Below, piece after piece: positions 1 to 64,000 of a DNA stretch of 64,000 bases. How positions within the stretch are numbered: position 1 is the first letter of the stretch; the number at the start of each line of letters is the position of its first letter. The stretch spans positions 3,737,001-3,801,000 of the forward strand of contig NZ_CP026118.1 in the NCBI RefSeq assembly GCF_004101865.1, in the 5' to 3' direction. Under the pieces are notes generated by a model. It saw only the letters and a list, made by a program, of their open reading frames with translations, was not told the DNA's origin and did no database searches. The translations under genes and the position numbers were made by a program. The DNA is from Halobacillus litoralis. Lineage in GTDB: Bacteria; Bacillota; Bacilli; Bacillales; Halobacillaceae.

Positions 1-126
1 CATGATGAGGAACGTGCTATTACTCCAGGCCAGGCTGTAGTTTTCTATGATGGGGAAGTATGCCTTGGTGGTGCGACAATTGATATCGTACTCAAGGAAG
101 ATGCTGCAGTCACTTACGTCGGTTGA
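1..126 (+). CDS. mnmA: tRNA 2-thiouridylase MnmA, C-terminal end (partial)
   Basis: The reading frame is open from base 1 to a TGA at 124-126 and gives the last 41 residues of a protein whose start lies outside the window. The segment [20 protein letters not shown] is typical of the C-terminal beta-barrel of MnmA (TrmU). MnmA makes 2-thiouridine at the wobble position of Lys, Glu and Gln tRNAs in the cytoplasm. The neighbours also fit, because mnmA precedes the TPR gene yrrB and recD2 in B. subtilis. The catalytic part of the protein is not visible here. Confidence 0.9.
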
Positions 127-130
127 TCAT

Positions 131-168
131 AAAAAGTCATGTCCTTTTAGCCCGGGCATGACTTTTTT
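131..168 (+). terminator. Rho-independent terminator after mnmA
   Basis: The arms AAAGTCATG and CATGACTTT enclose a loop rich in CCCGGG and are followed by a run of T. It lies just after the mnmA stop and separates that gene from the TPR gene. Confidence 0.85.
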
Positions 169-225
169 AATCTTAATGGTTAACGCTAACAAACCGCGAA
201 TTTTAATAGTAATTGGAAGGGGTCC

Positions 226-888
226 ATGATGGATAAATTGAAGCAGGGAATCGAAGAGATGCAAAACCACAATTATGAAGAAGCTGCAAAACTTTTTACA
301 GAGGCGATTGATGAGAACCCGAAAGAGCCGGTAGGGTATATCAATTTCGGGAACTTGCTGACACACATGAATGATTATGAAAGGGCCGTACGCTTTTTCA
401 ATCGCGCTATAGAATTGGATGAAAAAGCCGCCACCGCTTACTATGGGTTAGGAAATGTTTTGTATGAGCAGGAAAAATATACAAAAGCCCAAGAACAATT
501 CATGTTTGCGATCCAGAATGGCTTGGATGAAGCAGATGTGCATTTCATGTTAGGAATGACATTCAACCATCAAGAGTACGTCAAACTAGCTCTTCCCTAT
601 CTTTTACGTGCGGCAGAACTTGCACCTGAGGATATAGATATTCAATTTCAATATGGTCTTTGTCTCGCCCAAAATGGGCAAATCAACGAAACTGAAAAGG
701 TGATGAAGCATGTGCTACAATTGGAAGAACAGCACAGTGATGCCCACTACAACCTGGGAGTCGTAGCACTACATCAAGAAGAAGCGAAGAAAGCCTTGGA
801 CCATTTCACGAAAGCTTTGGAAATCCAGCCTGATCATATGTTGGCTGCTCATGCGAAAGGTCAAGTTGAACAAGCCTTAAATGAGTAG
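226..888 (+). CDS. yrrB: TPR-repeat protein, YrrB type
   Basis: This 220-residue protein is made almost entirely of about six tandem 34-residue tetratricopeptide repeats. The pattern of G/Y/L at position 8, A at 20 and P at 32 recurs, for example in YYGLGNVLYEQEKY and AHYNLGVVALHQEE. TPR arrays act as protein-docking scaffolds. There is no signal peptide or membrane segment, so the protein is cytoplasmic. The start follows a GGAAGGGG ribosome binding site; two ATG codons are adjacent (226 and 229) and either could be used. Its place between mnmA and recD2 matches B. subtilis yrrB. The binding partner is unknown. Confidence 0.85.
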   Translation: MMDKLKQGIEEMQNHNYEEAAKLFTEAIDENPKEPVGYINFGNLLTHMNDYERAVRFFNRAIELDEKAATAYYGLGNVLYEQEKYTKAQEQFMFAIQNGLDEADVHFMLGMTFNHQEYVKLALPYLLRAAELAPEDIDIQFQYGLCLAQNGQINETEKVMKHVLQLEEQHSDAHYNLGVVALHQEEAKKALDHFTKALEIQPDHMLAAHAKGQVEQALNE

Positions 889-902
889 AATGAAGGAGAA
901 CG

Positions 903-3233
903 ATGGACATGACTCAACAATCACTCTTTGATGAATCGAATGAAGAACGTCCTTATGTTAAAGGGGAATTGGGGCGGATGATTTTTCACAATGAATCCGA
1001 GCATTTTTCTATTGCCACTATTAACGTCAAGGAGACAAATGAAGCGTTTGAAGAGAAAAGCCTTGTGGTCAAAGGTCATTTTTCTCCTCTGGAAGAAGGC
1101 GAAACCTATATCTTTTATGGAGAGTTCAAAAACCATAAAAAATTCGGTTTGCAATATGAAGTAGTCATGTATAATCGTGTTCTTCCTGAAACTAAAGATG
1201 GAATAGTCTTGTATTTATCGAGTGATCTTTTTCATGGAATCGGTAAGAAGACAGCCGAACGTATCGTAGATGAGCTTGGTGAACAGGCGATTTCGCTTAT
1301 TTTAGAAAATAGGGACGTGTTGGATACAGTACCTAAGCTGGCGAAGGAGAAGGCGGATCATCTTTATCAATCCTTGAAAGAACATCAAGGCTTTGAGCAT
1401 GTGATGATACACCTGTCTCAGTATGGATTCGGTTTAAAACTGGCTCAAAAAATATATCAGGCTTTCCAGGATCAAACGATGAATATTATTGAAGAAGACC
1501 CTTATCAGCTTGTCTTTCATGTGGAAGGTTTCGGTTTCCACCGGGCAGACGAAATGGCAAGGATGCAAAACCTTTCCCATGACCATCCTACAAGAATCAG
1601 AGCGGCATGTCTTTACATTATGCAAAAAAGTATGAGTTCAGGACATGTATATTTGCCGACTGAAGAATGTCTTGTCCAGGTTGAGCAGCTGTTGAATCAG
1701 GGGTTGGATCCAACCATTTCATTTGACCAGCTTTCAGAGCAAGTGATTCATCTGGGCGAAGAGAAATTTATTTACATTGAAGAAGACCGTCTTTATCTTC
1801 CCTCTCTTTACTTTGCAGAAAATGGATTTCGCAGCCATATCGAACGGATTATAGAAAATGGAGTCGAAGTAGAGCATACTCAAGCAGATTTGATGAAAAT
1901 CATCGGACAACTGGAAGAGGAAGAATCGATGAGCTATGGTGAGGACCAATTCAATGCCATTGAAAAGGCTCTCCATTCAAAGCTGATGATATTGACAGGC
2001 GGCCCCGGTACAGGAAAGACTACGGTAATAAAAGGAATTATTCAAACGTATGCCGAACTCAATGAAGAATCAATCGACCCAGAAGAGTATGACGGGGAGA
2101 AACCTTTTCCCTTTATTTTAGCCGCTCCGACAGGGAGAGCTGCAAAAAGGATGACCGAGTCTACAGGTTTGCCTGCGAGTACAATACACCGCTTGCTCGG
2201 CTGGGATGGCCATGATTCTTTTGAACGCAACCAAAACAACCCTTTAGAGGGTAAAGTGTTGATTGTAGATGAATTTTCAATGGTGGATATATGGCTTGCG
2301 AATCAACTGTTTCGAGCCATTCCATCGGATATGCAAGTCCTGCTCGTAGGTGATGAAGACCAACTGCCTTCAGTAGGACCTGGACAAGTGTTGGCAGATC
2401 TCCTGGCATCTGGACAACTTCCGTCGATTAAGCTGACTGAAGTGTATCGACAAAAGGAAGGTTCGAAAATCATCCAGCTTGCCCATGAAATTAAAAATGA
2501 TGTGTGCTCACCTCAATCTCTTGTTAAAGAACATGATTTCAACTTTATTCCTGCAAAAGAACATCAATTGAGTGAACTAGTCACTAATATAGTAAAAAAA
2601 GCAGTCGATAAAGGAATCGATTTGAAGGATTTGCAAGTGTTAGCACCTATGTACCGCACAGAGGTAGGGATTCATAAACTCAATCAACATATCCAACAGA
2701 CGATCAACCCCAAGAATAAGCAGAAAAGAGACCTGACTTACTATGATGTCACTTATAGAAAAGGTGACAAAGTGATTCAATTGGTCAATCAACCAGAAGA
2801 TGGAGTATACAACGGAGATATCGGTGAGATTGTTGCGATTTTCCGAGAAGAAGAAAACGTCGATAATGTGGAGCAAGTCGTGATAGATTTTGATGGTAAA
2901 GAGGTTGTGTACCCAAAGAAAGATTTAAATAATGTCATGCACGCTTATTGCACTTCCATCCACAAATCTCAAGGTAGTGAATTCTCTATCGTGATTTTAC
3001 CTGTCGTACGCAGCTACCGTCGCATGCTCAGGAAAAACCTTCTCTATACAGCGATCACACGTTCCAAACAGTCCTTGATTATTTGCGGTGATCGGGAGGC
3101 TTTCCTGGATGGGGTCGGTACAACAGATACAAACTCAAGGTATACCAGATTGAAAGAGAAACTCCAGGAAGATTCTTCGCCAGAGGTTGAGGAGGAAGAG
3201 GAAGAACAGCTTTCCCCCTATGATTTCATGTAA
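903..3233 (+). CDS. recD2: ATP-dependent 5'-3' DNA helicase RecD2
   Basis: At 776 residues this has the length and order of RecD2 (YrrC), a superfamily 1B helicase that acts without RecBC in DNA repair and replication-fork maintenance. The N-terminal region (about 1-200) carries the OB-like and helix-hairpin-helix parts (DLFHGIGKKTAERIVDELG). The Walker A motif GGPGTGKTT is near residue 366, and motif II (VDEFSMVD) is near 455. The C-terminal UvrD-like motifs are HKSQGSEF and YTAITRSKQSL. The tail is acidic (a run of E). The ATG follows GAAGGAGA, 14 nt after yrrB, so the two are probably co-transcribed. Confidence 0.95.
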   Translation: MDMTQQSLFDESNEERPYVKGELGRMIFHNESEHFSIATINVKETNEAFEEKSLVVKGHFSPLEEGETYIFYGEFKNHKKFGLQYEVVMYNRVLPETKDGIVLYLSSDLFHGIGKKTAERIVDELGEQAISLILENRDVLDTVPKLAKEKADHLYQSLKEHQGFEHVMIHLSQYGFGLKLAQKIYQAFQDQTMNIIEEDPYQLVFHVEGFGFHRADEMARMQNLSHDHPTRIRAACLYIMQKSMSSGHVYLPTEECLVQVEQLLNQGLDPTISFDQLSEQVIHLGEEKFIYIEEDRLYLPSLYFAENGFRSHIERIIENGVEVEHTQADLMKIIGQLEEEESMSYGEDQFNAIEKALHSKLMILTGGPGTGKTTVIKGIIQTYAELNEESIDPEEYDGEKPFPFILAAPTGRAAKRMTESTGLPASTIHRLLGWDGHDSFERNQNNPLEGKVLIVDEFSMVDIWLANQLFRAIPSDMQVLLVGDEDQLPSVGPGQVLADLLASGQLPSIKLTEVYRQKEGSKIIQLAHEIKNDVCSPQSLVKEHDFNFIPAKEHQLSELVTNIVKKAVDKGIDLKDLQVLAPMYRTEVGIHKLNQHIQQTINPKNKQKRDLTYYDVTYRKGDKVIQLVNQPEDGVYNGDIGEIVAIFREEENVDNVEQVVIDFDGKEVVYPKKDLNNVMHAYCTSIHKSQGSEFSIVILPVVRSYRRMLRKNLLYTAITRSKQSLIICGDREAFLDGVGTTDTNSRYTRLKEKLQEDSSPEVEEEEEEQLSPYDFM

Positions 3234-3245
3234 AGGAGAATAAGA

Positions 3246-4058
3246 ATGCCCCACATATTAGGAATGTCAGGTAGCACAATATTATCCAATCCGGATCAGT
3301 TTTCAGAGTTATTTCAAGAAGGGCTCTCACATATTGAGATTGGTGAATTTCCCGATGATCATGCTTTTCAAAACTTCCTCCAACTGAAGAAAAAACATGG
3401 GGGAAGTTTCGGGATTCATTCTCCCTTGCTAAGAGGCAATAGTAAATATGATTTAATAGAAGAAGTAGCGATGCCTCCTGAAAAAGCCCGAAAACTCTTT
3501 ATTGAAGAAGCAGCAGAGCTGGCTCGAGCTGGAGCTGATTATATGCTCGTCCATTTTCCGTATTTCAATAATACAGCCATTGAACCAGGCAAACAGATTG
3601 AAGAAGGACTTGAATTTTTACATAATGTGCAAGAAACCTACGGCATCCCTGTAGTGTGTGAACCAAAATTAGGGACCCAGCGCTCGGCCAAAGGTATTCA
3701 ATACTTACATGAGTTTCCCTCATCCTTGTGGGAAAAGTATGGATTAAGCGTTTGCATTGATATCGGAGATTATCAGATGGCTGTTGGAGAAGAGTGGCGA
3801 ACTTACATAGAACCGCTTCTTCCATTCACTAAAGTTGTTCACTTACATAATGTCCGCTTGCGAGAAAATGGCTATATTTGGGTTCCGATCCATCCGAAGC
3901 TCGAACACACAGAAGGAGCGTTTGAAATGCAGCGATGTCTGGAGTTATTGGGTTCTGGTTCGGATAAATATTTTATTTTTGAGCACACACCTCATACAGA
4001 ACCATCCAAAAAAGAAGTATCTGAAAGTATCCAATGGGTGCGGGACCTACTAAGCTAA
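3246..4058 (+). CDS. Sugar-phosphate isomerase/epimerase-like TIM-barrel protein
   Basis: This 270-residue protein resembles the xylose isomerase-like/AP endonuclease 2 TIM-barrel superfamily. It has short beta-strand motifs ending in H, E or D residues that could bind a divalent metal (HSPLL, LVHFPYF, VVCEPKLGT, VCIDIGD, VVHLHNV, FIFEHTPH). The substrate cannot be read from the sequence. It starts 12 nt after recD2 behind AAAGGAGAA, so it is probably in the same operon. B. subtilis has no equivalent at this position as far as I recall. The fold call is fairly secure; the function is open. Confidence 0.75.
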   Translation: MPHILGMSGSTILSNPDQFSELFQEGLSHIEIGEFPDDHAFQNFLQLKKKHGGSFGIHSPLLRGNSKYDLIEEVAMPPEKARKLFIEEAAELARAGADYMLVHFPYFNNTAIEPGKQIEEGLEFLHNVQETYGIPVVCEPKLGTQRSAKGIQYLHEFPSSLWEKYGLSVCIDIGDYQMAVGEEWRTYIEPLLPFTKVVHLHNVRLRENGYIWVPIHPKLEHTEGAFEMQRCLELLGSGSDKYFIFEHTPHTEPSKKEVSESIQWVRDLLS

Positions 4059-4113
4059 TGTATGAGTACAGTTCTCATGGACATACTAATTGGTAAAAAA
4101 AGGAGTATGTTTC

Positions 4114-4290
4114 ATGAGGTGCCCGAACTGTAACAATAAAAACCTGGGAAAGATCGGAAATGAACAATACTATTGCTGGAACTGTTGTTTAGAACTGTCC
4201 ATTGAAGATGGGAAAATGAATATTAATCAAATTGAGGAAGATGGCAGCTTGAGCTCGTTGAATGATATTTTCTACCAACAGGGGTCCTGA
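4114..4290 (+). CDS. Small zinc-ribbon protein, unknown function
   Basis: This 58-residue protein opens with CPNC and later has CWNC, a treble of Cys pairs that should bind one zinc ion in a rubredoxin-like ribbon. A short acidic tail follows. A TTG at 4090 is in frame, but the ATG at 4114 sits correctly behind AAAAAAGGAG (4096-4105), so I chose it. The gene lies between the TIM-barrel gene and the permease gene and ends 6 nt before the latter. No function can be assigned beyond metal binding. It may be a nucleic-acid or protein-binding adaptor, which is only a guess. Confidence 0.7.
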   Translation: MRCPNCNNKNLGKIGNEQYYCWNCCLELSIEDGKMNINQIEEDGSLSSLNDIFYQQGS

Positions 4291-4296
4291 ATTTAA

Positions 4297-5364
4297 ATGA
4301 CAGACCGTTCTACAAAATGGTTACGCAGGTTCACCATCTTCTTCATTACATTGCTCTCTCTTCTGCTTCTCGCATGGCTTTTTCCGTATTATGACCATGT
4401 TCTGCTTATGATAGGAAGAGTGTTACTGCCATTTCTATTAGCTCTTGTATTATCTCTATTGCTTCATCCGCTTGTGAATGGTTTGGAAGTTCTCGGTTTT
4501 AAGAGGATACTTGCTATTCTGTTCATTTTCGTGATTTTCTTTTCGTTGATCAGCCTGGGAATTTACAAGGGATATCCAAAATTATTGGAACAACTTAAAC
4601 TATTGAATGAACATCTTCCGCAACTCTTCCAGTCCTATCAAGAGTGGACCAAACAGCTCTATGCGCAGACGGAGAGATTGCCTGATGGTATTCATCACCA
4701 GCTTGATGATCGCTTTTCTCATTTTGAACAATGGTTGAGCTCGAGAGTGATGGCGATTTTTTCCGGTCTTAATGGAATCTTCAACATGATTGTCTTACTA
4801 GCCGTTGTTCCGGTCATGACTTTTTACTTTCTTAAAGATTACAAGAGTATTGGGAAGATGATTCTCAGCATTCTCCCTGCAAGGTGGCATGAGGAATCCA
4901 GAAGGCTCGTAAAAGAGTTGAATCAGTCTTTGGGAGGCTATATCCGTGGTCAATTATTGATCAGCCTTTTTGTAGGGGTATTGGCCACGATCGGCTTTTG
5001 GATTATAGATTTGCCGTACCCTCTTGTCTTAGGATTGATTGCAGGGATAACCAATATCATCCCTTACTTCGGTCCTTTGTTAGGGGCAGGTCCTGCCTTG
5101 ATTGTAGCGGTAACCGTATCCATTCAAACCCTTGTTTTCACTTTGCTGATTGTAGTGATCATCCAAGTGATTGAAGGAAATTTCCTATCTCCTTACATCA
5201 TGGGGAAGAGCATACACATCCACCCGCTGTTTATTATTTTCGCTTTACTGGCAGGAGGAGAGATAGCTGGTATAGCAGGACTGATATTAGCCGTTCCTGT
5301 ACTCACTTGTCTGAAAGTGATTGTTTCTGAAATCCGTACTGGACGCCTGAATATTGACAGATGA
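4297..5364 (+). CDS. yrrI: AI-2E family transporter, YrrI type
   Basis: This 355-residue polytopic membrane protein has about eight hydrophobic segments, including LLLLAWLFPYYDHVLLMIGR, a central VVPVMTFYFLKDYKSIGKMI and a C-terminal IFALLAGGEIAGIAGLILAV. The motif GLIAGITNIIPYFGPLLGA is the hallmark of the AI-2E (TqsA/YdiK/PerM) family. Members include autoinducer exporters and Na+/H+ antiporters, so the substrate is uncertain. It lies immediately upstream of alaS, as yrrI does in B. subtilis. The alaS promoter overlaps its 3' end. Confidence 0.85.
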   Translation: MTDRSTKWLRRFTIFFITLLSLLLLAWLFPYYDHVLLMIGRVLLPFLLALVLSLLLHPLVNGLEVLGFKRILAILFIFVIFFSLISLGIYKGYPKLLEQLKLLNEHLPQLFQSYQEWTKQLYAQTERLPDGIHHQLDDRFSHFEQWLSSRVMAIFSGLNGIFNMIVLLAVVPVMTFYFLKDYKSIGKMILSILPARWHEESRRLVKELNQSLGGYIRGQLLISLFVGVLATIGFWIIDLPYPLVLGLIAGITNIIPYFGPLLGAGPALIVAVTVSIQTLVFTLLIVVIIQVIEGNFLSPYIMGKSIHIHPLFIIFALLAGGEIAGIAGLILAVPVLTCLKVIVSEIRTGRLNIDR

Positions 5365-5382
5365 AGAACAGTTATCTATAAT
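5354..5382 (+). promoter_or_regulatory. SigA promoter of the alaS T-box transcript
   Basis: TTGACA (5354-5359) and TATAAT (5377-5382) are separated by 17 bp, a perfect consensus. The -35 box overlaps the last codons of yrrI. Transcription would start near 5389, at the 5' edge of the T-box leader. Confidence 0.9.
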
Positions 5383-5388
5383 AACGCA

Positions 5389-5652
5389 TATCAAAGACTA
5401 TATGAACGAAGAAACATGATGAAGGAAACGAGTAGGCAATGATTCCATGATCAGAGAAGTATGTTCTTGGCTGAAAAACGTACTGCATGATGATTGCTGA
5501 ACGCTATTCCGGAGTGCGGTTAACACCCGCCGTAGTTATGCCACGTTACAGGCGATTTGAGATGATAGGCGCCAGACGTCTATAATCAGGGTGGTACCGC
5601 GGAACTGAAACTCCCGTCCCTGCCGTTTTACAGGCAGGGACGGGAGTTTTTT
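5389..5652 (+). promoter_or_regulatory. T-box leader, alanine-responsive
   Basis: The conserved T-box AGGGTGGTACCGCGG begins at 5588. A strong attenuator follows: CTCCCGTCCCTGCC pairs with GGCAGGGACGGGAG (5611-5646) and ends in a T run. A GCT codon at 5503-5505, inside GAACGCTATTCC, sits where the Stem I specifier is expected and fits alanine and the downstream alaS. Uncharged tRNA-Ala would pair with the specifier and the T-box bulge and favour read-through. The specifier position is inferred from context, not from a computed fold. Confidence 0.93.
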
Positions 5653-5698
5653 CATCGTCTAGGAAATGGATTGTGAATCACTTTTCTAGAGGGTGTCA

Positions 5699-5877
5699 TC
5701 CAGCTCCAGCGCCTATCCCCTCGAGGTCTTGGCTCCACACGAGGTGGGGTCGTTCGGCGTTGTAACAGGACGTTGCAATCTTAGCCGAACTTCACTTCCC
5801 TCTCTGTGACAAAGAACGTCACGGCGAGTTTCGTCTTAAGCTTGTCGGGGATGAGCAAAGGCACTTGGGTATTTTAA
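5699..5877. repeat. Interspersed palindromic repeat, copy 1
   Basis: The left end (CAGCGCCTATCCCCTCGAG) is imperfectly complementary to the right end (CTTGTCGGGGATGAGCAAAGG). An inner pair (CACGAGGTGGGGTCGTTCGGC against GCCGAACTTCACTTCCCTC) could extend one long hairpin. A diverged second copy lies at 27259-27377. From memory, elements starting CCAGCTCCAGCGCCTA are common between genes in many Bacillaceae. No protein is encoded. The stretch fills the gap between the T-box attenuator and the alaS ribosome binding site. Confidence 0.7.
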
Positions 5878-5933
5878 ATCTAATCTTCGTTCAGGCCGGT
5901 CTATTTGAAGGGAAAATTTAAGGAGGATATGAT

Positions 5934-8570
5934 ATGAAAACATTGACATCAGCAGAAGTGCGCCAAATGTTTCTGGATTTTTTCAAAAATAAAGGACATA
6001 GTGTTGAACCGAGTGCATCTTTAGTTCCACATGAAGATCCGACATTGCTGTGGATCAACAGTGGTGTGGCAACTTTAAAGAAATATTTCGATGGACGAGT
6101 AGTTCCTGAAAATCCCAGGATTGTGAATGCGCAAAAATCCATCCGCACAAATGATATTGAAAACGTAGGGTTCACAGCACGTCACCATACATTTTTCGAA
6201 ATGCTAGGTAATTTTTCGATTGGGGATTACTTTAAAGAAGAAGCGATGGAATGGGGATGGGAGTTTCTGACAAGCAAAGATTGGATCGGCTTTGACCCGG
6301 TCAAACTTTCTGTCACTGTCCACCCTGAAGATGATGAGGCCTACAACATTTGGAAAGATAAAATCGGTGTGGATGAAGAACGCATCATCCGAATTGAAGA
6401 AAACTTCTGGGATATCGGCGAAGGGCCAAGTGGACCCAATACGGAAATTTTCTACGATCGGGGAGAAAATTTCGGAAATGATCCGCAAGATCCGGAACTT
6501 TATCCTGGAGGGGAAAACGAACGGTATCTCGAGATTTGGAATCTTGTTTTCTCCCAGTTCAACCATAATCCAGATGATACGTACACACCGCTTCCGAAGA
6601 AGAATATTGATACAGGGATGGGGCTCGAACGCATCGTCTGTGTCATTCAGGAAACGGAAACGAACTTCGAGACAGACTTGTTCAAACCGATTATCGAAGC
6701 AGCTGAGAAAATGACTGATCACAAGTATGGGGGAAGTGTTAAAGGGGATTCCTCTTTCAAAGTAATAGCTGACCATATGAGAACCGTGACATTTGCGGTT
6801 AGTGACGGAGCATTGCCTTCGAATGAAGGCCGCGGATATGTATTAAGACGTCTTCTGAGAAGAGCGGTTCGTTTCGCAAAACAAATCGGTATTGATGAAC
6901 CGTTTATGTATAAGCTTGTTCCTGAAGTTTCCAATATCATGGTCGACTTTTATCCTGAAGTGAAAAAGAAAGAGGCATTCATTCAAAATGTGATCCAAAC
7001 GGAGGAAGAGCGTTTTCATGAAACATTGAATGACGGCCTGCAAATATTATCCACTATCATGAAGGAAGAATCGAATAAAGGCAGCAATGTATTCCCTGGT
7101 ACGGAAGTGTTCCGTCTTTATGATACTTATGGTTTCCCGAAAGAACTGACTGAAGAATATATCGGGGAAGCGGGCTTCAAGATTGATGAAGAGGGATTCC
7201 GACTAGAAATGGAGAAGCAGCGTGAACGCGCCCGTAATGCTCGTCAGAAATCGGATTCCATGCAGATCCAAGACGGTGTCCTTGGTGATGTGCAAGTGGA
7301 AAGCTCCTTCATTGGATATGATCGTCTAAAGATCGAAGCTACAATTGTTGAATTGATTAAAGGGAAAAACTTCAGCGATCATGCAGATGAAGGTGACACG
7401 GTTTATTTATTCTTGGATGAGACACCTTTTTATGCGGAAAGCGGCGGCCAAGTGGCTGATCGAGGCTATATCAAGACTGAAGATGCTTCAGTAGAAGTTA
7501 CAAATGTACAGAAAGCTCCGAATGGCCAGCACATGCATGAAGCTGTGGTAAGACAGGGAACGATAGCTAAAGGAGCAAAGGTCGAAGCGGAAGTGGATCA
7601 ACATGGGCGTTCTTTCATCGTGAAGAATCATACAGCCACCCACCTATTGCACCAGGCTCTCAAAGATGTCTTAGGAGAACATGTCAATCAAGCAGGGTCG
7701 CTTGTTACCCCTGACCGATTGCGCTTTGATTTTTCCCACTTCGGATCGGTGACAAATGAAGAAATGGAAAAAATAGAGTCGATTGTCAATGAAAAGGTGT
7801 GGCAGTCGATTCCGGTAGCAGTTGAGTATAATTCCATTGAAGAAGCAAAGGAAAAAGGAGCTATGGCTTTGTTCGGTGAAAAATACGGAGATACAGTCAG
7901 GGTCGTCCAGGTAGGAGATTACAGCTTGGAGCTTTGCGGAGGGTGTCACGTTCTGAATACAGCGGAAATCGGACTTTTCAAGATTGTCTCTGAAACTGGT
8001 ATTGGTGCAGGCACAAGAAGGATTGAAGCTGTGACAGCCAAAGATGCTTACCTTTATATGAATGAAAAAGAACGACTGTTGAAACAGGCAGGGGAATGGC
8101 TGAAGACCAAACCTGAACAAGTTCCTGATCGGATCAATGTCCTGCATAAAGAAATGAAGAATTTACAGAAGGAAAATGATTCTTTGAGTGCGAAGATTTC
8201 TTATATGGAAGCTTCCAATATTCTTGATGAAGTAGAAGACATCAATGGTGTAAAACTCCTCGCCAAACAAGTGGATGTCAAAGACATGAATGCACTCCGT
8301 TCCATGGTTGATGATTTGAAACAAAAAATTGAATCAGGAATCATTCTTTTAGCAGCACCTAACGGAAATAAAGTACAGCTGATTGCAGGAGTATCGAAAG
8401 ATTTAATAGAAGAAGGATACCATGCGGGTCATTTGATAAAAGAGGCAGCCACCCGGTGCGGGGGCGGCGGAGGCGGTCGTCCTGATATGGCCCAAGCTGG
8501 TGGGAAAGATGCTTCTAAGATCCCGGAAGCATTGCAATATGCTAGAGAATATGCCAGCCAAAACGCTTGA
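5934..8570 (+). CDS. alaS: Alanyl-tRNA synthetase
   Basis: AlaS charges tRNA-Ala with alanine. The 878-residue length is normal for the family. The class II catalytic core is N-terminal ([25 protein letters not shown] [12 protein letters not shown]). The editing domain has the zinc-site motif HTATH (566-570) and C668-GGC-H672. The C-Ala domain ends with the glycine-rich [16 protein letters not shown]. The ATG follows AAGGAGGATATGAT. Expression should respond to alanine starvation through the upstream T-box. The leader between the attenuator and the start is unusually long (about 280 nt) because of the repeat. Confidence 0.98.
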
Positions 8571-8594
8571 TTTTTCCTATAGGCGATTTAGGTA

Positions 8595-8600
8595 TATAAT
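8595..8600 (+). promoter_or_regulatory. Possible -10 element upstream of yrzL
   Basis: TATAAT stands 34 bp before the yrzL ATG and just after the alaS stop. No good -35 box lies at 16-18 bp; TTGATT at 8567 is 22 bp away. It may be a weak promoter that separates the yrzL-ruvX-yrzB unit from alaS. Confidence 0.35.
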
Positions 8601-8633
8601 AGAGTAAATACTAATGAGTGCGAGGTGACTGTA

Positions 8634-8906
8634 ATGAGCTCAATGGATAAGACGATGAGGTTCAATTTTTCTGAGGAACCATTTGATCAAGATGTTCAAT
8701 CTGTACTGCTTTCTGTGCACGCCGCCCTACAAGAGAAAGGGTACAACCCGATTAACCAGATCGTCGGGTATTTACTATCGGGCGACCCTGCTTACATTCC
8801 TCGTCATCAAGATGCAAGGAATTTGATCCGTAAAATTGAACGAGATGAATTAATTGAGGAATTGGTAAAATTTTATATTAAAGAGAATAAAGAGGGCATT
8901 GAATGA
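8634..8906 (+). CDS. yrzL: IreB family regulatory protein YrzL
   Basis: This 90-residue protein has the conserved core [20 protein letters not shown] and DPAYIPRH of the IreB/UPF0297 family. In Enterococcus, IreB is a phosphorylated partner of the IreK Ser/Thr kinase in envelope stress; the Bacillus role is less clear. I chose ATG 8634 because CGAGGTGA (8621-8628) precedes it and MSSMDKT matches the usual N-terminus. The stop overlaps the ruvX start (ATGA), so the two genes are translationally coupled. The yrzL-ruvX-yrzB order is conserved across Firmicutes. Confidence 0.93.
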
Positions 8907-9319
8907 AGAAGATAGGATTGGATGTGGGCGAAAAAACCATCGGCATTGCCATATCAGATGCTTTTGGCTGGACTGCCCAGGGTCTCAAGACTTTGAGGTG
9001 GGATGAGCGGAATTATGAAACAGCGAAAGAACCGCTCAGAGAGGTCATCCGTGATCATGAGGTGACTGAAGCCGTTGTCGGTTTTCCGAAGAATATGAAC
9101 GGAACCGTCGGCCCTCGTGGAGAAGCCAGCCAGGATTTCGCCGCATGGATTGAAGAAGAGTTTCATCTCCAAACACACTTGTGGGATGAGAGACTTACGA
9201 CGATGGCTGCTGAAAGAGTCTTACTAGATGCAGATGTCAGTCGTAAAAAAAGAAAAAAAGTAATTGATAAAATGGCAGCGGTTATGATTCTGCAAAGCTA
9301 TTTGGATTCGAAACAATAA
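8903..9319 (+). CDS. ruvX: YqgF/RuvX-type Holliday junction resolvase homologue
   Basis: This 138-residue protein has the RNase H-like fold motifs of Yqg[16 protein letters not shown] at the N-terminus, [12 protein letters not shown] in the middle and [14 protein letters not shown] near residue 95. The acidic residues in the first and last motifs form the metal-binding site. The family is linked to 16S rRNA 5'-end processing and proposed Holliday-junction cleavage. Start overlaps the yrzL stop; yrzB follows 14 nt later. In B. subtilis this is yrrK. Confidence 0.93.
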
Positions 9320-9333
9320 GGAGGATGTCTGAC

Positions 9334-9618
9334 ATGGCATTAGAAAAAGAAGAACGTATTATTATCCCTGATGAAAATGGGGAAGAGCACTTATTTGAAG
9401 TATTGTTCACTTTTGACGTTGAACAAACTGGACATTCTTACATCGCAGTAATTCCAGCAGAGCAGAAAGAAGGGGAAGAGGTCGAAGTTTTCGCTTTCCG
9501 TTATGAAGAGAAAGGAAACGAAGAAGACGATTTAGCCCTATTTCAAATCGAATCAGACGAAGAATGGGAAATGGTAGAAGAAATGCTGAATACTTTGACA
9601 GATGAAGATTTAACATAA
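9334..9618 (+). CDS. yrzB: DUF1292 protein YrzB
   Basis: This 94-residue, very acidic protein (E/D-rich C-terminus) belongs to the DUF1292 family that always follows ruvX in Bacillaceae. The motif IIIPDENGEEHLFEVLFTFD is typical. The ATG at 9334 is 9 nt from AAGGAGG; the ATG at 9325 is directly against the ribosome binding site and is less likely. The biochemical function is unknown. Confidence 0.9.
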   Translation: MALEKEERIIIPDENGEEHLFEVLFTFDVEQTGHSYIAVIPAEQKEGEEVEVFAFRYEEKGNEEDDLALFQIESDEEWEMVEEMLNTLTDEDLT

Positions 9619-9623
9619 TATTG

Positions 9624-9657
9624 AAAACCTGCAGCTATTTGCTGCAGGTTTTTTTAC
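9624..9657 (+). terminator. Rho-independent terminator after yrzB
   Basis: AAACCTGCAGC and GCTGCAGGTTT form an 11-bp stem with a 5-nt loop, followed by T residues. It ends the yrzL-ruvX-yrzB unit. Confidence 0.92.
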
Positions 9658-9664
9658 TGTCTGT

Positions 9665-9756
9665 GAAAAATTCAGCCACTGGATTTTTCATGCTCTACTG
9701 CACGGTCTCAACTTGACAGGGGGAAGAACGCTTGCACTGCTGCTTCTGTCTTTTTG
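9665..9756 (+). other. Two further hairpins in the yrzB-mltG gap
   Basis: GAAAAATTCAG pairs with CTGGATTTTTC (9665-9689, one G-U pair). GACAG plus GAAG pairs with CTTCTGTC across 9715-9748, followed by TTTTTG. The second could act as a weak backup terminator. The 246-bp gap otherwise holds only the mltG promoter. Confidence 0.4.
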
Positions 9757-9834
9757 CCATTAAATGCAGGTTTGAAAATGGTGATTCCTGTAGAAAATTA
9801 CATGAATATGTAGAAAGGTCCATTTATTTTGTAG

Positions 9835-9840
9835 TATAAT
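9835..9840 (+). promoter_or_regulatory. -10 element of mltG
   Basis: A perfect TATAAT lies 26 bp before the TTG start chosen for mltG. There is no convincing -35 box. Transcription from it would start near 9847, so the ATG at 9848 would sit at the very end of the mRNA. Confidence 0.5.
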
Positions 9841-9865
9841 GTAGCGGATGAAGGGGGGAAGTCTG

Positions 9866-10993
9866 TTGTCTAACTCTGATTTTAAAAACCAATATAAAAA
9901 AAGATTAAAGACGAGAATAGAAGAGGCGAGTACGGTTCGTAAAATTGTCGCGATTATACTTACTGTCTTAGTTCTTGTACTCGTTATCGGAGGATTATCA
10001 GGTTATTTCTATGTGAAATCTGCCTTAGAACCTGTTGATCCAGACAATGAAAAACAAAAAAACGTAGAGATCCCATTAGGTTCTTCCACTTCTCAAATCG
10101 CTTCAATCCTTGAGGAGAATGAGATTATAGAAGATGATATGATTTTCCGTTTTTACACGAAGTTCAAAAACGAATCAGGATTTCAGGCTGGTAACTATCA
10201 ATTCACCTCTTCGATGACTATCGATGAAGTCATCGAAACATTGAAGACAGGGAAATTGGTTAAAGATCCTGTTTTAAGAGTCACCGTTCCTGAAGGTCAA
10301 ACGCTAAAGCAGATCGCCGAGATTTTTGCTGAAGACCTGCCGTTCACGGCTGAAGAATTCATGGAACGGGTAGACGATGAAGAATATGTGAAACAATTGA
10401 TGGAACAATATCCAGAATTACTGAAAGAGGATATCCTGGGCGACGAAATCCGTCATCCTCTGGAAGGATACTTATTTGCATCTACTTATGATATCTATGT
10501 CGAGGATCCAAGCATCGATCAACTCGTTAAAAAAATGTTGAATCAAACTCAATCCGTCGTCCTTCCTTATAAAAATCAAATAGACGGACTTAAGGGAATT
10601 GAAAATGTCCATGACCTGATTACAATGGCATCTCTTTTGGAAAATGAAGCAAGGACTGCAGAGAGCCGTCAAAAAATTTCAGGTGTTTTCCAAAATCGGT
10701 TGGAGGAAGAAATGATGTTGCAGACAGATCCAACGGTTGTCTATGCTAAAGGAGAGGGCCATCAAGCGAAAGTCACCTATGATGATTTGGAGGTCGAATC
10801 CCCTTATAATACGTATCAAGTGGAAGGTCTTCCAGTCGGACCGATTTCGAACTTCAATAAAAACTCTCTACAAGCTGCAGCTGAGCCGCTTGATCATGAA
10901 CTGTTATACTTCCTTGCAGACAGTGAAGGCGAAATTCATTATGCAGAAACATTAGAAGAACATAACAAATTGAAAGAAGAACATATAAACTAA
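9866..10993 (+). CDS. mltG: Endolytic murein transglycosylase MltG
   Basis: MltG cuts nascent peptidoglycan strands and so acts as a terminator of glycan synthesis at the membrane. The protein (375 residues from this start) has one N-terminal membrane anchor (IVAIILTVLVLVLVIGG) and a YceG domain. The catalytic region carries MASLLENEARTAES, with the expected Glu near residue 259, then FQNRL and LQTDPTVVYA. I prefer the TTG at 9866 because AAGGGGGGAA (9851-9860) lies 5 nt before it. The in-frame ATG at 9848 would have no ribosome binding site. B. subtilis yrrL is at the same place. Confidence 0.92.
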   Translation: MSNSDFKNQYKKRLKTRIEEASTVRKIVAIILTVLVLVLVIGGLSGYFYVKSALEPVDPDNEKQKNVEIPLGSSTSQIASILEENEIIEDDMIFRFYTKFKNESGFQAGNYQFTSSMTIDEVIETLKTGKLVKDPVLRVTVPEGQTLKQIAEIFAEDLPFTAEEFMERVDDEEYVKQLMEQYPELLKEDILGDEIRHPLEGYLFASTYDIYVEDPSIDQLVKKMLNQTQSVVLPYKNQIDGLKGIENVHDLITMASLLENEARTAESRQKISGVFQNRLEEEMMLQTDPTVVYAKGEGHQAKVTYDDLEVESPYNTYQVEGLPVGPISNFNKNSLQAAAEPLDHELLYFLADSEGEIHYAETLEEHNKLKEEHIN

Positions 10994-11005
10994 TGCTTAT
11001 TTTTT

Positions 11006-11045
11006 GAAGGAATGTGAAGAACAACTCGCATTCCTTCTTTTTTTT
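11006..11045 (+). terminator. Rho-independent terminator after mltG
   Basis: GAAGGAATG (11006-11014) pairs with CATTCCTTC (11029-11037) and is followed by an uninterrupted T run. Confidence 0.92.
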
Positions 11046-11104
11046 ATGTTAAAATAATGGGGTTGTAAAATTGATGTAAATATTATGTGAAGGGATGAAC
11101 CTTG

Positions 11105-11746
11105 ATGAAGCAAGAAGACTACTTACAATCATTGCTTTCAGAGCCTTCCAAACCTGTAAAAGATATGGAATCTTATGCGAAAGAGCACAGTGTGCCTATC
11201 ATGGAACCATTGGGGATTGATTTCCTCATGCAGCTCCTCCGGATTCAAAGACCCGATAATATTCTTGAAATCGGTACAGCGATCGGATATTCAGCCCTTC
11301 GCATGTTGGAAGCATGTCCAGGGTGCACGATCACCACGATTGAAAGAGATGAAGAAAGATATAAAGATGCATTAGGGAATATTAAGGAATGGAAAGCGGA
11401 AGCTCAGATCACAGTGCTTCATGGTGATGCCCTGGAAGTAGTAGACAAAGTGAAATCTCGTGGTCCTTTTGACGTATTATTTATCGATGCTGCGAAAGGA
11501 AAGTATGAACAGTTCTTTCATTTATATACACCTCTGCTTACAGAAGATGGAGTCATCATTTCTGATAATGTGCTATTTAAAGGCTATGTAGCCGATGATC
11601 AGGCCGCAACTCCACGAATGGCGAAAATCGCCGGTAAAATCAGGGATTTTAATGAGTGGCTGGTTCGTAACCCTCATTATCACACAACTATCATTCCAAT
11701 CGGAGATGGAGTAGCCATCACGAAGAAGAGACCACAACAGGATTAA
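11105..11746 (+). CDS. trmR: tRNA 5-hydroxyuridine methyltransferase TrmR (YrrM)
   Basis: This 213-residue protein is a class I SAM methyltransferase of the catechol O-methyltransferase type. Motif I is ILEIGTAIGYSALRM (about 55-70), followed by TTIERDEERY and the metal-site region DVLFIDAAKGKY. In B. subtilis YrrM/TrmR methylates 5-hydroxyuridine-34 to 5-methoxyuridine in tRNA. AGGGA (11091-11095) precedes both a TTG (11102) and the chosen ATG. The two U32 peptidase-like genes that make the hydroxyuridine (yrrN, yrrO) usually follow; here udk comes next. Confidence 0.87.
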   Translation: MKQEDYLQSLLSEPSKPVKDMESYAKEHSVPIMEPLGIDFLMQLLRIQRPDNILEIGTAIGYSALRMLEACPGCTITTIERDEERYKDALGNIKEWKAEAQITVLHGDALEVVDKVKSRGPFDVLFIDAAKGKYEQFFHLYTPLLTEDGVIISDNVLFKGYVADDQAATPRMAKIAGKIRDFNEWLVRNPHYHTTIIPIGDGVAITKKRPQQD

Positions 11747-11793
11747 GGTTTCATATAGATTCTATCCATATGAATGAAAGGAGCTCCTAGAGC

Positions 11794-12447
11794 ATGAATG
11801 ACAAACCAGTAGTTATCGGTGTCGCGGGTGGGACTGGATCTGGAAAGACAAGTGTGACACGTTCCATCATCCGGCGCTTCACGGATAAAACTTTATTGAT
11901 GTTAGAACAGGATTATTATTATAAAGATCAGAGTCACCTTCCTTATGAGGAACGTTTAGAAACGAACTACGACCACCCGCTGGCTTTTGATAATGATCTC
12001 CTGATCGATCATTTAGAACAATTGATTGAACAAAAAACAGTAGAAAAACCGGTCTATGACTATAAAATGCATACCCGGTCAAATGAAACCATTCATGTGG
12101 AACCGAAAGAGGTCATCATTGTGGAAGGAATTCTCGTATTAGAGGATGAACGTCTCCGAGACCTGATGGATATCAAGGTGTTTGTTGATACGGATGCTGA
12201 TGTAAGGATCATCCGCAGAATGATGCGTGATATTAACGAGCGAGGTCGTACATTGGACTCGGTCATTGATCAATACATCAATGTCGTTCGGCCCATGCAC
12301 TTGCAATTCGTAGAACCTACGAAGCGATATTCAGATATCATCATACCTGAAGGTGGACAAAACCACGTAGCCATAGACTTGATGGCGACGAAAATACAAA
12401 CGGTGCTGTATGAAAAGGGCCAAACAGTAAGCAGAGAAAATAGTTGA
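11794..12447 (+). CDS. udk: Uridine kinase
   Basis: Udk phosphorylates uridine and cytidine in pyrimidine salvage. The 217-residue protein has a P-loop near residues 12-20 (GGTGSGKTS), [18 protein letters not shown], the substrate-binding [13 protein letters not shown] and the lid region [16 protein letters not shown]. The ATG follows GAAAGGAGCTCC. It lies between trmR and greA as in B. subtilis, but without yrrN-yrrO. Confidence 0.97.
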
Positions 12448-12526
12448 AATACTAGCGGAAATCTGGCATAGTTTTCAATAGCAGTTCTAAAATATCATGT
12501 CCTCGGGTAAAGTATAGTAAATTGTT

Positions 12527-12553
12527 AATGAGCGTACAGGCGTACTGCTCATT
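12527..12553 (+). other. Hairpin upstream of greA
   Basis: AATGAGCGTAC pairs with GTAC-T-GCTCATT around an AGGC loop (11 bp, one bulged T). No T run follows, so it is not a standard terminator. It may lie in the greA leader or at the 3' end of the udk mRNA. Confidence 0.5.
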
Positions 12554-12607
12554 TCCTATATTAAGGACATCTCATTCTTTCTTGTACTAAAGGAGTGTTT
12601 ACGGATC

Positions 12608-13084
12608 ATGGCAGAAGAAAAAAGTTATTATATGACTGAAGAAGGTAAACAAAAGCTAGAAGAAGAATTGCATCATTTAAAAACTGAACGACGTAAAGAA
12701 GTAGTAGAACGCATAAAAATCGCACGTGGATTCGGGGATCTTTCCGAGAACTCTGAATACGACGCAGCAAAAGATGAACAAGCTTTCGTCGAAGCACGGA
12801 TCACACAGGTAGAGAACATGATTCGCAATGCTGTTATCATTGAAAATGATAATGAAAATCCTGATACGGTGACATTGGGTAAATCCGTTACGTTCCAAGA
12901 GCTTCCCGATGGCGATGAAGAAACCTATAAGATTGTCGGAAGTGCTGAGGCGGATCCATTCGAAGGCAAAATTTCCAATGATTCTCCAATGGCTCAAAGT
13001 CTCATTGGCCATGTGGTTGGCGATCAAGTGAAAGTGGCCACACCAGGTGGGGAAATCGACGTAAAAATTGTAACCGTCGATTAA
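12608..13084 (+). CDS. greA: Transcription elongation factor GreA
   Basis: GreA rescues backtracked RNA polymerase by stimulating transcript cleavage. At 158 residues it has normal length. The N-terminal coiled coil includes the tip motif [20 protein letters not shown] with the essential acidic residues. The C-terminal FKBP-like domain includes [15 protein letters not shown]. The ATG follows AAAGGAGTG. A terminator follows immediately, so it forms the end of the transcript. Confidence 0.97.
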
Positions 13085-13099
13085 ATAATTGTGATGATA

Positions 13100-13126
13100 A
13101 AAAGACAGGGACTCCCTGTCTTTTTT
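13100..13126 (+). terminator. Rho-independent terminator after greA
   Basis: AAAGACAGGG and CCCTGTCTTT form a 10-bp stem with a 3-nt loop, followed by a T run. Confidence 0.92.
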
Positions 13127-13305
13127 CTTCGCTGCGGGCACTTTTTTCTTTTTGCAATGTAAGTTACATTTCTTATTCTTTCCTGGTGCTGTTTTCAAAT
13201 TATATGCAAAATAAAAATCGACGTTATTCTTATAGAAGTTAGGTGACGTCCTGGAGATCAGAACCTAACGGATTCCTATGGAAAAGAGTAAGGACCATGG
13301 GAGGA

Positions 13306-13334
13306 TTGGTCGATGAACTTTCTTCATGTATAAT
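13306..13334 (+). promoter_or_regulatory. Putative SigA promoter of yrrS
   Basis: TTGGTC (13306-13311) and TATAAT (13329-13334) are 17 bp apart and lie 31 bp before the yrrS ATG. The preceding 170 bp hold nothing else I can identify. Confidence 0.6.
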
Positions 13335-13364
13335 ATATTGCGAGTCAAAAGGAGGAGAATAGAA

Positions 13365-14066
13365 ATGAATGAAAAACATACATCCAAGTCCCGTGCGAAC
13401 CGTTTTGAGAAGAAAAGGCGCAGCACGAAATGGTTGACTTGGCTTATACCTGCAGGAAGCGTCTTGGCAGTATTATTCATTTCCGTATTGATCTTCGGGG
13501 GAGATGACCAAAAAGGTCAAGCTCAAAAGTCTGAAGAAACACCAAGTGTAGAAAGTGAAACGGAAGAGGACCAAAATAACCAGGATGCTGGAGAAGAGGA
13601 AACGCAATCGTCTGATTCAGCAGATGAAAATAAAGAAGAGCAGGAAGAACCAAGCGATAAGCAGAAAGTTTCACTAGAAGGTTTCGAAGAATTGAAACCT
13701 ATTGAGGATGAAGAGGGATTGAAAATCGAAAAGAGTGAAGATCCCAATGTAGAGCGTGTCGTTACGAAAGACTGGTCTGTCGTAGCAACAGAGCAGGAAT
13801 TAAGCGGCGAACACCGGATCACTTATGAAGAAGGCTCAAAAGACTATCAGGAACTTTTACAAGCTGTCAGGAATGCTGTAGGCTTGTCTGAAGACAATAT
13901 CATCTATTGGTGGGTCGGTAATGGCGGAGGACCAAACAAAGCAGTAGCGACCGTCTCAGACAAAAATGAAACAGGTTATCTCCGCGTCCACGTCGAATGG
14001 GTCGATGGACAGGGGTATAAACCTGTGAAACTTGAAGTATTGAAAGAAAAAGAAGTGAATCGTTAA
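13365..14066 (+). CDS. yrrS: YrrS family protein (DUF1510)
   Basis: The 233-residue protein has a basic cytoplasmic N-terminus, one membrane anchor (about residues 25-46: WLTWLIPAGSVLAVLFISVL), a low-complexity acidic E/D/S/Q linker and a conserved C-terminal domain (KDWSVVATEQELSGEH to YKPVKLEVLKEK). It matches B. subtilis YrrS, encoded next to a penicillin-binding protein gene there; no pbp gene is present here. The extracytoplasmic domain suggests a cell-surface role; the exact function is unknown. ATG 13365 is set by AAAAGGAGGAG (13347-13357). Confidence 0.88.
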   Translation: MNEKHTSKSRANRFEKKRRSTKWLTWLIPAGSVLAVLFISVLIFGGDDQKGQAQKSEETPSVESETEEDQNNQDAGEEETQSSDSADENKEEQEEPSDKQKVSLEGFEELKPIEDEEGLKIEKSEDPNVERVVTKDWSVVATEQELSGEHRITYEEGSKDYQELLQAVRNAVGLSEDNIIYWWVGNGGGPNKAVATVSDKNETGYLRVHVEWVDGQGYKPVKLEVLKEKEVNR

Positions 14067-14081
14067 GAGAGGGAGTTTCAC

Positions 14082-14774
14082 ATGACAGTTGGAATCATTG
14101 GAGCAATGGATGAAGAAATTGAACGGTTGAAAAGTGAAATGAACGTGACCGCAGAAAGTGAAGTAGCAGGAAGTCTGTTTATCGAAGGGGATCTGCTTGG
14201 GAAAAAAGTTGTACTCCTTAAATCCGGAATCGGAAAAGTCAATGCTGCCATGTCTACTACCATCCTTCATGAAAGGTATGATATAGAATCCGTCATCAAT
14301 ACGGGATCCGCAGGTGGTTTTGCTAAGGACTTGGAAGTAGGTGATGTTGTCATATCAAGCTATGTGACACACCATGATGTGGACGTCACTGCCTTTCAAT
14401 ACGAATATGGGCAAGTCCCGGGTATGCCTGCCATGTATCCAGCTGATGAATCCCTGATTCAAAAGGCTATGGAAGCTGTGAAAGGAACAGATACTACTGC
14501 TGCCAGGGGGCTCATCGCTACAGGTGATTCCTTTATGCAGGAACAAACAAAAGTGGACTTTGTCAGAGGTAAATTCCCCAAAATGATCGCAGCAGAAATG
14601 GAAGCGGCGGCGATTGCACAAGTATGTCATAAATACGGGACGCCCTTTGTAGTAATCCGCGCATTATCAGATATCGCAGGAAAAGAATCGTCTATTTCCT
14701 TTGAGCAGTTCCTGCCGAAAGCAGCAGAAAATGCAGCTCAAATGATTATGAAAATGGTGCGAACTCTCAATTAG
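14082..14774 (+). CDS. mtnN: 5'-methylthioadenosine/S-adenosylhomocysteine nucleosidase
   Basis: MtnN cleaves the by-products methylthioadenosine and S-adenosylhomocysteine for methionine recycling. The 230-residue protein has GIIGAMDEEI at the N-terminus, the purine-binding VINTGSAGGF, FMQEQTKVDFVR and AAEMEAAAIAQVC with the catalytic region, and VVIRALSDIAGKES. It starts 15 nt after yrrS behind AGAGAGGGAG. In B. subtilis it lies in yrrT-mtnN-mccA-mccB-yrhC; here only mtnN and yrhC remain. Confidence 0.97.
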   Translation: MTVGIIGAMDEEIERLKSEMNVTAESEVAGSLFIEGDLLGKKVVLLKSGIGKVNAAMSTTILHERYDIESVINTGSAGGFAKDLEVGDVVISSYVTHHDVDVTAFQYEYGQVPGMPAMYPADESLIQKAMEAVKGTDTTAARGLIATGDSFMQEQTKVDFVRGKFPKMIAAEMEAAAIAQVCHKYGTPFVVIRALSDIAGKESSISFEQFLPKAAENAAQMIMKMVRTLN

Positions 14775-14841
14775 CAACAATTCCCACCGAATCTTGCATC
14801 TATTTATGTTACGATGAAAAATGTGCAGGAGGTGGGATAAG

Positions 14842-15069
14842 GTGAAATCTACCGAATGGATGAAAAAGAAAATAATAGACTACAAACGTTTTATTATGAC
14901 ATTGCTGATTTTCAGCAGTTATTTATATATTGGTACATTGATCAGTATTTATGAATATCACACGAATGCTCATCTTTATCTTTACCCGGTTATCGCTTCA
15001 GCCTTGATTACTTCATTGATCATGACTATGAAGATAAGAAAATGGCAAAAGGGTACAGCCGAGGAATAA
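14842..15069 (+). CDS. yrhC: YrhC family membrane protein
   Basis: This 75-residue protein has two hydrophobic segments (FIMTLLIFSSYLYIGTLISI and LYLYPVIASALITSLIMT) between basic ends and resembles YrhC, the last gene of the B. subtilis methionine-to-cysteine operon. The start is the GTG at 14842, 7 nt after AGGAGGTG (14827-14834); the ATG at 14821 lies upstream of that site and is unlikely. The function is unknown. Confidence 0.75.
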   Translation: MKSTEWMKKKIIDYKRFIMTLLIFSSYLYIGTLISIYEYHTNAHLYLYPVIASALITSLIMTMKIRKWQKGTAEE

Positions 15070-15077
15070 AACCACTC

Positions 15078-15118
15078 AGCCACTGCAATCTATAAAAAGA
15101 TGGTAGTGGCTTTTTTTT
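15078..15118 (+). terminator. Terminator after yrhC
   Basis: AGCCACT (15078-15084) pairs with AGTGGCT (15105-15111) around a long loop that contains AATCT and AGATG, followed by eight T residues. It faces the 3' end of sigK. Confidence 0.85.
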
Positions 15119-15830
15119 AGCTCTTTTTTCCTTGTTTGCTCTGTTTATAAAACTCATGAAAAATTTTCATTAATGCTCTTTTTTCAATTCTTGAAACATA
15201 GCTTCTTGATATCCCCAGCTCTTTAGCTATTTCCCGCTGCGTCTTTTCTTCGGTCTGATTCAGGCCGTAACGGAAGATGATAACCTCTTTTTCCCTTTCA
15301 TCAAGGACTGTGATAAAGTCTTTTATTTTTTCAAGTTCCATATGGAGTTGAATTTCCTCTACAATATCCGTGACATCTGCTTGAAGGATATCCAATAAAT
15401 TAAGCTCATTGCCCTCCTTGTCGTGTCCGATAGGGTCTTGGAGGGAAACATCCTTATTCATCTTTTTTGTTGATCTCAGGTGCATGAGAATCTCATTTTC
15501 GATACATCTGGCTGCATAGGTGGCGAGTTTCGTTCCTTTTCCAGTGGAATAGCTCTCGATGCCTTTAATTAATCCGATGGTCCCGATAGAAATAAGGTCT
15601 TCAAAATCTTCTTTTGTATTTTCGAATTTTTTGACAATGTGAGCGACAAGTCGCAGGTTGTGCTCGATCAATTTGTTACGTGCATCGTGACTCCCTTCTT
15701 GCATCAATTGGAGCTGTTTAGCTTCTTCTTCTGAAGACAGCGGGTTAGGGAACGCTTGGTTTTTCACATAGGACATGAAAAAGAGGGACTCTTTAAAGAA
15801 ATATAGGATGGAAGCGATCAGACTGCTCAT
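15117..15830 (-). CDS. sigK: RNA polymerase sigma-K factor precursor (uninterrupted)
   Basis: SigK is the late mother-cell sigma factor of sporulation. The 237-residue frame is complete and continuous. It starts with a hydrophobic pro-sequence ([20 protein letters not shown]) whose expected cleavage before Tyr21 matches pro-SigK of B. subtilis. Region 2 has [19 protein letters not shown] and [17 protein letters not shown]. Region 4 has [21 protein letters not shown]. The start follows AGGAGGTG. Unlike B. subtilis, there is no skin element splitting the gene. Membrane cleavage by SpoIVFB is expected to activate it. Confidence 0.97.
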
Positions 15831-15931
15831 GGACGCACCTCCTCATGGATTAGGCAATGGCCTACAACATACTTATGTGCCTGAGAGGCTGTCTGTGCTT
15901 GTCTGTAAATAAATATAATAGTCATATCCAC

Positions 15932-15961
15932 AAAAAAATGCCTCCATTATTTGGAGGCATT
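15932..15961 (-). terminator. Terminator after mrpG
   Basis: On the minus strand AATGCCTCCA and TGGAGGCATT form a 10-bp stem with a 5-nt loop, followed by T residues (A run at 15932-15936 on the plus strand). It ends the mrp operon before sigK. Confidence 0.9.
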
Positions 15962-15970
15962 AAAAACCGT

Positions 15971-16357
15971 TTATTGATCAGGTGCTTGTCTTTTTTGCTC
16001 TTCTTTCAGCACTTCTGCGTATTCATCTTTCACACTGTTCTCCCAAAGAGGCACACCACTTCGATATGCTGCTCTTGAGATCATATGGCCGGAAACAGGA
16101 GCCGTCAACAGTACGAAAAGAATTCCAAGTAACAACTTGCCACTGACGATGTCATGTTCGACATATAGGAACAAGAAGGCCCCTATCATTATACCGGCTA
16201 CTCCGAGTGTGGAACTTTTTGTAGCGGCATGAAGACGTGTGTAAACATCTGGGAAACGCAGGATGCCAATCGAGCCTGAAATAAGGAAAAAAGTGCCCAT
16301 CAGTAAGGACAAGCAAATGATGATGTCGAAAATTAAATTAATCCAAGTCCCGCTCAA
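15971..16357 (-). CDS. mrpG: Na+/H+ antiporter subunit MrpG
   Basis: This small membrane subunit of the Mrp antiporter (128 residues from this start) has three hydrophobic segments and the family motif RFPDVYTRLHAATKSSTLG, followed by LLLGILFVLLTAPVSGHM. The start is uncertain. A GTG at 16366 lies directly against the ribosome binding site AAAAGG, while the TTG at 16357 has proper spacing, so I chose the latter. It overlaps mrpF by 20 bp. It is the last gene of the operon. Confidence 0.92.
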   Translation of the reverse strand: MSGTWINLIFDIIICLSLLMGTFFLISGSIGILRFPDVYTRLHAATKSSTLGVAGIMIGAFLFLYVEHDIVSGKLLLGILFVLLTAPVSGHMISRAAYRSGVPLWENSVKDEYAEVLKEEQKRQAPDQ

Positions 16358-16649
16358 TGATAACACCCTTTTCTAAGAATTTCGCCAAGCCGACTGTCCC
16401 GATAAACAATAGAATCCCTATCAAGAGGACGACATCATTGAACTTAGTCGTAACGAGCAGGATGGCGATCAATCCTGCAAGAGCCATTAAATTTATACCT
16501 ATGATATCTAATGCTACGGCCCTGTCCGGATTGGTGGGGCCGATGGTAGCACGGTATAAAAGCAATATGATTGAAATGGCGACCGCGATGATGGAAACAA
16601 TGGCTGATAATTGAATCAACATCTGAGTGACATCCAGAATTTCATCCAT
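16338..16649 (-). CDS. mrpF: Na+/H+ antiporter subunit MrpF
   Basis: This 103-residue protein has three transmembrane segments with the conserved GPTNPDRAVALDIIGIN motif, which places it in the MrpF/MnhF/PhaF family. It assembles with the other Mrp subunits in the membrane. Its ATG immediately follows the mrpE stop, with GGAGGTGA upstream inside mrpE, so translation is coupled. Confidence 0.95.
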   Translation of the reverse strand: MDEILDVTQMLIQLSAIVSIIAVAISIILLLYRATIGPTNPDRAVALDIIGINLMALAGLIAILLVTTKFNDVVLLIGILLFIGTVGLAKFLEKGVIIERDLD

Positions 16650-17126
16650 TTAGCGAGTCACCTCCATAATTCGTTTCTCGAAAGTGTTTTTGATTTCATT
16701 TACAGACTCTTCTACGTCAGGCATGTCCATAGCGTGTATGAAGATCTTTGTATGATCCTCGCTGACAACGACGGAAAGGGTGCCAGGTGTCAATGAAATC
16801 AGATTGGCAAGTAAAGTTATTTCAAAATTGGTTTTTACGTCAATCGGCAACGCGAAAATCCCCGGCTGCATATTCATTTTTGGTTTATATACATGCTTCA
16901 CGATGTCAATGTTTGAGAGAACGAGCTCCCTGATAAATAATAAAATAAGCTTGAAAAACCGCCATGCACGTTTCATATAAAATGAATCCGGTACGAACCG
17001 CTGTAAAAAGAACAGCAAAATAATACCTAAGATATATCCAACTAAGAAAGTAGTGAAGTTGTACGTTTCACTCAGAAACATCCACATGATTGCTATAACG
17101 ATGTTTAATACAATTTGTAAAGGCAT
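16650..17126 (-). CDS. mrpE: Na+/H+ antiporter subunit MrpE
   Basis: The 158-residue protein has two N-terminal hydrophobic segments and a cytoplasmic C-terminal domain. Typical MrpE sequence is seen in TLLANLISLTPGTLSVVV and KIFIHAMDMPDVEES. It is part of the hydrophobic complex that catalyses Na+/H+ exchange. It starts 6 nt after mrpD. Confidence 0.94.
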   Translation of the reverse strand: MPLQIVLNIVIAIMWMFLSETYNFTTFLVGYILGIILLFFLQRFVPDSFYMKRAWRFFKLILLFIRELVLSNIDIVKHVYKPKMNMQPGIFALPIDVKTNFEITLLANLISLTPGTLSVVVSEDHTKIFIHAMDMPDVEESVNEIKNTFEKRIMEVTR

Positions 17127-17132
17127 CAGCTT

Positions 17133-18617
17133 CTACTCCTTTAACACAGAATCAATGTAGATTTCCGGATCCATCAAATACTGAGCGATCGATTCGATTG
17201 TCGGAAAGAACAACTCGGCTCCGACACCTAATAGAACGGATAATGTCAACAATCCAGCTGCAGGCCAGGCCATCCGTGAACCCTTCTTCTTTCGCTCGGG
17301 AATCGGTATATCCATTTTTTCGCCCCAATAACCACGGATGAAGATGCGCATCATGGAGAATAAAATTAGTAAGCTGGAAATCAAAGCCACGATGACGATC
17401 ATGATTTCCTCCTGCCCTAGACCTCCACGAATTAACTGGAGTTTCCCGATAAACCCACTGAAGGGCGGGATACCGGCTAATACGAGAGAAGCTATGAACA
17501 TCAGCCACCCAAGGACAGGGTAATGATGGATCAGTCCACCCATCTTCCGCAAGTCCGATGTACCTGCGACGTAGGTCGTTGCCCCGACAAGTATGAAAAG
17601 GACCCCTTTGATAATCATGTCATGGACCAGGTAATAGATGGTTCCGCTAATGGATACTTCTGTGAAAATACCAATCCCCATCAGCATGAAACCAACTGCA
17701 GGAATAATGTTATAAGCTACGATCAGCTTAATGTTATTCGTAGATAAAGCACCGACTACACCGAAGATCATCGTAAATGCTGCCAAATAAATGAATAAGG
17801 TGTGAGTCAATGGCACCTCTTGATTAAATATCAAAGTGAACGTACGAAGTATCGAATAAACGCCTACCTTTGTAAGCAGGGCACCGAACAATGCTGATAC
17901 AACCGGGTTCGGTGAAATGTATGGACGAGGCAGCCAATAGTAAAGCGGAAAAACCGCAGCTTTTGTCGCAAACACGAAAAAGAACAGGATCGCAATGGTT
18001 GTCAAGACCCCTTGTTGTTCTACCTCCTGGACACGTTGAGCAACCTGGGCCATATTGACGGTCCCTACAACTGAATAAAGAAAAGCGATAGTTGTAACGA
18101 ACAACATGGAAGAAAACAAGTTGATCAGCACGTATTTAATGGATTCACGAAGCTGTGCCTTTCCATTCCCCAACACGATTAAACCATAGGAAGCCATGAG
18201 AAGGACTTCAAAGAAAACAAATAAGTTGAACAGGTCTCCTGTTAAGAAGGCGCCGCTCACACCTGATATTAAAATAAAGAAGAAACTATAGAAATAGAAC
18301 GATTCTTCTTTATCAGAAAGAGATTGAGGTGCAAAGAAAACACAAGCGACTGCAATGATGTTCGTTGTCAAAACAAGCGTCATCGCAAGTAAGTCACCGA
18401 CAAGGACAATCCCGAATGGTGCCGACCAGCTACCTACTTCTAAAACGATTGAACCTTCTTGCTGTACTTGAAAGAAAACCCAGCCGACAACAAGTAGATT
18501 GACAATGGCGATAAGTTTAGAAACGGTTCGGACGATGGATGTTTTTTTGTGTATGAATGCCACGAAAATGCCGGCTAATAGTGGCAATAAAATTGGTAAT
18601 ACTGCTAAATTACTCAT
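17133..18617 (-). CDS. mrpD: Na+/H+ antiporter subunit MrpD
   Basis: The 494-residue polytopic protein is related to the NuoM/NuoN proton-pumping subunits of complex I. It has about 14 hydrophobic segments and the family motifs FEVLLMASYGLIVLG with its key Glu, ATKAAVFPLYYWLPRPY with its key Lys, and LVHDMIIKGVLFILVG. It forms one of the two ion channels of the Mrp complex together with MrpA. It overlaps mrpC by 8 bp; its ATG follows GAGGGGTAA. Confidence 0.97.
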   Translation of the reverse strand: MSNLAVLPILLPLLAGIFVAFIHKKTSIVRTVSKLIAIVNLLVVGWVFFQVQQEGSIVLEVGSWSAPFGIVLVGDLLAMTLVLTTNIIAVACVFFAPQSLSDKEESFYFYSFFFILISGVSGAFLTGDLFNLFVFFEVLLMASYGLIVLGNGKAQLRESIKYVLINLFSSMLFVTTIAFLYSVVGTVNMAQVAQRVQEVEQQGVLTTIAILFFFVFATKAAVFPLYYWLPRPYISPNPVVSALFGALLTKVGVYSILRTFTLIFNQEVPLTHTLFIYLAAFTMIFGVVGALSTNNIKLIVAYNIIPAVGFMLMGIGIFTEVSISGTIYYLVHDMIIKGVLFILVGATTYVAGTSDLRKMGGLIHHYPVLGWLMFIASLVLAGIPPFSGFIGKLQLIRGGLGQEEIMIVIVALISSLLILFSMMRIFIRGYWGEKMDIPIPERKKKGSRMAWPAAGLLTLSVLLGVGAELFFPTIESIAQYLMDPEIYIDSVLKE

Positions 18618-18948
18618 AATCGTTACCCCTCAATTGTTCCATATTATCGGTACCATTGATTTTAGCTGCCCGATAAGCTAATACGAGTAGAAGACTAGTA
18701 ACACCGAAACTTATGACGATCGATGTCAAAATCAAAGCTTGCGGGAGTGGGTCTGTATAATTTTCGACACCTTCCGTCAATACCGGTGGAGCGCCCGTTT
18801 TCAGTCTTCCCATCGTTAGGATGAAGAGGTGGGCCCCATGGGAAATGAGGGCCGTACCGATGATAATCCTCAATAATTGTTTTTGAAGGAGGTTATAGAC
18901 ACCTGTTGTGAAAAGTAGACCGGCAAGTACGGCCATGATGATTTCCAT
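18610..18948 (-). CDS. mrpC: Na+/H+ antiporter subunit MrpC
   Basis: The 112-residue protein with three membrane segments is a NuoK-like subunit (LLRIIIGTALISHGAHLFIL and DPLPQALILTSIVISFGVTS). It starts 3 nt after the mrpA stop and uses GGGGGAGG inside the end of mrpA as its ribosome binding site. That junction leaves no room for an mrpB gene, which normally lies between mrpA and mrpC. Confidence 0.96.
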   Translation of the reverse strand: MEIIMAVLAGLLFTTGVYNLLQKQLLRIIIGTALISHGAHLFILTMGRLKTGAPPVLTEGVENYTDPLPQALILTSIVISFGVTSLLLVLAYRAAKINGTDNMEQLRGNDYE

Positions 18949-18951
18949 ATT

Positions 18952-21288
18952 TTATTCCTCCCCCTTAGACTTTCTCAATCGAATCAGGGCAAAGATCGCC
19001 ATCGCAGCGAGTCCTAAGACGACAATCTCGAATAATGTATCCAAGCCACGGAAATCGACAAGAATGACGTTGACGATGTTATCTCCCCCTCCAAGTTTGT
19101 AAGAGTTGTCTATGAAGTATTGGGAGATTGGATCGAAAAACTTGCTGCTATGTGATGAAATGGCGACCATCGTCATCATTGCACCGAAACCAATAGATAT
19201 GATCAGGTTCAATGCTTTCGTACTCATAGGCTCATCTTTTTTCTTAAGTTTAGGTAAGTGATAAAAGACGAGTAAGAATAAAGCGACAGTTACAGTTTCC
19301 ACAATCAATTGAGTGAGAGCAAGGTCAGGCGCCCGGTATAACACGAATAACATGGATAAGCCGTAACCGACGACGCCTAAAATCAAGATTGCTGCAATAC
19401 GATTATTCGTCAATACGGTACCGATTGCAGCAATAACCATTGTTAAAGCTACCAGAATTTCAGGAGCAGTGATTTGAGCCACATTTGATGTATCAATTGT
19501 AAAGCCACCGGTTACTGCCATAAAAGCGAACGTAATGATAATAATCGCAGCTAATATCAAGCGCATATAACGGCCTAGTGATCCATTCATATAACCTTTT
19601 GTAATGGTGGCAGAGTAGCTTTCAATCCGATCGACAGCTCCATCGTAAACCTTGTTCATGCTGAGAACCCCCGGAACTACCCGGTATACCGGCTGCCAGA
19701 TCTTTCTTGATAGGGCAAGAATCGTACCGAATACGACGACGGCCAGCGACATGATAAACGGTGGGATGAATCCGTGCCAGAAATAAATATCTTTCGGTTT
19801 TAAGCTTGCCCCGTTCACAGCATCAGCAGCATGGGCAATAAATGAACCATTAAACAAGTTCGGAAATACACCGATGATGATCACCCCTGCGACTAAGATG
19901 ATCGGTGAAATAAGCATACCCCAGGGTGCTTCATGAGGTTTCTTCGGCAGCTCGTCTAATTGAGGCTTGCCGCGGAAGGTTCCGAAAAAGAAATACATCG
20001 AATAAACGAATGTGAATATGCTTCCGAATACAGCTAAATATGGAATAGCCGATTGCAGGAAACCTGAAATATCGGTGCCTGCAGATTCAAGGTGTAAAGA
20101 AGCTTCAAAGAACATCTCTTTACTATAGAAACCATTCAAGAATGGTAAAGGGACACCAGCCATTGAAAACGAAGCAAGGACAGCTAGAGTCGCTGTCATA
20201 GGCATATAAGTCATTAACCCGCCTAGTTTACGTATATCTCTTGTGCCAGCTTCGTGATCGACGATTCCTGCAATCATAAACAGACTTCCTTTGAAGGTTG
20301 CGTGGTTTAAAATATGGAAGACCGCACCAAAGAGAGCAGCTTCCGTGCCGAATCCAAGCATGGCCATGATCATACCTAACTGACTGATGGTAGAAAAGGC
20401 AAGTATACCTTTTAAGTCTGTTTGACGCACAGCCATGTAGGAGCCCCAGCATAAAGTTACAATACCGGCTGAAGATACAATGATGAAAAACCATTCATTA
20501 GCCGATAGCATAGGTGAATAGCGGGCCACTAAATAAAGACCTGCTTTTACCATTGTCGCTGAGTGCAGATAGGCACTGACAGGGGTCGGTGCTTCCATTG
20601 CGTCAGGTAACCAAATATGAAAAGGGAACTGCGCTGACTTGGTAAAAGCTCCAAGCAATAGTAAACCAAGTATTAAGGGGAAATACTCACTATTCAGGAT
20701 CAGTTGCTGTTGATCAATCATTCCTTGAATACTTGTCGTATTTGTGAGCACACTCATGAAGATGAGAGCCCCTAGTAGACTCAATCCTCCGAAAACGGTG
20801 ATGAGCATTGATTTCAAGGCACCATATCTGGATTCTTTTTTGTAATTCCAAAAACCGATCAACAAGAAGGAAGAGAGCGATGTAAACTCCCAGAAACTAT
20901 AAAGTGCGAATATGTTATCTGATAAGACGACCCCGAGCATAGATCCCATAAAAATGAGAAAGTATACATAAAAATGTCCCAGTTGCTCCGATTTATGTAG
21001 GTAAAAAATCGAATAAAAGGCAACTAGGGCGCCAATTCCGCTAATTAGAAGTACGAATAATAAGCTTAAACCATCAAGGTGGAAGACCATATTCATATCC
21101 AATGAAGGAACCCATGAATACTCCTGCACGACGGGTTCAAACCCTGACCCTAAAAAACGGGCAAAATAAATAAAAATAACCGCAGGCACGATAGTTACAA
21201 AGAAACCTGGGTGAAGTTTATCTTTCCATTTGCTTAAGAATGGAATGAAAATAGCAATGATAAAAGGCAATAATACAGCCACCAACAT
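18952..21288 (-). CDS. mrpA: Na+/H+ antiporter subunit MrpA
   Basis: The 778-residue first gene of the operon is a NuoL-like channel subunit. Motifs include FWEFTSLSSFLLIGFWNYKK with the key Glu, TKSAQFPFHIWLPDAMEAP with the key Lys, and LNHATFKGSLFMIAG. The C-terminal MbhD- and MbhE-like segments are present (APDLALTQLIVETVTVALFL, ILVDFRGLDTLFEIVVLGLA). The MnhB domain is not fused to it. The ATG follows AGGGAGGAAC. The exchanger expels Na+ and imports H+ for salt and alkali tolerance. Confidence 0.97.
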   Translation of the reverse strand: MLVAVLLPFIIAIFIPFLSKWKDKLHPGFFVTIVPAVIFIYFARFLGSGFEPVVQEYSWVPSLDMNMVFHLDGLSLLFVLLISGIGALVAFYSIFYLHKSEQLGHFYVYFLIFMGSMLGVVLSDNIFALYSFWEFTSLSSFLLIGFWNYKKESRYGALKSMLITVFGGLSLLGALIFMSVLTNTTSIQGMIDQQQLILNSEYFPLILGLLLLGAFTKSAQFPFHIWLPDAMEAPTPVSAYLHSATMVKAGLYLVARYSPMLSANEWFFIIVSSAGIVTLCWGSYMAVRQTDLKGILAFSTISQLGMIMAMLGFGTEAALFGAVFHILNHATFKGSLFMIAGIVDHEAGTRDIRKLGGLMTYMPMTATLAVLASFSMAGVPLPFLNGFYSKEMFFEASLHLESAGTDISGFLQSAIPYLAVFGSIFTFVYSMYFFFGTFRGKPQLDELPKKPHEAPWGMLISPIILVAGVIIIGVFPNLFNGSFIAHAADAVNGASLKPKDIYFWHGFIPPFIMSLAVVVFGTILALSRKIWQPVYRVVPGVLSMNKVYDGAVDRIESYSATITKGYMNGSLGRYMRLILAAIIIITFAFMAVTGGFTIDTSNVAQITAPEILVALTMVIAAIGTVLTNNRIAAILILGVVGYGLSMLFVLYRAPDLALTQLIVETVTVALFLLVFYHLPKLKKKDEPMSTKALNLIISIGFGAMMTMVAISSHSSKFFDPISQYFIDNSYKLGGGDNIVNVILVDFRGLDTLFEIVVLGLAAMAIFALIRLRKSKGEE

Positions 21289-21340
21289 GTGGAATGTTCC
21301 TCCCTTGACTTATGTTTCATCTATCTATGGATTAGGATGA

Positions 21341-21469
21341 TCGAAATGATGTATTCACCCAATTGTAATCAAAAAGAGGGTGATTGTTCAACTGTGGCAA
21401 TCCAGATAAGTCGCTGGGCAGTCACCATTTAGTCTTCCCATATAAATAAGAAGAGACACATCATTTCGA
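21341..21469. repeat. 12-bp inverted repeat around the mrp promoter
   Basis: TCGAAATGATGT (21341-21352) and its exact complement ACATCATTTCGA (21458-21469) are 105 bp apart and flank the predicted promoter. They could be paired operators for a looping regulator; this is inference. Confidence 0.5.
21362..21391 (-). promoter_or_regulatory. Putative SigA promoter of the mrp operon
   Basis: On the minus strand TTGAAC (21391-21386) and TACAAT (21367-21362) are 18 bp apart, about 74 bp before the mrpA ATG. It lies between the two arms of a 12-bp inverted repeat. Confidence 0.5.
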
Positions 21470-21485
21470 AAAATAAAAAAGTCGC

Positions 21486-21522
21486 AAAAAAAATCTCGTC
21501 TGCTTCTATCAGACGAGATTTT
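21486..21522 (-). terminator. Terminator after sda
   Basis: AAAATCTCGTCTG and CAGACGAGATTTT form a perfect 13-bp stem with a 7-nt loop. On the minus strand it is followed by eight T residues, so it terminates sda. Confidence 0.93.
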
Positions 21523-21561
21523 GTGTCGATTAAAGTAAATAAGTGTCATTTTTGATGTTAG

Positions 21562-21729
21562 TCAACCGACTTGGAAGATGTAGTCATCTATAAGATGCTG
21601 GATGGATCGTTTTTGGATTTCCCTTTTGATTTGGTCTATGAATTCTTTAGAAAGGTTGAGTTCAATGGCTTTGTGGTAAGATTGTATAAGTAGGGAATCA
21701 GATAATTGCTTCATGCCGCTGTCACACAT
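21562..21729 (-). CDS. sda: Sporulation checkpoint inhibitor Sda
   Basis: This 55-residue protein contains KQLSDSLLIQSYHKAIELNL followed by SKEFIDQIKREIQKRS, which aligns closely with the 46-residue B. subtilis Sda (KLSDELLIESY, NEIKRRS). Sda folds as a helical hairpin that binds the histidine kinase KinA and blocks sporulation when DNA replication is disturbed. The ATG at 21729 is 7 nt after GGAGGTGA; a second in-frame ATG at 21714 would give the B. subtilis-like N-terminus. Its position beside yqeG and a DnaA-box cluster is as in B. subtilis. Confidence 0.9.
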   Translation of the reverse strand: MCDSGMKQLSDSLLIQSYHKAIELNLSKEFIDQIKREIQKRSIQHLIDDYIFQVG

Positions 21730-21825
21730 GTGACAGTCACCTCCCGGATAATTGAAATCTATGAACGAGACAAATTTAATGTATTCTTACCTTATCATGA
21801 CCTTAAATTCGCCACAATATGGAAG

Positions 21826-21924
21826 TTATCTACAAGAAAATGTAGATAACTTTTGGGAAAAGTTTATTAATTGAGTGATAACAAAGGTGTTACTGTGTGG
21901 AAAATGTGTATAAACTTATCCACA
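21826..21924. promoter_or_regulatory. Cluster of DnaA boxes between sda and yqeG
   Basis: A perfect DnaA box TTATCCACA lies at 21916-21924. An inverted pair TTATCTACA (21826-21834) and TGTAGATAA (21841-21849) is one mismatch from consensus. TGTGGAAAA (21896-21904) and TGTGTATAA (21905-21913) are also single-mismatch boxes. Five boxes in 99 bp is far above chance. In B. subtilis DnaA controls sda through such sites. The remaining sequence to 22066 holds nothing else I can name. Confidence 0.85.
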
Positions 21925-22066
21925 GCCTGTTTTTGTCAGTATTTGTCGAACGATTTTTGTTCTTTTATGAGCGAGTTTCAATTGACGAAAAGTTTGAATC
22001 AGTCTGAAAATAGGACGTTTTACAAGTTGAACTGTGTTGAGCTGCTTTCATAAATTCAGACACTTT

Positions 22067-22095
22067 TTGAAACATGCCGTAATTTTGTATATGAT
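22067..22095 (+). promoter_or_regulatory. SigA promoter of the yqeG operon
   Basis: TTGAAA (22067-22072) and TATGAT (22090-22095) are 17 bp apart, 48 bp before the yqeG start. It would drive the yqeG-to-yqeM operon. Confidence 0.7.
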
Positions 22096-22143
22096 GGTGA
22101 AGGAGATTTTGCCGTTGTATGAAGAGATGGAGTGAATGAATAT

Positions 22144-22668
22144 ATGTTGAAAAAATTTCTACCAAATGAACATGTTCCCAGTGTATTTGACATTGACCCG
22201 AACGAATTGAAAGAAAAAGGGATAAAAGGAGTAATTACTGACCTAGATAATACCCTGGTTGCCTGGGATGTGGCAGATGCAACCGAAGATATAAAAACAT
22301 GGTTTCAAAAAATGAATGATCATGGCATTCAAGTGACGATCGCCTCAAATAATAAAGAAGCCCGCGTCAAACTATTTTCTGAGCCATTGGACACCACTTT
22401 TATATATAGTGCTAGAAAACCATTATCCAAAGCCTTTAAAAAAGCTCAAAAGAAGATGGAGCTTACCAAGAGTGAAATTGTTGTGATCGGGGATCAACTT
22501 CTTACAGATGTATTAGGTGGGAATACTGCTGGATTTTATACAATCTTAGTTGTACCTATTGTAGAAACAGATGGATTCATAACAAGGATCAACAGGAAGA
22601 TTGAACGGAGAATATTGAATTGGATGAGAAGAAAAGGGAAAATAACATGGCAGAGGAGAGATCAATAA
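22144..22668 (+). CDS. yqeG: YqeG family HAD-type phosphatase
   Basis: The 174-residue protein is a HAD-superfamily member with the nucleophile motif DLDNTLVAWD (near residues 33-42), motif II ASNN, and VIGDQLLTDVLGG as motif III/IV. It is similar to the GEP4-type phosphatidylglycerophosphatases, but the substrate in Bacillus is not settled. I chose ATG 22144 (MLKKFLP), which matches the family N-terminus; a GTG at 22132 is in frame but lies inside the ribosome binding site. The stop overlaps the yqeH start by one base. Confidence 0.92.
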   Translation: MLKKFLPNEHVPSVFDIDPNELKEKGIKGVITDLDNTLVAWDVADATEDIKTWFQKMNDHGIQVTIASNNKEARVKLFSEPLDTTFIYSARKPLSKAFKKAQKKMELTKSEIVVIGDQLLTDVLGGNTAGFYTILVVPIVETDGFITRINRKIERRILNWMRRKGKITWQRRDQ

Positions 22669-23768
22669 TGGCAGATATTCAATGCCAGGGTTGTGGTGCA
22701 GTTATTCAAACAACCAATCCAGAAAAAGCGGGCTATGCACCTGCATCGGCCCTGGAACGAGAAGATATCATATGTAAACGTTGTTTCCGGTTGAAACATT
22801 ATAATGAAGTGCAGGATGTCCCATATCAAGATGATGATTTCTTGGAAATGTTGAATCAAATCAGTGAAACAGATGGACTGATCATCCAGTTGGTGGATAT
22901 TTTTGATTTTAATGGTAGTTTCATTTCAGGATTGAAAAGATTGACAGGCAATAACCCTGTCGTGCTTGTAGGAAACAAAATGGATGTATTACCGAAATCG
23001 GTCAATCCGGGAAAGGTGAAACATTGGTTGAGGCGTTCTGCCAAGGAAAATGGATTGGATGTGGAAGATGTTTTCCTGATCTCGGCTGAAAAGAACCAGG
23101 GTATCGAAGAGCTGTCTCAAGCAATCGATCGTTACCGAAAAGGCCGTGATGTCTATGTAGTAGGAACGACCAATGTGGGGAAATCAACTTTCATCAACAC
23201 ATTGATTTCAAATACTTCAGGAGAGAAGGATGCAATCACAACCTCTTACTTCCCTGGGACCACCCTCGGTTTCATCGATATACCCCTGGACGAAAAGAGT
23301 TCCTTGTTTGACACTCCAGGTGTGATTCACCGCCACCAAATGGCTCATTACGTGTCAGATAAGGATTTGAAATTGATTACACCAAGAAAAGAAGTGAAAC
23401 CGAAAGTCTATCAGCTGAATGAAGGTCAAACTCTCTATTTCGGAGGATTGGCACGGCTTGACTTTTCCTCGGGTGAACGCAGTTCTTTTGTTTGTTATCT
23501 TTCTAATGAGATGAATATTCATCGTACGAAAATGGAAAAAGCAGAGGAACTTTATAACAATCATGTCGGAGAGTTGTTGTCACCACCTGATGAAGAGTCA
23601 TTAGCGAAATTACCTCCATTAAAGGGCCATACCTTGAAAGTAAGAGAAGATAAGATGGATATTGTATTCTCAGGATTAGGATGGGTAACTGTTCCGGAAG
23701 GGGACGTAACGGTAACTGCATATGTACCTGAAGGTGTGAAAGTATCCTTGAGAGAGTCTTTGATATAG
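22668..23768 (+). CDS. yqeH: Ribosome biogenesis GTPase YqeH
   Basis: YqeH is a circularly permuted GTPase needed for 30S subunit assembly. The 366-residue protein begins with a treble-clef zinc finger (CQGCG ... CKRCF). The G motifs come in permuted order: NKMD (G4) near residue 103 precedes VGTTNVGKSTF (G1) near 165 and DTPG (G3) near 215. ATG 22668 follows GAGGAGAGA; another ATG at 22647 is possible. It is translationally coupled to yqeG (TAATG). Confidence 0.95.
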   Translation: MADIQCQGCGAVIQTTNPEKAGYAPASALEREDIICKRCFRLKHYNEVQDVPYQDDDFLEMLNQISETDGLIIQLVDIFDFNGSFISGLKRLTGNNPVVLVGNKMDVLPKSVNPGKVKHWLRRSAKENGLDVEDVFLISAEKNQGIEELSQAIDRYRKGRDVYVVGTTNVGKSTFINTLISNTSGEKDAITTSYFPGTTLGFIDIPLDEKSSLFDTPGVIHRHQMAHYVSDKDLKLITPRKEVKPKVYQLNEGQTLYFGGLARLDFSSGERSSFVCYLSNEMNIHRTKMEKAEELYNNHVGELLSPPDEESLAKLPPLKGHTLKVREDKMDIVFSGLGWVTVPEGDVTVTAYVPEGVKVSLRESLI

Positions 23769-23779
23769 GAGGGGATCAT

Positions 23780-24616
23780 TTGTACAAACTAGGCTTAATC
23801 GGCTACCCGATCGGTCATTCATCATCGCCATGGATTCATGAGCAATTAATGAAGCAGCAAGGGGTCCAGGGGAAATATGACTTGTTGGAAATTCACCCAG
23901 ATAAATTCGATGAGGAGATTTCATCATTAAAAGAAAAAGGACTGGATGGTTTTAATGTTACGGTTCCTTTTAAAGAAAAAATCATTCCTCACCTGGATGC
24001 CATTGATGGAAGTGCTCTCCACCTTGGTGCTGTTAACACAGTAAAAAATACGGAAAACGGGTGGATCGGATATAATACGGATGGGAGCGGGTTTGTACAT
24101 TCCTTGAAAAACCGTTTCCCTGACATTTTCCAAAGTGGTTCAAAAGCTCTCCTTTTAGGTAGTGGTGGAGCTGCAAGAGGTATTTATGAAGCTTTGACTG
24201 GATCAGGGATGGATTCTGTAGATATAGCGAACAGAACGATAGGCAGAGCTGAGGAAGTGATTGAACAAATCTCTTCCCGTGCACAAGCTGAGGCCCTGAC
24301 ATTAGCAGAAGCGGAAGAGTCGTTGGGCAGCTATGACCTTGTGGTTCAAACTACCACTGTAGGTATGAGTCCAAATGATCAGCAAACCATTATACGCCTG
24401 AATCGCTTGACAAAAGGGACGGTTGTAAGCGATATTGTTTATCGACCGATGAAGACGAAATTTTTAAAGGAAGCTGAGATAAATGGGGCAAGGGTCCATT
24501 ATGGACACGAAATGTTGTTGCAGCAAGCCGTGTATGCATTTAAGATATGGACAGATACAGAACCTGAGGCTTTGCCCCTGCTCGATGAATTCGAACAAAA
24601 ATTGAAAGGGGTATAG
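23780..24616 (+). CDS. aroE: Shikimate dehydrogenase
   Basis: AroE reduces 3-dehydroshikimate with NADPH in aromatic amino acid synthesis. The 278-residue protein has the substrate-binding GYPIGHSSSPWIHE, VTVPFKEKI with the catalytic Lys, NTDGSGF, and the nucleotide-binding LLGSGGAARGI. It uses a TTG start behind AGGAGGGGATC. A Cys-free, compact protein of normal length. It is in the yqe operon, 11 nt after yqeH. Confidence 0.96.
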   Translation: MYKLGLIGYPIGHSSSPWIHEQLMKQQGVQGKYDLLEIHPDKFDEEISSLKEKGLDGFNVTVPFKEKIIPHLDAIDGSALHLGAVNTVKNTENGWIGYNTDGSGFVHSLKNRFPDIFQSGSKALLLGSGGAARGIYEALTGSGMDSVDIANRTIGRAEEVIEQISSRAQAEALTLAEAEESLGSYDLVVQTTTVGMSPNDQQTIIRLNRLTKGTVVSDIVYRPMKTKFLKEAEINGARVHYGHEMLLQQAVYAFKIWTDTEPEALPLLDEFEQKLKGV

Positions 24617-24617
24617 G

Positions 24618-24908
24618 ATGTTAACTAGTAAACAGAAGAAGCATTTGCGGAAAGCCTCCCATAATGTACAACCGATCTTCCAAGTAGGGAAGGCTGGCGT
24701 TAATGAGAATATGACAACACAGATTAATGAAGCATTAGAGAAAAGAGAACTTATCAAGGTAAGTATCTTACAAAACTGCTTCGAAGATAACAATCAAGTA
24801 GCTGATGAGATTGTTGAAGCCACTGACGCTCATATTGTACAAGTAATTGGAAACACGGTTATCCTTTACAAAGAATCTGAAGAAAACAAACAAATCGAAT
24901 TACCGTAA
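24618..24908 (+). CDS. yqeI: CRS1-YhbY domain RNA-binding protein YqeI
   Basis: The 96-residue protein is a single CRS1-YhbY (CRM) domain, with LTSKQKKHLRKASHNVQPIF, the GKAGVNENM motif equivalent to the GxxG RNA-binding loop, and VIGNTVILYKES at the end. Homologues bind pre-50S particles, so a role in ribosome assembly is likely. It starts 1 nt after the aroE stop. Confidence 0.93.
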   Translation: MLTSKQKKHLRKASHNVQPIFQVGKAGVNENMTTQINEALEKRELIKVSILQNCFEDNNQVADEIVEATDAHIVQVIGNTVILYKESEENKQIELP

Positions 24909-24920
24909 AGGAGAGGCGAT

Positions 24921-25493
24921 ATGAATAGAGTCGGAATACTCGGGGGTACTTTCGATCCACCACATCAAGGTCATTTAATTATGGCTGAGTATGCTTTAGA
25001 AGAAATGGACTTAGATGAGGTTTGGTTCATGCCCTCCTTTATCCCCCCTCATAAGCAGGAATCTACTACGGATGCGAATGCCCGTTTGAAAATGGTCGAA
25101 TTGGCGACCAAGGATCATCCTGAATTCAGGGTTTGTGATGTTGAATTAATGAGAAAAGGTACATCATATACGGTGGATACCATGACTTATTTAAAACAAC
25201 AATACCCTGAGCTCGCCTTTTACTTTATCATTGGAGGCGATATGGTGGAGCACCTATCGAAATGGAACCGAGTTGATGAATTGCAGCAAATGGTTGAATT
25301 CATAGGTGTTGAGCGCCCAGGTTATGAGTGGAGTGATGAGATTCCTGTCCACTTCATAGATATTCCATCTATAGATATCTCTTCGACAGTGGTCAGGGAG
25401 AGGGTAACAAGTGGGAAGAGCGTCCGGTATTTGATTCCGGATGCAGTCGATTCCTATATAAAGGAGCATCACTTGTATGGAAATAACTCGTGA
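24921..25493 (+). CDS. nadD: Nicotinate-nucleotide adenylyltransferase
   Basis: NadD joins nicotinate mononucleotide and ATP to form deamido-NAD. The 190-residue protein has the nucleotidyltransferase motif GGTFDPPHQGHL at residues 8-19, FMPSFIPPHK, IGGDMVEHLSKW and the C-terminal ISSTVVRERV. The ATG follows AAAGGAGAGGC. It overlaps yqeK by 17 bp. Confidence 0.97.
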   Translation: MNRVGILGGTFDPPHQGHLIMAEYALEEMDLDEVWFMPSFIPPHKQESTTDANARLKMVELATKDHPEFRVCDVELMRKGTSYTVDTMTYLKQQYPELAFYFIIGGDMVEHLSKWNRVDELQQMVEFIGVERPGYEWSDEIPVHFIDIPSIDISSTVVRERVTSGKSVRYLIPDAVDSYIKEHHLYGNNS

Positions 25494-26037
25494 ACAAGCT
25501 TTAGAGTATGTTCGTCCCTTTTTGAAAAAGGAAAGGTATGAACATACGGTGAGAGTGACGGATGAAGCAATAAAGCTGGCAGAACGCTTTGGAGCGGATG
25601 TCAAGAAAGCGGAAACCGCTGCAGCCCTCCATGACTATGCGAAATATAAGCCTCGGGACCTGATGAGACGGTGGATCCAGGAAGATCGGCGCTTACCTAA
25701 AGATTTATTGGATTACCATCATGAACTATGGCATGGTCCAGTAGGTGCGTTAATGTTGGAACGTGAAATCGGTCTTGATGATGGAGATGTAATATCGGCG
25801 ATTTCCTGTCATACTACAGGAAGAAAACATATGACAAAACTGGAAAAAGTAGTGTTTTTAGCTGATTACATCGAGCCTGGCCGGGATTTCCCCGGTGTTC
25901 ATGAAGTTCGTGAAATTGCAGAAACTAACCTGGATAAAGCCTGTTCTTTAGCATTGAAGAATACGATTGTTTTTTTGATTCGTATGGAAAGAACCGTTTA
26001 TCCGGACACGTTCCATGCATATAATGATTTAATATGA
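25477..26037 (+). CDS. yqeK: HD-domain Ap4A hydrolase YqeK
   Basis: The 186-residue protein is an HD-domain phosphohydrolase with the metal-binding residues in HTVRVTDEA, ALHDYAKYKP, HHELWHGPVG, ISCHTTGR and FLADYIEPGR. YqeK enzymes cleave diadenosine tetraphosphate to two ADP. The ATG lies inside nadD behind AAAGGAGCATC, so translation is coupled. Confidence 0.93.
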   Translation: MEITREQALEYVRPFLKKERYEHTVRVTDEAIKLAERFGADVKKAETAAALHDYAKYKPRDLMRRWIQEDRRLPKDLLDYHHELWHGPVGALMLEREIGLDDGDVISAISCHTTGRKHMTKLEKVVFLADYIEPGRDFPGVHEVREIAETNLDKACSLALKNTIVFLIRMERTVYPDTFHAYNDLI

Positions 26038-26085
26038 TCTTTTGATCATGGTAGATAGAGATAGGAATGAAAAGGGAGGAAACCC

Positions 26086-26439
26086 ATGGAAAGTAAAGAA
26101 TTAGTGACCTTAGCGGCACAAGCATGTGATGAAAAGAGAGCTAATGATATTGTTGTTTTAGATATGGCAGAAGTATCCTTGATTGCAGATTATTTCTTGA
26201 TTTGTGAAGGATCTAATGAGCGACAGGTGCAAGCGATCGCCAGAGAGTTGAAAAATCAAGCAGAAGAAAATGGGATTGATGTTAAACGTATGGAAGGATT
26301 CGAACAAGCGCGGTGGATTTTAGTGGATTTAAACGGAGTCGTTTGCCATATTTTCCACAAGGATGAACGTCATTATTACAATCTTGAAAGACTTTGGGGT
26401 GACGCTTCCTCAGTAGCCGTAGAGGGGCTTGAAGGTTAA
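26086..26439 (+). CDS. rsfS: Ribosomal silencing factor RsfS
   Basis: RsfS binds ribosomal protein uL14 and blocks subunit joining when nutrients are short. The 117-residue protein has DIVVLDMAEVSLIADYFLIC, NERQVQAIA, and GFEQARWILVDLNGVVCHIF, all typical of the family. The ATG follows GGGAGGAAACCC. yqeM begins 1 nt after its stop. Confidence 0.96.
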   Translation: MESKELVTLAAQACDEKRANDIVVLDMAEVSLIADYFLICEGSNERQVQAIARELKNQAEENGIDVKRMEGFEQARWILVDLNGVVCHIFHKDERHYYNLERLWGDASSVAVEGLEG

Positions 26440-26440
26440 G

Positions 26441-27169
26441 ATGAGTTATGGTGATATGGCTGTGGTTTATGATCGGCTGATGAAGGACGCACCTTATGAT
26501 CTTTGGGTGGAGTTTACGAAGCAAATGATTGTGGATTATCAGCCTGATACCCGTACAATTCTTGATATAGGTTGCGGTACAGGTGAAATTACTCATCGGC
26601 TACAACAAATTGGCTTTCAACTGACAGGGGTGGATTTATCCTCTGATATGCTGACAGTCGCCCAGCAAAAAGACCCTCGGGCGAATATTCAATGGCTCAA
26701 GCAGGATATGACAAACCTGGAAGGGTTGGACCAATTTGATTGTGTCATCAGCTACTGTGATGTTTTCAATTATTTAGTCGAAGAATCTCAGGTGAAATGC
26801 GCGTTTGCGAATATATATGACGCCCTTCATTCTGACGGTTTGTTCTTGTTTGACGTCCATTCTTTAGAGCATATTCATAATGATTTGAGTGGTGCAACAT
26901 TCGCGCAGGTCCAGGACGATTTATCCTATGTATGGTTTTGTGATCCTGGTGAAGAAGATAACAGCATCGTCCATGATTTGACCTTCTTTGTGCAATCAGG
27001 GGAAATTTATCAACGATTTGATGAAGTTCATCACCAACGTGGGTATATGCTAGATGATTTGAAAGACTGGCTTGAGGATACAGGCTTCTTGATTCAACAA
27101 ATCAGTGCTGATTTTAACAGTCATTATTCCACAGAGGGAGAGCGTTGGTTGTTTGTCTGTAAAAAATAA
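26441..27169 (+). CDS. yqeM: SAM-dependent methyltransferase YqeM
   Basis: The 242-residue class I methyltransferase has motif I ILDIGCGTGEITHRL near residues 43-57, VDLSSDMLTVAQQK and ISYCDVFNYL. Its substrate is unknown. I chose ATG 26441; the in-frame TTG at 26429 overlaps rsfS and has no ribosome binding site. It is the last gene of the yqe operon and is followed by a terminator. In B. subtilis comER lies next and is divergent from comEA, as here. Confidence 0.92.
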   Translation: MSYGDMAVVYDRLMKDAPYDLWVEFTKQMIVDYQPDTRTILDIGCGTGEITHRLQQIGFQLTGVDLSSDMLTVAQQKDPRANIQWLKQDMTNLEGLDQFDCVISYCDVFNYLVEESQVKCAFANIYDALHSDGLFLFDVHSLEHIHNDLSGATFAQVQDDLSYVWFCDPGEEDNSIVHDLTFFVQSGEIYQRFDEVHHQRGYMLDDLKDWLEDTGFLIQQISADFNSHYSTEGERWLFVCKK

Positions 27170-27177
27170 TGTTGGGG

Positions 27178-27207
27178 AAAGAGTCCGATATAGCCGGACT
27201 CTTTTTT
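27178..27207 (+). terminator. Terminator after yqeM
   Basis: AAAGAGTCCG (27178-27187) pairs with CGGACTCTTT (27195-27204) and is followed by T residues. Confidence 0.93.
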
Positions 27208-27258
27208 AATATCAGTTACTAAAAAATACTTTAAGCCTGTCATCTTATGCTACATCTG

Positions 27259-27377
27259 TCATATTCAGTTCTGCACCTAGTCCCGCGAGGCTTAAAGACC
27301 ATCCGAAGAGTGAAAGACGAGCGCTTCACTTTACGAATGTCTTAAGCTTGTTGAGGTTGAACGAAGTGCTTCTATTT
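27259..27377. repeat. Interspersed palindromic repeat, copy 2 (diverged)
   Basis: Left end GTCATATTCAGTTCTGCACC and TAGTCCCGCGAGG match the left end of copy 1 with gaps. The right end contains GTCTTAAGCTTGT, identical to copy 1, then a diverged AGGTTGAACGAAGTGCTT. The ends are imperfectly complementary, and AGTGAA/TTCACT forms an inner hairpin. It lies between the convergent yqeM and comER genes. Confidence 0.65.
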
Positions 27378-27415
27378 TTATTTAGCAGGATTTCCCCAGT
27401 TTTTGTCGAATAAGA

Positions 27416-28228
27416 TTATTGTAAGTCAATGTTCTTTTTATCTTCTTTATGTTTGTTCTGTGTCGCTTGAAACATTTTGTGAAACAGTGGCCCTATGTGA
27501 TCCTCAAGTGCCTGTAAACCTTCTCCTGTCACCCCGCCTTTTACTGTCACCTTCTCCATCAATTCATCTAACGTCATGATTCTTTGTGAGAGCAGCTCTC
27601 CTAGTCCTATCATCATATTTTCTGTCAAGGCCGTCGCTTTTTGTTCAGGTAACCCGGCGACATCCCCCGCTGCTTTAATCCATTCGCTCAGTAAGTAACT
27701 GATGAACGCAGGACCGCATGAAACAATATCAGATGCCACTCGTATATGCTCTTCTTCCACCTCGATAGGAGTGGAGATCTGTTGAAAAGTAGTGAGAAGT
27801 AATTGCCGGTATCTTTCATTGATTCTGGAACCGAAAGTGAATAAGCTGACTCCTGCCAATGCGTGATTGGTAATGGAAGGTACGATTCTTGCGACTTGAC
27901 ATGGTGTAGCTTTTTCTAGTTGTTTTACCGCTACGGGACTAGTGATGGATACAAGGCACTGATTTTCTGTCCATTCTTCTTTTAGCGAGTCAATGATGTC
28001 TTTATAATGATGTGGTTTTACACAAATGAAGAGAATTTCGCTTGTCTTTTGAAGCGATATCAGGTCTTTGGCTACATTTAAATTTGGAAATTCTTCTTGA
28101 AGATCTTCCGCTTTTTTCAATGTTCTATTATAGATCGTTAAATCATGAGCGGGAATGGCCCCGCTTTTGATAAGACTGGTCGTAAGCATACTCCCCATAT
28201 TCCCAGTTCCGATGATTCCCCATTTCAT
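27416..28228 (-). CDS. comER: Late competence protein ComER (P5C reductase-like)
   Basis: The 270-residue protein resembles pyrroline-5-carboxylate reductase. It has a Rossmann motif GIIGTGNMGSML at the N-terminus, LFICVKPHHYKDI, and the C-terminal domain ASDIVSCGPAFISYLLSEW. ComER is encoded divergently from comEA in B. subtilis, as here, and has been linked to biofilm formation and sporulation. The ATG follows GGGAGG. The C-terminus ends in a basic tail rich in K and D. Confidence 0.94.
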   Translation of the reverse strand: MKWGIIGTGNMGSMLTTSLIKSGAIPAHDLTIYNRTLKKAEDLQEEFPNLNVAKDLISLQKTSEILFICVKPHHYKDIIDSLKEEWTENQCLVSITSPVAVKQLEKATPCQVARIVPSITNHALAGVSLFTFGSRINERYRQLLLTTFQQISTPIEVEEEHIRVASDIVSCGPAFISYLLSEWIKAAGDVAGLPEQKATALTENMMIGLGELLSQRIMTLDELMEKVTVKGGVTGEGLQALEDHIGPLFHKMFQATQNKHKEDKKNIDLQ

Positions 28229-28302
28229 TGGAATCCCTCCCTTTGTGATTACCTATATATCTTTATTCTAAAAAAATGGAAATATGAAAGAAGGTTACTT
28301 TC

Positions 28303-28872
28303 ATGAACCTAGTCAAAAAATATGGGTGGATATTAGCCATTATATTGATTGCAGGTGTCATTTATTTGCAAACCCCTCAATCGGAAACAAATACAGTTAT
28401 CGACCAGCAAGCAGACTTTCATAAAGCTGAAAATGAAGTGAAGGATCCAGAAATCATTAAAGTCGACGTGAAAGGTGAGGTCGTCCGTCCGGGTGTTTAT
28501 TCAGTTCAATCGGGGACGAGAGTGGATGATGTTATTAAAGAGGCAGGAGGATTGACGTCAAAGGCTGACGCCTCAAGCGTGAACCTGGCACAAAAGCTTC
28601 AAGATGAAATGGTGATCCATGTGACATCTTTGATCATGAATGGAGAAGGCAGTCCCAGTCAGACTGAAGTCGCTAGCAAAAAAATAAGCATCAATCGAGC
28701 AACAGCAGATGAGATTGAATCTTTGAATGGCATAGGCCCGTCTAAAGCTGCAGCAATTGTCCAATATCGAGAAGAGAACGGTCCTTTTTCATCAGTAGAG
28801 GATTTAGTGCAAGTACCTGGTATTGGAGAAAAAACGGTAGAATCCTTCAAGGATAAGATCCGTGTTCCATGA
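28303..28872 (+). CDS. comEA: Competence DNA receptor ComEA
   Basis: ComEA is the membrane-anchored receptor that binds incoming double-stranded DNA. The 189-residue protein has one N-terminal membrane anchor (WILAIILIAGVIYL), an SLBB-like domain (KVDVKGEVVRPGVYSVQSG) and a C-terminal pair of helix-hairpin-helix motifs (INRATADEIESLNGIGPSKA, EDLVQVPGIGEKTVESF). The start follows AAGAAGG. I found no clear ComK box (AAAA-N5-TTTT) in the 74-bp gap to comER. Confidence 0.96.
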   Translation: MNLVKKYGWILAIILIAGVIYLQTPQSETNTVIDQQADFHKAENEVKDPEIIKVDVKGEVVRPGVYSVQSGTRVDDVIKEAGGLTSKADASSVNLAQKLQDEMVIHVTSLIMNGEGSPSQTEVASKKISINRATADEIESLNGIGPSKAAAIVQYREENGPFSSVEDLVQVPGIGEKTVESFKDKIRVP

Positions 28873-28931
28873 GTATTTGACTGAATTACAAGTGCAGAGT
28901 ACACTAAATGAAAAAAGCAGGGGGATACATA

Positions 28932-29486
28932 ATGGAACGTATTTCGTGGGACCAGTATTTCATGGCACAAAGTTATTTGCTTAAATCAAGAAGCACCTGT
29001 CAACGGCTCGCTGTAGGAGCCGTTATCGTAAGGGATAAAAGGATGATTGCCGGTGGTTACAATGGGAGTGTCTCGGGAGGCGTACATTGTATTGATGAAG
29101 GGTGTTATGTCGTAGAGGGGCATTGTGTCCGTACCATCCATGCAGAGATGAATGCACTCCTGCAATGCTCTAAATTCGGTGTCGCTACAGAAGCTGCTGA
29201 AATATACGTGACTCATTTCCCTTGTCTTCATTGTACAAAAGCAATCATTCAAGCAGGACTCAAAGCAGTATACTACAGTGAAGATTATAAAAATGATCCG
29301 TATGCGATTGAACTTCTGCAACAATCTGGCGTAAGGATGCAAAAAGTACCGGTAGAGATTGAGCCTATGCAAATCGAACAACAACAGGTGGTAGCTCAAT
29401 TATTAAGGAAACTGGAAGCGTATGACGACCCTGATTTTCAAAAGTTGAATGAAGAAGCGGAACATTTATTCCGCAATACCGAATAA
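28932..29486 (+). CDS. comEB: dCMP deaminase family protein ComEB
   Basis: The 184-residue protein has the zinc-dependent deaminase signature: HAEMNALLQ (about 70-78) with the catalytic Glu, and PCLHCTKAI (about 97-105) with the two Cys ligands. It is expected to deaminate dCMP to dUMP; in B. subtilis a role for ComEB at the competence pole has also been described. ATG 28932 follows GCAGGGGGAT; an upstream in-frame ATG at 28908 lacks such a site. Confidence 0.93.
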   Translation: MERISWDQYFMAQSYLLKSRSTCQRLAVGAVIVRDKRMIAGGYNGSVSGGVHCIDEGCYVVEGHCVRTIHAEMNALLQCSKFGVATEAAEIYVTHFPCLHCTKAIIQAGLKAVYYSEDYKNDPYAIELLQQSGVRMQKVPVEIEPMQIEQQQVVAQLLRKLEAYDDPDFQKLNEEAEHLFRNTE

Positions 29487-29492
29487 GTGCTC

Positions 29493-31742
29493 ATGAAAGG
29501 ATTCTGGCACATCCCCGCAATGGCCTTTGTGCTGGGCGGGGTTGCTGCCATTCAAACAGGATGGGCATTTTATGTACTTCTAATGATGGTTCTATTGTGG
29601 ATATCTTTGTACCGTAAGCGCCTTGCCCTTTTTATGGTGATCCTCTTATATTTTGTGTTTGGTTGGCACTATTTACCCTCTCCTTCAGAAACAAAACCTT
29701 CTTCAAGCTTTTCTGGAGCAACTATATCCTCAGCCATAGAAGAAACCTCACACACCATCCAGATGATACTGAAACATGAAAGTGGTGAAAAGTTCCAGCT
29801 GGTTTACTATAAAAATGAGGATCAGGACCAGAACGTTCCTCCTGATTGGCATCACGGAGCTGTTTGTAATGGTTTCGGAGATGCAGAGCCTTTTGCACGT
29901 GCGAGCAACCCAGGTCAATTTGATTATCGTGCTTATATGTTAAACAAAGGGGTGAACAGTCAAATAATATTAAATGATATCGAGGATCTCCATTGTGAAG
30001 GAAGATCATATCTCAGTTACATGAATGTGTGGCGAGATCAAGTAATGAGAAAAGTGAAGGCCAATGTTTACCCGGGTTCTTATGGTTGGATAAAAGCGCT
30101 TATATTCGGGGAAACGGATGAGTTGAATGAGGATACCGTCGAATGGTTCCGGGAGTTCAATTTGTCTCATATTTTAGCGATTTCAGGGTTGCACGTAGGA
30201 TTGACTATTGGCAGTCTTTACTTTGTCATCTATAGAATGGGCGTCGGAACTCGCAGGCAAGCCCAGTTTTTTGTTCTCCTTCTTTTACCTGTTTACGGTT
30301 TTCTTGCTGGGGCCGCACCTTCAGTTATTCGAGCTTCCCTCATGGCATTGATTTTGCTCTTACTAACATTAATCAACAGGAAAATCCCTCTCACAGATAT
30401 CCTCGCGGTGGTTGCGTTCTTACTTCTTTTGTTAAACCCCTTCTATTTTCATCAAATCGGTTTTCAGTTTTCTTTCCTGGTGACTTTCAGTTTGATCCTG
30501 TCACTTTCTATTTTAAAGCAGTATGAAAGTACGTGGATGCAGACTGTTGTCATCAGTCTTGTCAGTCAATTTTCTATTTTAGCTTTACAAATTCACTATT
30601 TTTATGAAATTCAGCCTTTTTCTCTATTCGTGAACCTCATTCTCGTGCCTTATTTTTCATTTATTGTCATTCCGGTTGTATTGATTTTGTTTATTTCCTG
30701 CTTGGTTCTTCCTGTATTTTCTTATTCTCTTTCCTTCGTACTAGTCGAGGGCCATGAGAAATTGCTGTCAATGATTCAGATGTGGACCCGACTCCTTGAT
30801 TTTCAGTGGGTAATCGGTGAAGTCACTCCCATTTACATCTTTTTTTATACACTCATCTTTATTTTCAAGATGAAATGGTGGGGAGAGAGAAAACATGGCT
30901 TAGCTTTTTTTGCTGGGGTGTCTGCTGTAAGTGTTTTGATACTTTATAGTGCTTTCCCTTACTTATCACCTAAAGGAACGGTTACGATGCTTGATGTAGG
31001 CCAAGGAGACGCTTTTGTAATCGAACTCCCCTACAGGCGTGGAGTGATTATGGTTGATGCGGCTGGGCCGCCGGTATTTAACGAAAATCAAAAGAAAACC
31101 GCAGACCAGGTGATTCTGCCCTTTCTAAAGTCGAAAGGCATCGACCACATGAATGCTATGTTCATTTCTCATCAAGATTCCGACCATAGTGGAAGCGCCC
31201 CTTTTATCTTAAATGAAATCGACGTCGAACAAATTATTGTGAGTCAATATTATGTAAGTCAATGGAGCGGAGAGGATACTCTTCGTGTAGAAGCAGGTGA
31301 TCGTATTTCGGTTGCCGGTCATGTTTTTCATATTCTTCATCCTGGAGATGACCAAGGAGAGCCGAATGATAATTCTTTGGTTCTGGATAGCATGATTGGG
31401 GGCAAGAGATGGTTGTTCACCGGAGATATCTCCACGAAAGTCGAGGATATTATATTAAAAAAACACTCTTCCTTATGGGTGGATGTATTGAAAGTAGGGC
31501 ATCATGGAAGTCGAACTTCGACCTCTCGTGCATGGGTGGATCGTCTTAATCCTGAAATAGCCTTGATCTCAGCTGGAGTGGATAACCGATATGGGCATCC
31601 GCACGCCGAAGTGACTGAACGCTTAGAAAAGCGAGGTGTTTTGCTATTAGAAACAAACCGACACGGAGCTGTCCAGTTCATTTTCTCTGGGCAAAGTGGA
31701 ACGTTTTCTCCTTATTTCCCGTATAATGCGAGCAGAGAATAA
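29493..31742 (+). CDS. comEC: DNA uptake channel ComEC
   Basis: ComEC forms the membrane channel that brings single-stranded DNA into the cell. The protein (749 residues) has an N-terminal hydrophobic segment plus an OB-like DUF4131 region, a central multi-spanning Competence domain (ILAISGLHVGLTIG, GAAPSVIRASLMA), and a C-terminal metallo-beta-lactamase-like nuclease domain with LDVGQGDAFVIE, ISHQDSDHSGSA near 560 and VGHHGSRTSTS. A GTG at 29487 is 6 nt upstream and in frame; neither has a good ribosome binding site, so coupling to comEB is likely. Confidence 0.95.
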   Translation: MKGFWHIPAMAFVLGGVAAIQTGWAFYVLLMMVLLWISLYRKRLALFMVILLYFVFGWHYLPSPSETKPSSSFSGATISSAIEETSHTIQMILKHESGEKFQLVYYKNEDQDQNVPPDWHHGAVCNGFGDAEPFARASNPGQFDYRAYMLNKGVNSQIILNDIEDLHCEGRSYLSYMNVWRDQVMRKVKANVYPGSYGWIKALIFGETDELNEDTVEWFREFNLSHILAISGLHVGLTIGSLYFVIYRMGVGTRRQAQFFVLLLLPVYGFLAGAAPSVIRASLMALILLLLTLINRKIPLTDILAVVAFLLLLLNPFYFHQIGFQFSFLVTFSLILSLSILKQYESTWMQTVVISLVSQFSILALQIHYFYEIQPFSLFVNLILVPYFSFIVIPVVLILFISCLVLPVFSYSLSFVLVEGHEKLLSMIQMWTRLLDFQWVIGEVTPIYIFFYTLIFIFKMKWWGERKHGLAFFAGVSAVSVLILYSAFPYLSPKGTVTMLDVGQGDAFVIELPYRRGVIMVDAAGPPVFNENQKKTADQVILPFLKSKGIDHMNAMFISHQDSDHSGSAPFILNEIDVEQIIVSQYYVSQWSGEDTLRVEAGDRISVAGHVFHILHPGDDQGEPNDNSLVLDSMIGGKRWLFTGDISTKVEDIILKKHSSLWVDVLKVGHHGSRTSTSRAWVDRLNPEIALISAGVDNRYGHPHAEVTERLEKRGVLLLETNRHGAVQFIFSGQSGTFSPYFPYNASRE

Positions 31743-31766
31743 AAAAAGACTGCCAGGACAGCAGCC
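31741..31766 (-). terminator. Terminator after yqzM
   Basis: On the minus strand GGCTGC pairs with GCAGTC (one G-U) around TGTCCTG, followed by a run of T. It lies between the convergent comEC and yqzM genes. Confidence 0.6.
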
Positions 31767-31783
31767 TTCAGGTTTTGTATTCA

Positions 31784-31918
31784 TTATTGTCCGATAACTG
31801 AAAATACGACTCCGATAAAGAAAATGACGAAGAAGAAAACAAATGAAAATACAAACCCTAACCCAGAGTCGATCACATCATTAGTTTTGGATTGAATATC
31901 GTTTTTGAACTCGTTCAT
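31784..31918 (-). CDS. yqzM: Small membrane protein YqzM
   Basis: The 44-residue protein begins MNEFKNDIQSKTNDVIDSGL and ends in one hydrophobic helix rich in F, V and I. It matches the YqzM family found next to comEC in Bacillaceae. The ATG at 31918 follows GGAGGGGTAAC. The function is unknown; one transmembrane segment is clear. Confidence 0.88.
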   Translation of the reverse strand: MNEFKNDIQSKTNDVIDSGLGFVFSFVFFFVIFFIGVVFSVIGQ

Positions 31919-32056
31919 TGTTACCCCTCCTATATCAATTACTAAGTATAGTCCATTCTCAAGCAAAAATCTACATTCTTGTCGAAGGAAATCAAAATTC
32001 ATCCCCAATTCATAGCATTCCCACACCTAGCAAGACTTGTCACATATAATTATTTC

Positions 32057-32243
32057 AGAAGCGGTCAAACTAAACGCAAGAGAGGAACAACATCGTCCTC
32101 TCCAAAAGCTTCCGGGGCTTTTGGAATGGCGTTTATATAGATGGTTCATACGGCGACGGCAGGTCACTATTTTGACAGATGTCTTATTGCGACATAAAAT
32201 AGTGACACTGACTCCCCTTTACGGGGTCGCCGTATTCTTTTTT
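32057..32243 (+). ncRNA. Candidate structured RNA: two tandem three-way junctions before holA
   Basis: Domain 1: TAAACGC (32071) closes with GCGTTTA (32135) over two hairpins, GAGAGGA/TCCTCTC and CCAAAAGC/GCTTTTGG. Domain 2: ATACGGCGAC (32148) closes with GTCGCCGTAT (32235) over GTCACTATTTT/AAAATAGTGAC, itself extended by ATGTC/GACAT, and CCCC/GGGG. About 50 bp are formed in 165 nt. A TATAAT (32045-32050) lies 7 bp before the proposed 5' end and TCTTTTTT follows the last helix. It could be a small RNA or a cis-acting leader of holA, whose ribosome binding site begins 3 nt later. No known family was recognised. Confidence 0.6.
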
Positions 32244-32265
32244 ATGAAGGAAGGAAATAACCTTT

Positions 32266-33285
32266 ATGGTCAATGTAAAACAATCACAGGTATATTTATT
32301 ATATGGAGAAGAATCATATCTCATACAAGAGAATAAGAATAAAATCATAAAACAAACCTTGAAAAAAGAAGATCGAGAATTCAATGTTTCTCAATATGAC
32401 CTAGAAGAAGTTCCAGTGGAAGATGTCGTCACAGATGCAGAAACTTTCCCTTTTTTAGGGGATGGAAAAGTTGTTATTGCTTTTCACCCTGTTTTCTTAA
32501 AAGCTAAGCCAGATAAACTGTCATTCGAGCATGATGTTGAGGCACTGCTTGAATACATCCAAAATCCTGCTGAATACACGGTCTTAGTAATAGTTGCCCC
32601 ATATGAGAAGTTGGATGAACGGAAAAAAGTTTTCAAGCAATTGAAAAAGCATGGAGAAGTGATCGACTGTCAACCCGTTAAAGAATGGGATATCGACAAG
32701 TGGATCCAAACTCTTGCGAATGAACTACATATTACAGTCCCTGAAGAAATTCATGAATTGTTCACTCAAGAAATAGGTGCCAATTTGATGGCATTGAGGA
32801 AGGAAATGGAAAAGCTCGCCTTGAATGTTGGTGAAGGTGGTGTCGTAACCAAAGAATTGGCTGAACAACTGCTTTCTCATAGTGCGGAAGCTTCTGGCCT
32901 CAAGCTGGTGGATGCAGTTATGGAAAAAGACTTAGGAAGAGCGATACGTATTTATAAAGACTTGGAAAAGTTGAATGAAGAGCCGATCGCGTTAACTGCT
33001 TTATTGGCTTCCCAGTTCCGCATTATCAATCAGGCAAAAGTATTGAAACAAAAAGGTTACGCACAAAATCAAATGAAAGGTTACATCAAAGCACACCCGT
33101 ATGTAATAAAAATGGCTTTGAAACGGGAGCGGTTTTTTACAAATCAAGAATTGAACCGGATTATAGAACAGCTAGCAGAAACGGATTATACCCTGAAACA
33201 GGGGAGAATGGAGAAATCTCTAGCCTTTGAAATGCTGCTTTATAAGTTGATTCACATTAAACAAAATCAACCGATTACTTCTTGA
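32266..33285 (+). CDS. holA: DNA polymerase III delta subunit
   Basis: HolA is the clamp-loader subunit that opens the beta sliding clamp. The 339-residue protein has YLLYGEESYLIQENKNKI at the N-terminus, the VIVAPYEKLDERKK strand-helix, QEIGANLMALRKEMEKLAL in the middle, and the C-terminal collar domain (ALLASQFRIINQAK, LAETDYTLKQGRM). The ATG lies about 11 nt after GAAGGAAGG. It directly follows the structured element and is followed by a terminator. Confidence 0.96.
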   Translation: MVNVKQSQVYLLYGEESYLIQENKNKIIKQTLKKEDREFNVSQYDLEEVPVEDVVTDAETFPFLGDGKVVIAFHPVFLKAKPDKLSFEHDVEALLEYIQNPAEYTVLVIVAPYEKLDERKKVFKQLKKHGEVIDCQPVKEWDIDKWIQTLANELHITVPEEIHELFTQEIGANLMALRKEMEKLALNVGEGGVVTKELAEQLLSHSAEASGLKLVDAVMEKDLGRAIRIYKDLEKLNEEPIALTALLASQFRIINQAKVLKQKGYAQNQMKGYIKAHPYVIKMALKRERFFTNQELNRIIEQLAETDYTLKQGRMEKSLAFEMLLYKLIHIKQNQPITS

Positions 33286-33346
33286 AGGAATTGCTAACCT
33301 TCATGCTCATGATCAGAAAAAATGATCAACTAAGCTTATTACAGAT

Positions 33347-33383
33347 AAAAAGAAGCCCTACTCATCTGAGCAGGGCTTCTTTT
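33347..33383 (+). terminator. Terminator after holA
   Basis: AAAAGAAGCCCT and AGGGCTTCTTTT form a 12-bp stem around ACTCATCTGAGC. It lies between the convergent holA and rpsT genes and could work in both directions. Confidence 0.92.
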
Positions 33384-33388
33384 ACATG

Positions 33389-33420
33389 AAAAACGATCCG
33401 TTCAAAGGGAAGGATCGTTT
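33389..33420 (-). terminator. Terminator after rpsT
   Basis: AAACGATCC and GGATCGTTT form a 9-bp stem; on the minus strand five T residues follow. It precedes the holA terminator when read from rpsT. Confidence 0.85.
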
Positions 33421-33443
33421 GTTGGTCATAAATCACAAATTAA

Positions 33444-33704
33444 TTATAATGCGTTAACTAATTTAGTTAGGCGAGATTTTTTGCGGTCCCCGTTATTTTG
33501 TGGAAGGGCACCACGTTGAACAGCTTTGTCGATTTTCTTAACAGCTGTAGGAAGGGCTTCTTTCGCACTCTCTACATCCTTGCTTTCAACAAGCTTTTCT
33601 ACACGTTTAACGGCTGTACGCATATCAGATTTGAATGCTGCGTTCAGAGAACGAGCGTCATCGTTCAAACGTACACGTTTTTTCGCTGATTTAATATTAG
33701 GCAT
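33444..33704 (-). CDS. rpsT: 30S ribosomal protein S20
   Basis: The 86-residue, very basic protein begins MPNIKSAKKRVRLNDDAR and ends KSRLTKLVNAL, as S20 does. It binds 16S rRNA early in 30S assembly. The ATG follows AGGAGGTGAAACT. It is transcribed on its own, convergent with holA and divergent from gpr, as in B. subtilis. Confidence 0.98.
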   Translation of the reverse strand: MPNIKSAKKRVRLNDDARSLNAAFKSDMRTAVKRVEKLVESKDVESAKEALPTAVKKIDKAVQRGALPQNNGDRKKSRLTKLVNAL

Positions 33705-33864
33705 AGTTTCACCTCCTAGGTAAAAACAAAAGACTCATTCATATCGAACAAGAGACATTTTACCAGAGCGGAGAGCCGTTTTCAATACTTATGTGTATCC
33801 TCTTCGCTGATTTGCATAGTTTCAACCTAAATGGGAGAAGATGGTTTTAAGGAGGTCGAAGCGT

Positions 33865-34956
33865 ATGGAAGAACAATTCAAATACACATTAAGAACAGAC
33901 CTGGCGCTTGAGGCTCAGGAAATGAATGTCAAAGATGATCCTTCCTCTTCAGATTCAGATGGTGTCCAGGTACGCGAAAATGAAAAAAATGATATAAAAA
34001 TTACTTACGTTACGGTTGATGAAGCAGGTGCCGAACGCATAGGGAAGAAGGCTGGTCATTACGTTACACTTGAATCCTTAGCTATTCGTAAACAGGATAC
34101 GGATTTACAGGCCAACCTGGCGAAAAGCGTATCTTCCCAACTCCGTCAACTTTTGAATGAATGTGGGATCAAGGATATGGATCGTGGATTGATCGTAGGT
34201 CTTGGAAACCATAATATCACCCCGGATGCTTTAGGCCCTCTTGTTACAGAAAAAGTATTGGTGACAAGTCATTTATTCGAGCTTCATCCTGAAACAGTGG
34301 CAGAAGGGTATCGTCCTGTTTCAGCTGTCACACCAGGGGTGATGGGCGTGACGGGGATTGAGACGAGTGATATGGTACACGGAATAATTGAAGAAACGAA
34401 GCCAGACTTCGTTCTTGTCGTCGATGCTCTTGCTTCTCGTTCGATAAATCGTATCAATGCTACCATTCAACTATCTGACACTGGGATTCACCCAGGGTCA
34501 GGCGTTGGTAATAAACGAAAAGAAATCAGCCGCGAAACTTATGGAATTCCTGTTATTTCGATCGGTGTACCTACAGTCGTCGATGCGGTGACGATAACAA
34601 GTGATACCATCGATTATGTCCTGAAACATTTCGGTCGGGAATGGAAGGAAAAGGATCGGCCATCCAATGCTCTCTCACCAGCTATGAATCCATTCGAAAG
34701 AAAAACTTTGACCGAAGAAGATCACCCTAATGAAGAACAAAGCAAGGCTGTTTTAGGGATGTTTGGACAATTAGAAGATACAGAGAAGAAACAGTTGATC
34801 AAAGAAGTTCTCACACCGCTCGGGCATAATCTAATGGTCACGCCAAAAGAAGTAGATAGTTTTATCAAAGATATGGCACATGTAATTGCCACGGGAATCA
34901 ATGGTGCATTACATCCAGGAGTCGAAGATGGAGAAGCCCAATCGTACTCCCGCTAA
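33865..34956 (+). CDS. gpr: Germination protease Gpr
   Basis: Gpr degrades the small acid-soluble spore proteins during germination. The 363-residue protein has the short pro-region ending in RTDLALEA, where self-cleavage is expected, then [59 protein letters not shown] and the C-terminal [19 protein letters not shown] 33865 follows AAGGAGGTCG; an in-frame ATG at 33841 has no such site. In B. subtilis it is SigG-dependent and made in the forespore. Confidence 0.97.
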
Positions 34957-34973
34957 AACTTAATAGAGGTCGG

Positions 34974-35002
34974 TTCTATTAAAATCCTCTCTTTCATACC
35001 AT
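34974..35002 (+). promoter_or_regulatory. Putative SigE promoter of spoIIP
   Basis: TTCTATT (34974-34980) and CATACCAT (34995-35002) are 14 bp apart, close to the SigE pattern (KMATATT-N14-CATACANT). Transcription would start near 35008, inside the loop of the hairpin described next. The promoter class is inferred from the sequence and from spoIIP being a mother-cell gene. Confidence 0.5.
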
Positions 35003-35032
35003 TTACTAGATAGAGTATGAGGAGAGGATTTT
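34981..35032 (+). promoter_or_regulatory. Hairpin sequestering the spoIIP ribosome binding site
   Basis: AAAATCCTCTC (34981-34991) pairs perfectly with GAGAGGATTTT (35022-35032); CATAC (34995-34999) pairs with GTATG (35015-35019). The 3' arm contains the spoIIP ribosome binding site GGAGAGG and ends one base before the ATG. It can also act as a terminator of gpr because the arm ends in a T run. A transcript that starts in the loop would lack the 5' arm. Confidence 0.75.
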
Positions 35033-35033
35033 T

Positions 35034-36194
35034 ATGTCTCAATACCCGAAATGGAAGAAGAATCGGACGAGTTATATGAAACAAGGGACAGGATGGGCCA
35101 TCATAGCGATCACGGTTCTGATTTTATTATTTATTGGTATCGGTATATTAACCGGGGCGAAAACGACGTACCGGCTTTATTCCGATACGATCCAGGAGTG
35201 GACGACTAAGCTTGAAGGGAGTGCTTTTCTTTATTTGTTTGAAATGGAAAACCGTTCTTTCAAGGATGCTCACCCAGAGGGTAACCGCATACCTGGTTTA
35301 GGGACATTATCTTTTCAGCTTCTTACAAGCCTAACGCCTAATGACCCTCGAAGTCTTCTAGGGAGAGAAATCCCCGGATTATCTTCCTACAACAGTCAAA
35401 TCATCATCGCTGGGGAGGGGACGGACTATTCAACGCTCCCTATCGAATCAGAACCTCCGATGATTGTCGATGAGAGGGGAGAAGTGGGAGATGTTGAGGA
35501 AGAGAAAGAAGAGAAAGAAGATAAAGATCAAACGGAGGAGAAACCATTAGGAGAAGAGGATATTTATATTTTTCACACCCACAATACCGAATCCTTTTAT
35601 CCTCACCTCCCGGACAAATCTACAGCTTATGACGGGAAAGTGAATATTACTCTTGTCGGTGAACGTTTAGGGGAGAGTTTAGAAGAAAAAGGAATAGGAA
35701 CCATCGTGGATAAAACAGATATTGCTTCACTACTGAATGAAAAAGGGATGAAGCATTATCAATCATATGATGCCATGCGGCCTGTAGTGGAAGAAGCAAT
35801 TAGTCAAAATGATGGACTCAAATATTTCTTCGACCTTCACAGGGATTCTATTTCAAGGGAACATACGACGACAACGATCAACGGCAAGGAATATGCCCGC
35901 TTCGCATTTGTTATAGGTGCTGAACATCCCAAATACGAACAAAATTTAAAGTTCGCCTCAGAGCTGCACCAACGTCTTGAAGATAAATATCCAGGAATAA
36001 GTCGTGGTGTCATTACTAAAAAGGGAGCAGGTGTAGATGGAGTTTATAATCAGGACTTACATCCCAATGCAATAGTGATTGAATTCGGTGGTGTGAATAA
36101 TCACCTTGATGAACTATACCGTTCCGCGGATATCATGGCTGAAGTCTTCAGTGAATATTACTTTGAAGATGAAAAAGTAAACTCAGATTCATAA
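35034..36194 (+). CDS. spoIIP: Stage II sporulation protein SpoIIP
   Basis: SpoIIP is the amidase and endopeptidase of the SpoIIDMP engulfment machine. The 386-residue protein has an N-terminal membrane anchor (WAIIAITVLILLFIGIGIL), an acidic linker rich in E/K/D, and the amidase domain with FHTHNTESFYPH and DLHRDSISREH, which carry likely zinc ligands, then VIEFGGVNNHLDE. The start is set by GGAGAGG. Located after gpr as in B. subtilis. Confidence 0.97.
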   Translation: MSQYPKWKKNRTSYMKQGTGWAIIAITVLILLFIGIGILTGAKTTYRLYSDTIQEWTTKLEGSAFLYLFEMENRSFKDAHPEGNRIPGLGTLSFQLLTSLTPNDPRSLLGREIPGLSSYNSQIIIAGEGTDYSTLPIESEPPMIVDERGEVGDVEEEKEEKEDKDQTEEKPLGEEDIYIFHTHNTESFYPHLPDKSTAYDGKVNITLVGERLGESLEEKGIGTIVDKTDIASLLNEKGMKHYQSYDAMRPVVEEAISQNDGLKYFFDLHRDSISREHTTTTINGKEYARFAFVIGAEHPKYEQNLKFASELHQRLEDKYPGISRGVITKKGAGVDGVYNQDLHPNAIVIEFGGVNNHLDELYRSADIMAEVFSEYYFEDEKVNSDS

Positions 36195-36212
36195 ACAGTG
36201 GGAGGGGTACAA

Positions 36213-36542
36213 ATGAAGTGGATTGCAGGTGTTTTATTAGTGGGGGCGGTTTTTATAGCAGGAGCTTTCTATGGAATAGATAAAAATAATGAAAAAACAA
36301 AAGAGGAGCCAGTAGTCGTAACCACACAGCCAGAGCCAGATCATGAGCGAAGGGCTGGACAAAAACCTGAAAAAGAAGCGAGAATAGAAAATTCTGCTAA
36401 GAACCACTGTGCCCCCCCGTATATAGAAGGTGAAGTTCCATGGATTTCAAGGCTGGCCGGTGGAGTAGGGGAAGGGATAGCAGTCAGTTTCAATGGAGTA
36501 ATCGTAGTCCTTTCCGAAATGATTCAGTCCGGGTCTTCTTAA
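36213..36542 (+). CDS. yqxA: YqxA-like protein (DUF3679)
   Basis: The 109-residue protein has an N-terminal hydrophobic segment (WIAGVLLVGAVFIAGAFYGI), a charged K/E/P-rich linker and a C-terminal hydrophobic helix (GVGEGIAVSFNGVIVVLSEM). Its position between spoIIP and lepA matches B. subtilis yqxA. ATG 36213 follows GGGAGGGG; an upstream GTG at 36198 is in frame but precedes that site. The function is unknown. Confidence 0.72.
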   Translation: MKWIAGVLLVGAVFIAGAFYGIDKNNEKTKEEPVVVTTQPEPDHERRAGQKPEKEARIENSAKNHCAPPYIEGEVPWISRLAGGVGEGIAVSFNGVIVVLSEMIQSGSS

Positions 36543-36655
36543 AAACAAAAGAACTGGGCGCTCAGAGTGGGCACGTTTTTGAACTGAAGGTGGAACATAT
36601 CTTTTATATAGATCGTATTTCACAGACCGCTCAAAAGCACCCTCTGTGCTAAGCA

Positions 36656-36684
36656 TTGAATAATCTTACTCGTATTGCTATAAT
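36656..36684 (+). promoter_or_regulatory. SigA promoter of lepA
   Basis: TTGAAT (36656-36661) and TATAAT (36679-36684) are 17 bp apart, with an extended TGC directly before the -10. It is 43 bp upstream of the lepA start. Confidence 0.85.
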
Positions 36685-36726
36685 CAACCTAGATATTTGT
36701 GTCGAATTCAGTAGGAGTGATTTAAG

Positions 36727-38541
36727 TTGACAACAGAATCAAAACAGCAGAGGGTCCGCAATTTTTCGATTATCGCCCATATCGACCACGGGAAATCGAC
36801 ACTTGCTGATCGTATTTTAGAAAAAACAAAAGCGTTGACTCAAAGGGAAATGAAAGAACAATTCCTGGATGCTATGGATTTAGAACGTGAACGTGGAATT
36901 ACGATTAAGTTGAATGCAGTTCAATTGAACTATGAAGCCAATAGTGGAGATGATTATACCTTTCATTTAATCGATACTCCAGGCCACGTCGACTTTACAT
37001 ATGAGGTTTCCCGGAGTTTAGCAGCTTGTGAGGGGGCAATCCTCGTTGTTGATGCAGCCCAGGGGATAGAAGCACAAACGTTGGCGAATGTGTATTTAGC
37101 ACTGGAAAATGATTTGGAAATCATTCCGGTTATCAATAAAATTGACTTGCCAGGCGCAGATCCAGAGCGTATTAAACAAGAAATAGAAGATGTCATCGGA
37201 ATCGATGCTTCGCATGCCATCCTCGCTTCCGCTAAAGAAGGCGTGGGGATTGATGAGATTTTAGAGCGAATCGTAACAGATATCCCAGCTCCAGATGGAA
37301 ATGCGAATGACCCGACGAAAGCATTGATTTTCGACTCCCTTTACGATTCATACCGCGGTGTTGTCGCGTATACTTGTGTGCGGGAAGGTTCCATCAAGAT
37401 CGGGGACAAAATTCGGATGATGGCAACCGGGAAAGAGTTTGAGGTCAACGAGCTAGGCGTCTTCCGCCCGACTCCAACACCTTTGAAGGAATTGAATGTC
37501 GGAGATGTCGGTTATTTGACTGCTTCCATCAAAAACATTGGAGACAGCCGAGTCGGTGATACGATTACACTGGCAAATAATCCTGCAGCTGAACCACTAC
37601 CTGGGTACAAAAAGATGAACCCGATGGTTTTCTGTGGGATGTATCCGGTGGATGCGAATAAATACAATGATTTAAGGGATGCATTAGAGCGATTAGAACT
37701 CAATGATTCTTCCCTTCAATATGAAGCAGAAACCTCACAGGCTCTCGGTTTCGGTTTCCGTTGTGGATTCTTAGGAATGCTTCACATGGAAATCATTCAA
37801 GAGCGGATTGAACGTGAATATAAAATTGATTTGATTACGACAGCACCTAGTGTCATTTATAAAGTGAAGATGACGGATGGAACAGAAGCGAATGTTGATA
37901 ATCCGTCTATGATGCCTGATAACCAGAAGCTTGATGAAGTCCAGGAGCCGTTCGTTAAAGCGACAGTCATGGTCCCTCACGATTATGTCGGACCTGTAAT
38001 GGAAATTTGTCAGCGCAAACGCGGCAATTTTATGGATATGCAATATCTGGATGACAATCGTGTCAATATCGTTTATGAAATTCCGCTATCCGAGATTGTC
38101 TATGACTTCTTCGATTCTCTGAAGTCACAGACGAAAGGTTACGCATCTTTTGATTATGAACTGATCGGGTACCGGGTTTCTAATTTGGTGAAAATGGACA
38201 TTCTCTTAAATGGAGATACCATTGATGCCTTATCCTTTATTGTTCACCGTGATTTTGCATATGAACGCGGCAAGCTCATTGCAGACAAATTGAAAGATTT
38301 GATTCCGAGACAGCAATTTGAAGTGCCCATCCAAGCAGCAATCGGGACTAAGATTGTCGCCCGTACGACCATCAAAGCGATGCGCAAGAACGTACTGTCT
38401 AAATGTTATGGGGGAGATATCTCCCGTAAGCGTAAACTCCTTGAAAAGCAGAAAGAAGGGAAGAAACGCATGAAGATGGTCGGTTCAGTAGAAGTCCCGC
38501 AAGAGGCCTTCATGTCTGTCCTTGATTTGAATGAAGACTAA
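36727..38541 (+). CDS. lepA: Elongation factor 4 (LepA)
   Basis: LepA is a ribosomal translocase-like GTPase. The 604-residue protein has G1 [11 protein letters not shown]2/switch [11 protein letters not shown]3 DTPGHVDF, G4 NKIDLPGA, the EF-G-like domains II, III and V, and the LepA-specific C-terminal domain ([20 protein letters not shown]). It uses a TTG start behind TAGGAGTG. It has its own promoter and terminator, so it forms a single-gene unit. Confidence 0.98.
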
Positions 38542-38560
38542 ACCCATGTTAGACAGGACC

Positions 38561-38590
38561 AAACCGCAGGAGAGGATCTCTTGCGGTTTT
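38561..38590 (+). terminator. Terminator after lepA
   Basis: AAACCGCA and TGCGGTTT form the stem, with GAGAG/CTC pairing inside the loop, followed by TTCC. The poly-T is short, so termination may be partial. Confidence 0.75.
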
Positions 38591-38612
38591 CCTTATGAAA
38601 GGTGGAACATCA

Positions 38613-39752
38613 ATGAAGATCCCATCCGCTTATATACACATTCCTTTTTGCCAACAAATTTGTCATTATTGCGACTTCACTAAGTTCTTTTATAACGAGC
38701 GCTTAGCTGATGAATATATGGAAGCATTAGAAAATGAAATCCATACCTATATTCCCGGGGAAAAAGCACAGGTACGTACTATTTTTGTTGGTGGCGGGAC
38801 ACCGACGGCTGTTAATCACAGCCAGCTGAAAAAATTACTGCAAATGATTGATGATCACTTCGATCTTGCCAGTTGTGAAGAATATACATTTGAAGCGAAC
38901 CCGGGAGATCTGGATCTTGAAAAAGTCCGTTTGCTCAAAAATTATGGCGTGAATAGAATATCTTTAGGTGTGCAGGTTTTTGATGATGAAATGTTAGAAA
39001 AAATCGGCCGCGTCCACAAAGTGAAGGATGTTTACACTAATATCGACCGACTCCTTCAAGTCGGATTATCCAATATCAGCATCGATCTCATGTATGCTCT
39101 TCCAGGTCAAACTGTAGAAGATTTTGAAAAGACAATTGATGAAGCCATGCAATTCGGTTTACCGCACTACTCTTCGTATTCTTTACAGATTGAACCGAAA
39201 ACTGTGTTTTACCAACGTTATAAAAAGGGAACGCTGGTCAAGGCTCCTGAAGAAGATGATGCGCAAATGTATGAGCTGTTACAGCGTAAACTATCTGCAG
39301 CAGGGGCGGTTCAATATGAAATCAGCAACTTCGCGAAACCCGGGTTTGAAAGTAAGCACAATCTGACATACTGGAATAATGAGTATTATTACGGAATCGG
39401 AGCAGGTGCACATGGCTATCTTCCTGGCAAAAGGACGATCAATCTTCGTCCGCTTCCGGCTTATGTAAAAAAAGCTACTTCCGATGGTATTCCGATTCTT
39501 CATGAAGAGCCGATAGGAATAAAGGAAGAGATGGAAGAGCAGATGTTTCTCGGATTACGTAAGACAGAAGGGGTTCTTACCGATCAATTTTATCGTAAAT
39601 ACGGACAGACGATTGTCGATGTATTCGGTCATGCTCTGAATACTCTTAAAGAGCGTTCTTTAATCGAAGAAAACAGCGGCTATATCCGTATGACGCCAAA
39701 GGGTCGAATGTTAGGAAATGAAGTGTTCCAGGAATTTTTGCTGGATGATTAA
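38613..39752 (+). CDS. hemW: Radical SAM heme chaperone HemW
   Basis: The 379-residue protein has the cluster motif C13-x3-C17-x2-C20 (IPFCQQICHYCDF), the SAM-binding GGGTPTAV, FEANPGDL and a C-terminal HemN-like domain (FLGLRKTEGVL). HemW transfers heme; it lacks the coproporphyrinogen oxidase motif of true HemN, and older annotations call it HemN. ATG 38613 follows AAAGGTGG; the ATG at 38595 is upstream of that site. It lies before hrcA as in B. subtilis. Confidence 0.94.
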   Translation: MKIPSAYIHIPFCQQICHYCDFTKFFYNERLADEYMEALENEIHTYIPGEKAQVRTIFVGGGTPTAVNHSQLKKLLQMIDDHFDLASCEEYTFEANPGDLDLEKVRLLKNYGVNRISLGVQVFDDEMLEKIGRVHKVKDVYTNIDRLLQVGLSNISIDLMYALPGQTVEDFEKTIDEAMQFGLPHYSSYSLQIEPKTVFYQRYKKGTLVKAPEEDDAQMYELLQRKLSAAGAVQYEISNFAKPGFESKHNLTYWNNEYYYGIGAGAHGYLPGKRTINLRPLPAYVKKATSDGIPILHEEPIGIKEEMEEQMFLGLRKTEGVLTDQFYRKYGQTIVDVFGHALNTLKERSLIEENSGYIRMTPKGRMLGNEVFQEFLLDD

Positions 39753-39771
39753 AAAAAGAAAGGTTTATCCG

Positions 39772-39800
39772 TTGACATCCCCGACCCCATTTGATAATTT
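39772..39800 (+). promoter_or_regulatory. SigA promoter of the hrcA heat-shock operon
   Basis: TTGACA (39772-39777) is followed 17 bp later by TAATTT (39795-39800). The CIRCE operator starts 10 bp downstream, where it would block the start of transcription. Confidence 0.7.
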
Positions 39801-39810
39801 ATTATTAGAT

Positions 39811-39837
39811 TTAGCACTCACTACATACGAGTGCTAA
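39811..39837 (+). promoter_or_regulatory. CIRCE operator
   Basis: TTAGCACTC (39811-39819), 9 bp, GAGTGCTAA (39829-39837): a perfect CIRCE inverted repeat. HrcA binds it and represses hrcA-grpE-dnaK; GroEL is needed to keep HrcA active. Confidence 0.98.
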
Positions 39838-39852
39838 CAGAGGTGATCATCG

Positions 39853-40875
39853 ATGTTAACAGAGAGACAATTGCTCATTTTGCAAGTCATTATTGATGAT
39901 TTCATTTTGACCGCCCAGCCTGTTGGCTCGCGGTCGATATCCAAAAAAGAAGCCGTGACATTCAGTTCGGCAACGATTCGGAATGAAATGGCTGATTTAG
40001 AGGAGTTGGGCTTCATTGAGAAGACACACTCTTCATCAGGAAGGGTCCCTTCTGAACAGGGGTACCGCTTCTACGTAGATCATTTACTTTCACCGTTGCG
40101 TCTTTCCAGCCAGGAAATTGTGACAATACGTGATGCTTTCGCTGATAAAATGATGGAATTTGAAAGAGTCGTGCAAAAATCAGCGGGAATTTTGTCTGAT
40201 TTAACGAACTACACCTCCATCATCTTAGGTCCGGAAGTGTTTGAGACAAAATTAAAGCAATTGCAGATTGTTCCTTTATCTGATCAATCTGCCATCGCGA
40301 TTCTTGTCACAAATACCGGCCATGTTGAACATCGGGCTTTTAATGTGCCAGTTGAAATCAAAGGCGAGGATTTAGAAAAAATGGTGAATATCCTGAACAG
40401 CAGGCTTCAAGGTGTTCCATTGGTGAAACTGCATGAAAAGCTTTATTCTGAAATTAATGACTTGTTGAAGAAACATACAAGTCAACATGAAGAAGCGTTC
40501 TCCTATTTACGTGCAGCTCTCGTGGATGACCACCCCACTAAGCTTTACATCGGTGGTAAAACGAATATTTTGATGCAGCCCGAGTTCAGGGATTTGGATA
40601 AGGTGCGCTCACTGTATGCGACTATCGAACAAGAGAATGAGATGGCTGACTTATTACGGTCAGGTGAAGAAGGAATCCAAGTGAGGATTGGGCAGGAGAA
40701 CCCATTTGATGCTATGCAGAATTGCAGTTTGATAACGGCTAGTTACCAGCTTGGAAATGACCAGATTGGTACAATTGCATTGTTAGGGCCTACTCGCATG
40801 GAGTATAACCGGATGTTCTCATTGATGAATGTTTTATCTAAGCATATGACGGACACATTTCGTGGTTGGTATTAG
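39853..40875 (+). CDS. hrcA: Heat-inducible transcription repressor HrcA
   Basis: The 340-residue repressor has an N-terminal winged helix (LTERQLLILQVIIDDFIL, SSATIRNEMADLEELGFIEK, HSSSGRVPSEQGYRFYVD) and a GAF-like sensing domain with the C-terminal MRMEY-like TRMEYNRMFSLMNVLSKHM. It binds CIRCE and so represses its own operon. The ATG follows AGAGGTGATC. First gene of the class I heat-shock operon. Confidence 0.98.
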   Translation: MLTERQLLILQVIIDDFILTAQPVGSRSISKKEAVTFSSATIRNEMADLEELGFIEKTHSSSGRVPSEQGYRFYVDHLLSPLRLSSQEIVTIRDAFADKMMEFERVVQKSAGILSDLTNYTSIILGPEVFETKLKQLQIVPLSDQSAIAILVTNTGHVEHRAFNVPVEIKGEDLEKMVNILNSRLQGVPLVKLHEKLYSEINDLLKKHTSQHEEAFSYLRAALVDDHPTKLYIGGKTNILMQPEFRDLDKVRSLYATIEQENEMADLLRSGEEGIQVRIGQENPFDAMQNCSLITASYQLGNDQIGTIALLGPTRMEYNRMFSLMNVLSKHMTDTFRGWY

Positions 40876-40999
40876 AATTGCGGAACACAGAATAAGGTGG
40901 GGACAAGTTCCCATCGCTTCTTTTTGTCTATTGCTTTTTCAGGTTATCGATTCATGTTATAGTCAGTAACGGTGTAATGGAAAGTAGGAGGTGGAAGTC

Positions 41000-43400
<2,401 letters not shown>

Positions 43401-43415
43401 GATAAGGTAGAAAAG

Positions 43416-43454
43416 AAAAGTCAAAGTCAGGTTCTTCTTGACTTTGACTTTTTT
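43416..43454 (+). terminator. Terminator after dnaK
   Basis: AAAAGTCAAAGTCA (43416-43429) pairs with TGACTTTGACTTTT (43439-43452). It should make the hrcA-grpE-dnaK transcript end before dnaJ, fully or partly. Confidence 0.92.
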
Positions 43455-43527
43455 CTTAGTGTAGGCGTGCCCTGAAGGTCCTGTTGTGTAAGAGGATATC
43501 TTTGCCCCCACAAGTCCTGCTTGGCAT

Positions 43528-43556
43528 TTGCCTCTCTCTATCTTCAATGATAATAT
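43528..43556 (+). promoter_or_regulatory. Possible promoter of dnaJ
   Basis: TTGCCT (43528-43533) and TAATAT (43551-43556) are 17 bp apart, 39 bp before dnaJ. The strong dnaK terminator upstream makes a separate promoter plausible. Confidence 0.4.
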
Positions 43557-43594
43557 AAACGTTATGTAATAGCGTCCGGGAGAGTGATCGACAA

Positions 43595-44725
43595 GTGAGT
43601 AAACGTGATTTATATGAAGTTCTTGGAGTATCCAAGGATGCTTCAAAAGATGAAATTAAAAAAGCTTATCGTAAATTAGCACGCAAATACCACCCTGATG
43701 TAAGTGAAGAAGAGGATGCTTCTGAAAAGTTTAAAGAAGCAAAGGAAGCTTACGAAACACTGAGTGATCAACAGAAACGTGCTCAGTACGATCAATTCGG
43801 CCATGCTGGTCCGAATCAAGGCGGCTTTGGCGGCTTCGGTGGCGGAGCTGAAGATTTCGGTGGTTTCGGAGATATTTTCGATATGTTCTTCGGTGGCGGT
43901 GGCCGACGCCGTGACCCGAATGCTCCACGTAAAGGTGCGGACCTTCAGTACACGATGACATTACAATTCAATGAAGCAATTTTCGGTAAAAGCACTGACA
44001 TTGAAATCCCTACTGAAGAGTCTTGTGAAACATGTGATGGATCAGGTGCTAAACCAGGTACATCACCTGAAACATGCTCCCATTGCCAAGGAAGTGGACA
44101 AATTAACCAGGAACAGAATACACCATTTGGCAGAGTGGTGAATCGTCGTGTATGTCACCATTGCCAGGGAACTGGGCAGTTCGTCAAAGACAAATGTAAT
44201 ACTTGCGGTGGCGATGGCCGCGTGACGAAACGCAATAAGATCCACTTGGATATTCCGGCCGGAATTGATGACGGTCAGCAGATCCGTGTCCAAGGTAAAG
44301 GGGAAGATGGAGTGAATGGTGGGCCAGCTGGCGATTTATTTGTTGTCATCCGCGTCCAGCCTCATGAGTTCTTCCAGCGCGAAGGTGACCACATCTTCTG
44401 TGAGATTCCGTTGACATTCACTCAAGCAGCACTTGGAGACGAAATCGAAGTACCGACGGTTCACGGTAATGTGAAACTTAAAGTACCTGCGGGAACACAA
44501 ACCGGTAAGACATTCCGTATGAAAGATAAAGGAGCTCCGAATGTTCATGGCCGTGGACAAGGAGATCAACATGTGAAGACAAAGGTCATTACACCGAAGA
44601 ACTTGACGGAACGCCAAAAAGAATTGTTGCGTGAGTTTAATGATATTAGTGGTAATGAAGCGACAGAAGAACAACATGGCAACTTTTTTGAGCGTATGAA
44701 ACGTGCGTTCAGAGGAGATAGCTGA
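43595..44725 (+). CDS. dnaJ: Chaperone protein DnaJ
   Basis: DnaJ stimulates the ATPase of DnaK. The 376-residue protein has the J domain with HPD (33-35), a Gly/Phe-rich linker ([20 protein letters not shown]) and four zinc-binding repeats [32 protein letters not shown], then the two C-terminal beta domains. It starts with GTG behind GGGAGAG. Full-length type I DnaJ. Confidence 0.98.
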
Positions 44726-44738
44726 AGTTTGTAAACAA

Positions 44739-44808
44739 GTGTCTGTACGAATTGGTCTGCAGGGTTTTTCGAACTGAATCTCCCGTTCCATCGTACAGGC
44801 ATTTTTTT
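44739..44808 (+). terminator. Terminator after dnaJ
   Basis: TGTCTGTACGA (44740-44750) pairs with TCGTACAGGCA (44791-44801) around a long loop, with one G-U pair, followed by seven T residues. Confidence 0.75.
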
Positions 44809-44849
44809 CATCAACAAATAAATAATCCAGTGAAAAGGGTGGATCATAA

Positions 44850-45788
44850 ATGAAATGGTCTGAAGTTTGTATCCATACAACGAGTGAAGCGATAGAACCT
44901 GTCTCTAATATCTTCCACGAATCAGGCGCAAGTGGGGTAGTCATCGAAGATCCTCAAGATATGGAACGGCAGAAAACGAAGCTTGGTGAAATTTACGAAT
45001 TAAATCCAGATGATTATCCAGCAGAAGGGGTATATGTGAAAGCCTACCTCCCATTGAATAGCTTCCTGAATGAAACAGTTGATGGTATTAAACATTCCGT
45101 AACTAATTTGAAGGAGTTCGGTATAGATATCGGGCATAACGAAGTATCCATTAACGAGGTTCAAGAAGAAGATTGGGCTACCTCATGGAAAAAATATTAC
45201 AAGCCAGTGAAGATTTCTGAGAAAATCACGATCATCCCGACATGGGAGGATTATACTCCAGTTTCCAGTGACGAAATCATTATTGAAATGGACCCAGGTA
45301 TGGCATTCGGTACAGGAACCCACCCGACCACCGTTCTAAGCATTCAGGCTTTGGAACAATACATGGAAAAAGGGGACACCGTATTGGATGTAGGCGCAGG
45401 TTCAGGTATATTGAGTGTCGCTTCGGTCCTGCTTGGTGCTGAACATGTTCACGCATATGATTTAGACGACGTAGCAGTATCAAGCACGAAAAACAATGCT
45501 GCATTGAACAATGTGGAAGGCAAAATCACCGCTAAGTTGAATGACCTATTAGAAGGTGTGGATGGAGAAACGGACTTGGTCGTGTCCAACATCCTTGCAG
45601 AGATCATTGTAAAATTTACAGATGATGCTTATCGTGTCATTAAACCCGGGGGTTACTTCATTACTTGCGGCATTATTTCAGGCAGAAAAGAAATGGTCCG
45701 CTCCCGATTAGTTGAATCAGGATTCGAAATTGTGGAAACGAATAAAATGGAAGACTGGGTCAGCATTATTGCTAAAAAGCCGGAGTGA
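44850..45788 (+). CDS. prmA: Ribosomal protein L11 methyltransferase
   Basis: The 312-residue protein has an N-terminal substrate-recognition domain and a class I methyltransferase domain with DPGMAFGTGTHPTT, VLDVGAGSGILSVAS and NILAEIIVKF. PrmA trimethylates ribosomal protein L11. The ATG follows AAAAGGGTGG. It lies after dnaJ, as in most Bacillaceae, and is coupled to rsmE. Confidence 0.96.
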   Translation: MKWSEVCIHTTSEAIEPVSNIFHESGASGVVIEDPQDMERQKTKLGEIYELNPDDYPAEGVYVKAYLPLNSFLNETVDGIKHSVTNLKEFGIDIGHNEVSINEVQEEDWATSWKKYYKPVKISEKITIIPTWEDYTPVSSDEIIIEMDPGMAFGTGTHPTTVLSIQALEQYMEKGDTVLDVGAGSGILSVASVLLGAEHVHAYDLDDVAVSSTKNNAALNNVEGKITAKLNDLLEGVDGETDLVVSNILAEIIVKFTDDAYRVIKPGGYFITCGIISGRKEMVRSRLVESGFEIVETNKMEDWVSIIAKKPE

Positions 45789-45793
45789 TTGCT

Positions 45794-46546
45794 ATGCAAC
45801 GATATTTTATAGGTGAAGAACACTGGGGGCATCGTAAGGTTACTATTTACGGTGAGGACCTTCATCATATTTCCCGGGTGATGAGAATGACCTCCGGGGA
45901 TCAGTTGATCGGAATTCATCCAGAAGAAGGACCTGCCCTCTGTAAGATTTTAAATGTAACTGAAGATGGGGCCGAGTGTGCGGTTTTAGAATGGCTGGAA
46001 GAGGATAAGGAACTTCCCATCCAAGTGACGATTGTAGCCGGCTTGGGAAAAGGGGATAAGCTGGAACACATTGTTCAAAAGGGGACAGAGTTGGGTGCTT
46101 TTGAATTTATTCCTTTTCAAGCTGACCGCTCTGTTGCAAAGTGGGATAAGAAAAAGGTGCCAAAGAAAATCCAAAGGCTCCAGAAAATTGCTAAAGAAGC
46201 GAGTGAGCAATCAGAGCGGAGTCACGTTCCAGAGGTTTGTACAGTTCATACCTTACAGCAGGTGTCTCAGTTGAAGGATCGATATCACTGGTGGCTATAT
46301 GCATACGAAAACGAAGCAAGAAAAAAGGAACATCAATCTCTTGCCACAAGACTGAAACTGGTACGGCCCGGGGAGAAGGTCATCGTCATTTTCGGCCCTG
46401 AGGGGGGATTTTCAGAAAAAGAAGTTTCCCATCTGGAAGAAAAAAATTTCCTTTCTGTCCGTTTAGGACCGAGGATTTTACGTATGGAAACAGCACCATT
46501 ATATTTTTTATCCTCCCTGTCGTATGTTTTTGAAGAAGAAAGATAG
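45794..46546 (+). CDS. rsmE: 16S rRNA (uracil1498-N3)-methyltransferase
   Basis: The 250-residue protein has an N-terminal PUA-like domain (EDLHHISRVMRM) and a SPOUT methyltransferase domain with the trefoil-knot motif FGPEGGFSEKEV and LGPRILRMETAPLY. It methylates U1498 of 16S rRNA. ATG 45794 is 8 nt after GGAG, which lies inside the end of prmA; a GTG at 45785 is too close to that site. Confidence 0.96.
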   Translation: MQRYFIGEEHWGHRKVTIYGEDLHHISRVMRMTSGDQLIGIHPEEGPALCKILNVTEDGAECAVLEWLEEDKELPIQVTIVAGLGKGDKLEHIVQKGTELGAFEFIPFQADRSVAKWDKKKVPKKIQRLQKIAKEASEQSERSHVPEVCTVHTLQQVSQLKDRYHWWLYAYENEARKKEHQSLATRLKLVRPGEKVIVIFGPEGGFSEKEVSHLEEKNFLSVRLGPRILRMETAPLYFLSSLSYVFEEER

Positions 46547-46583
46547 GTAAGTGGTACTTTGAAAAGGTGTGAGCACAAATGTA

Positions 46584-46613
46584 TTCGCATTCATACTGGT
46601 TTCATGCTATGAT
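46584..46613 (+). promoter_or_regulatory. Putative SigA promoter of deoC
   Basis: TTCGCA (46584-46589) and TATGAT (46608-46613) are 18 bp apart, with TGC just before the -10. It is 45 bp upstream of deoC. Confidence 0.5.
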
Positions 46614-46658
46614 GGATGAGATGTACGAACAACTTAATGATGAAGGGACGATCCAATT

Positions 46659-47330
46659 ATGGAACAAAACTTAGCAAAAATGATTGACCATACACAATTA
46701 AAACCAGATACACAGAAAGAGAAAATCACACAAATTTGTCAAGAAGCTAAAGAGCACGGCTTCGCTTCTGTTTGTGTGAACCCTCATTGGGTCGAGTATT
46801 GCCATGAATTATTGAAAGATACAGACGTTAAAGTTTGTACGGTCATCGGTTTTCCTTTAGGTGCCACAACTAAAGAAACGAAAGCTTTCGAGACAAAACA
46901 AGCGATTGAAAAAGGGGCGACAGAAATCGACATGGTAATTAATGTCGGTGAGCTTAAGTCTGGAAACAAAGAGCTCGTTCAACAGGATATAGAAGCTGTT
47001 GTCCGTGAATCGGAAGGTAAAGCAATTGTAAAGGTCATCATTGAAACCTCTCTTCTTGACGAAGAAGAAAAAGTCACAGCTTCTGAACTTGCAAAGGTTG
47101 CAGGTGCGGACTTTGTTAAAACCTCTACTGGTTTCTCTGGCGGAGGTGCAACGGTGGAAGACATCAGCCTGATGCGTAAAACTGTCGGTCCTGAGATGGG
47201 CGTCAAGGCTTCTGGCGGCGTTCGTGATTATGAAGGTGCTAAAACAATGATTGAAGCAGGTGCGACTAGGATCGGTGCAAGTTCTGGAATTGCAATCGTA
47301 AATGGTGAACAAGGAACATCTGATTATTAA
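46659..47330 (+). CDS. deoC: Deoxyribose-phosphate aldolase
   Basis: DeoC splits 2-deoxyribose 5-phosphate to glyceraldehyde 3-phosphate and acetaldehyde. The 223-residue TIM-barrel protein has [38 protein letters not shown] and the Schiff-base Lys in [14 protein letters not shown] (about residue 154), then [12 protein letters not shown]. It lies alone between rsmE and rpsU with its own promoter and terminator; in B. subtilis mtaB is found in that gap. Confidence 0.97.
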
Positions 47331-47343
47331 AATGGAAAATCAG

Positions 47344-47376
47344 AGCTATCTGCTTTAAGAAGCAGATAGCTTCTTT
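47344..47376 (+). terminator. Terminator after deoC
   Basis: AGCTATCTGCTT (47344-47355) pairs with AAGCAGATAGCT (47360-47371), followed by TCTTT. The next 165 bp, up to the rpsU promoter, hold nothing I can identify. Confidence 0.88.
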
Positions 47377-47540
47377 ATGAGCAAGGGAATTAATAATATT
47401 TCTTCATCTGGTTCTGAAAATAATCTTCCAGGTTTTATAAAACTACAATATCCCCTTTACTTCGGGCATTATACATTGGTCCAATCAGATGAAAAAGTTA
47501 AAAAACCACCGTTTGTTGTTTCTTTTATCTATAAAAAAAG

Positions 47541-47569
47541 TTGACCATATCTCATCCATATAATATAAT
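47541..47569 (+). promoter_or_regulatory. SigA promoter of rpsU
   Basis: TTGACC (47541-47546) and TATAAT (47564-47569) are 17 bp apart. Transcription would begin near 47576, giving a leader of about 63 nt. Confidence 0.88.
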
Positions 47570-47577
47570 TGTCAAAG

Positions 47578-47596
47578 GTATGGGGGGTTCCCATAC
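47578..47596 (+). other. 5'-terminal hairpin in the rpsU leader
   Basis: GTATGGG (47578-47584) pairs with CCCATAC (47590-47596) around GGGTT. It falls at the very 5' end of the predicted transcript, where such stems often protect mRNA from decay. Confidence 0.6.
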
Positions 47597-47638
47597 AAGA
47601 GAAACAGTTTTGTTTGCTTCGGAGGGAGGGAAATTAGC

Positions 47639-47812
47639 ATGTCAAAAACAACTCGCGTTCGTAAAAACGAGTCTCTTGAAGATGCTCTTCGTCGCTTTAA
47701 GCGTGATGTATCAAAAAGTGGTACATTAGCGGAATATCGTAAGCGTGAATATTACGATAAGCCTAGCGTACGCCGTAAGAAAAAGTCTGAGGCGGCTAGA
47801 AAGCGTAAGTAA
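47639..47812 (+). CDS. rpsU: 30S ribosomal protein S21
   Basis: The 57-residue basic protein begins [20 protein letters not shown] and ends [13 protein letters not shown], as S21 does. It helps 30S subunits select mRNA during initiation. The ATG follows GGAGGGAGGG (47621-47630). yqeY starts 20 nt later, so the two are co-transcribed, as in B. subtilis. Confidence 0.98.
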
Positions 47813-47832
47813 TCTAAGAGGGTGTTGAAGAG

Positions 47833-48279
47833 ATGACAATCACAGACCGTCTGACCCAAGATATGAAAATCGCTATGAAAGCTCGTGACAAGGAAAGACT
47901 GTCTACGATCCGTATGGTGAAAGCTTCTATGCAGAATGAAGCGATCAAGTTGGGAAAAGACTCATTATCTGAAGAAGAAGAATTGACTGTTTTATCTCGT
48001 GAGGTAAAACAGAGAAATGATTCCCTCCATGAATTCAAAGAAGCTGGACGTGAAGATCTTGTAGAAGGACTCGAACGTGAAATTGAGATTTTACAAGTAT
48101 ATATGCCGAAACAGCTGACAGATGAAGAACTCAGGCAGATCGTTCAGGAAACGGTCCAGGAAGTAGGAGCTACTTCTAAGAGTGACATGGGTAAAGTCAT
48201 GAGTGCCGTCATGCCTAAAGTAAAAGGCAAGGCCGACGGAACCAAGGTCAATAAGCTCGTTCTTCAGCAATTATCTTAA
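47833..48279 (+). CDS. yqeY: GatB/YqeY domain protein
   Basis: The 148-residue protein has the YqeY domain, related to the tail of the tRNA-dependent amidotransferase subunit Gat[38 protein letters not shown] and [19 protein letters not shown]. Its own role is not established. It is downstream of rpsU and followed by a terminator. Confidence 0.94.
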
Positions 48280-48283
48280 ATAT

Positions 48284-48315
48284 AAAGACCTCTCTTTTAG
48301 AAGAGAGGTCTTTTT
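48284..48315 (+). terminator. Terminator after yqeY
   Basis: AAAGACCTCTCTT and AAGAGAGGTCTTT form a 13-bp stem around TTAG, followed by T residues. Confidence 0.94.
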
Positions 48316-48399
48316 ATATTATTTTGAAACCTACATACACCTTCAATCGTATAGTTATTATTCGATGGGAAAGATATCAAATGAGGGGGTGAAAGCTGG

Positions 48400-49758
48400 A
48401 TGAAAGGTACTTGGCGCCTCGGCATGTGGTTGACAGTAATTTTTGTAGCGGGTGCTTTATCGGTATTTCAACTATATTCAACAGCCCAAGCGGACGGTAA
48501 GGGAGATACTGTGTATGTTATTCCTGTAAAAGATACTGTTGAGCGTGGGATGGCTGCCTTCTTGAAAAGAACTACAAAAGAAGCCAGGGAAAATAATGTC
48601 GATCATATAATATTTGAAATTGACACTCCTGGTGGCCGTGTCGATGCTGCTGGAGACATTGGGGAGATTTTTCAGGGTCTCGATATACCAAACAGTGCTT
48701 TTGTTACGAGCAGGGCCTATTCCGCAGGTTCATATATCGCATTGAATGCGGATGAAATTTATATGAAACCTCAAGCTACGATGGGGGCTTCGGGTGTGAT
48801 CAATTCAGATGGTACAGCTGCTGATAAGAAGGCCCAGTCCGCTTGGATATCCTCTATGGTTGCTGCTGCTGAATCTAATGGACGTGACCCACTCTATGCC
48901 AGGGCTATGGCAGATAGCAGTGTTGATTTACCTGACTATGGAGCAGGAGAAGGAGAATTTCTTACTCTTGGTCCCAGCGAGGCGGAAGAAGTCGGCTATG
49001 CAGAAGGAATCGTAGATGATCGTAACGAATTACTTAATGTGTTAGGGATGTCTGAAGCAGAAATAGTTGAACAAAACCCTACTTTTTCTGAAAATGTAGC
49101 CCGTTTCTTAACAAACCCCGTCGTCATACCGATATTACTTTCGATTGCGAGCATTGGACTTGTGGTAGAATTGTATTCACCGGGTTTCGGTATTCCGGGT
49201 ACGATGGGAGCACTTTCACTAGTCTTGTTTTTTTACGGGCATATCGTGGCGGGACTCGCAGGGTATGAAGCAATTATTTTGCTTGTTTTAGGTATTGGTC
49301 TTGTTGTTGCTGAGTTCTTTTTACCCGGTGGCATCGCTGGAATTGCCGGGATCGTGGCGATTGTCTCATCGCTCATGCTTTCTTCCGCTGATATGGGGCA
49401 TATGGCTATGAGTATAGGGATCGCCTTGCTGGTGACCATAATCGTATCGGTCATCCTATTCAAGACTCTTGGTATGGAAAGAGGTTTCTTCAGGCATATC
49501 ATATTACAGGATTCCACATCATCGGATAAAGGTTATGTTTCTACGATTAATCGTTTAGAATTGATTGGGATGGAAGGAGAAACCCTGACTCCATTACGTC
49601 CTTCTGGAACGGCAGACTTTGCTGGTGAACGATTGGATGTTGTAACAGAAGGCGGATTCGTCGGAGTACATCAAAAGGTCAAAGTCATCAAGGTAGAAGG
49701 TTCTCGTATCGTTGTACGGGAATTGAAAAAAGTTGAACATGAGGAGGAAACAGAGTGA
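48400..49758 (+). CDS. nfeD: NfeD1b-type membrane protease-like protein
   Basis: The 452-residue protein has an N-terminal signal or anchor segment, a ClpP/SppA-like domain ([35 protein letters not shown] with the expected nucleophile Ser, and [11 protein letters not shown]), several membrane segments (about 240-350) and a C-terminal OB-fold NfeD domain ([20 protein letters not shown]). Genes of this type are paired with flotillin genes. The stop overlaps the floA start. The B. subtilis counterpart is yqeZ. Confidence 0.93.
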
Positions 49759-50747
49759 CACTTCAAGAATTAATGCCAATTATTATTATTGGTGTCATTA
49801 TTATTGTATTAGCAGTGTTATTTACATTCATACCGGTCATGCTTTGGATCAGTGCGTTAGCAGCTGGTGTGAAAATCAACATCTTTACATTGGTGGGAAT
49901 GCGTTTAAGACGTGTCATCCCTTCCCGGGTTATCAACCCATTGATCAAAGCCCATAAAGCAGGCGTCAATGTTGATACGAACCAATTGGAAAGTCATTAC
50001 CTGGCAGGGGGTAACGTCGATCGCGTGGTCAATGCTTTGATTGCAGCTCAGCGTGCGAATATCGAGTTGAGCTTTGAACGTTGCGCAGCGATTGATTTAG
50101 CTGGTCGAGATGTTTTAGAAGCTGTCCAGATGAGTGTAAATCCAAAAGTGATTGAGACGCCATTTATTGCGGGTGTTGCGATGGACGGTATCGAAGTGAA
50201 GGCGAAAGCGCGTATTACGGTACGAGCGAATATCGACCGACTTGTCGGTGGTGCCGGTGAAGATACAGTAATCGCCCGTGTGGGTGAAGGGATTGTATCC
50301 ACCATCGGTTCTAGTCAAAATCACAACAAGGTTCTTGAAAATCCCGATCGTATTTCCCAAAATGTCCTCGGTAAAGGATTAGACGCCGGCACAGCATTTG
50401 AAATCCTTTCAATCGATATTGCCGACATCGACATCGGTAAAAACATTGGAGCCATCTTGCAAACCGATCAGGCTGAAGCGGACAAAAATATTGCTCAAGC
50501 GAAAGCTGAAGAACGTCGTGCGATGGCGATCGCTCAAGAACAGGAAATGCGAGCTCGTGTTCAAGAAATGCAAGCCAAAGTTGTTGAAGCAGAAGCTCAG
50601 GTTCCGCAAGCACTTGCAGAGGCTCTGCGTTCTGGGAAAATGGGTGTCATGGATTACATGAACTATCAGAATATCAATGCAGACACTGACATGAGAAACA
50701 CCCTTGGCAAGATGTCTGATGAAGACAATGAAGGTGAAGAAAGTTAA
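49755..50747 (+). CDS. floA: Flotillin-like protein FloA
   Basis: FloA forms membrane microdomains that organise signalling and secretion proteins. The 330-residue protein has an N-terminal membrane hairpin ([20 protein letters not shown]), a long SPFH-like region and a C-terminal coiled coil rich in A/E/Q ([20 protein letters not shown]). It starts with GTG overlapping the nfeD stop, behind GAGGAGGAAAC. B. subtilis yqfA. Confidence 0.96.
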
Positions 50748-50776
50748 TCCCTTAACGGATATAAAGGAGAATTTTC

Positions 50777-51286
50777 ATGGGAGAACTTTTTGAACTAGTG
50801 TTCAGTAATTTTCTTATTCTCGCTGCAATCATAGGTGGAATCATCAGTTGGTTCAGTGGTATGTCAAAAGAAAAAGATACGAAAAAGGAGTCAGAAAAAA
50901 AACGTGTCCCTAGGCCTTCTACTTACCCTAGCGGGCCTGGCTCGGATGCTCCTCCAGAGCGGACGATGAAGTCTGGAGAAGACCGGCTGAAGGAATATTA
51001 TGAAGAAAAGAAGAAAAGGTCGGAGGAGTTATCTGGAGGAAATCAAGAAACCGATCCGATCAATGCCTATTCTTACGATAATCCAGAAGATGACGCTCAC
51101 ACTGTCAGGGTTCATAAGGATAATGGCCGAAAGGATGCTGCAAGCCGATTGATTGAAAACGGCCCTCTCATCGAGAGTGCAAAAAAATGGGATAAGAAAC
51201 GTTTAGCTGAAGGAATATTGATGGCTGAAGTGCTTGGTCAGCCTCGCGCTCATAAGCCTCACAGTTCTCATCCTCGAAAAAGATAA
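50777..51286 (+). CDS. Membrane-tethered hypothetical protein
   Basis: I do not recognise this 169-residue protein. It has one N-terminal hydrophobic helix (LVFSNFLILAAIIGGIISWF), a long charged, proline- and glycine-containing disordered stretch, and a C-terminal patch (KKWDKKRLAEGILMAEVLGQ PRAHKPH) that could be a short helix ending in a basic tail. It begins 29 nt after floA behind AAAGGAGAA, so it is probably in the nfeD-floA operon, and a strong terminator follows. Membrane topology suggests a cytoplasmic domain anchored near flotillin; this is inference. Confidence 0.75.
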   Translation: MGELFELVFSNFLILAAIIGGIISWFSGMSKEKDTKKESEKKRVPRPSTYPSGPGSDAPPERTMKSGEDRLKEYYEEKKKRSEELSGGNQETDPINAYSYDNPEDDAHTVRVHKDNGRKDAASRLIENGPLIESAKKWDKKRLAEGILMAEVLGQPRAHKPHSSHPRKR

Positions 51287-51288
51287 CG

Positions 51289-51327
51289 AAACGCACGAAT
51301 TGTAGTGATACAATTCGTGCGTTTTTC
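51289..51327 (+). terminator. Terminator after the nfeD-floA group
   Basis: ACGCACGAATTGTA pairs with TACAATTCGTGCGT (14 bp, loop GTGA), followed by TTTTCG. Confidence 0.94.
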
Positions 51328-51356
51328 GTATAAATAAAAAGAGGGGAGGGCTTCAC

Positions 51357-51650
51357 ATGTCAAAATGGCAACAGCAAATCCGAGCATGGATCGGTCGTTA
51401 CTTCGATTTGCCATCAGATGTCATGTTGGATTTACCTAGAATAACCACTATCGGGTCCATCCACGTGTACATAGAAAACCATACAGGCCTCCTGCACTTT
51501 TCTGATAGTGAAGTCAGAATTCAATATAAAAAGGGTCAAGTTCGTATCCTCGGTAAAGATTTAGGTGTGAAAATGATGTTGAAAGAGGAGCTTCTTCTTG
51601 AGGGAGAGTTGAAATCAGTGGAATTTTTACCTGATTCGGAAGGGGGATGA
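51357..51650 (+). CDS. yqfC: Sporulation protein YqfC
   Basis: The 97-residue protein has the YabP/YqfC family pattern: DLPRITTIGSIHVYIENHTG, LHFSDSEVRIQYKKGQV and LKEELLLEGELKSVEFLPD. It is a mother-cell sporulation protein of unknown biochemical role. The ATG follows GAGGGGAGGG. yqfD starts 4 nt after its stop, as in B. subtilis. Confidence 0.94.
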   Translation: MSKWQQQIRAWIGRYFDLPSDVMLDLPRITTIGSIHVYIENHTGLLHFSDSEVRIQYKKGQVRILGKDLGVKMMLKEELLLEGELKSVEFLPDSEGG

Positions 51651-51654
51651 GGTC

Positions 51655-52836
51655 ATGAAGAATCAACATGATTTCTTTCACGGAATCATGACCGTCCAAG
51701 TAGAAGGGAAATTGATTGAACCATTTCTGCAAGCTTGTACAAGGCGAGGCTGTCAGATTACCGACTTGAAGAGGATCGATGAGTCGGCTGTTATTATGTC
51801 CATTCGGCTGAAAGATTGGACGGTCCTGAGGCAGATAAGAAAAAAGTACCGCTGCAAATTGACCATAAAGTCCGGTAAGGGTGTCCCTTTTTTATACAAG
51901 CATCTACTTCGAAAGGTATCTTTATTAGTTGCTTTTTTTGCTGCAATTGCCGTTATTTTCTTACTTGCTAATACACTCTGGTCGATTAAGGTGGAGGGAC
52001 TGACTCCTGAACTAGAGTCAAATGTTGAAGAAAAATTGAATAGTTATGGGGTTTCTCCTGGAAAACTAACCATAGGGATGAGTGATCCTAATGAACTTCA
52101 ACAAAAACTGCTGGATGATATCCCGGACTTATTGTGGATCGGGGTGAAGAAACAGGGGACAAGCTATCACCTGTATGGTGTGGAGAAGACGCGTCACGAT
52201 ACAGACATGAACAAGAAACCTTCTAATCTGGTAGCGTCGAAAAAAGGGATGGTCGTTGAAACTTTCATCAAAAAAGGACGGCCTATGGTGTCTGTATATG
52301 ATGTCGTAAAGAAGGGACAGGTGCTCGCTACAGGGCAGTTAGTCGAGGAGGAGAATATCTTTGTTCACTCTGATGGAGATGTAATTGCAGAAACATGGTA
52401 TAAAGTAGAACAAAACCTCCCGATGAAACAAGTCATGCTTTTGACAGATGGGACAGTGGAAAGTGAGTATCACTTGCAAATCGCTGACATTAAATTGCCT
52501 ATCTGGGGGTGGTGGAGAGGGAATGAGGGGAGGTTCCGGGAAGAGACATTTGTTTCTGATTGGAAGCTATTCGGTATCCGAAGCCCATTCAACATTAAAA
52601 CGACTGATCATTATTCTGTAGACCCTAAAGCCTATGAATCTTCAAAGAAAGAACTTGAAAAACTAGGGGTTGCAACGGCAAAAAGGAGTTTACAGCAAGA
52701 GTTGGATGTGGACGCTGAGATAAAGGAAGAAAAAGTTTTGCACCTGGGTGAGGAGAATGGTAAAGTAAAATTAATCCTATTGTACAAAGTTCATGAAAAC
52801 ATTGCAGTGACAAAGTATATAAGTCAAGGAGATTGA
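51655..52836 (+). CDS. yqfD: Sporulation protein YqfD
   Basis: The 393-residue protein has an N-terminal cytoplasmic part, one membrane segment near residue 85-105 (LVAFFAAIAVIFLLANTLWS) and a large extracytoplasmic domain (VEGLTPELESNVEEKLNSYG, GDVIAETWYKVEQNLPM). This is the layout of YqfD, a sporulation membrane protein made with YqfC. phoH starts 2 nt after its stop. Confidence 0.94.
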   Translation: MKNQHDFFHGIMTVQVEGKLIEPFLQACTRRGCQITDLKRIDESAVIMSIRLKDWTVLRQIRKKYRCKLTIKSGKGVPFLYKHLLRKVSLLVAFFAAIAVIFLLANTLWSIKVEGLTPELESNVEEKLNSYGVSPGKLTIGMSDPNELQQKLLDDIPDLLWIGVKKQGTSYHLYGVEKTRHDTDMNKKPSNLVASKKGMVVETFIKKGRPMVSVYDVVKKGQVLATGQLVEEENIFVHSDGDVIAETWYKVEQNLPMKQVMLLTDGTVESEYHLQIADIKLPIWGWWRGNEGRFREETFVSDWKLFGIRSPFNIKTTDHYSVDPKAYESSKKELEKLGVATAKRSLQQELDVDAEIKEEKVLHLGEENGKVKLILLYKVHENIAVTKYISQGD

Positions 52837-52838
52837 GT

Positions 52839-53801
52839 ATGCCAGAAGATATGAAAAACATGGACATCCAATTAGATAATACAACAGAAGCACTAGCCCT
52901 GTTCGGGACAGAAGACCGGAACCTCAAACAAATTGAGGAACAGCTGCAAGTCACGATCATTTCTCGTGGCGAACAGGTGCGTGTAACCGGGCAAGCGGAA
53001 CATGTCAAGTTAGTTGAAGACATTCTGCTAAGTGTCCTTGCGATTATCCGCAAAGGTTTGACGATTACAGAACGAGATGTCGTTTATGCTGTTGAGCTTG
53101 CTAAAAAAGGGAAAATCAATCAGTTTGAAGCATTATTTGAGGATGAAATCACAAAAAACTCCAAAGGTAAATCCATCCGGGTGAAAACACTCGGTCAACG
53201 TAACTACATCGCTGCAATTAAAAACAATGACCTTGTGTTCGGGATCGGCCCCGCAGGTACGGGGAAAACTTACCTTGCTGTCATCATGGCTGTCAATGCA
53301 TTGAAAAATGGTGATGTCAAAAGGATCATACTTACACGTCCAGCGGTTGAGGCTGGAGAGAGTTTAGGTTTTTTACCAGGAGATTTAAAAGAAAAAGTAG
53401 ACCCATATTTGCGTCCTTTATATGATTCATTGCATGATGTCTTCGGTGTAGAGCACACAACGAGACTGATTGATAGAGGGACTATTGAAATAGCTCCACT
53501 TGCTTATATGAGAGGGCGTACACTTGATGATGCTTTCGCCATCCTGGATGAAGCACAAAATACGACCCCTGAACAAATGAAAATGTTTCTGACGCGTTTA
53601 GGTTTTGGATCCAAGATGATTATCACAGGTGATATCACACAAGTCGATCTTCCTAAAGGTGTGAAGTCCGGTTTGCGTGTCGCTGAAGAGCGATTAGGTA
53701 AAGTGAAGGGTTCAGCCTTTATCCATCTCGATCAATCCGACGTAGTCAGACACCCGCTCGTACAGCGAATCATTAACGCATACGAAGGTGAAAATAAATA
53801 G
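52839..53801 (+). CDS. phoH: PhoH family ATPase
   Basis: The 320-residue protein has an N-terminal KH-like part and a PhoH-type P-loop domain with GPAGTGKTYLAV (about 139-150), RPAVEAGESLGFLPGDLKEK and DEAQNTTPEQMKMFLTR-like motif II. It is probably an RNA-dependent NTPase acting with YbeY in rRNA processing. ATG 52839 follows AAGGAGA. B. subtilis calls it yqfE. Confidence 0.94.
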   Translation: MPEDMKNMDIQLDNTTEALALFGTEDRNLKQIEEQLQVTIISRGEQVRVTGQAEHVKLVEDILLSVLAIIRKGLTITERDVVYAVELAKKGKINQFEALFEDEITKNSKGKSIRVKTLGQRNYIAAIKNNDLVFGIGPAGTGKTYLAVIMAVNALKNGDVKRIILTRPAVEAGESLGFLPGDLKEKVDPYLRPLYDSLHDVFGVEHTTRLIDRGTIEIAPLAYMRGRTLDDAFAILDEAQNTTPEQMKMFLTRLGFGSKMIITGDITQVDLPKGVKSGLRVAEERLGKVKGSAFIHLDQSDVVRHPLVQRIINAYEGENK

Positions 53802-53866
53802 GGCCCATACTGTTGGGCCTTATTTCATACCTGTTCTTGGAATAATTTGTAAGGGAGTGTATAGCT

Positions 53867-55987
53867 ATGTTGGAACGCTTCAGCAAGAAATTGCAGGAAA
53901 TGAGGCTGCACAGTTCAAAAGTAGTTTTAGCACTACCGGCCCTTGTTGTAGCTGTCTTCTTTTTTGTGCTGGCGGCTTCCAATGTTCATACACAAACATA
54001 CAGCCTTGAAAAATATAGTACAGCACCTGAGACAATTCGTTCGCCGATCACAATTGAAAATGAAAAAAAGACGGAGCAGCAAATAAGAGAGGTCACTCAA
54101 TCTGTTGATGATCGATATTCGATTTCGGAGGATATTACAGAAGAAAGGGTCTCTCTAGTTCGTGAGGTCTTTGAGGTCATAAAGGAAACGGAACATGATG
54201 CTGAAGAGCAATCAAGTACTGGGGAGCAGCTGTTGAAAGTAGAATCTTTATTAGATGAAGATATCACCCGGGGGCTGCCTTCTGGTGTTTATGAGCCACT
54301 TTTATCTGCCAAAGTTGAAGATTTAAAAGCAAGTGAGGACTTCCTTGTTACAACACTACATAATTACTTCCAGGAAGGCATTCGGCCAGCTCGATTAGAT
54401 GATGCAGAACGGCGGTTGAAATTAAAAGTTCAATATTCCAACCTTCCTGACACACTGAAGCAGGTTACCTCGGACATAGGGGCGTTCGCATTAGTGGAGA
54501 ATGCTTTATATGATCCGCAACAAACAGAAGAGGCCATCAAAGCAGCCGCCACACAAGTTGAACCGATTATGCTGCGTGCGGGTGAGGTGATCGTGAAGCA
54601 AGGCTCTACTATTACAAACGATGTCTACGATGATCTTCAATTGACAGGCCTATTGGATGACCAGCATAATGGTCTTCCTTTTTTCGGATTAGCATTATTT
54701 TCACTCTTATTGGGGATGATGATTTATATTGAAAGCTTGCGGGCGGTTAAGGAGTCTCATCTGACTTTGAGACACCTCACCATTGCAGCGTTCACATCTT
54801 TATTCATCATTGGTTTGATGAAAATATTCAGTCTTTATGGCAGTGCTGATCAGCCGGTTCACTATCTTGTCCCCGCCGTAGCCGGAGTCTTCCTGATAAA
54901 AATCCTTTGTCATGAACGTCTTGCTCTTGTGCTTGCGGTTGTATATGCACTGATGGCATGCATTTTGTTCAATGGACACTTATCTGGGGCTTTGAATGCG
55001 ACAGCGGGTATGTATTTATTATTATCGCAACTGGCGGGGATTTTCTTCCTGACCAAAATGAAGGATCGCTTGTCCATAGTAAGAGCTAGTGCAGGGGTGG
55101 CTTTTACTAATATATGTGCTCTGTTATTCTTTTTATTCATGTCTTTTGAAAAGTATTCGTGGACAGAAGTACTTCTTTACTGTGGCTATGGATTCAGTGC
55201 AGCCTTTCTAGCAGCTGTTTTGACATTAGGATTGCTGCCTTTCTTTGAAACAGGGTTCGGAGTCTTGTCGGATCAAAAGTTATTGACGCTTGCCAATCCC
55301 AATCATCCTTTACTTCGTAAGATTCTGACAGAAGCGCCAGGGACTTATCATCATAGCGTCATGGTCGCTAATTTAAGTGAATCAGCCTGTGAAGCTATCG
55401 GAGCCAATGGACTTTTAGCTCGGGTGGCAGCTTACTATCATGACCTTGGTAAAACGGTTCAGCCCCATTATTTCATAGAAAATCAAATGGGCTTGAAAAA
55501 CCCTCATGATTTTATAGATCCAGAGAAAAGTGCTGAAATTATTATTAACCATCCTTACGACGGAGCAAGGATGCTGGAAGATGAGAAACTTCCGAGTGAA
55601 ATCGTTGATATAGCTAAGCAGCATCACGGGACCACATTGTTGAAGTTCTTTTATTATCAAGCAAAAGAACAGAATGAACGTACCCTGGAGAAAGATTACC
55701 GTTATCCTGGGCCCAAACCACAAACAAAGGAAGCGGCTGTTGTCTGCGTTTGCGATTCTGTTGAAGCTGCGGTACGGTCTTTGAATCATCCGACGGAAGA
55801 GAAAATCAAAGCGATTGTACACTCCATTATCGAGGATCGTTTACTTGATGGTCAGTTTGACGATAGTCATTTAACGTTTAACGAAATAAAAAAATTGGAA
55901 CATGCTATATGTGAAACATTGCATGGGATATTCCATTCTCGAATTGAATATCCAGAAACGAAACCTTTAGTCAGGGAGGCAAAATAA
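53867..55987 (+). CDS. pgpH: Cyclic di-AMP phosphodiesterase PgpH
   Basis: PgpH hydrolyses c-di-AMP, a regulator of potassium and osmolyte uptake. The 706-residue protein has an N-terminal anchor, a large extracellular 7TMR-HDED domain (about 50-270), seven membrane segments (about 285-460) and a cytoplasmic HD domain with TYHHSVMVANLSE, AAYYHDLGKT (near 523), INHPYDGARM and KQHHGTTLLKFFYYQAKE. The B. subtilis gene is yqfF. Its stop overlaps ybeY by one base. Confidence 0.96.
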   Translation: MLERFSKKLQEMRLHSSKVVLALPALVVAVFFFVLAASNVHTQTYSLEKYSTAPETIRSPITIENEKKTEQQIREVTQSVDDRYSISEDITEERVSLVREVFEVIKETEHDAEEQSSTGEQLLKVESLLDEDITRGLPSGVYEPLLSAKVEDLKASEDFLVTTLHNYFQEGIRPARLDDAERRLKLKVQYSNLPDTLKQVTSDIGAFALVENALYDPQQTEEAIKAAATQVEPIMLRAGEVIVKQGSTITNDVYDDLQLTGLLDDQHNGLPFFGLALFSLLLGMMIYIESLRAVKESHLTLRHLTIAAFTSLFIIGLMKIFSLYGSADQPVHYLVPAVAGVFLIKILCHERLALVLAVVYALMACILFNGHLSGALNATAGMYLLLSQLAGIFFLTKMKDRLSIVRASAGVAFTNICALLFFLFMSFEKYSWTEVLLYCGYGFSAAFLAAVLTLGLLPFFETGFGVLSDQKLLTLANPNHPLLRKILTEAPGTYHHSVMVANLSESACEAIGANGLLARVAAYYHDLGKTVQPHYFIENQMGLKNPHDFIDPEKSAEIIINHPYDGARMLEDEKLPSEIVDIAKQHHGTTLLKFFYYQAKEQNERTLEKDYRYPGPKPQTKEAAVVCVCDSVEAAVRSLNHPTEEKIKAIVHSIIEDRLLDGQFDDSHLTFNEIKKLEHAICETLHGIFHSRIEYPETKPLVREAK

Positions 55988-56457
55988 TGATAACCATCGA
56001 TTTTCAAGATGAAACCAATTCAGTAGATGAAGCTTTTGTAGACTTGATTCAACGCATCATCCGATTTGCAGGGGAAAAAGAAGGTCTCAAAGGGGACTCG
56101 GAAGTGTCTGTAAGTTTTGTCGATAATAGTGAAATCCAGGAGATTAATCGGAATTACCGGCAAAAAGATGAACCTACAGATGTGATCTCTTTCGCTATGC
56201 AGGAATTAGGTGATGGAGAAATGAATATCCTGGACGAGAACATGCCCGTAATGCTTGGAGATATTGTCATATCAGTCGATAAAGCAAAAGAACAGGCAGA
56301 GGAATATGACCATTCATTAGAAAGAGAGCTTGGATTTCTGGCTCTGCATGGCTTTCTGCATTTGCTTGGATATGATCACCTGAACGAAGAAGAGGAAAAA
56401 ACAATGTTCGGGAGACAAGAGGAAATCCTCCATGAGTTCGGATTACAAAGATCGTAA
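55987..56457 (+). CDS. ybeY: Endoribonuclease YbeY
   Basis: YbeY trims the 3' end of 16S rRNA and monitors ribosome quality. The 156-residue protein has the zinc motif H-x3-H-x5-H in HGFLHLLGYDH, plus RNYRQKDEPTDVISF and LGDIVISVDKAKEQA. It is coupled to pgpH (TAATG) and overlaps dgkA by 26 bp. Confidence 0.97.
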   Translation: MITIDFQDETNSVDEAFVDLIQRIIRFAGEKEGLKGDSEVSVSFVDNSEIQEINRNYRQKDEPTDVISFAMQELGDGEMNILDENMPVMLGDIVISVDKAKEQAEEYDHSLERELGFLALHGFLHLLGYDHLNEEEEKTMFGRQEEILHEFGLQRS

Positions 56458-56812
56458 ATATAAGAGGATGGTCGGCTTCAGTTTTGCCTTGAACGGGCTC
56501 AAAGAAGTTTATAAATCGGAGCGGAATTTCCGCATACACCTTCTGATAGCGGCGTTCGTTCTTATTGCCGGCTTCCTCTTATCTATATCCGCTCTCGAAT
56601 GGATAGTGGTCACTCTTGTTATATCAATTATTTTGTCGTTGGAAATGGTCAATACGGGGATAGAGAAATTACTGGACCACTTGGCTCCGGAGCATCATCA
56701 AGCTGTAGGAACGGTCAAGGATATTACCGCAGGAGCTGTACTTGTTGCAAGTATAGGTTCTGCTATAATCGGGATCGTTATTTTTTTACCGAAAATCCTT
56801 TCTTTGTTCTAG
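56432..56812 (+). CDS. dgkA: Undecaprenol kinase (DgkA)
   Basis: The 126-residue integral membrane protein has three transmembrane segments and the family motif EMVNTGIEKLLD, preceded by FALNGLKEVYKSERNFRIHL. Gram-positive DgkA phosphorylates undecaprenol for cell-wall recycling, not diacylglycerol. The ATG lies inside ybeY. In B. subtilis cdd follows; here era comes next. Confidence 0.96.
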   Translation: MSSDYKDRKYKRMVGFSFALNGLKEVYKSERNFRIHLLIAAFVLIAGFLLSISALEWIVVTLVISIILSLEMVNTGIEKLLDHLAPEHHQAVGTVKDITAGAVLVASIGSAIIGIVIFLPKILSLF

Positions 56813-56886
56813 TTACATGAAACAAGTGTGATTATGTAGTAGAATGGATGAGAACGATCGTCTAGTAATCATTGGAGGAACAATTT

Positions 56887-57792
56887 ATGACAGAGAATTT
56901 CAAATCAGGATTTGTCACAATCGTAGGTCGGCCAAACGTGGGGAAATCTACGTTCATGAACCGTGTCATCGGTGAGAAAATCGCAATTATGAGTGACAAA
57001 CCCCAAACAACCAGGAACAAAATTCAAGGAGTTATGACCGACGATGAATCACAGATCATTTTCATTGATACTCCGGGAATCCATAAACCCAAACATAAAC
57101 TGGGCGACTATATGGTTAATGTCGCAGAAAACACCTTGAATGGAGTAGACGCTGTCCTCTTCATGATCAATGCTGAAGAAGGCTATGGGAGAGGTGATCA
57201 ATTCATATTGGATCGGCTCCAGCGTGTGGATCAACCTGTCTTCTTGATTATCAATAAAATTGACAGAGTACACCCGGATGAGTTATTACCCTTAATTGAT
57301 CAGTACAAAGAAATGCTTGACTTCGAAGAGATTATTCCCATTTCAGCTCTTGAAGGAAATAACGTCAATCACTTGATCAGCATTTTAAAAAGAATGCTTC
57401 CAGAAGGACCTCAGTTTTATCCGGAAGACCAGATCACTGATCACCCGGAGCGTTTTGTCATCAGTGAATTCATCAGAGAGAAGGTCCTGCATCTGACTAG
57501 GGAAGAAATTCCTCATTCAATTGCTGTAGTCATTGAAGGGATTGAGCCAAGAGAAAATTCAAATGCTGTTTATATCCAGGCTGCGATTATTGTTGAACGC
57601 AAATCTCAAAAAGGCATCATTATCGGTAAGCAGGGGAGCATGTTGAAAGAAGTCGGGAAAAGAGCGAGGAAAGACATTGAATCATTACTTGGAAGCAAGG
57701 TCTTTTTAGAGCTTTGGGTGAAAGTGCAAAAAGACTGGAGAAATAAGCAAATCCAATTGAGTGACTTTGGTTATCGCGAAGACGAATATTAA
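56887..57792 (+). CDS. era: GTPase Era
   Basis: Era binds the 3' end of 16S rRNA in 30S assembly. The 301-residue protein has G1 GRPNVGKST (14-22), G3 DTPGIHKP, G4 NKID and a C-terminal KH domain ([20 protein letters not shown]). ATG 56887 follows GGAGGAA; the TTG at 56872 precedes that site. Usual operon order with recO downstream. Confidence 0.98.
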
Positions 57793-57885
57793 GGATTGGA
57801 AAAAATTAAGCCTTATGAATTCGGGGAGAGGAAGCATCCTAAAAATGTAACTTGTTTAGTGATGATAAGAAAGGCGGTGTTTCTT

Positions 57886-58038
57886 GTGCGCGACAAACTT
57901 TCATGGAATGTTTTCAGTCAAACGGGCAATGTGGAAACATATTTATTGATGAAAGAGTTGGAGTCTCAAGATCAACAGTCTCAAGAGCAAAGTGCTTCCT
58001 CACCTGAACGGATACCTATGGATGATTTGAATCCTTAA
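57886..58038 (+). CDS. yqzL: YqzL family small protein
   Basis: The 50-residue protein contains LSWNVFSQTGNVETYLLMKE, the signature of YqzL, which lies between era and recO in Bacillaceae. The GTG at 57886 follows AAGGCGGTG, so I chose it over upstream in-frame starts (for example 57796) that lack a site. The C-terminus is polar and rich in Q and S. The function is unknown. Confidence 0.88.
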   Translation: MRDKLSWNVFSQTGNVETYLLMKELESQDQQSQEQSASSPERIPMDDLNP

Positions 58039-58056
58039 ATAGAGCAGGTGAGCCAT

Positions 58057-58803
58057 TTGTTAGATAAGGTGGAAGGTATTGTCATCCGAACGACTAATTA
58101 TGGTGAAACACACAAAATCGTTACGATGATGACGAGAGAAAAAGGGAAAATAGGTGTGATGGCTCGAGGTGCAAAAAAACCTAAGAGCCGAATGTCTTCA
58201 ATCACACAACCGTTTATCCACGGCACATTTCTCATTCATATAGGGTCCGGGTTGGGATCGATGAGCCAGGGGGAAATGCTTTCCTCATTAAGGTCAATTC
58301 GCGAAGATATCGTGAAAACCGCATATGCTTCATATATTGCAGAATTGACAGATAAACTCATTGAAGAAAAACAACCGGACCCTTTTATTTATGAACAATT
58401 GCTGCAAACATTGGAATGGATTCACGAAGGAAAAGATCCGAATATCCTGACGATGATGTATGAATTGAAGATGTTCAAAAAGGCAGGTTTTGCTCCTGTG
58501 GTGGATCACTGTGTTCAGTGTGGAAGTCAGGATGGCCCCTATTCTTTCTCCATGTCGGAGGGAGGTCTCCTGTGTTATCGTTGTAAGCAGAGAGATCCCG
58601 AAGCATACGGTTTACCTGAACCGTTACCGAAACTTCTGCGCGTTTTTTTACATATGGATGCCAAACGTCTCGGTCAAATCACCATGAAAGAAGAAAATAA
58701 AAAATTATTGCGTCAAATCATGGATGAATATTATGATCGTTACGGTGGATATTTCCTTAAATCCAAGAAATTTTTGAAACAACTTGACCTCTTCACTGAT
58801 TAA
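58057..58803 (+). CDS. recO: DNA repair protein RecO
   Basis: RecO helps load RecA on SSB-coated DNA with RecF and RecR. The 248-residue protein has an N-terminal OB fold (KVEGIVIRTTNYGETHKIVT, KIGVMARGAKKPKS) and a zinc finger in CVQCGSQDGPYSFS ... CYRCKQRD. I chose the TTG at 58057 (MLDKVEG), behind AGCAGGTGA; the GTG at 58048 overlaps that site. Confidence 0.96.
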   Translation: MLDKVEGIVIRTTNYGETHKIVTMMTREKGKIGVMARGAKKPKSRMSSITQPFIHGTFLIHIGSGLGSMSQGEMLSSLRSIREDIVKTAYASYIAELTDKLIEEKQPDPFIYEQLLQTLEWIHEGKDPNILTMMYELKMFKKAGFAPVVDHCVQCGSQDGPYSFSMSEGGLLCYRCKQRDPEAYGLPEPLPKLLRVFLHMDAKRLGQITMKEENKKLLRQIMDEYYDRYGGYFLKSKKFLKQLDLFTD

Positions 58804-58806
58804 TGT

Positions 58807-58836
58807 TTGACATTTTTACAGGAGTTAGAGTATGAT
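58807..58836 (+). promoter_or_regulatory. SigA promoter of glyQS
   Basis: TTGACA (58807-58812) and TATGAT (58831-58836) are 18 bp apart, immediately after recO. Transcription would start near 58843 at the T-box leader. Confidence 0.8.
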
Positions 58837-58842
58837 TTTAAT

Positions 58843-59064
58843 ACAAAATAACGTGTTGTGACGAAGGAAAGTAGTAACTGCCTCCCGTATTCTACAAGCG
58901 AGCTTGTTATGGTGGAAGACAAGTGTTTACGGATCAGTGAAGGCATTCCGGAGCAACTTTTCAAAGGGGCTTCTTGGTAACATCAGGAAGCAATTAGGGT
59001 GGAACCGCGGAGATCCCGTCCCTATGTCTATTACAGGCGTAGGAACGGGGTCTCTTTGTTTTCT
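58843..59064 (+). promoter_or_regulatory. T-box leader, glycine-responsive
   Basis: The T-box AGGGTGGAACCGCGG is at 58996-59010. The attenuator stem AGATCCCGT pairs with ACGGGGTCT (one G-U), with CCTATG/CGTAGG inside, and ends in a T-rich run. GGC at 58942-58944, in GAAGGCATTCC, fits a glycine specifier. The fold was judged by eye. Confidence 0.92.
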
Positions 59065-59090
59065 ACGCACAACGATCAAGGAGGAAAATC

Positions 59091-59978
59091 ATGAATATTC
59101 AAGAAATGATTTTAACACTGCAAAACCATTGGTCCAACCAGGGGTGCTTGTTGATGCAGGCGTATGATACAGAAAAAGGGGCAGGGACAATGTCGCCGAT
59201 GACATTGTTGCGCAGCCTGGGTCCTGAGCCTTGGAACGTAGCTTATGTCGAGCCTTCTCGCCGTCCGGCAGATGGACGTTATGGTCAGAATCCCAACCGT
59301 CTATATCAGCACCACCAGTTTCAAGTAATCATGAAGCCTTCACCAGATAATATCCAGGAACTATACTTAGATTCTTTACGTGCTTTAGGCATCGATCCTT
59401 TAAAGCATGACATCCGCTTTGTAGAGGATAACTGGGAAAACCCTACCCTCGGGGCCGCTGGTTTAGGGTGGGAAGTATGGCTTGATGGCATGGAAATCAC
59501 GCAATTTACGTATTTCCAGCAAATCGGTGGGTTGGAAGCACGCCCGGTATCTGCTGAGATCACTTACGGATTAGAACGGTTAGCCTCTTATATCCAGGAC
59601 AAGGAAAACGTTTTCGAATTGGAATGGACAAATGGGGTTACTGTTGGTGATATCTTTACACAGCCAGAGTATGAACACTCTGTTTATACATTCGAAGCTT
59701 CAGACGAGGATATGTTATTCGAATTATTCTCCACTTATGAGAAAGAGGCCCAACGGATCATGGAACAAGGGCTTGTGTTCCCTGCTTATGATTATGTACT
59801 TAAATGTTCTCACACTTTCAACCTTTTAGATGCTAAAGGCGTCATCAGTGTGACAGAAAGAACCGGATATATCGCACGCGTAAGAAACCTGGCAAGAAAA
59901 ATCGCGAAAACCTATGTGGAAGAAAGGGAGCGCATTGGCTTCCCAATGCTGAAGAAGGAGGAAAGTAACCATGAGTAA
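59091..59978 (+). CDS. glyQ: Glycyl-tRNA synthetase alpha subunit
   Basis: The 295-residue class II catalytic subunit has [59 protein letters not shown] and FTYFQQIGG. It forms an alpha2-beta2 enzyme with GlyS. The ATG follows AAGGAGGAAAATC. Glycine starvation should raise expression through the T-box. Confidence 0.98.
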
Positions 59979-62055
59979 ATCCGTATTATTTGAACTAGGC
60001 GTAGAAGAACTGCCGGCCCGTTTTATTGACGATGCATTAAAACAGTTACAGGAGAAAACGGCCGATTGGCTGAGTGAAAACCGGATTCCTTATGGTGAAG
60101 TGAAAGGCTACGCGACACCAAGACGTTTGGCAGTAAAAATTACGGATGTGGAAGAAAAGCAGCCGGATATTGAAGAAGAAGCTAAAGGACCTGCGAAGAA
60201 AATTGCGTTAGATGATAATGGGGATTGGACAAAAGCGGCGATTGGGTTCTCTAAAGGTCAAGGAAAAGACGTAGAGGATATTTACTTTAAAGAAATTAAA
60301 GGAACAGAGTATGTTCATGTAAATAAGTTCATTCAAGGTGAGCCTACAATGAAACTTCTTGAGGGTTTTGGTGACATCTTACTTGGTTTGACATACCCGA
60401 AAAACATGCGATGGGGAGATCGTGAGCTTCGATATGCACGTCCGATCCGCTGGCTTGTTGCTCTTTATGGAGAAGAGGTCATTCCTTTTTCAATTGAAAA
60501 TGTTTCGACTGGAAAGACGACTTTTGGTCATCGTTTCCTTGGTGGGACGGCAACTGTCAACGATCCGGAGCAGTATGAAGATGTGCTGAAAGAACAATCA
60601 ATAATTGCTTCTGTGGAAGACAGGAAGAAGACCATTTATGATCAATTGAAACAATTAGAAGCAGCAAATAATTGGAAGTTAATCATCGATGAAGATCTCT
60701 TAAACGAAGTCACACATCTGGTAGAATACCCAACGGCTTTCAGTGGTTCTTTTTCAGAGGAGTTCCTTGAAGTACCAGAAGAAGCACTAATCACTTCAAT
60801 GAAAGAGCATCAACGTTACTTCCCTGTCCGCTCGGACGATGGCGTTTTGCTCCCTTACTTTGTGGGTGTTCGAAATGGGGATGACCAGCATTTGGATACG
60901 GTAGCTAGGGGAAATGAAAAAGTATTGAAAGCACGATTGAAAGATGCGCAGTTCTTTTATGAAGAGGATCAGAAAGGGTCCATCGATAAAAAAATGGAAA
61001 AGCTTTCACGTATGGTTTATCAGGAAGAGCTTGGAACGTTAGCGGATAAAGTTAAGCGGGTCGTAGCTATAACTGGAAAACTGAGTGAGTGGTTGGAATT
61101 GGATGAACCTGAGAAGCAAAAATCCCTACGTGCAGCAGAAATATGCAAATTCGATCTTGTCACACAAATGGTAGATGAATTCACTGAACTACAAGGTGTA
61201 ATGGGAGAGAAGTATGCTCGTATTTTCGGAGAAGATGAAGAGGTAGCAAAGGCTATTAATGAGCACTACATGCCTAGACAAGCAAATGGACAAGTACCGA
61301 CAACAACGATCGGCTCTATAGTCAGCATCGCTGATAAACTTGATACAATTGTCGGAAGTATTTCAATCGGCATCATTCCCACAGGGTCTCAAGATCCCTA
61401 CGGGTTAAGACGCCAGGCGCTGGGAATTTTACAAACCTTGAATAAGCAGCAGTGGCCAATACCTGTGGAGAAGTTGATCGATCTTGTTCACCAGTTCTAT
61501 TTTGAACTCCAATTGCCTACACGCTCGGAAAAAGAGGTTCATAGTGATTTGCATGAGTTCTTCCGCGTCCGTGCTGCTTATCTATTAAAAGAAAAGAATA
61601 TTGACCCGGATGTGGTAGACGCTGTTCTGTCACGGGGTATCGGTATTTATCCGACAACAATTCTGAAAGCAGAATTGTTAGTAGAAAAACGTCAGGAGCC
61701 ATCATTTAAACCGGTCCACGAAGCTCTTGGGCGGGCCTTGAAATTGGCGGAAAAAGCAGACGATGATAAAGTATCTCCAGGTCTGTTCAAAAATGATCAA
61801 GAAAAGAAATTATATGAAGTCCATCAGTCCATCAGAGAGGAATATTTGTCATATCTTCAGGACGGACATCCCTCTGAAGCGCTTGACTTATTAGCTGAGC
61901 TTTCAGAACCGATCCATAGCTTCTTCGATGCGACGATGGTTATGGCAGAAGATGAAAAGGTTCGTAATAACCGTTTAGGTTTGCTGAAACAAATCGCTCA
62001 AGATGTGTATGTATTTGCAGACTTGAATGCAATCGAGTGGAAACAGCAGTTTTAA
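59971..62055 (+). CDS. glyS: Glycyl-tRNA synthetase beta subunit
   Basis: The 694-residue subunit carries the tRNA-recognition and HD-like domains: [19 protein letters not shown] start, [35 protein letters not shown] and a C-terminal anticodon-binding part ([11 protein letters not shown]). It overlaps glyQ by 8 bp and starts behind GAAGGAGGAAAG. Normal length. Confidence 0.98.
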
Positions 62056-62065
62056 GACTCCTTCT

Positions 62066-62094
62066 TTTACCCGTTAATAAAAATGAGCTATAAT
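62066..62094 (+). promoter_or_regulatory. Putative SigA promoter of ccpN
   Basis: TTTACC (62066-62071) and TATAAT (62089-62094) are 17 bp apart, 42 bp before the ccpN start. Confidence 0.65.
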
Positions 62095-62136
62095 GAGAAA
62101 TAGTATGTCACAGTCAGTGATCAGGGTGGTGAAAGA

Positions 62137-62766
62137 TTGGAACTCTCTAATCGACAAGAACAAATTATCCAAATTGTAAAAGATAATGGTCCGATAACCG
62201 GTGAGAACATTGCAGATCAATTGAATTTGACACGTGCTACTCTGCGTCCCGACCTTGCTATATTGACAATGGCAGGGTATTTGGATGCTAGACCGCGTGT
62301 GGGTTATTTTTTCACGGGAAAGACCGGGTCTGAGTTATTCACAGAAAAATTGAAGAAGTTCAAGGTAGATGAATATCAGTCCCTGCCGATCGTCGTAGAA
62401 GAAGATGTATCTGCTTATGATGCTATTTGCGCAATGTTTTTGGAGGATGTCGGTACATTATTTGTGACAAATGAGAAGTCCCACTTAGTTGGAGTACTTT
62501 CACGAAAAGACCTTTTAAGAGCGAGTATCGGTAACCAGGATTTGTCATCTATCCCTGTTCATATCATTATGACAAGAATGCCGAACATCACGATTTGTAA
62601 ACCAGAAGACCTCTTGTTAGACGCTGCACAAAAGCTCATAGAGAAACAAATTGATGCTTTGCCTGTAGTAAACCCCGCAGAAGAAGGTTTGGAAGTAGTC
62701 GGCAGATTAACGAAAACCAATATAACGAAAGCTTTGGTGGAGCTTGGCCGGGATCGTCACCTATAA
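62137..62766 (+). CDS. ccpN: Gluconeogenesis repressor CcpN
   Basis: CcpN represses gapB and pckA when sugar is present. The 209-residue protein has an N-terminal winged helix ([50 protein letters not shown] split here) and two CBS domains ([40 protein letters not shown]) that bind nucleotides. It uses a TTG start behind GGGTGGTGA. yqfL follows, as in B. subtilis. Confidence 0.95.
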
Positions 62767-62792
62767 GCTGCAAAGACCGGAGGAGGGTGAAA

Positions 62793-63605
62793 ATGGAGAA
62801 ACCTTTAATTTATGTACTATCAGATTCAGTAGGAGAAACTGCTGAACTCGTCGTAAAAGCTTGTCTCAGTCAATTCGATGATGGCCCTTTTGATTTGCAG
62901 CGTATTCCATATGTCGAAGATAAAGGGACAATCAACGAAGCAGTCCTCCAAGCGAAAGAACATAGCGCTATGATCGGTTTCACGTTAGTTGTGCCAGAGT
63001 TCAGACAGCACCTAATATCTGAAGCGAGAAAAAACGGTATTAAATGTGTGGATATTATGGGACCGATGATGGAATTGATGGAAGACCATTTGAAAATCAA
63101 GCCTCGTTTAGAACCGGGGCTTGTTCATAAATTGGATGAGGATTACTTTAAACGGGTAGAAGCCATTGAATTTGCAGTCCGCTATGATGATGGACGTGAC
63201 CCTAGAGGGATTTCAAAAGCGGACATCGTATTAATAGGTGTTTCCCGAACATCGAAAACACCTTTGTCCCAGTACCTTGCCCATAAACGGTTAAAAGTCG
63301 CTAATGTTCCTATAGTACCAGAAGTTCATCCCCCGGCTGAGTTGTTCAGGGTTGATCCTGATAAGTGTATTGGACTTAAAATCAGTGCAGAAAAGCTGAA
63401 CGATATCAGGAAAGAAAGACTGAAGTCATTGGGGCTTGGTGATCAGGCAAGCTATGCGAATATCAACCGGATCCAACAGGAAATCGACCATTTCAACCGT
63501 GTAGTGGAGCGCATAGGTTGTCCAGTCATCGATGTTTCAAATAAAGCGGTGGAAGAGACAGCAAATGTAATTATGAATAAATTGCGTCAAGATGCTCAAG
63601 AATAG
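62793..63605 (+). CDS. yqfL: Bifunctional kinase/pyrophosphorylase YqfL (PPDK/PEPS regulatory protein)
   Basis: The 270-residue DUF299 protein has [30 protein letters not shown] and the P-loop-like [13 protein letters not shown], typical of the regulators that phosphorylate and dephosphorylate pyruvate phosphate dikinase or PEP synthase. In B. subtilis YqfL modulates CcpN. ATG 62793 follows GGAGGAGGG; the GTG at 62787 overlaps it. Confidence 0.93.
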
Positions 63606-63613
63606 TACAAATT

Positions 63614-63653
63614 AACAAAAGTCGCGCTATGATTAAGCGCGACTTTTGTTGGG
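63614..63653 (+). terminator. Terminator after yqfL
   Basis: AACAAAAGTCGCGCT and AGCGCGACTTTTGTT form a 15-bp stem around ATGATTA. It ends the ccpN-yqfL unit. The next 170 bp hold only a TATAAT at 63704-63709 without a good -35. Confidence 0.9.
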
Positions 63654-63828
63654 AAGAATGAAATTAAATGAAATTGGATATAGCATTAATGGGAGGAATG
63701 TATTATAATATCTATTTGTGGTAAAAATCCTTTTAATGAAGGGTTTGTCCTTGTTCAGAACGCAACATCCATCAATTCTTGCAGGTATTGACTTTTCAGA
63801 ATAATAAAACATTCGTTTTTTAGGAGGA

Positions 63829-63848
63829 TTCTACCGCTTATTGTAGAA
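63829..63848 (+). promoter_or_regulatory. Hairpin between ribosome binding site and start of the YqxD-like gene
   Basis: TTCTAC (63829-63834) pairs with GTAGAA (63843-63848) around CGCTTATT. It separates AGGAGG (63822-63827) from the ATG at 63860; folding would reduce the effective spacing from 32 to about 12 nt. Confidence 0.4.
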
Positions 63849-63859
63849 ATACTGATACT

Positions 63860-64000
63860 ATGCCAAAACTAAATGTGAAGGTCTGGGTAGATGCAGATAG
63901 TTGTCCTGTGCAAAATGAAATCGTTGAAGTGTGTAACCTCTATGAAATACAACCTCAATTCATTGCGACAGTCAATCATTACAGTCCAGTAAAATCAAAT
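63860..64000 (+). CDS. yqxD: YqxD/YaiI family DUF188 protein (partial, cut by window end)
   Basis: The 47 visible residues begin MPKLNVKVWVDADSCPVQNE; the VDADSCPV motif is the hallmark of the DUF188 family, distantly PIN/NYN-like and of unknown function. The gene is open to the window edge. In B. subtilis yqxD lies just before dnaG. The nearest AGGAGG is 32 nt upstream, an odd distance; a GTG at 63875 is in frame but also lacks a site. Confidence 0.85.
   Translation, partial: MPKLNVKVWVDADSCPVQNEIVEVCNLYEIQPQFIATVNHYSPVKSN

Follow-up and report, generated by a model that had tools for sequence, protein, structure and literature searches.

A conserved structured RNA element upstream of holA in Halobacillus litoralis and its relatives

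The gap between the yqzM and holA genes of Halobacillus litoralis folds beyond chance, and counterparts occur beside holA across the order. Our preferred reading, to which we assign a probability of about 0.6, is that the gap specifies an independent noncoding RNA of ~185 nt that has its own promoter and terminator, forms a homodimer through a kissing loop, and probably acts in trans. All coordinates refer to the window, which is the whole 64,000-nt stretch of H. litoralis DNA that was analyzed. The proposed RNA would occupy 32057..32243 (+ strand), with its start placed ~7 nt past a −10-like hexamer and its end at a T run. As far as sequence comparison can establish such features, it establishes conservation at one locus, the strand, covariation in one helix, a self-complementary loop, and a hairpin on the 3′ side. 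From this foundation we infer the transcription start, the formation of dimers, and action in trans.

According to this proposal, transcription would begin at an unusual promoter at ~32027-32050 and end at the hairpin at 32148-32243. The transcript would fold into a short closing helix (P1) that encloses a long hairpin (P2), and two copies would join by a kissing loop between the six self-complementary bases at the tip of P2. The homodimer would most likely act in trans, together with a protein or with other RNAs, by way of an invariant GUUUAUAUAGAU strand. It would not be a leader of holA, which would be transcribed from a separate promoter.

Fold and conserved architecture

The element is flanked downstream by a gene for a 339-aa protein (32266..33285, + strand) and upstream by a divergent open reading frame for a 44-aa peptide (31784..31918, − strand). 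We take the former to be holA, which encodes the delta (clamp-loader) subunit of DNA polymerase III, from an earlier sequence-only reading of this DNA and from the gene order comEC-yqzM-holA-rpsT. The latter is presumably yqzM, a name taken from Bacillus annotation. The HolA protein of the window is 74-90% identical to the HolA proteins of 21 named Halobacillus records. The order Caryophanales was formerly called Bacillales, and NCBI places Halobacillus in this order of the Bacilli.

The + strand from 32040 to 32270 has a predicted folding energy of −78.6 kcal/mol, compared to −51.4 ± 4.3 kcal/mol for 200 dinucleotide shuffles (z −6.38, with 0/200 as low), and the minus strand of the gap region yields a z of −5.65. 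The sequence-only reading had described two tandem three-way junctions here, and the helices, the TATAAT, and the T-run site on which it relied are all present in the window. Specifically, 32148-32157 pairs with 32226-32235 at 10/10 positions, and 32163-32173 pairs with 32196-32206 at 11/11. Also present are TAAACGC/GCGTTTA (32071-32077 with 32129-32135), GAGAGGA/TCCTCTC (32080-32086 with 32096-32102), and CCAAAAGC/GCTTTTGG (32102-32109 with 32117-32124). TATAAT occupies 32045-32050 and TCTTTTTT occupies 32236-32243, and AAGGAAGG begins at 32247, 3 nt past TCTTTTTT.

The tandem junctions themselves are not a conserved architecture. The closing helix and 5′ stem of the first domain are paired at 79.5%, versus 79.2% in shuffled columns (29 sequences), and only the 3′ hairpin of that domain (~32094-32131) covaries. 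The sequence-only reading noted TATAAT, and it did not include the conservation of the promoter-like block around it, the holA promoter embedded in the second domain, or the self-complementary loop.

Order-wide, the element has five parts: a 5′ block, a variable stretch, P1, P2, and an invariant strand that is followed by a hairpin. The transcription start should fall in the variable stretch, which separates the 5′ block from P1. Helix P1, a weakly supported candidate, has its 5′ strand at 32070..32074 and would pair with 32136-32140, with one mismatch in this species. In a model-fitted alignment of 79 sequences, 83.7% of P1 cells are paired and 3/5 pairs exhibit changes on both sides. A 9-bp version in the unfitted MAFFT alignment is 65.9% paired with 0 double changes, and single-sequence folds of five loci (L052, L053, and L102-L104) extend P1 to ~9-13 bp.

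Hairpin P2 (32094..32131) is the conserved, covarying core. Its base is formed by CGTC/GGCG (32094-32097 with 32128-32131), and its upper stem by 32102-32109 with 32117-32124. The base is paired in 99.4% of cells of the model-fitted alignment, and all nine upper pairs are double-changed there. Counted over the whole structure, this alignment of 79 sequences holds 322 double-changed cells, compared to 86.0 after shuffling, and the MAFFT alignment of 29 sequences holds 59 versus 20.6, with all 59 located in P2. Covariation exceeds all 500 shuffles by 5/5 measures in the fitted alignment and by 4/5 in the unfitted one, where the fifth measure (8 pairs double-changed versus 6.7 when shuffled) was reached by 117/500 shuffles. 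Covariation, for which the sequence-only reading had proposed to inspect the comEC-holA gap of relatives, is thus present, and it is confined to P2 in the unfitted alignment. The final part is a nearly invariant GCGUUUAUAUAGAU across the order. In the window, the nearly invariant GCGTTTATATAGATGG (32129..32144) supplies the 3′ base of P2 and then the 3′ strand of P1.

Distribution and genomic place

In the counts that follow, family, order, and class denote groupings of the genome collection sampled. BLASTN located the region in 34/44 family genomes, with one match in each. A covariance model built from 29 sequences (R1) matched 111/397 order genomes, and a second built from 79 sequences (R2) matched 299/397 order genomes and 114/135 genera, with one match per genome among the matches listed. 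In the class sample, R2 matched 33/398 genomes, comprising 31 from the same order (the H. litoralis genome included) and two from another family (f55). Such models learn from their own matches, and an independent check is provided by genomic place, given that neighboring genes are not part of the model. The element lies between comEC and holA in 55/55 matches of one set and 26/26 of another, which share seven genomes and represent 74 distinct ones. Furthermore, holA begins 72-435 nt downstream of the element in 90/90 cluster representatives. The yqzM gene was found in the examined stretch of 68/74 genomes, and the element is kept in the six whose stretch lacks it (L111, L137, L143, L169, L170, and L179).

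The HolA loci of 22 negative genomes (21 negative by R2, and G039 negative by BLASTN) were re-examined. One strong R2 match (L183, E 3.5e-11), four moderate ones (L201, L195, L190, and L189, E ≤ 0.0011), and weak matches in six further loci (E 0.012-0.18) were recovered. Because genomes scored as negative still gave matches at their HolA loci, 299/397 is a lower bound. Inspection by eye added further cases. Three loci from one genus of another family (L193, L197, and L198, in G253, G152, and G085) retain P2 with CCCGGG as well as the 3′ strand and lack the 5′ TTGACAAGAG block, and expression of the RNA may differ in this genus. A locus from a more distant family of the class (L203, in the 6.8-Mb genome G426) has no R2 match and yet retains GUUUAUAUAGAU and a loop with UCUAGA, which may mean that the RNA family extends well beyond the order. 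Losses also seem to occur. The window's own family includes two small genomes (L184 in G036 and L185 in G035) that keep yqzM and holA and have apparently lost the element; L199 seems to have lost it too (by eye).

The 3′ hairpin and the start of holA

The terminator-like hairpin of the RNA (32148..32243, + strand) consists of the 10-bp closing helix and inner stems described above, followed by the T run TCTTTTTT. Among 90 cluster representatives, the 60 nt after P1 have a median fold z of −3.36, with 67/90 below −2, and the first paired base is ≤12 nt from P1 in 90/90. A strict terminator rule that includes a T run is passed by 54/90, and at least four T residues follow the hairpin in 59/90. 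This rule permits loops of up to 15 nt and overlooks long hairpins, the one in Halobacillus among them. The count of 54/90 by the strict rule means that transcripts may continue into holA in many species.

Signals that resemble a holA promoter occur within or just after the hairpin. In several relatives, the 3′ arm runs directly into TTGTCAA, which is apparently the −35 element of holA. In the window, a candidate promoter resides inside the hairpin (32172..32200, + strand), with TTGACA at 32172-32177, a 17-bp spacer, and TAAAAT at 32195-32200. Both hexamers follow P1 in 34/34 sequences from Halobacillus and near kin, with a spacer of 17 in 32 and of 16 or 18 in two, and the stem bases around them vary. 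This arrangement is likely the holA promoter. More broadly, promoter-like sites (≤3 mismatches) lie between the element and holA in 58/90 representatives, versus 29.6 in shuffles. The terminator could not form on transcripts that begin at the likely holA promoter because they would lack its 5′ arm. The embedded promoter explains the second domain of the sequence-only reading: a strong hairpin is indeed present, but it is better viewed as the terminator hairpin of the RNA with the holA promoter inside. In Halobacillus, the −35 and −10 elements of holA sit in opposite arms of one stem, such that promoter and terminator share bases. On the other side of the gap, at 31930-31990 (− strand) upstream of yqzM, most aligned relatives have a conserved TATACTT or TATAAT together with TGTAGATTTTT or TGTGGATTTTT; these sequences probably mark the yqzM promoter, whose −35 is weak.

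These observations bear most directly on the possibility that the element is a cis-acting leader or attenuator of holA, which the sequence-only reading had offered as an option and which we now judge to be unlikely. Transcripts that start at ~32057 would sometimes read through the hairpin, and the upstream fold, perhaps with a ligand or protein, would set how often this happens and thereby tune production of the delta subunit. A leader would explain why holA is downstream at every locus examined and why just 54/90 representatives satisfy the strict terminator rule. In addition, riboswitch aptamers are usually found in this position, with P1 beside a terminator. However, single-sequence folds of representatives give no evident sign that P1 and the terminator stem exchange strands, and a leader has no need for a self-complementary loop. 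Also, the hairpin intervenes between the fold and holA, which has its own promoter-like sites downstream (inside the hairpin in Halobacillus). The attenuator proposal is weakened by these facts rather than refuted, and the RNA may be a holA leader where the T run is weak.

The same reading had put first a small RNA that carries a promoter and a terminator of its own, and this has become the best supported of its suggestions. In its favor are the single locus shared across the order, the covariation, the absence of an Rfam match, the 3′ hairpin, and the promoter-like sites for holA further downstream. Less favorable are the missing −35 at 17 bp and, again, the modest score by the strict terminator rule among relatives; in the window itself, the terminator signal with its T run is clear.

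A self-complementary apical loop

The apical loop of P2 in the window is UUCCGGG, which contains a self-complementary hexamer with U-G ends (UCCGGG, 32111..32116) that is our proposed site for kissing-loop dimerization. We compared 131 elements, which reduce to 123 distinct sequences and 90 clusters at ~80%. For each of the 90, the central 9-11 nt were disregarded when the stem was placed. Among the ten-nucleotide loops, the hexamer beginning at loop position 4 is self-complementary in 50/57, or in 43/57 without wobble pairs. Column shuffles of the 3′ half of the hexamer, which ignore ancestry, gave 32.9 ± 2.0 (maximum 40/57 in 2000), or 19.5 ± 3.2 without wobble. Shifting the register by one base to either side gives 2/57 and 0/57, and positions 7 and 8 give 20/57 and 13/57 with wobble allowed. 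The matching register is self-complementary in 17/24 nine-nucleotide loops and in 6/8 eleven-nucleotide loops.

Among the 57 ten-nucleotide loops, the hexamer forms are CCUAGG (27), CCCGGG (15), CCUGGG (6), and nine singletons. The single-step form CCCAGG, which breaks the central pair, occurs in 0/57. Exceptions at the expected register number 7/57, 7/24, and 2/8 for loops of ten, nine, and eleven nucleotides, respectively. By eye, most of the seven ten-nucleotide exceptions are mis-centered stems and L148 is a true exception, and one of the 50 (L136) is mis-centered as well. The palindrome is missing from the divergent copies L187, L186, and L201 (by eye). An earlier count with loops chosen by RNAfold gave 49/57 cluster loops versus 19.8 shuffled, and it was set aside because RNAfold pairs bases inside the palindrome.

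The palindrome is positioned off the stem axis (3+6+1) and therefore is not an extension of the stem. Its middle two bases, being neighbors, cannot pair with each other within one molecule, yet they change together, which argues for pairing between two molecules. Thus, we read the loop palindrome as a putative kissing-loop homodimer site. Well-supported branches of a HolA tree contain three independent pairs of loop switches, too few to test, in which the partner base changed the same way 2.5 times on average, remained unchanged 0.5 times, and never changed in the opposite way. On an ill-resolved, quickly built HolA tree, the central pair changes at least 21 times, which serves as an illustration and not as proof given that the pattern-based loop labels favor palindromes and cannot register some mismatched forms.

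Perhaps the RNA instead acts in trans as a monomer, with a loop whose self-complementarity is incidental or serves a protein or another RNA. The evidence of locus, strand, and covariation applies equally to such an RNA, and GC-rich loops are common seed sites. Nevertheless, concerted change of adjacent loop bases is unexpected unless the loop pairs with itself or with an equally palindromic partner, and we consider the monomer improbable.

Strand, 5′ block, and possible partners

Across the nine pairs of the P2 arms, cluster representatives with an adequate stem score contain 90 G-U/U-G combinations and 13 A-C/C-A combinations. An RNA made from the minus strand would reverse this ratio, and by this measure it is the + strand that is selected as RNA. 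The conserved 3′ strand might contact other transcripts. A search of 10 Halobacillus genomes for its exact complement, ATCTATATAAACG, gave no shared base-pairing target. There were 17 matches, compared to one for the control, and 10 of these are the element itself. Three of the seven others (G002, G010, and G012) fall in one gene with 83-87% identical DNA, on the strand opposite a long open frame, and the mRNA of this gene would not pair with the RNA because the match is on the antisense strand. The remaining four are in four unrelated places.

The 5′ block of the window is CTAGCAAGACTTGTCACATATAATT (32027..32051, + strand), as delimited by alignments and by base frequencies over the 90 cluster representatives. 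Order-wide, it spans ~25 bp and reads about YTGACAAGAGTTGTCACCNATANTT, with TTnCC located 9 bp upstream. The window block includes the −10-like TATAAT, and neither this hexamer nor the order-wide NATANT has a −35 hexamer at 17 bp. We regard the block as a putative promoter of an unusual type. Its TTnnCA units are spaced ~10 bp apart, a distance that might fit binding by a response-regulator-type activator. Searches for a regulon were negative in their scope. A 15-base pattern with two mismatches was overall no more common in 44 genomes than its reversed control (40 versus 40 in the H. litoralis genome, and 39 versus 28 in G008), and a 24-base form with one mismatch matched 11 sites in 10 genomes (seven in the element and four elsewhere) versus six for the control.

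These features of the block, together with the fact that CCTAGG and CCCGGG are palindromes in DNA, raise the idea of a DNA-level element such as an operator or cruciform, to which the spaced TTnnCA units would lend a DNA-like character. The strand-specific excess of G-U over A-C is as expected for RNA and makes this very improbable. It is scarcely credible, too, that the element controls the divergent yqzM gene as an antisense RNA. Two reports do place antisense RNA in this neighborhood: complementarity between the yqzM RNA and the holA 5′ UTR is stated for FZB42 (B. amyloliquefaciens; PMC4634765), and S962 of B. subtilis is tabulated as an independent transcript that lies antisense to yqzM (PMC7317962). 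However, the start of the conserved RNA would lie ~140 nt past the start codon of yqzM, and the RNA is retained in the six genomes without yqzM in the examined stretch. Finally, strong inverted repeats had led the sequence-only reading to mention a mobile palindromic repeat, which is refuted by the fixed place of all examined matches and the single copy per genome among the matches listed, the H. litoralis genome included, and this idea retains practically no weight.

Comparison with known RNAs

At the gathering threshold, a search of the whole window against Rfam 15 found only a T-box leader and a Bacillaceae-1 RNA, both outside the element. The T-box leader (5410-5624, + strand) scores 93.1 bits against a gathering score of 93, and the Bacillaceae-1 match (5734-5800, − strand) scores 53.1 bits. 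Permissive searches gave only three sub-threshold matches for 31900-32400 and one sub-threshold match, outside the element, for the loci of 20 relatives. The earlier impression that no known riboswitch or RNA family is present therefore holds at the gathering threshold. One survey reportedly covers 224 candidate RNAs. We found no description of the RNA in the open-license full texts searched. The relevant passages of the FZB42 and S962 reports describe no conserved structure at the locus (PMC4634765; PMC7317962). S962 lies in the neighborhood of our element and, being antisense to yqzM, has its orientation; the two may overlap (PMC7317962). The element is apparently undescribed, and we regard it as a new family within a known class of RNAs, marked by a dimer signature that is unusual.

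Riboswitch and attenuator leaders combine a structured domain with an intrinsic terminator. The element likewise places a structured domain, followed by a terminator-like hairpin, ahead of a housekeeping gene, but it differs in that no competing fold was seen, a separate promoter-like site lies downstream, and no Rfam family matches. Another likeness is to the HIV-1 DIS, in which a six-base palindrome in an apical loop pairs two copies (PMC7357161). The DIS is a dimerization signal of a viral genome with conserved purines flanking its palindrome (PMC7357161), whereas the 5′ flank in our element is often a pyrimidine. This is a resemblance only and not a relation.

In the portion of the literature consulted, RNA homodimers are described mainly for viral genomes, for some mRNAs and riboswitches, and for large, ornate RNAs. 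Among the last are the homo-oligomeric bacterial RNAs OLE and GOLLD, which, like our element, have self-complementary loops that switch between palindromes, and the report on them argues likewise from loop bases that are unable to pair within one chain (PMC12286853). The element has such a loop, with covariation that is impossible within one molecule, although ancestry is uncorrected in this comparison. It lacks the large, ornate, multi-domain structure of OLE and GOLLD, having ~185 nt and one clearly covarying hairpin.

Order-wide structured RNAs at a fixed address usually serve something basic. If its loop does join two copies, then the RNA would offer a naturally occurring homodimer that is small and simple to produce. 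It is tempting to speculate further, and we offer this only as a tentative possibility, that the element represents a near-universal RNA of this order of Bacilli that has kept its place next to holA from an early point in the history of the group and is driven by a promoter type unseen elsewhere in the searched genomes. Such an RNA would be a compact, symmetric homodimer far smaller than OLE, ROOL, or GOLLD.
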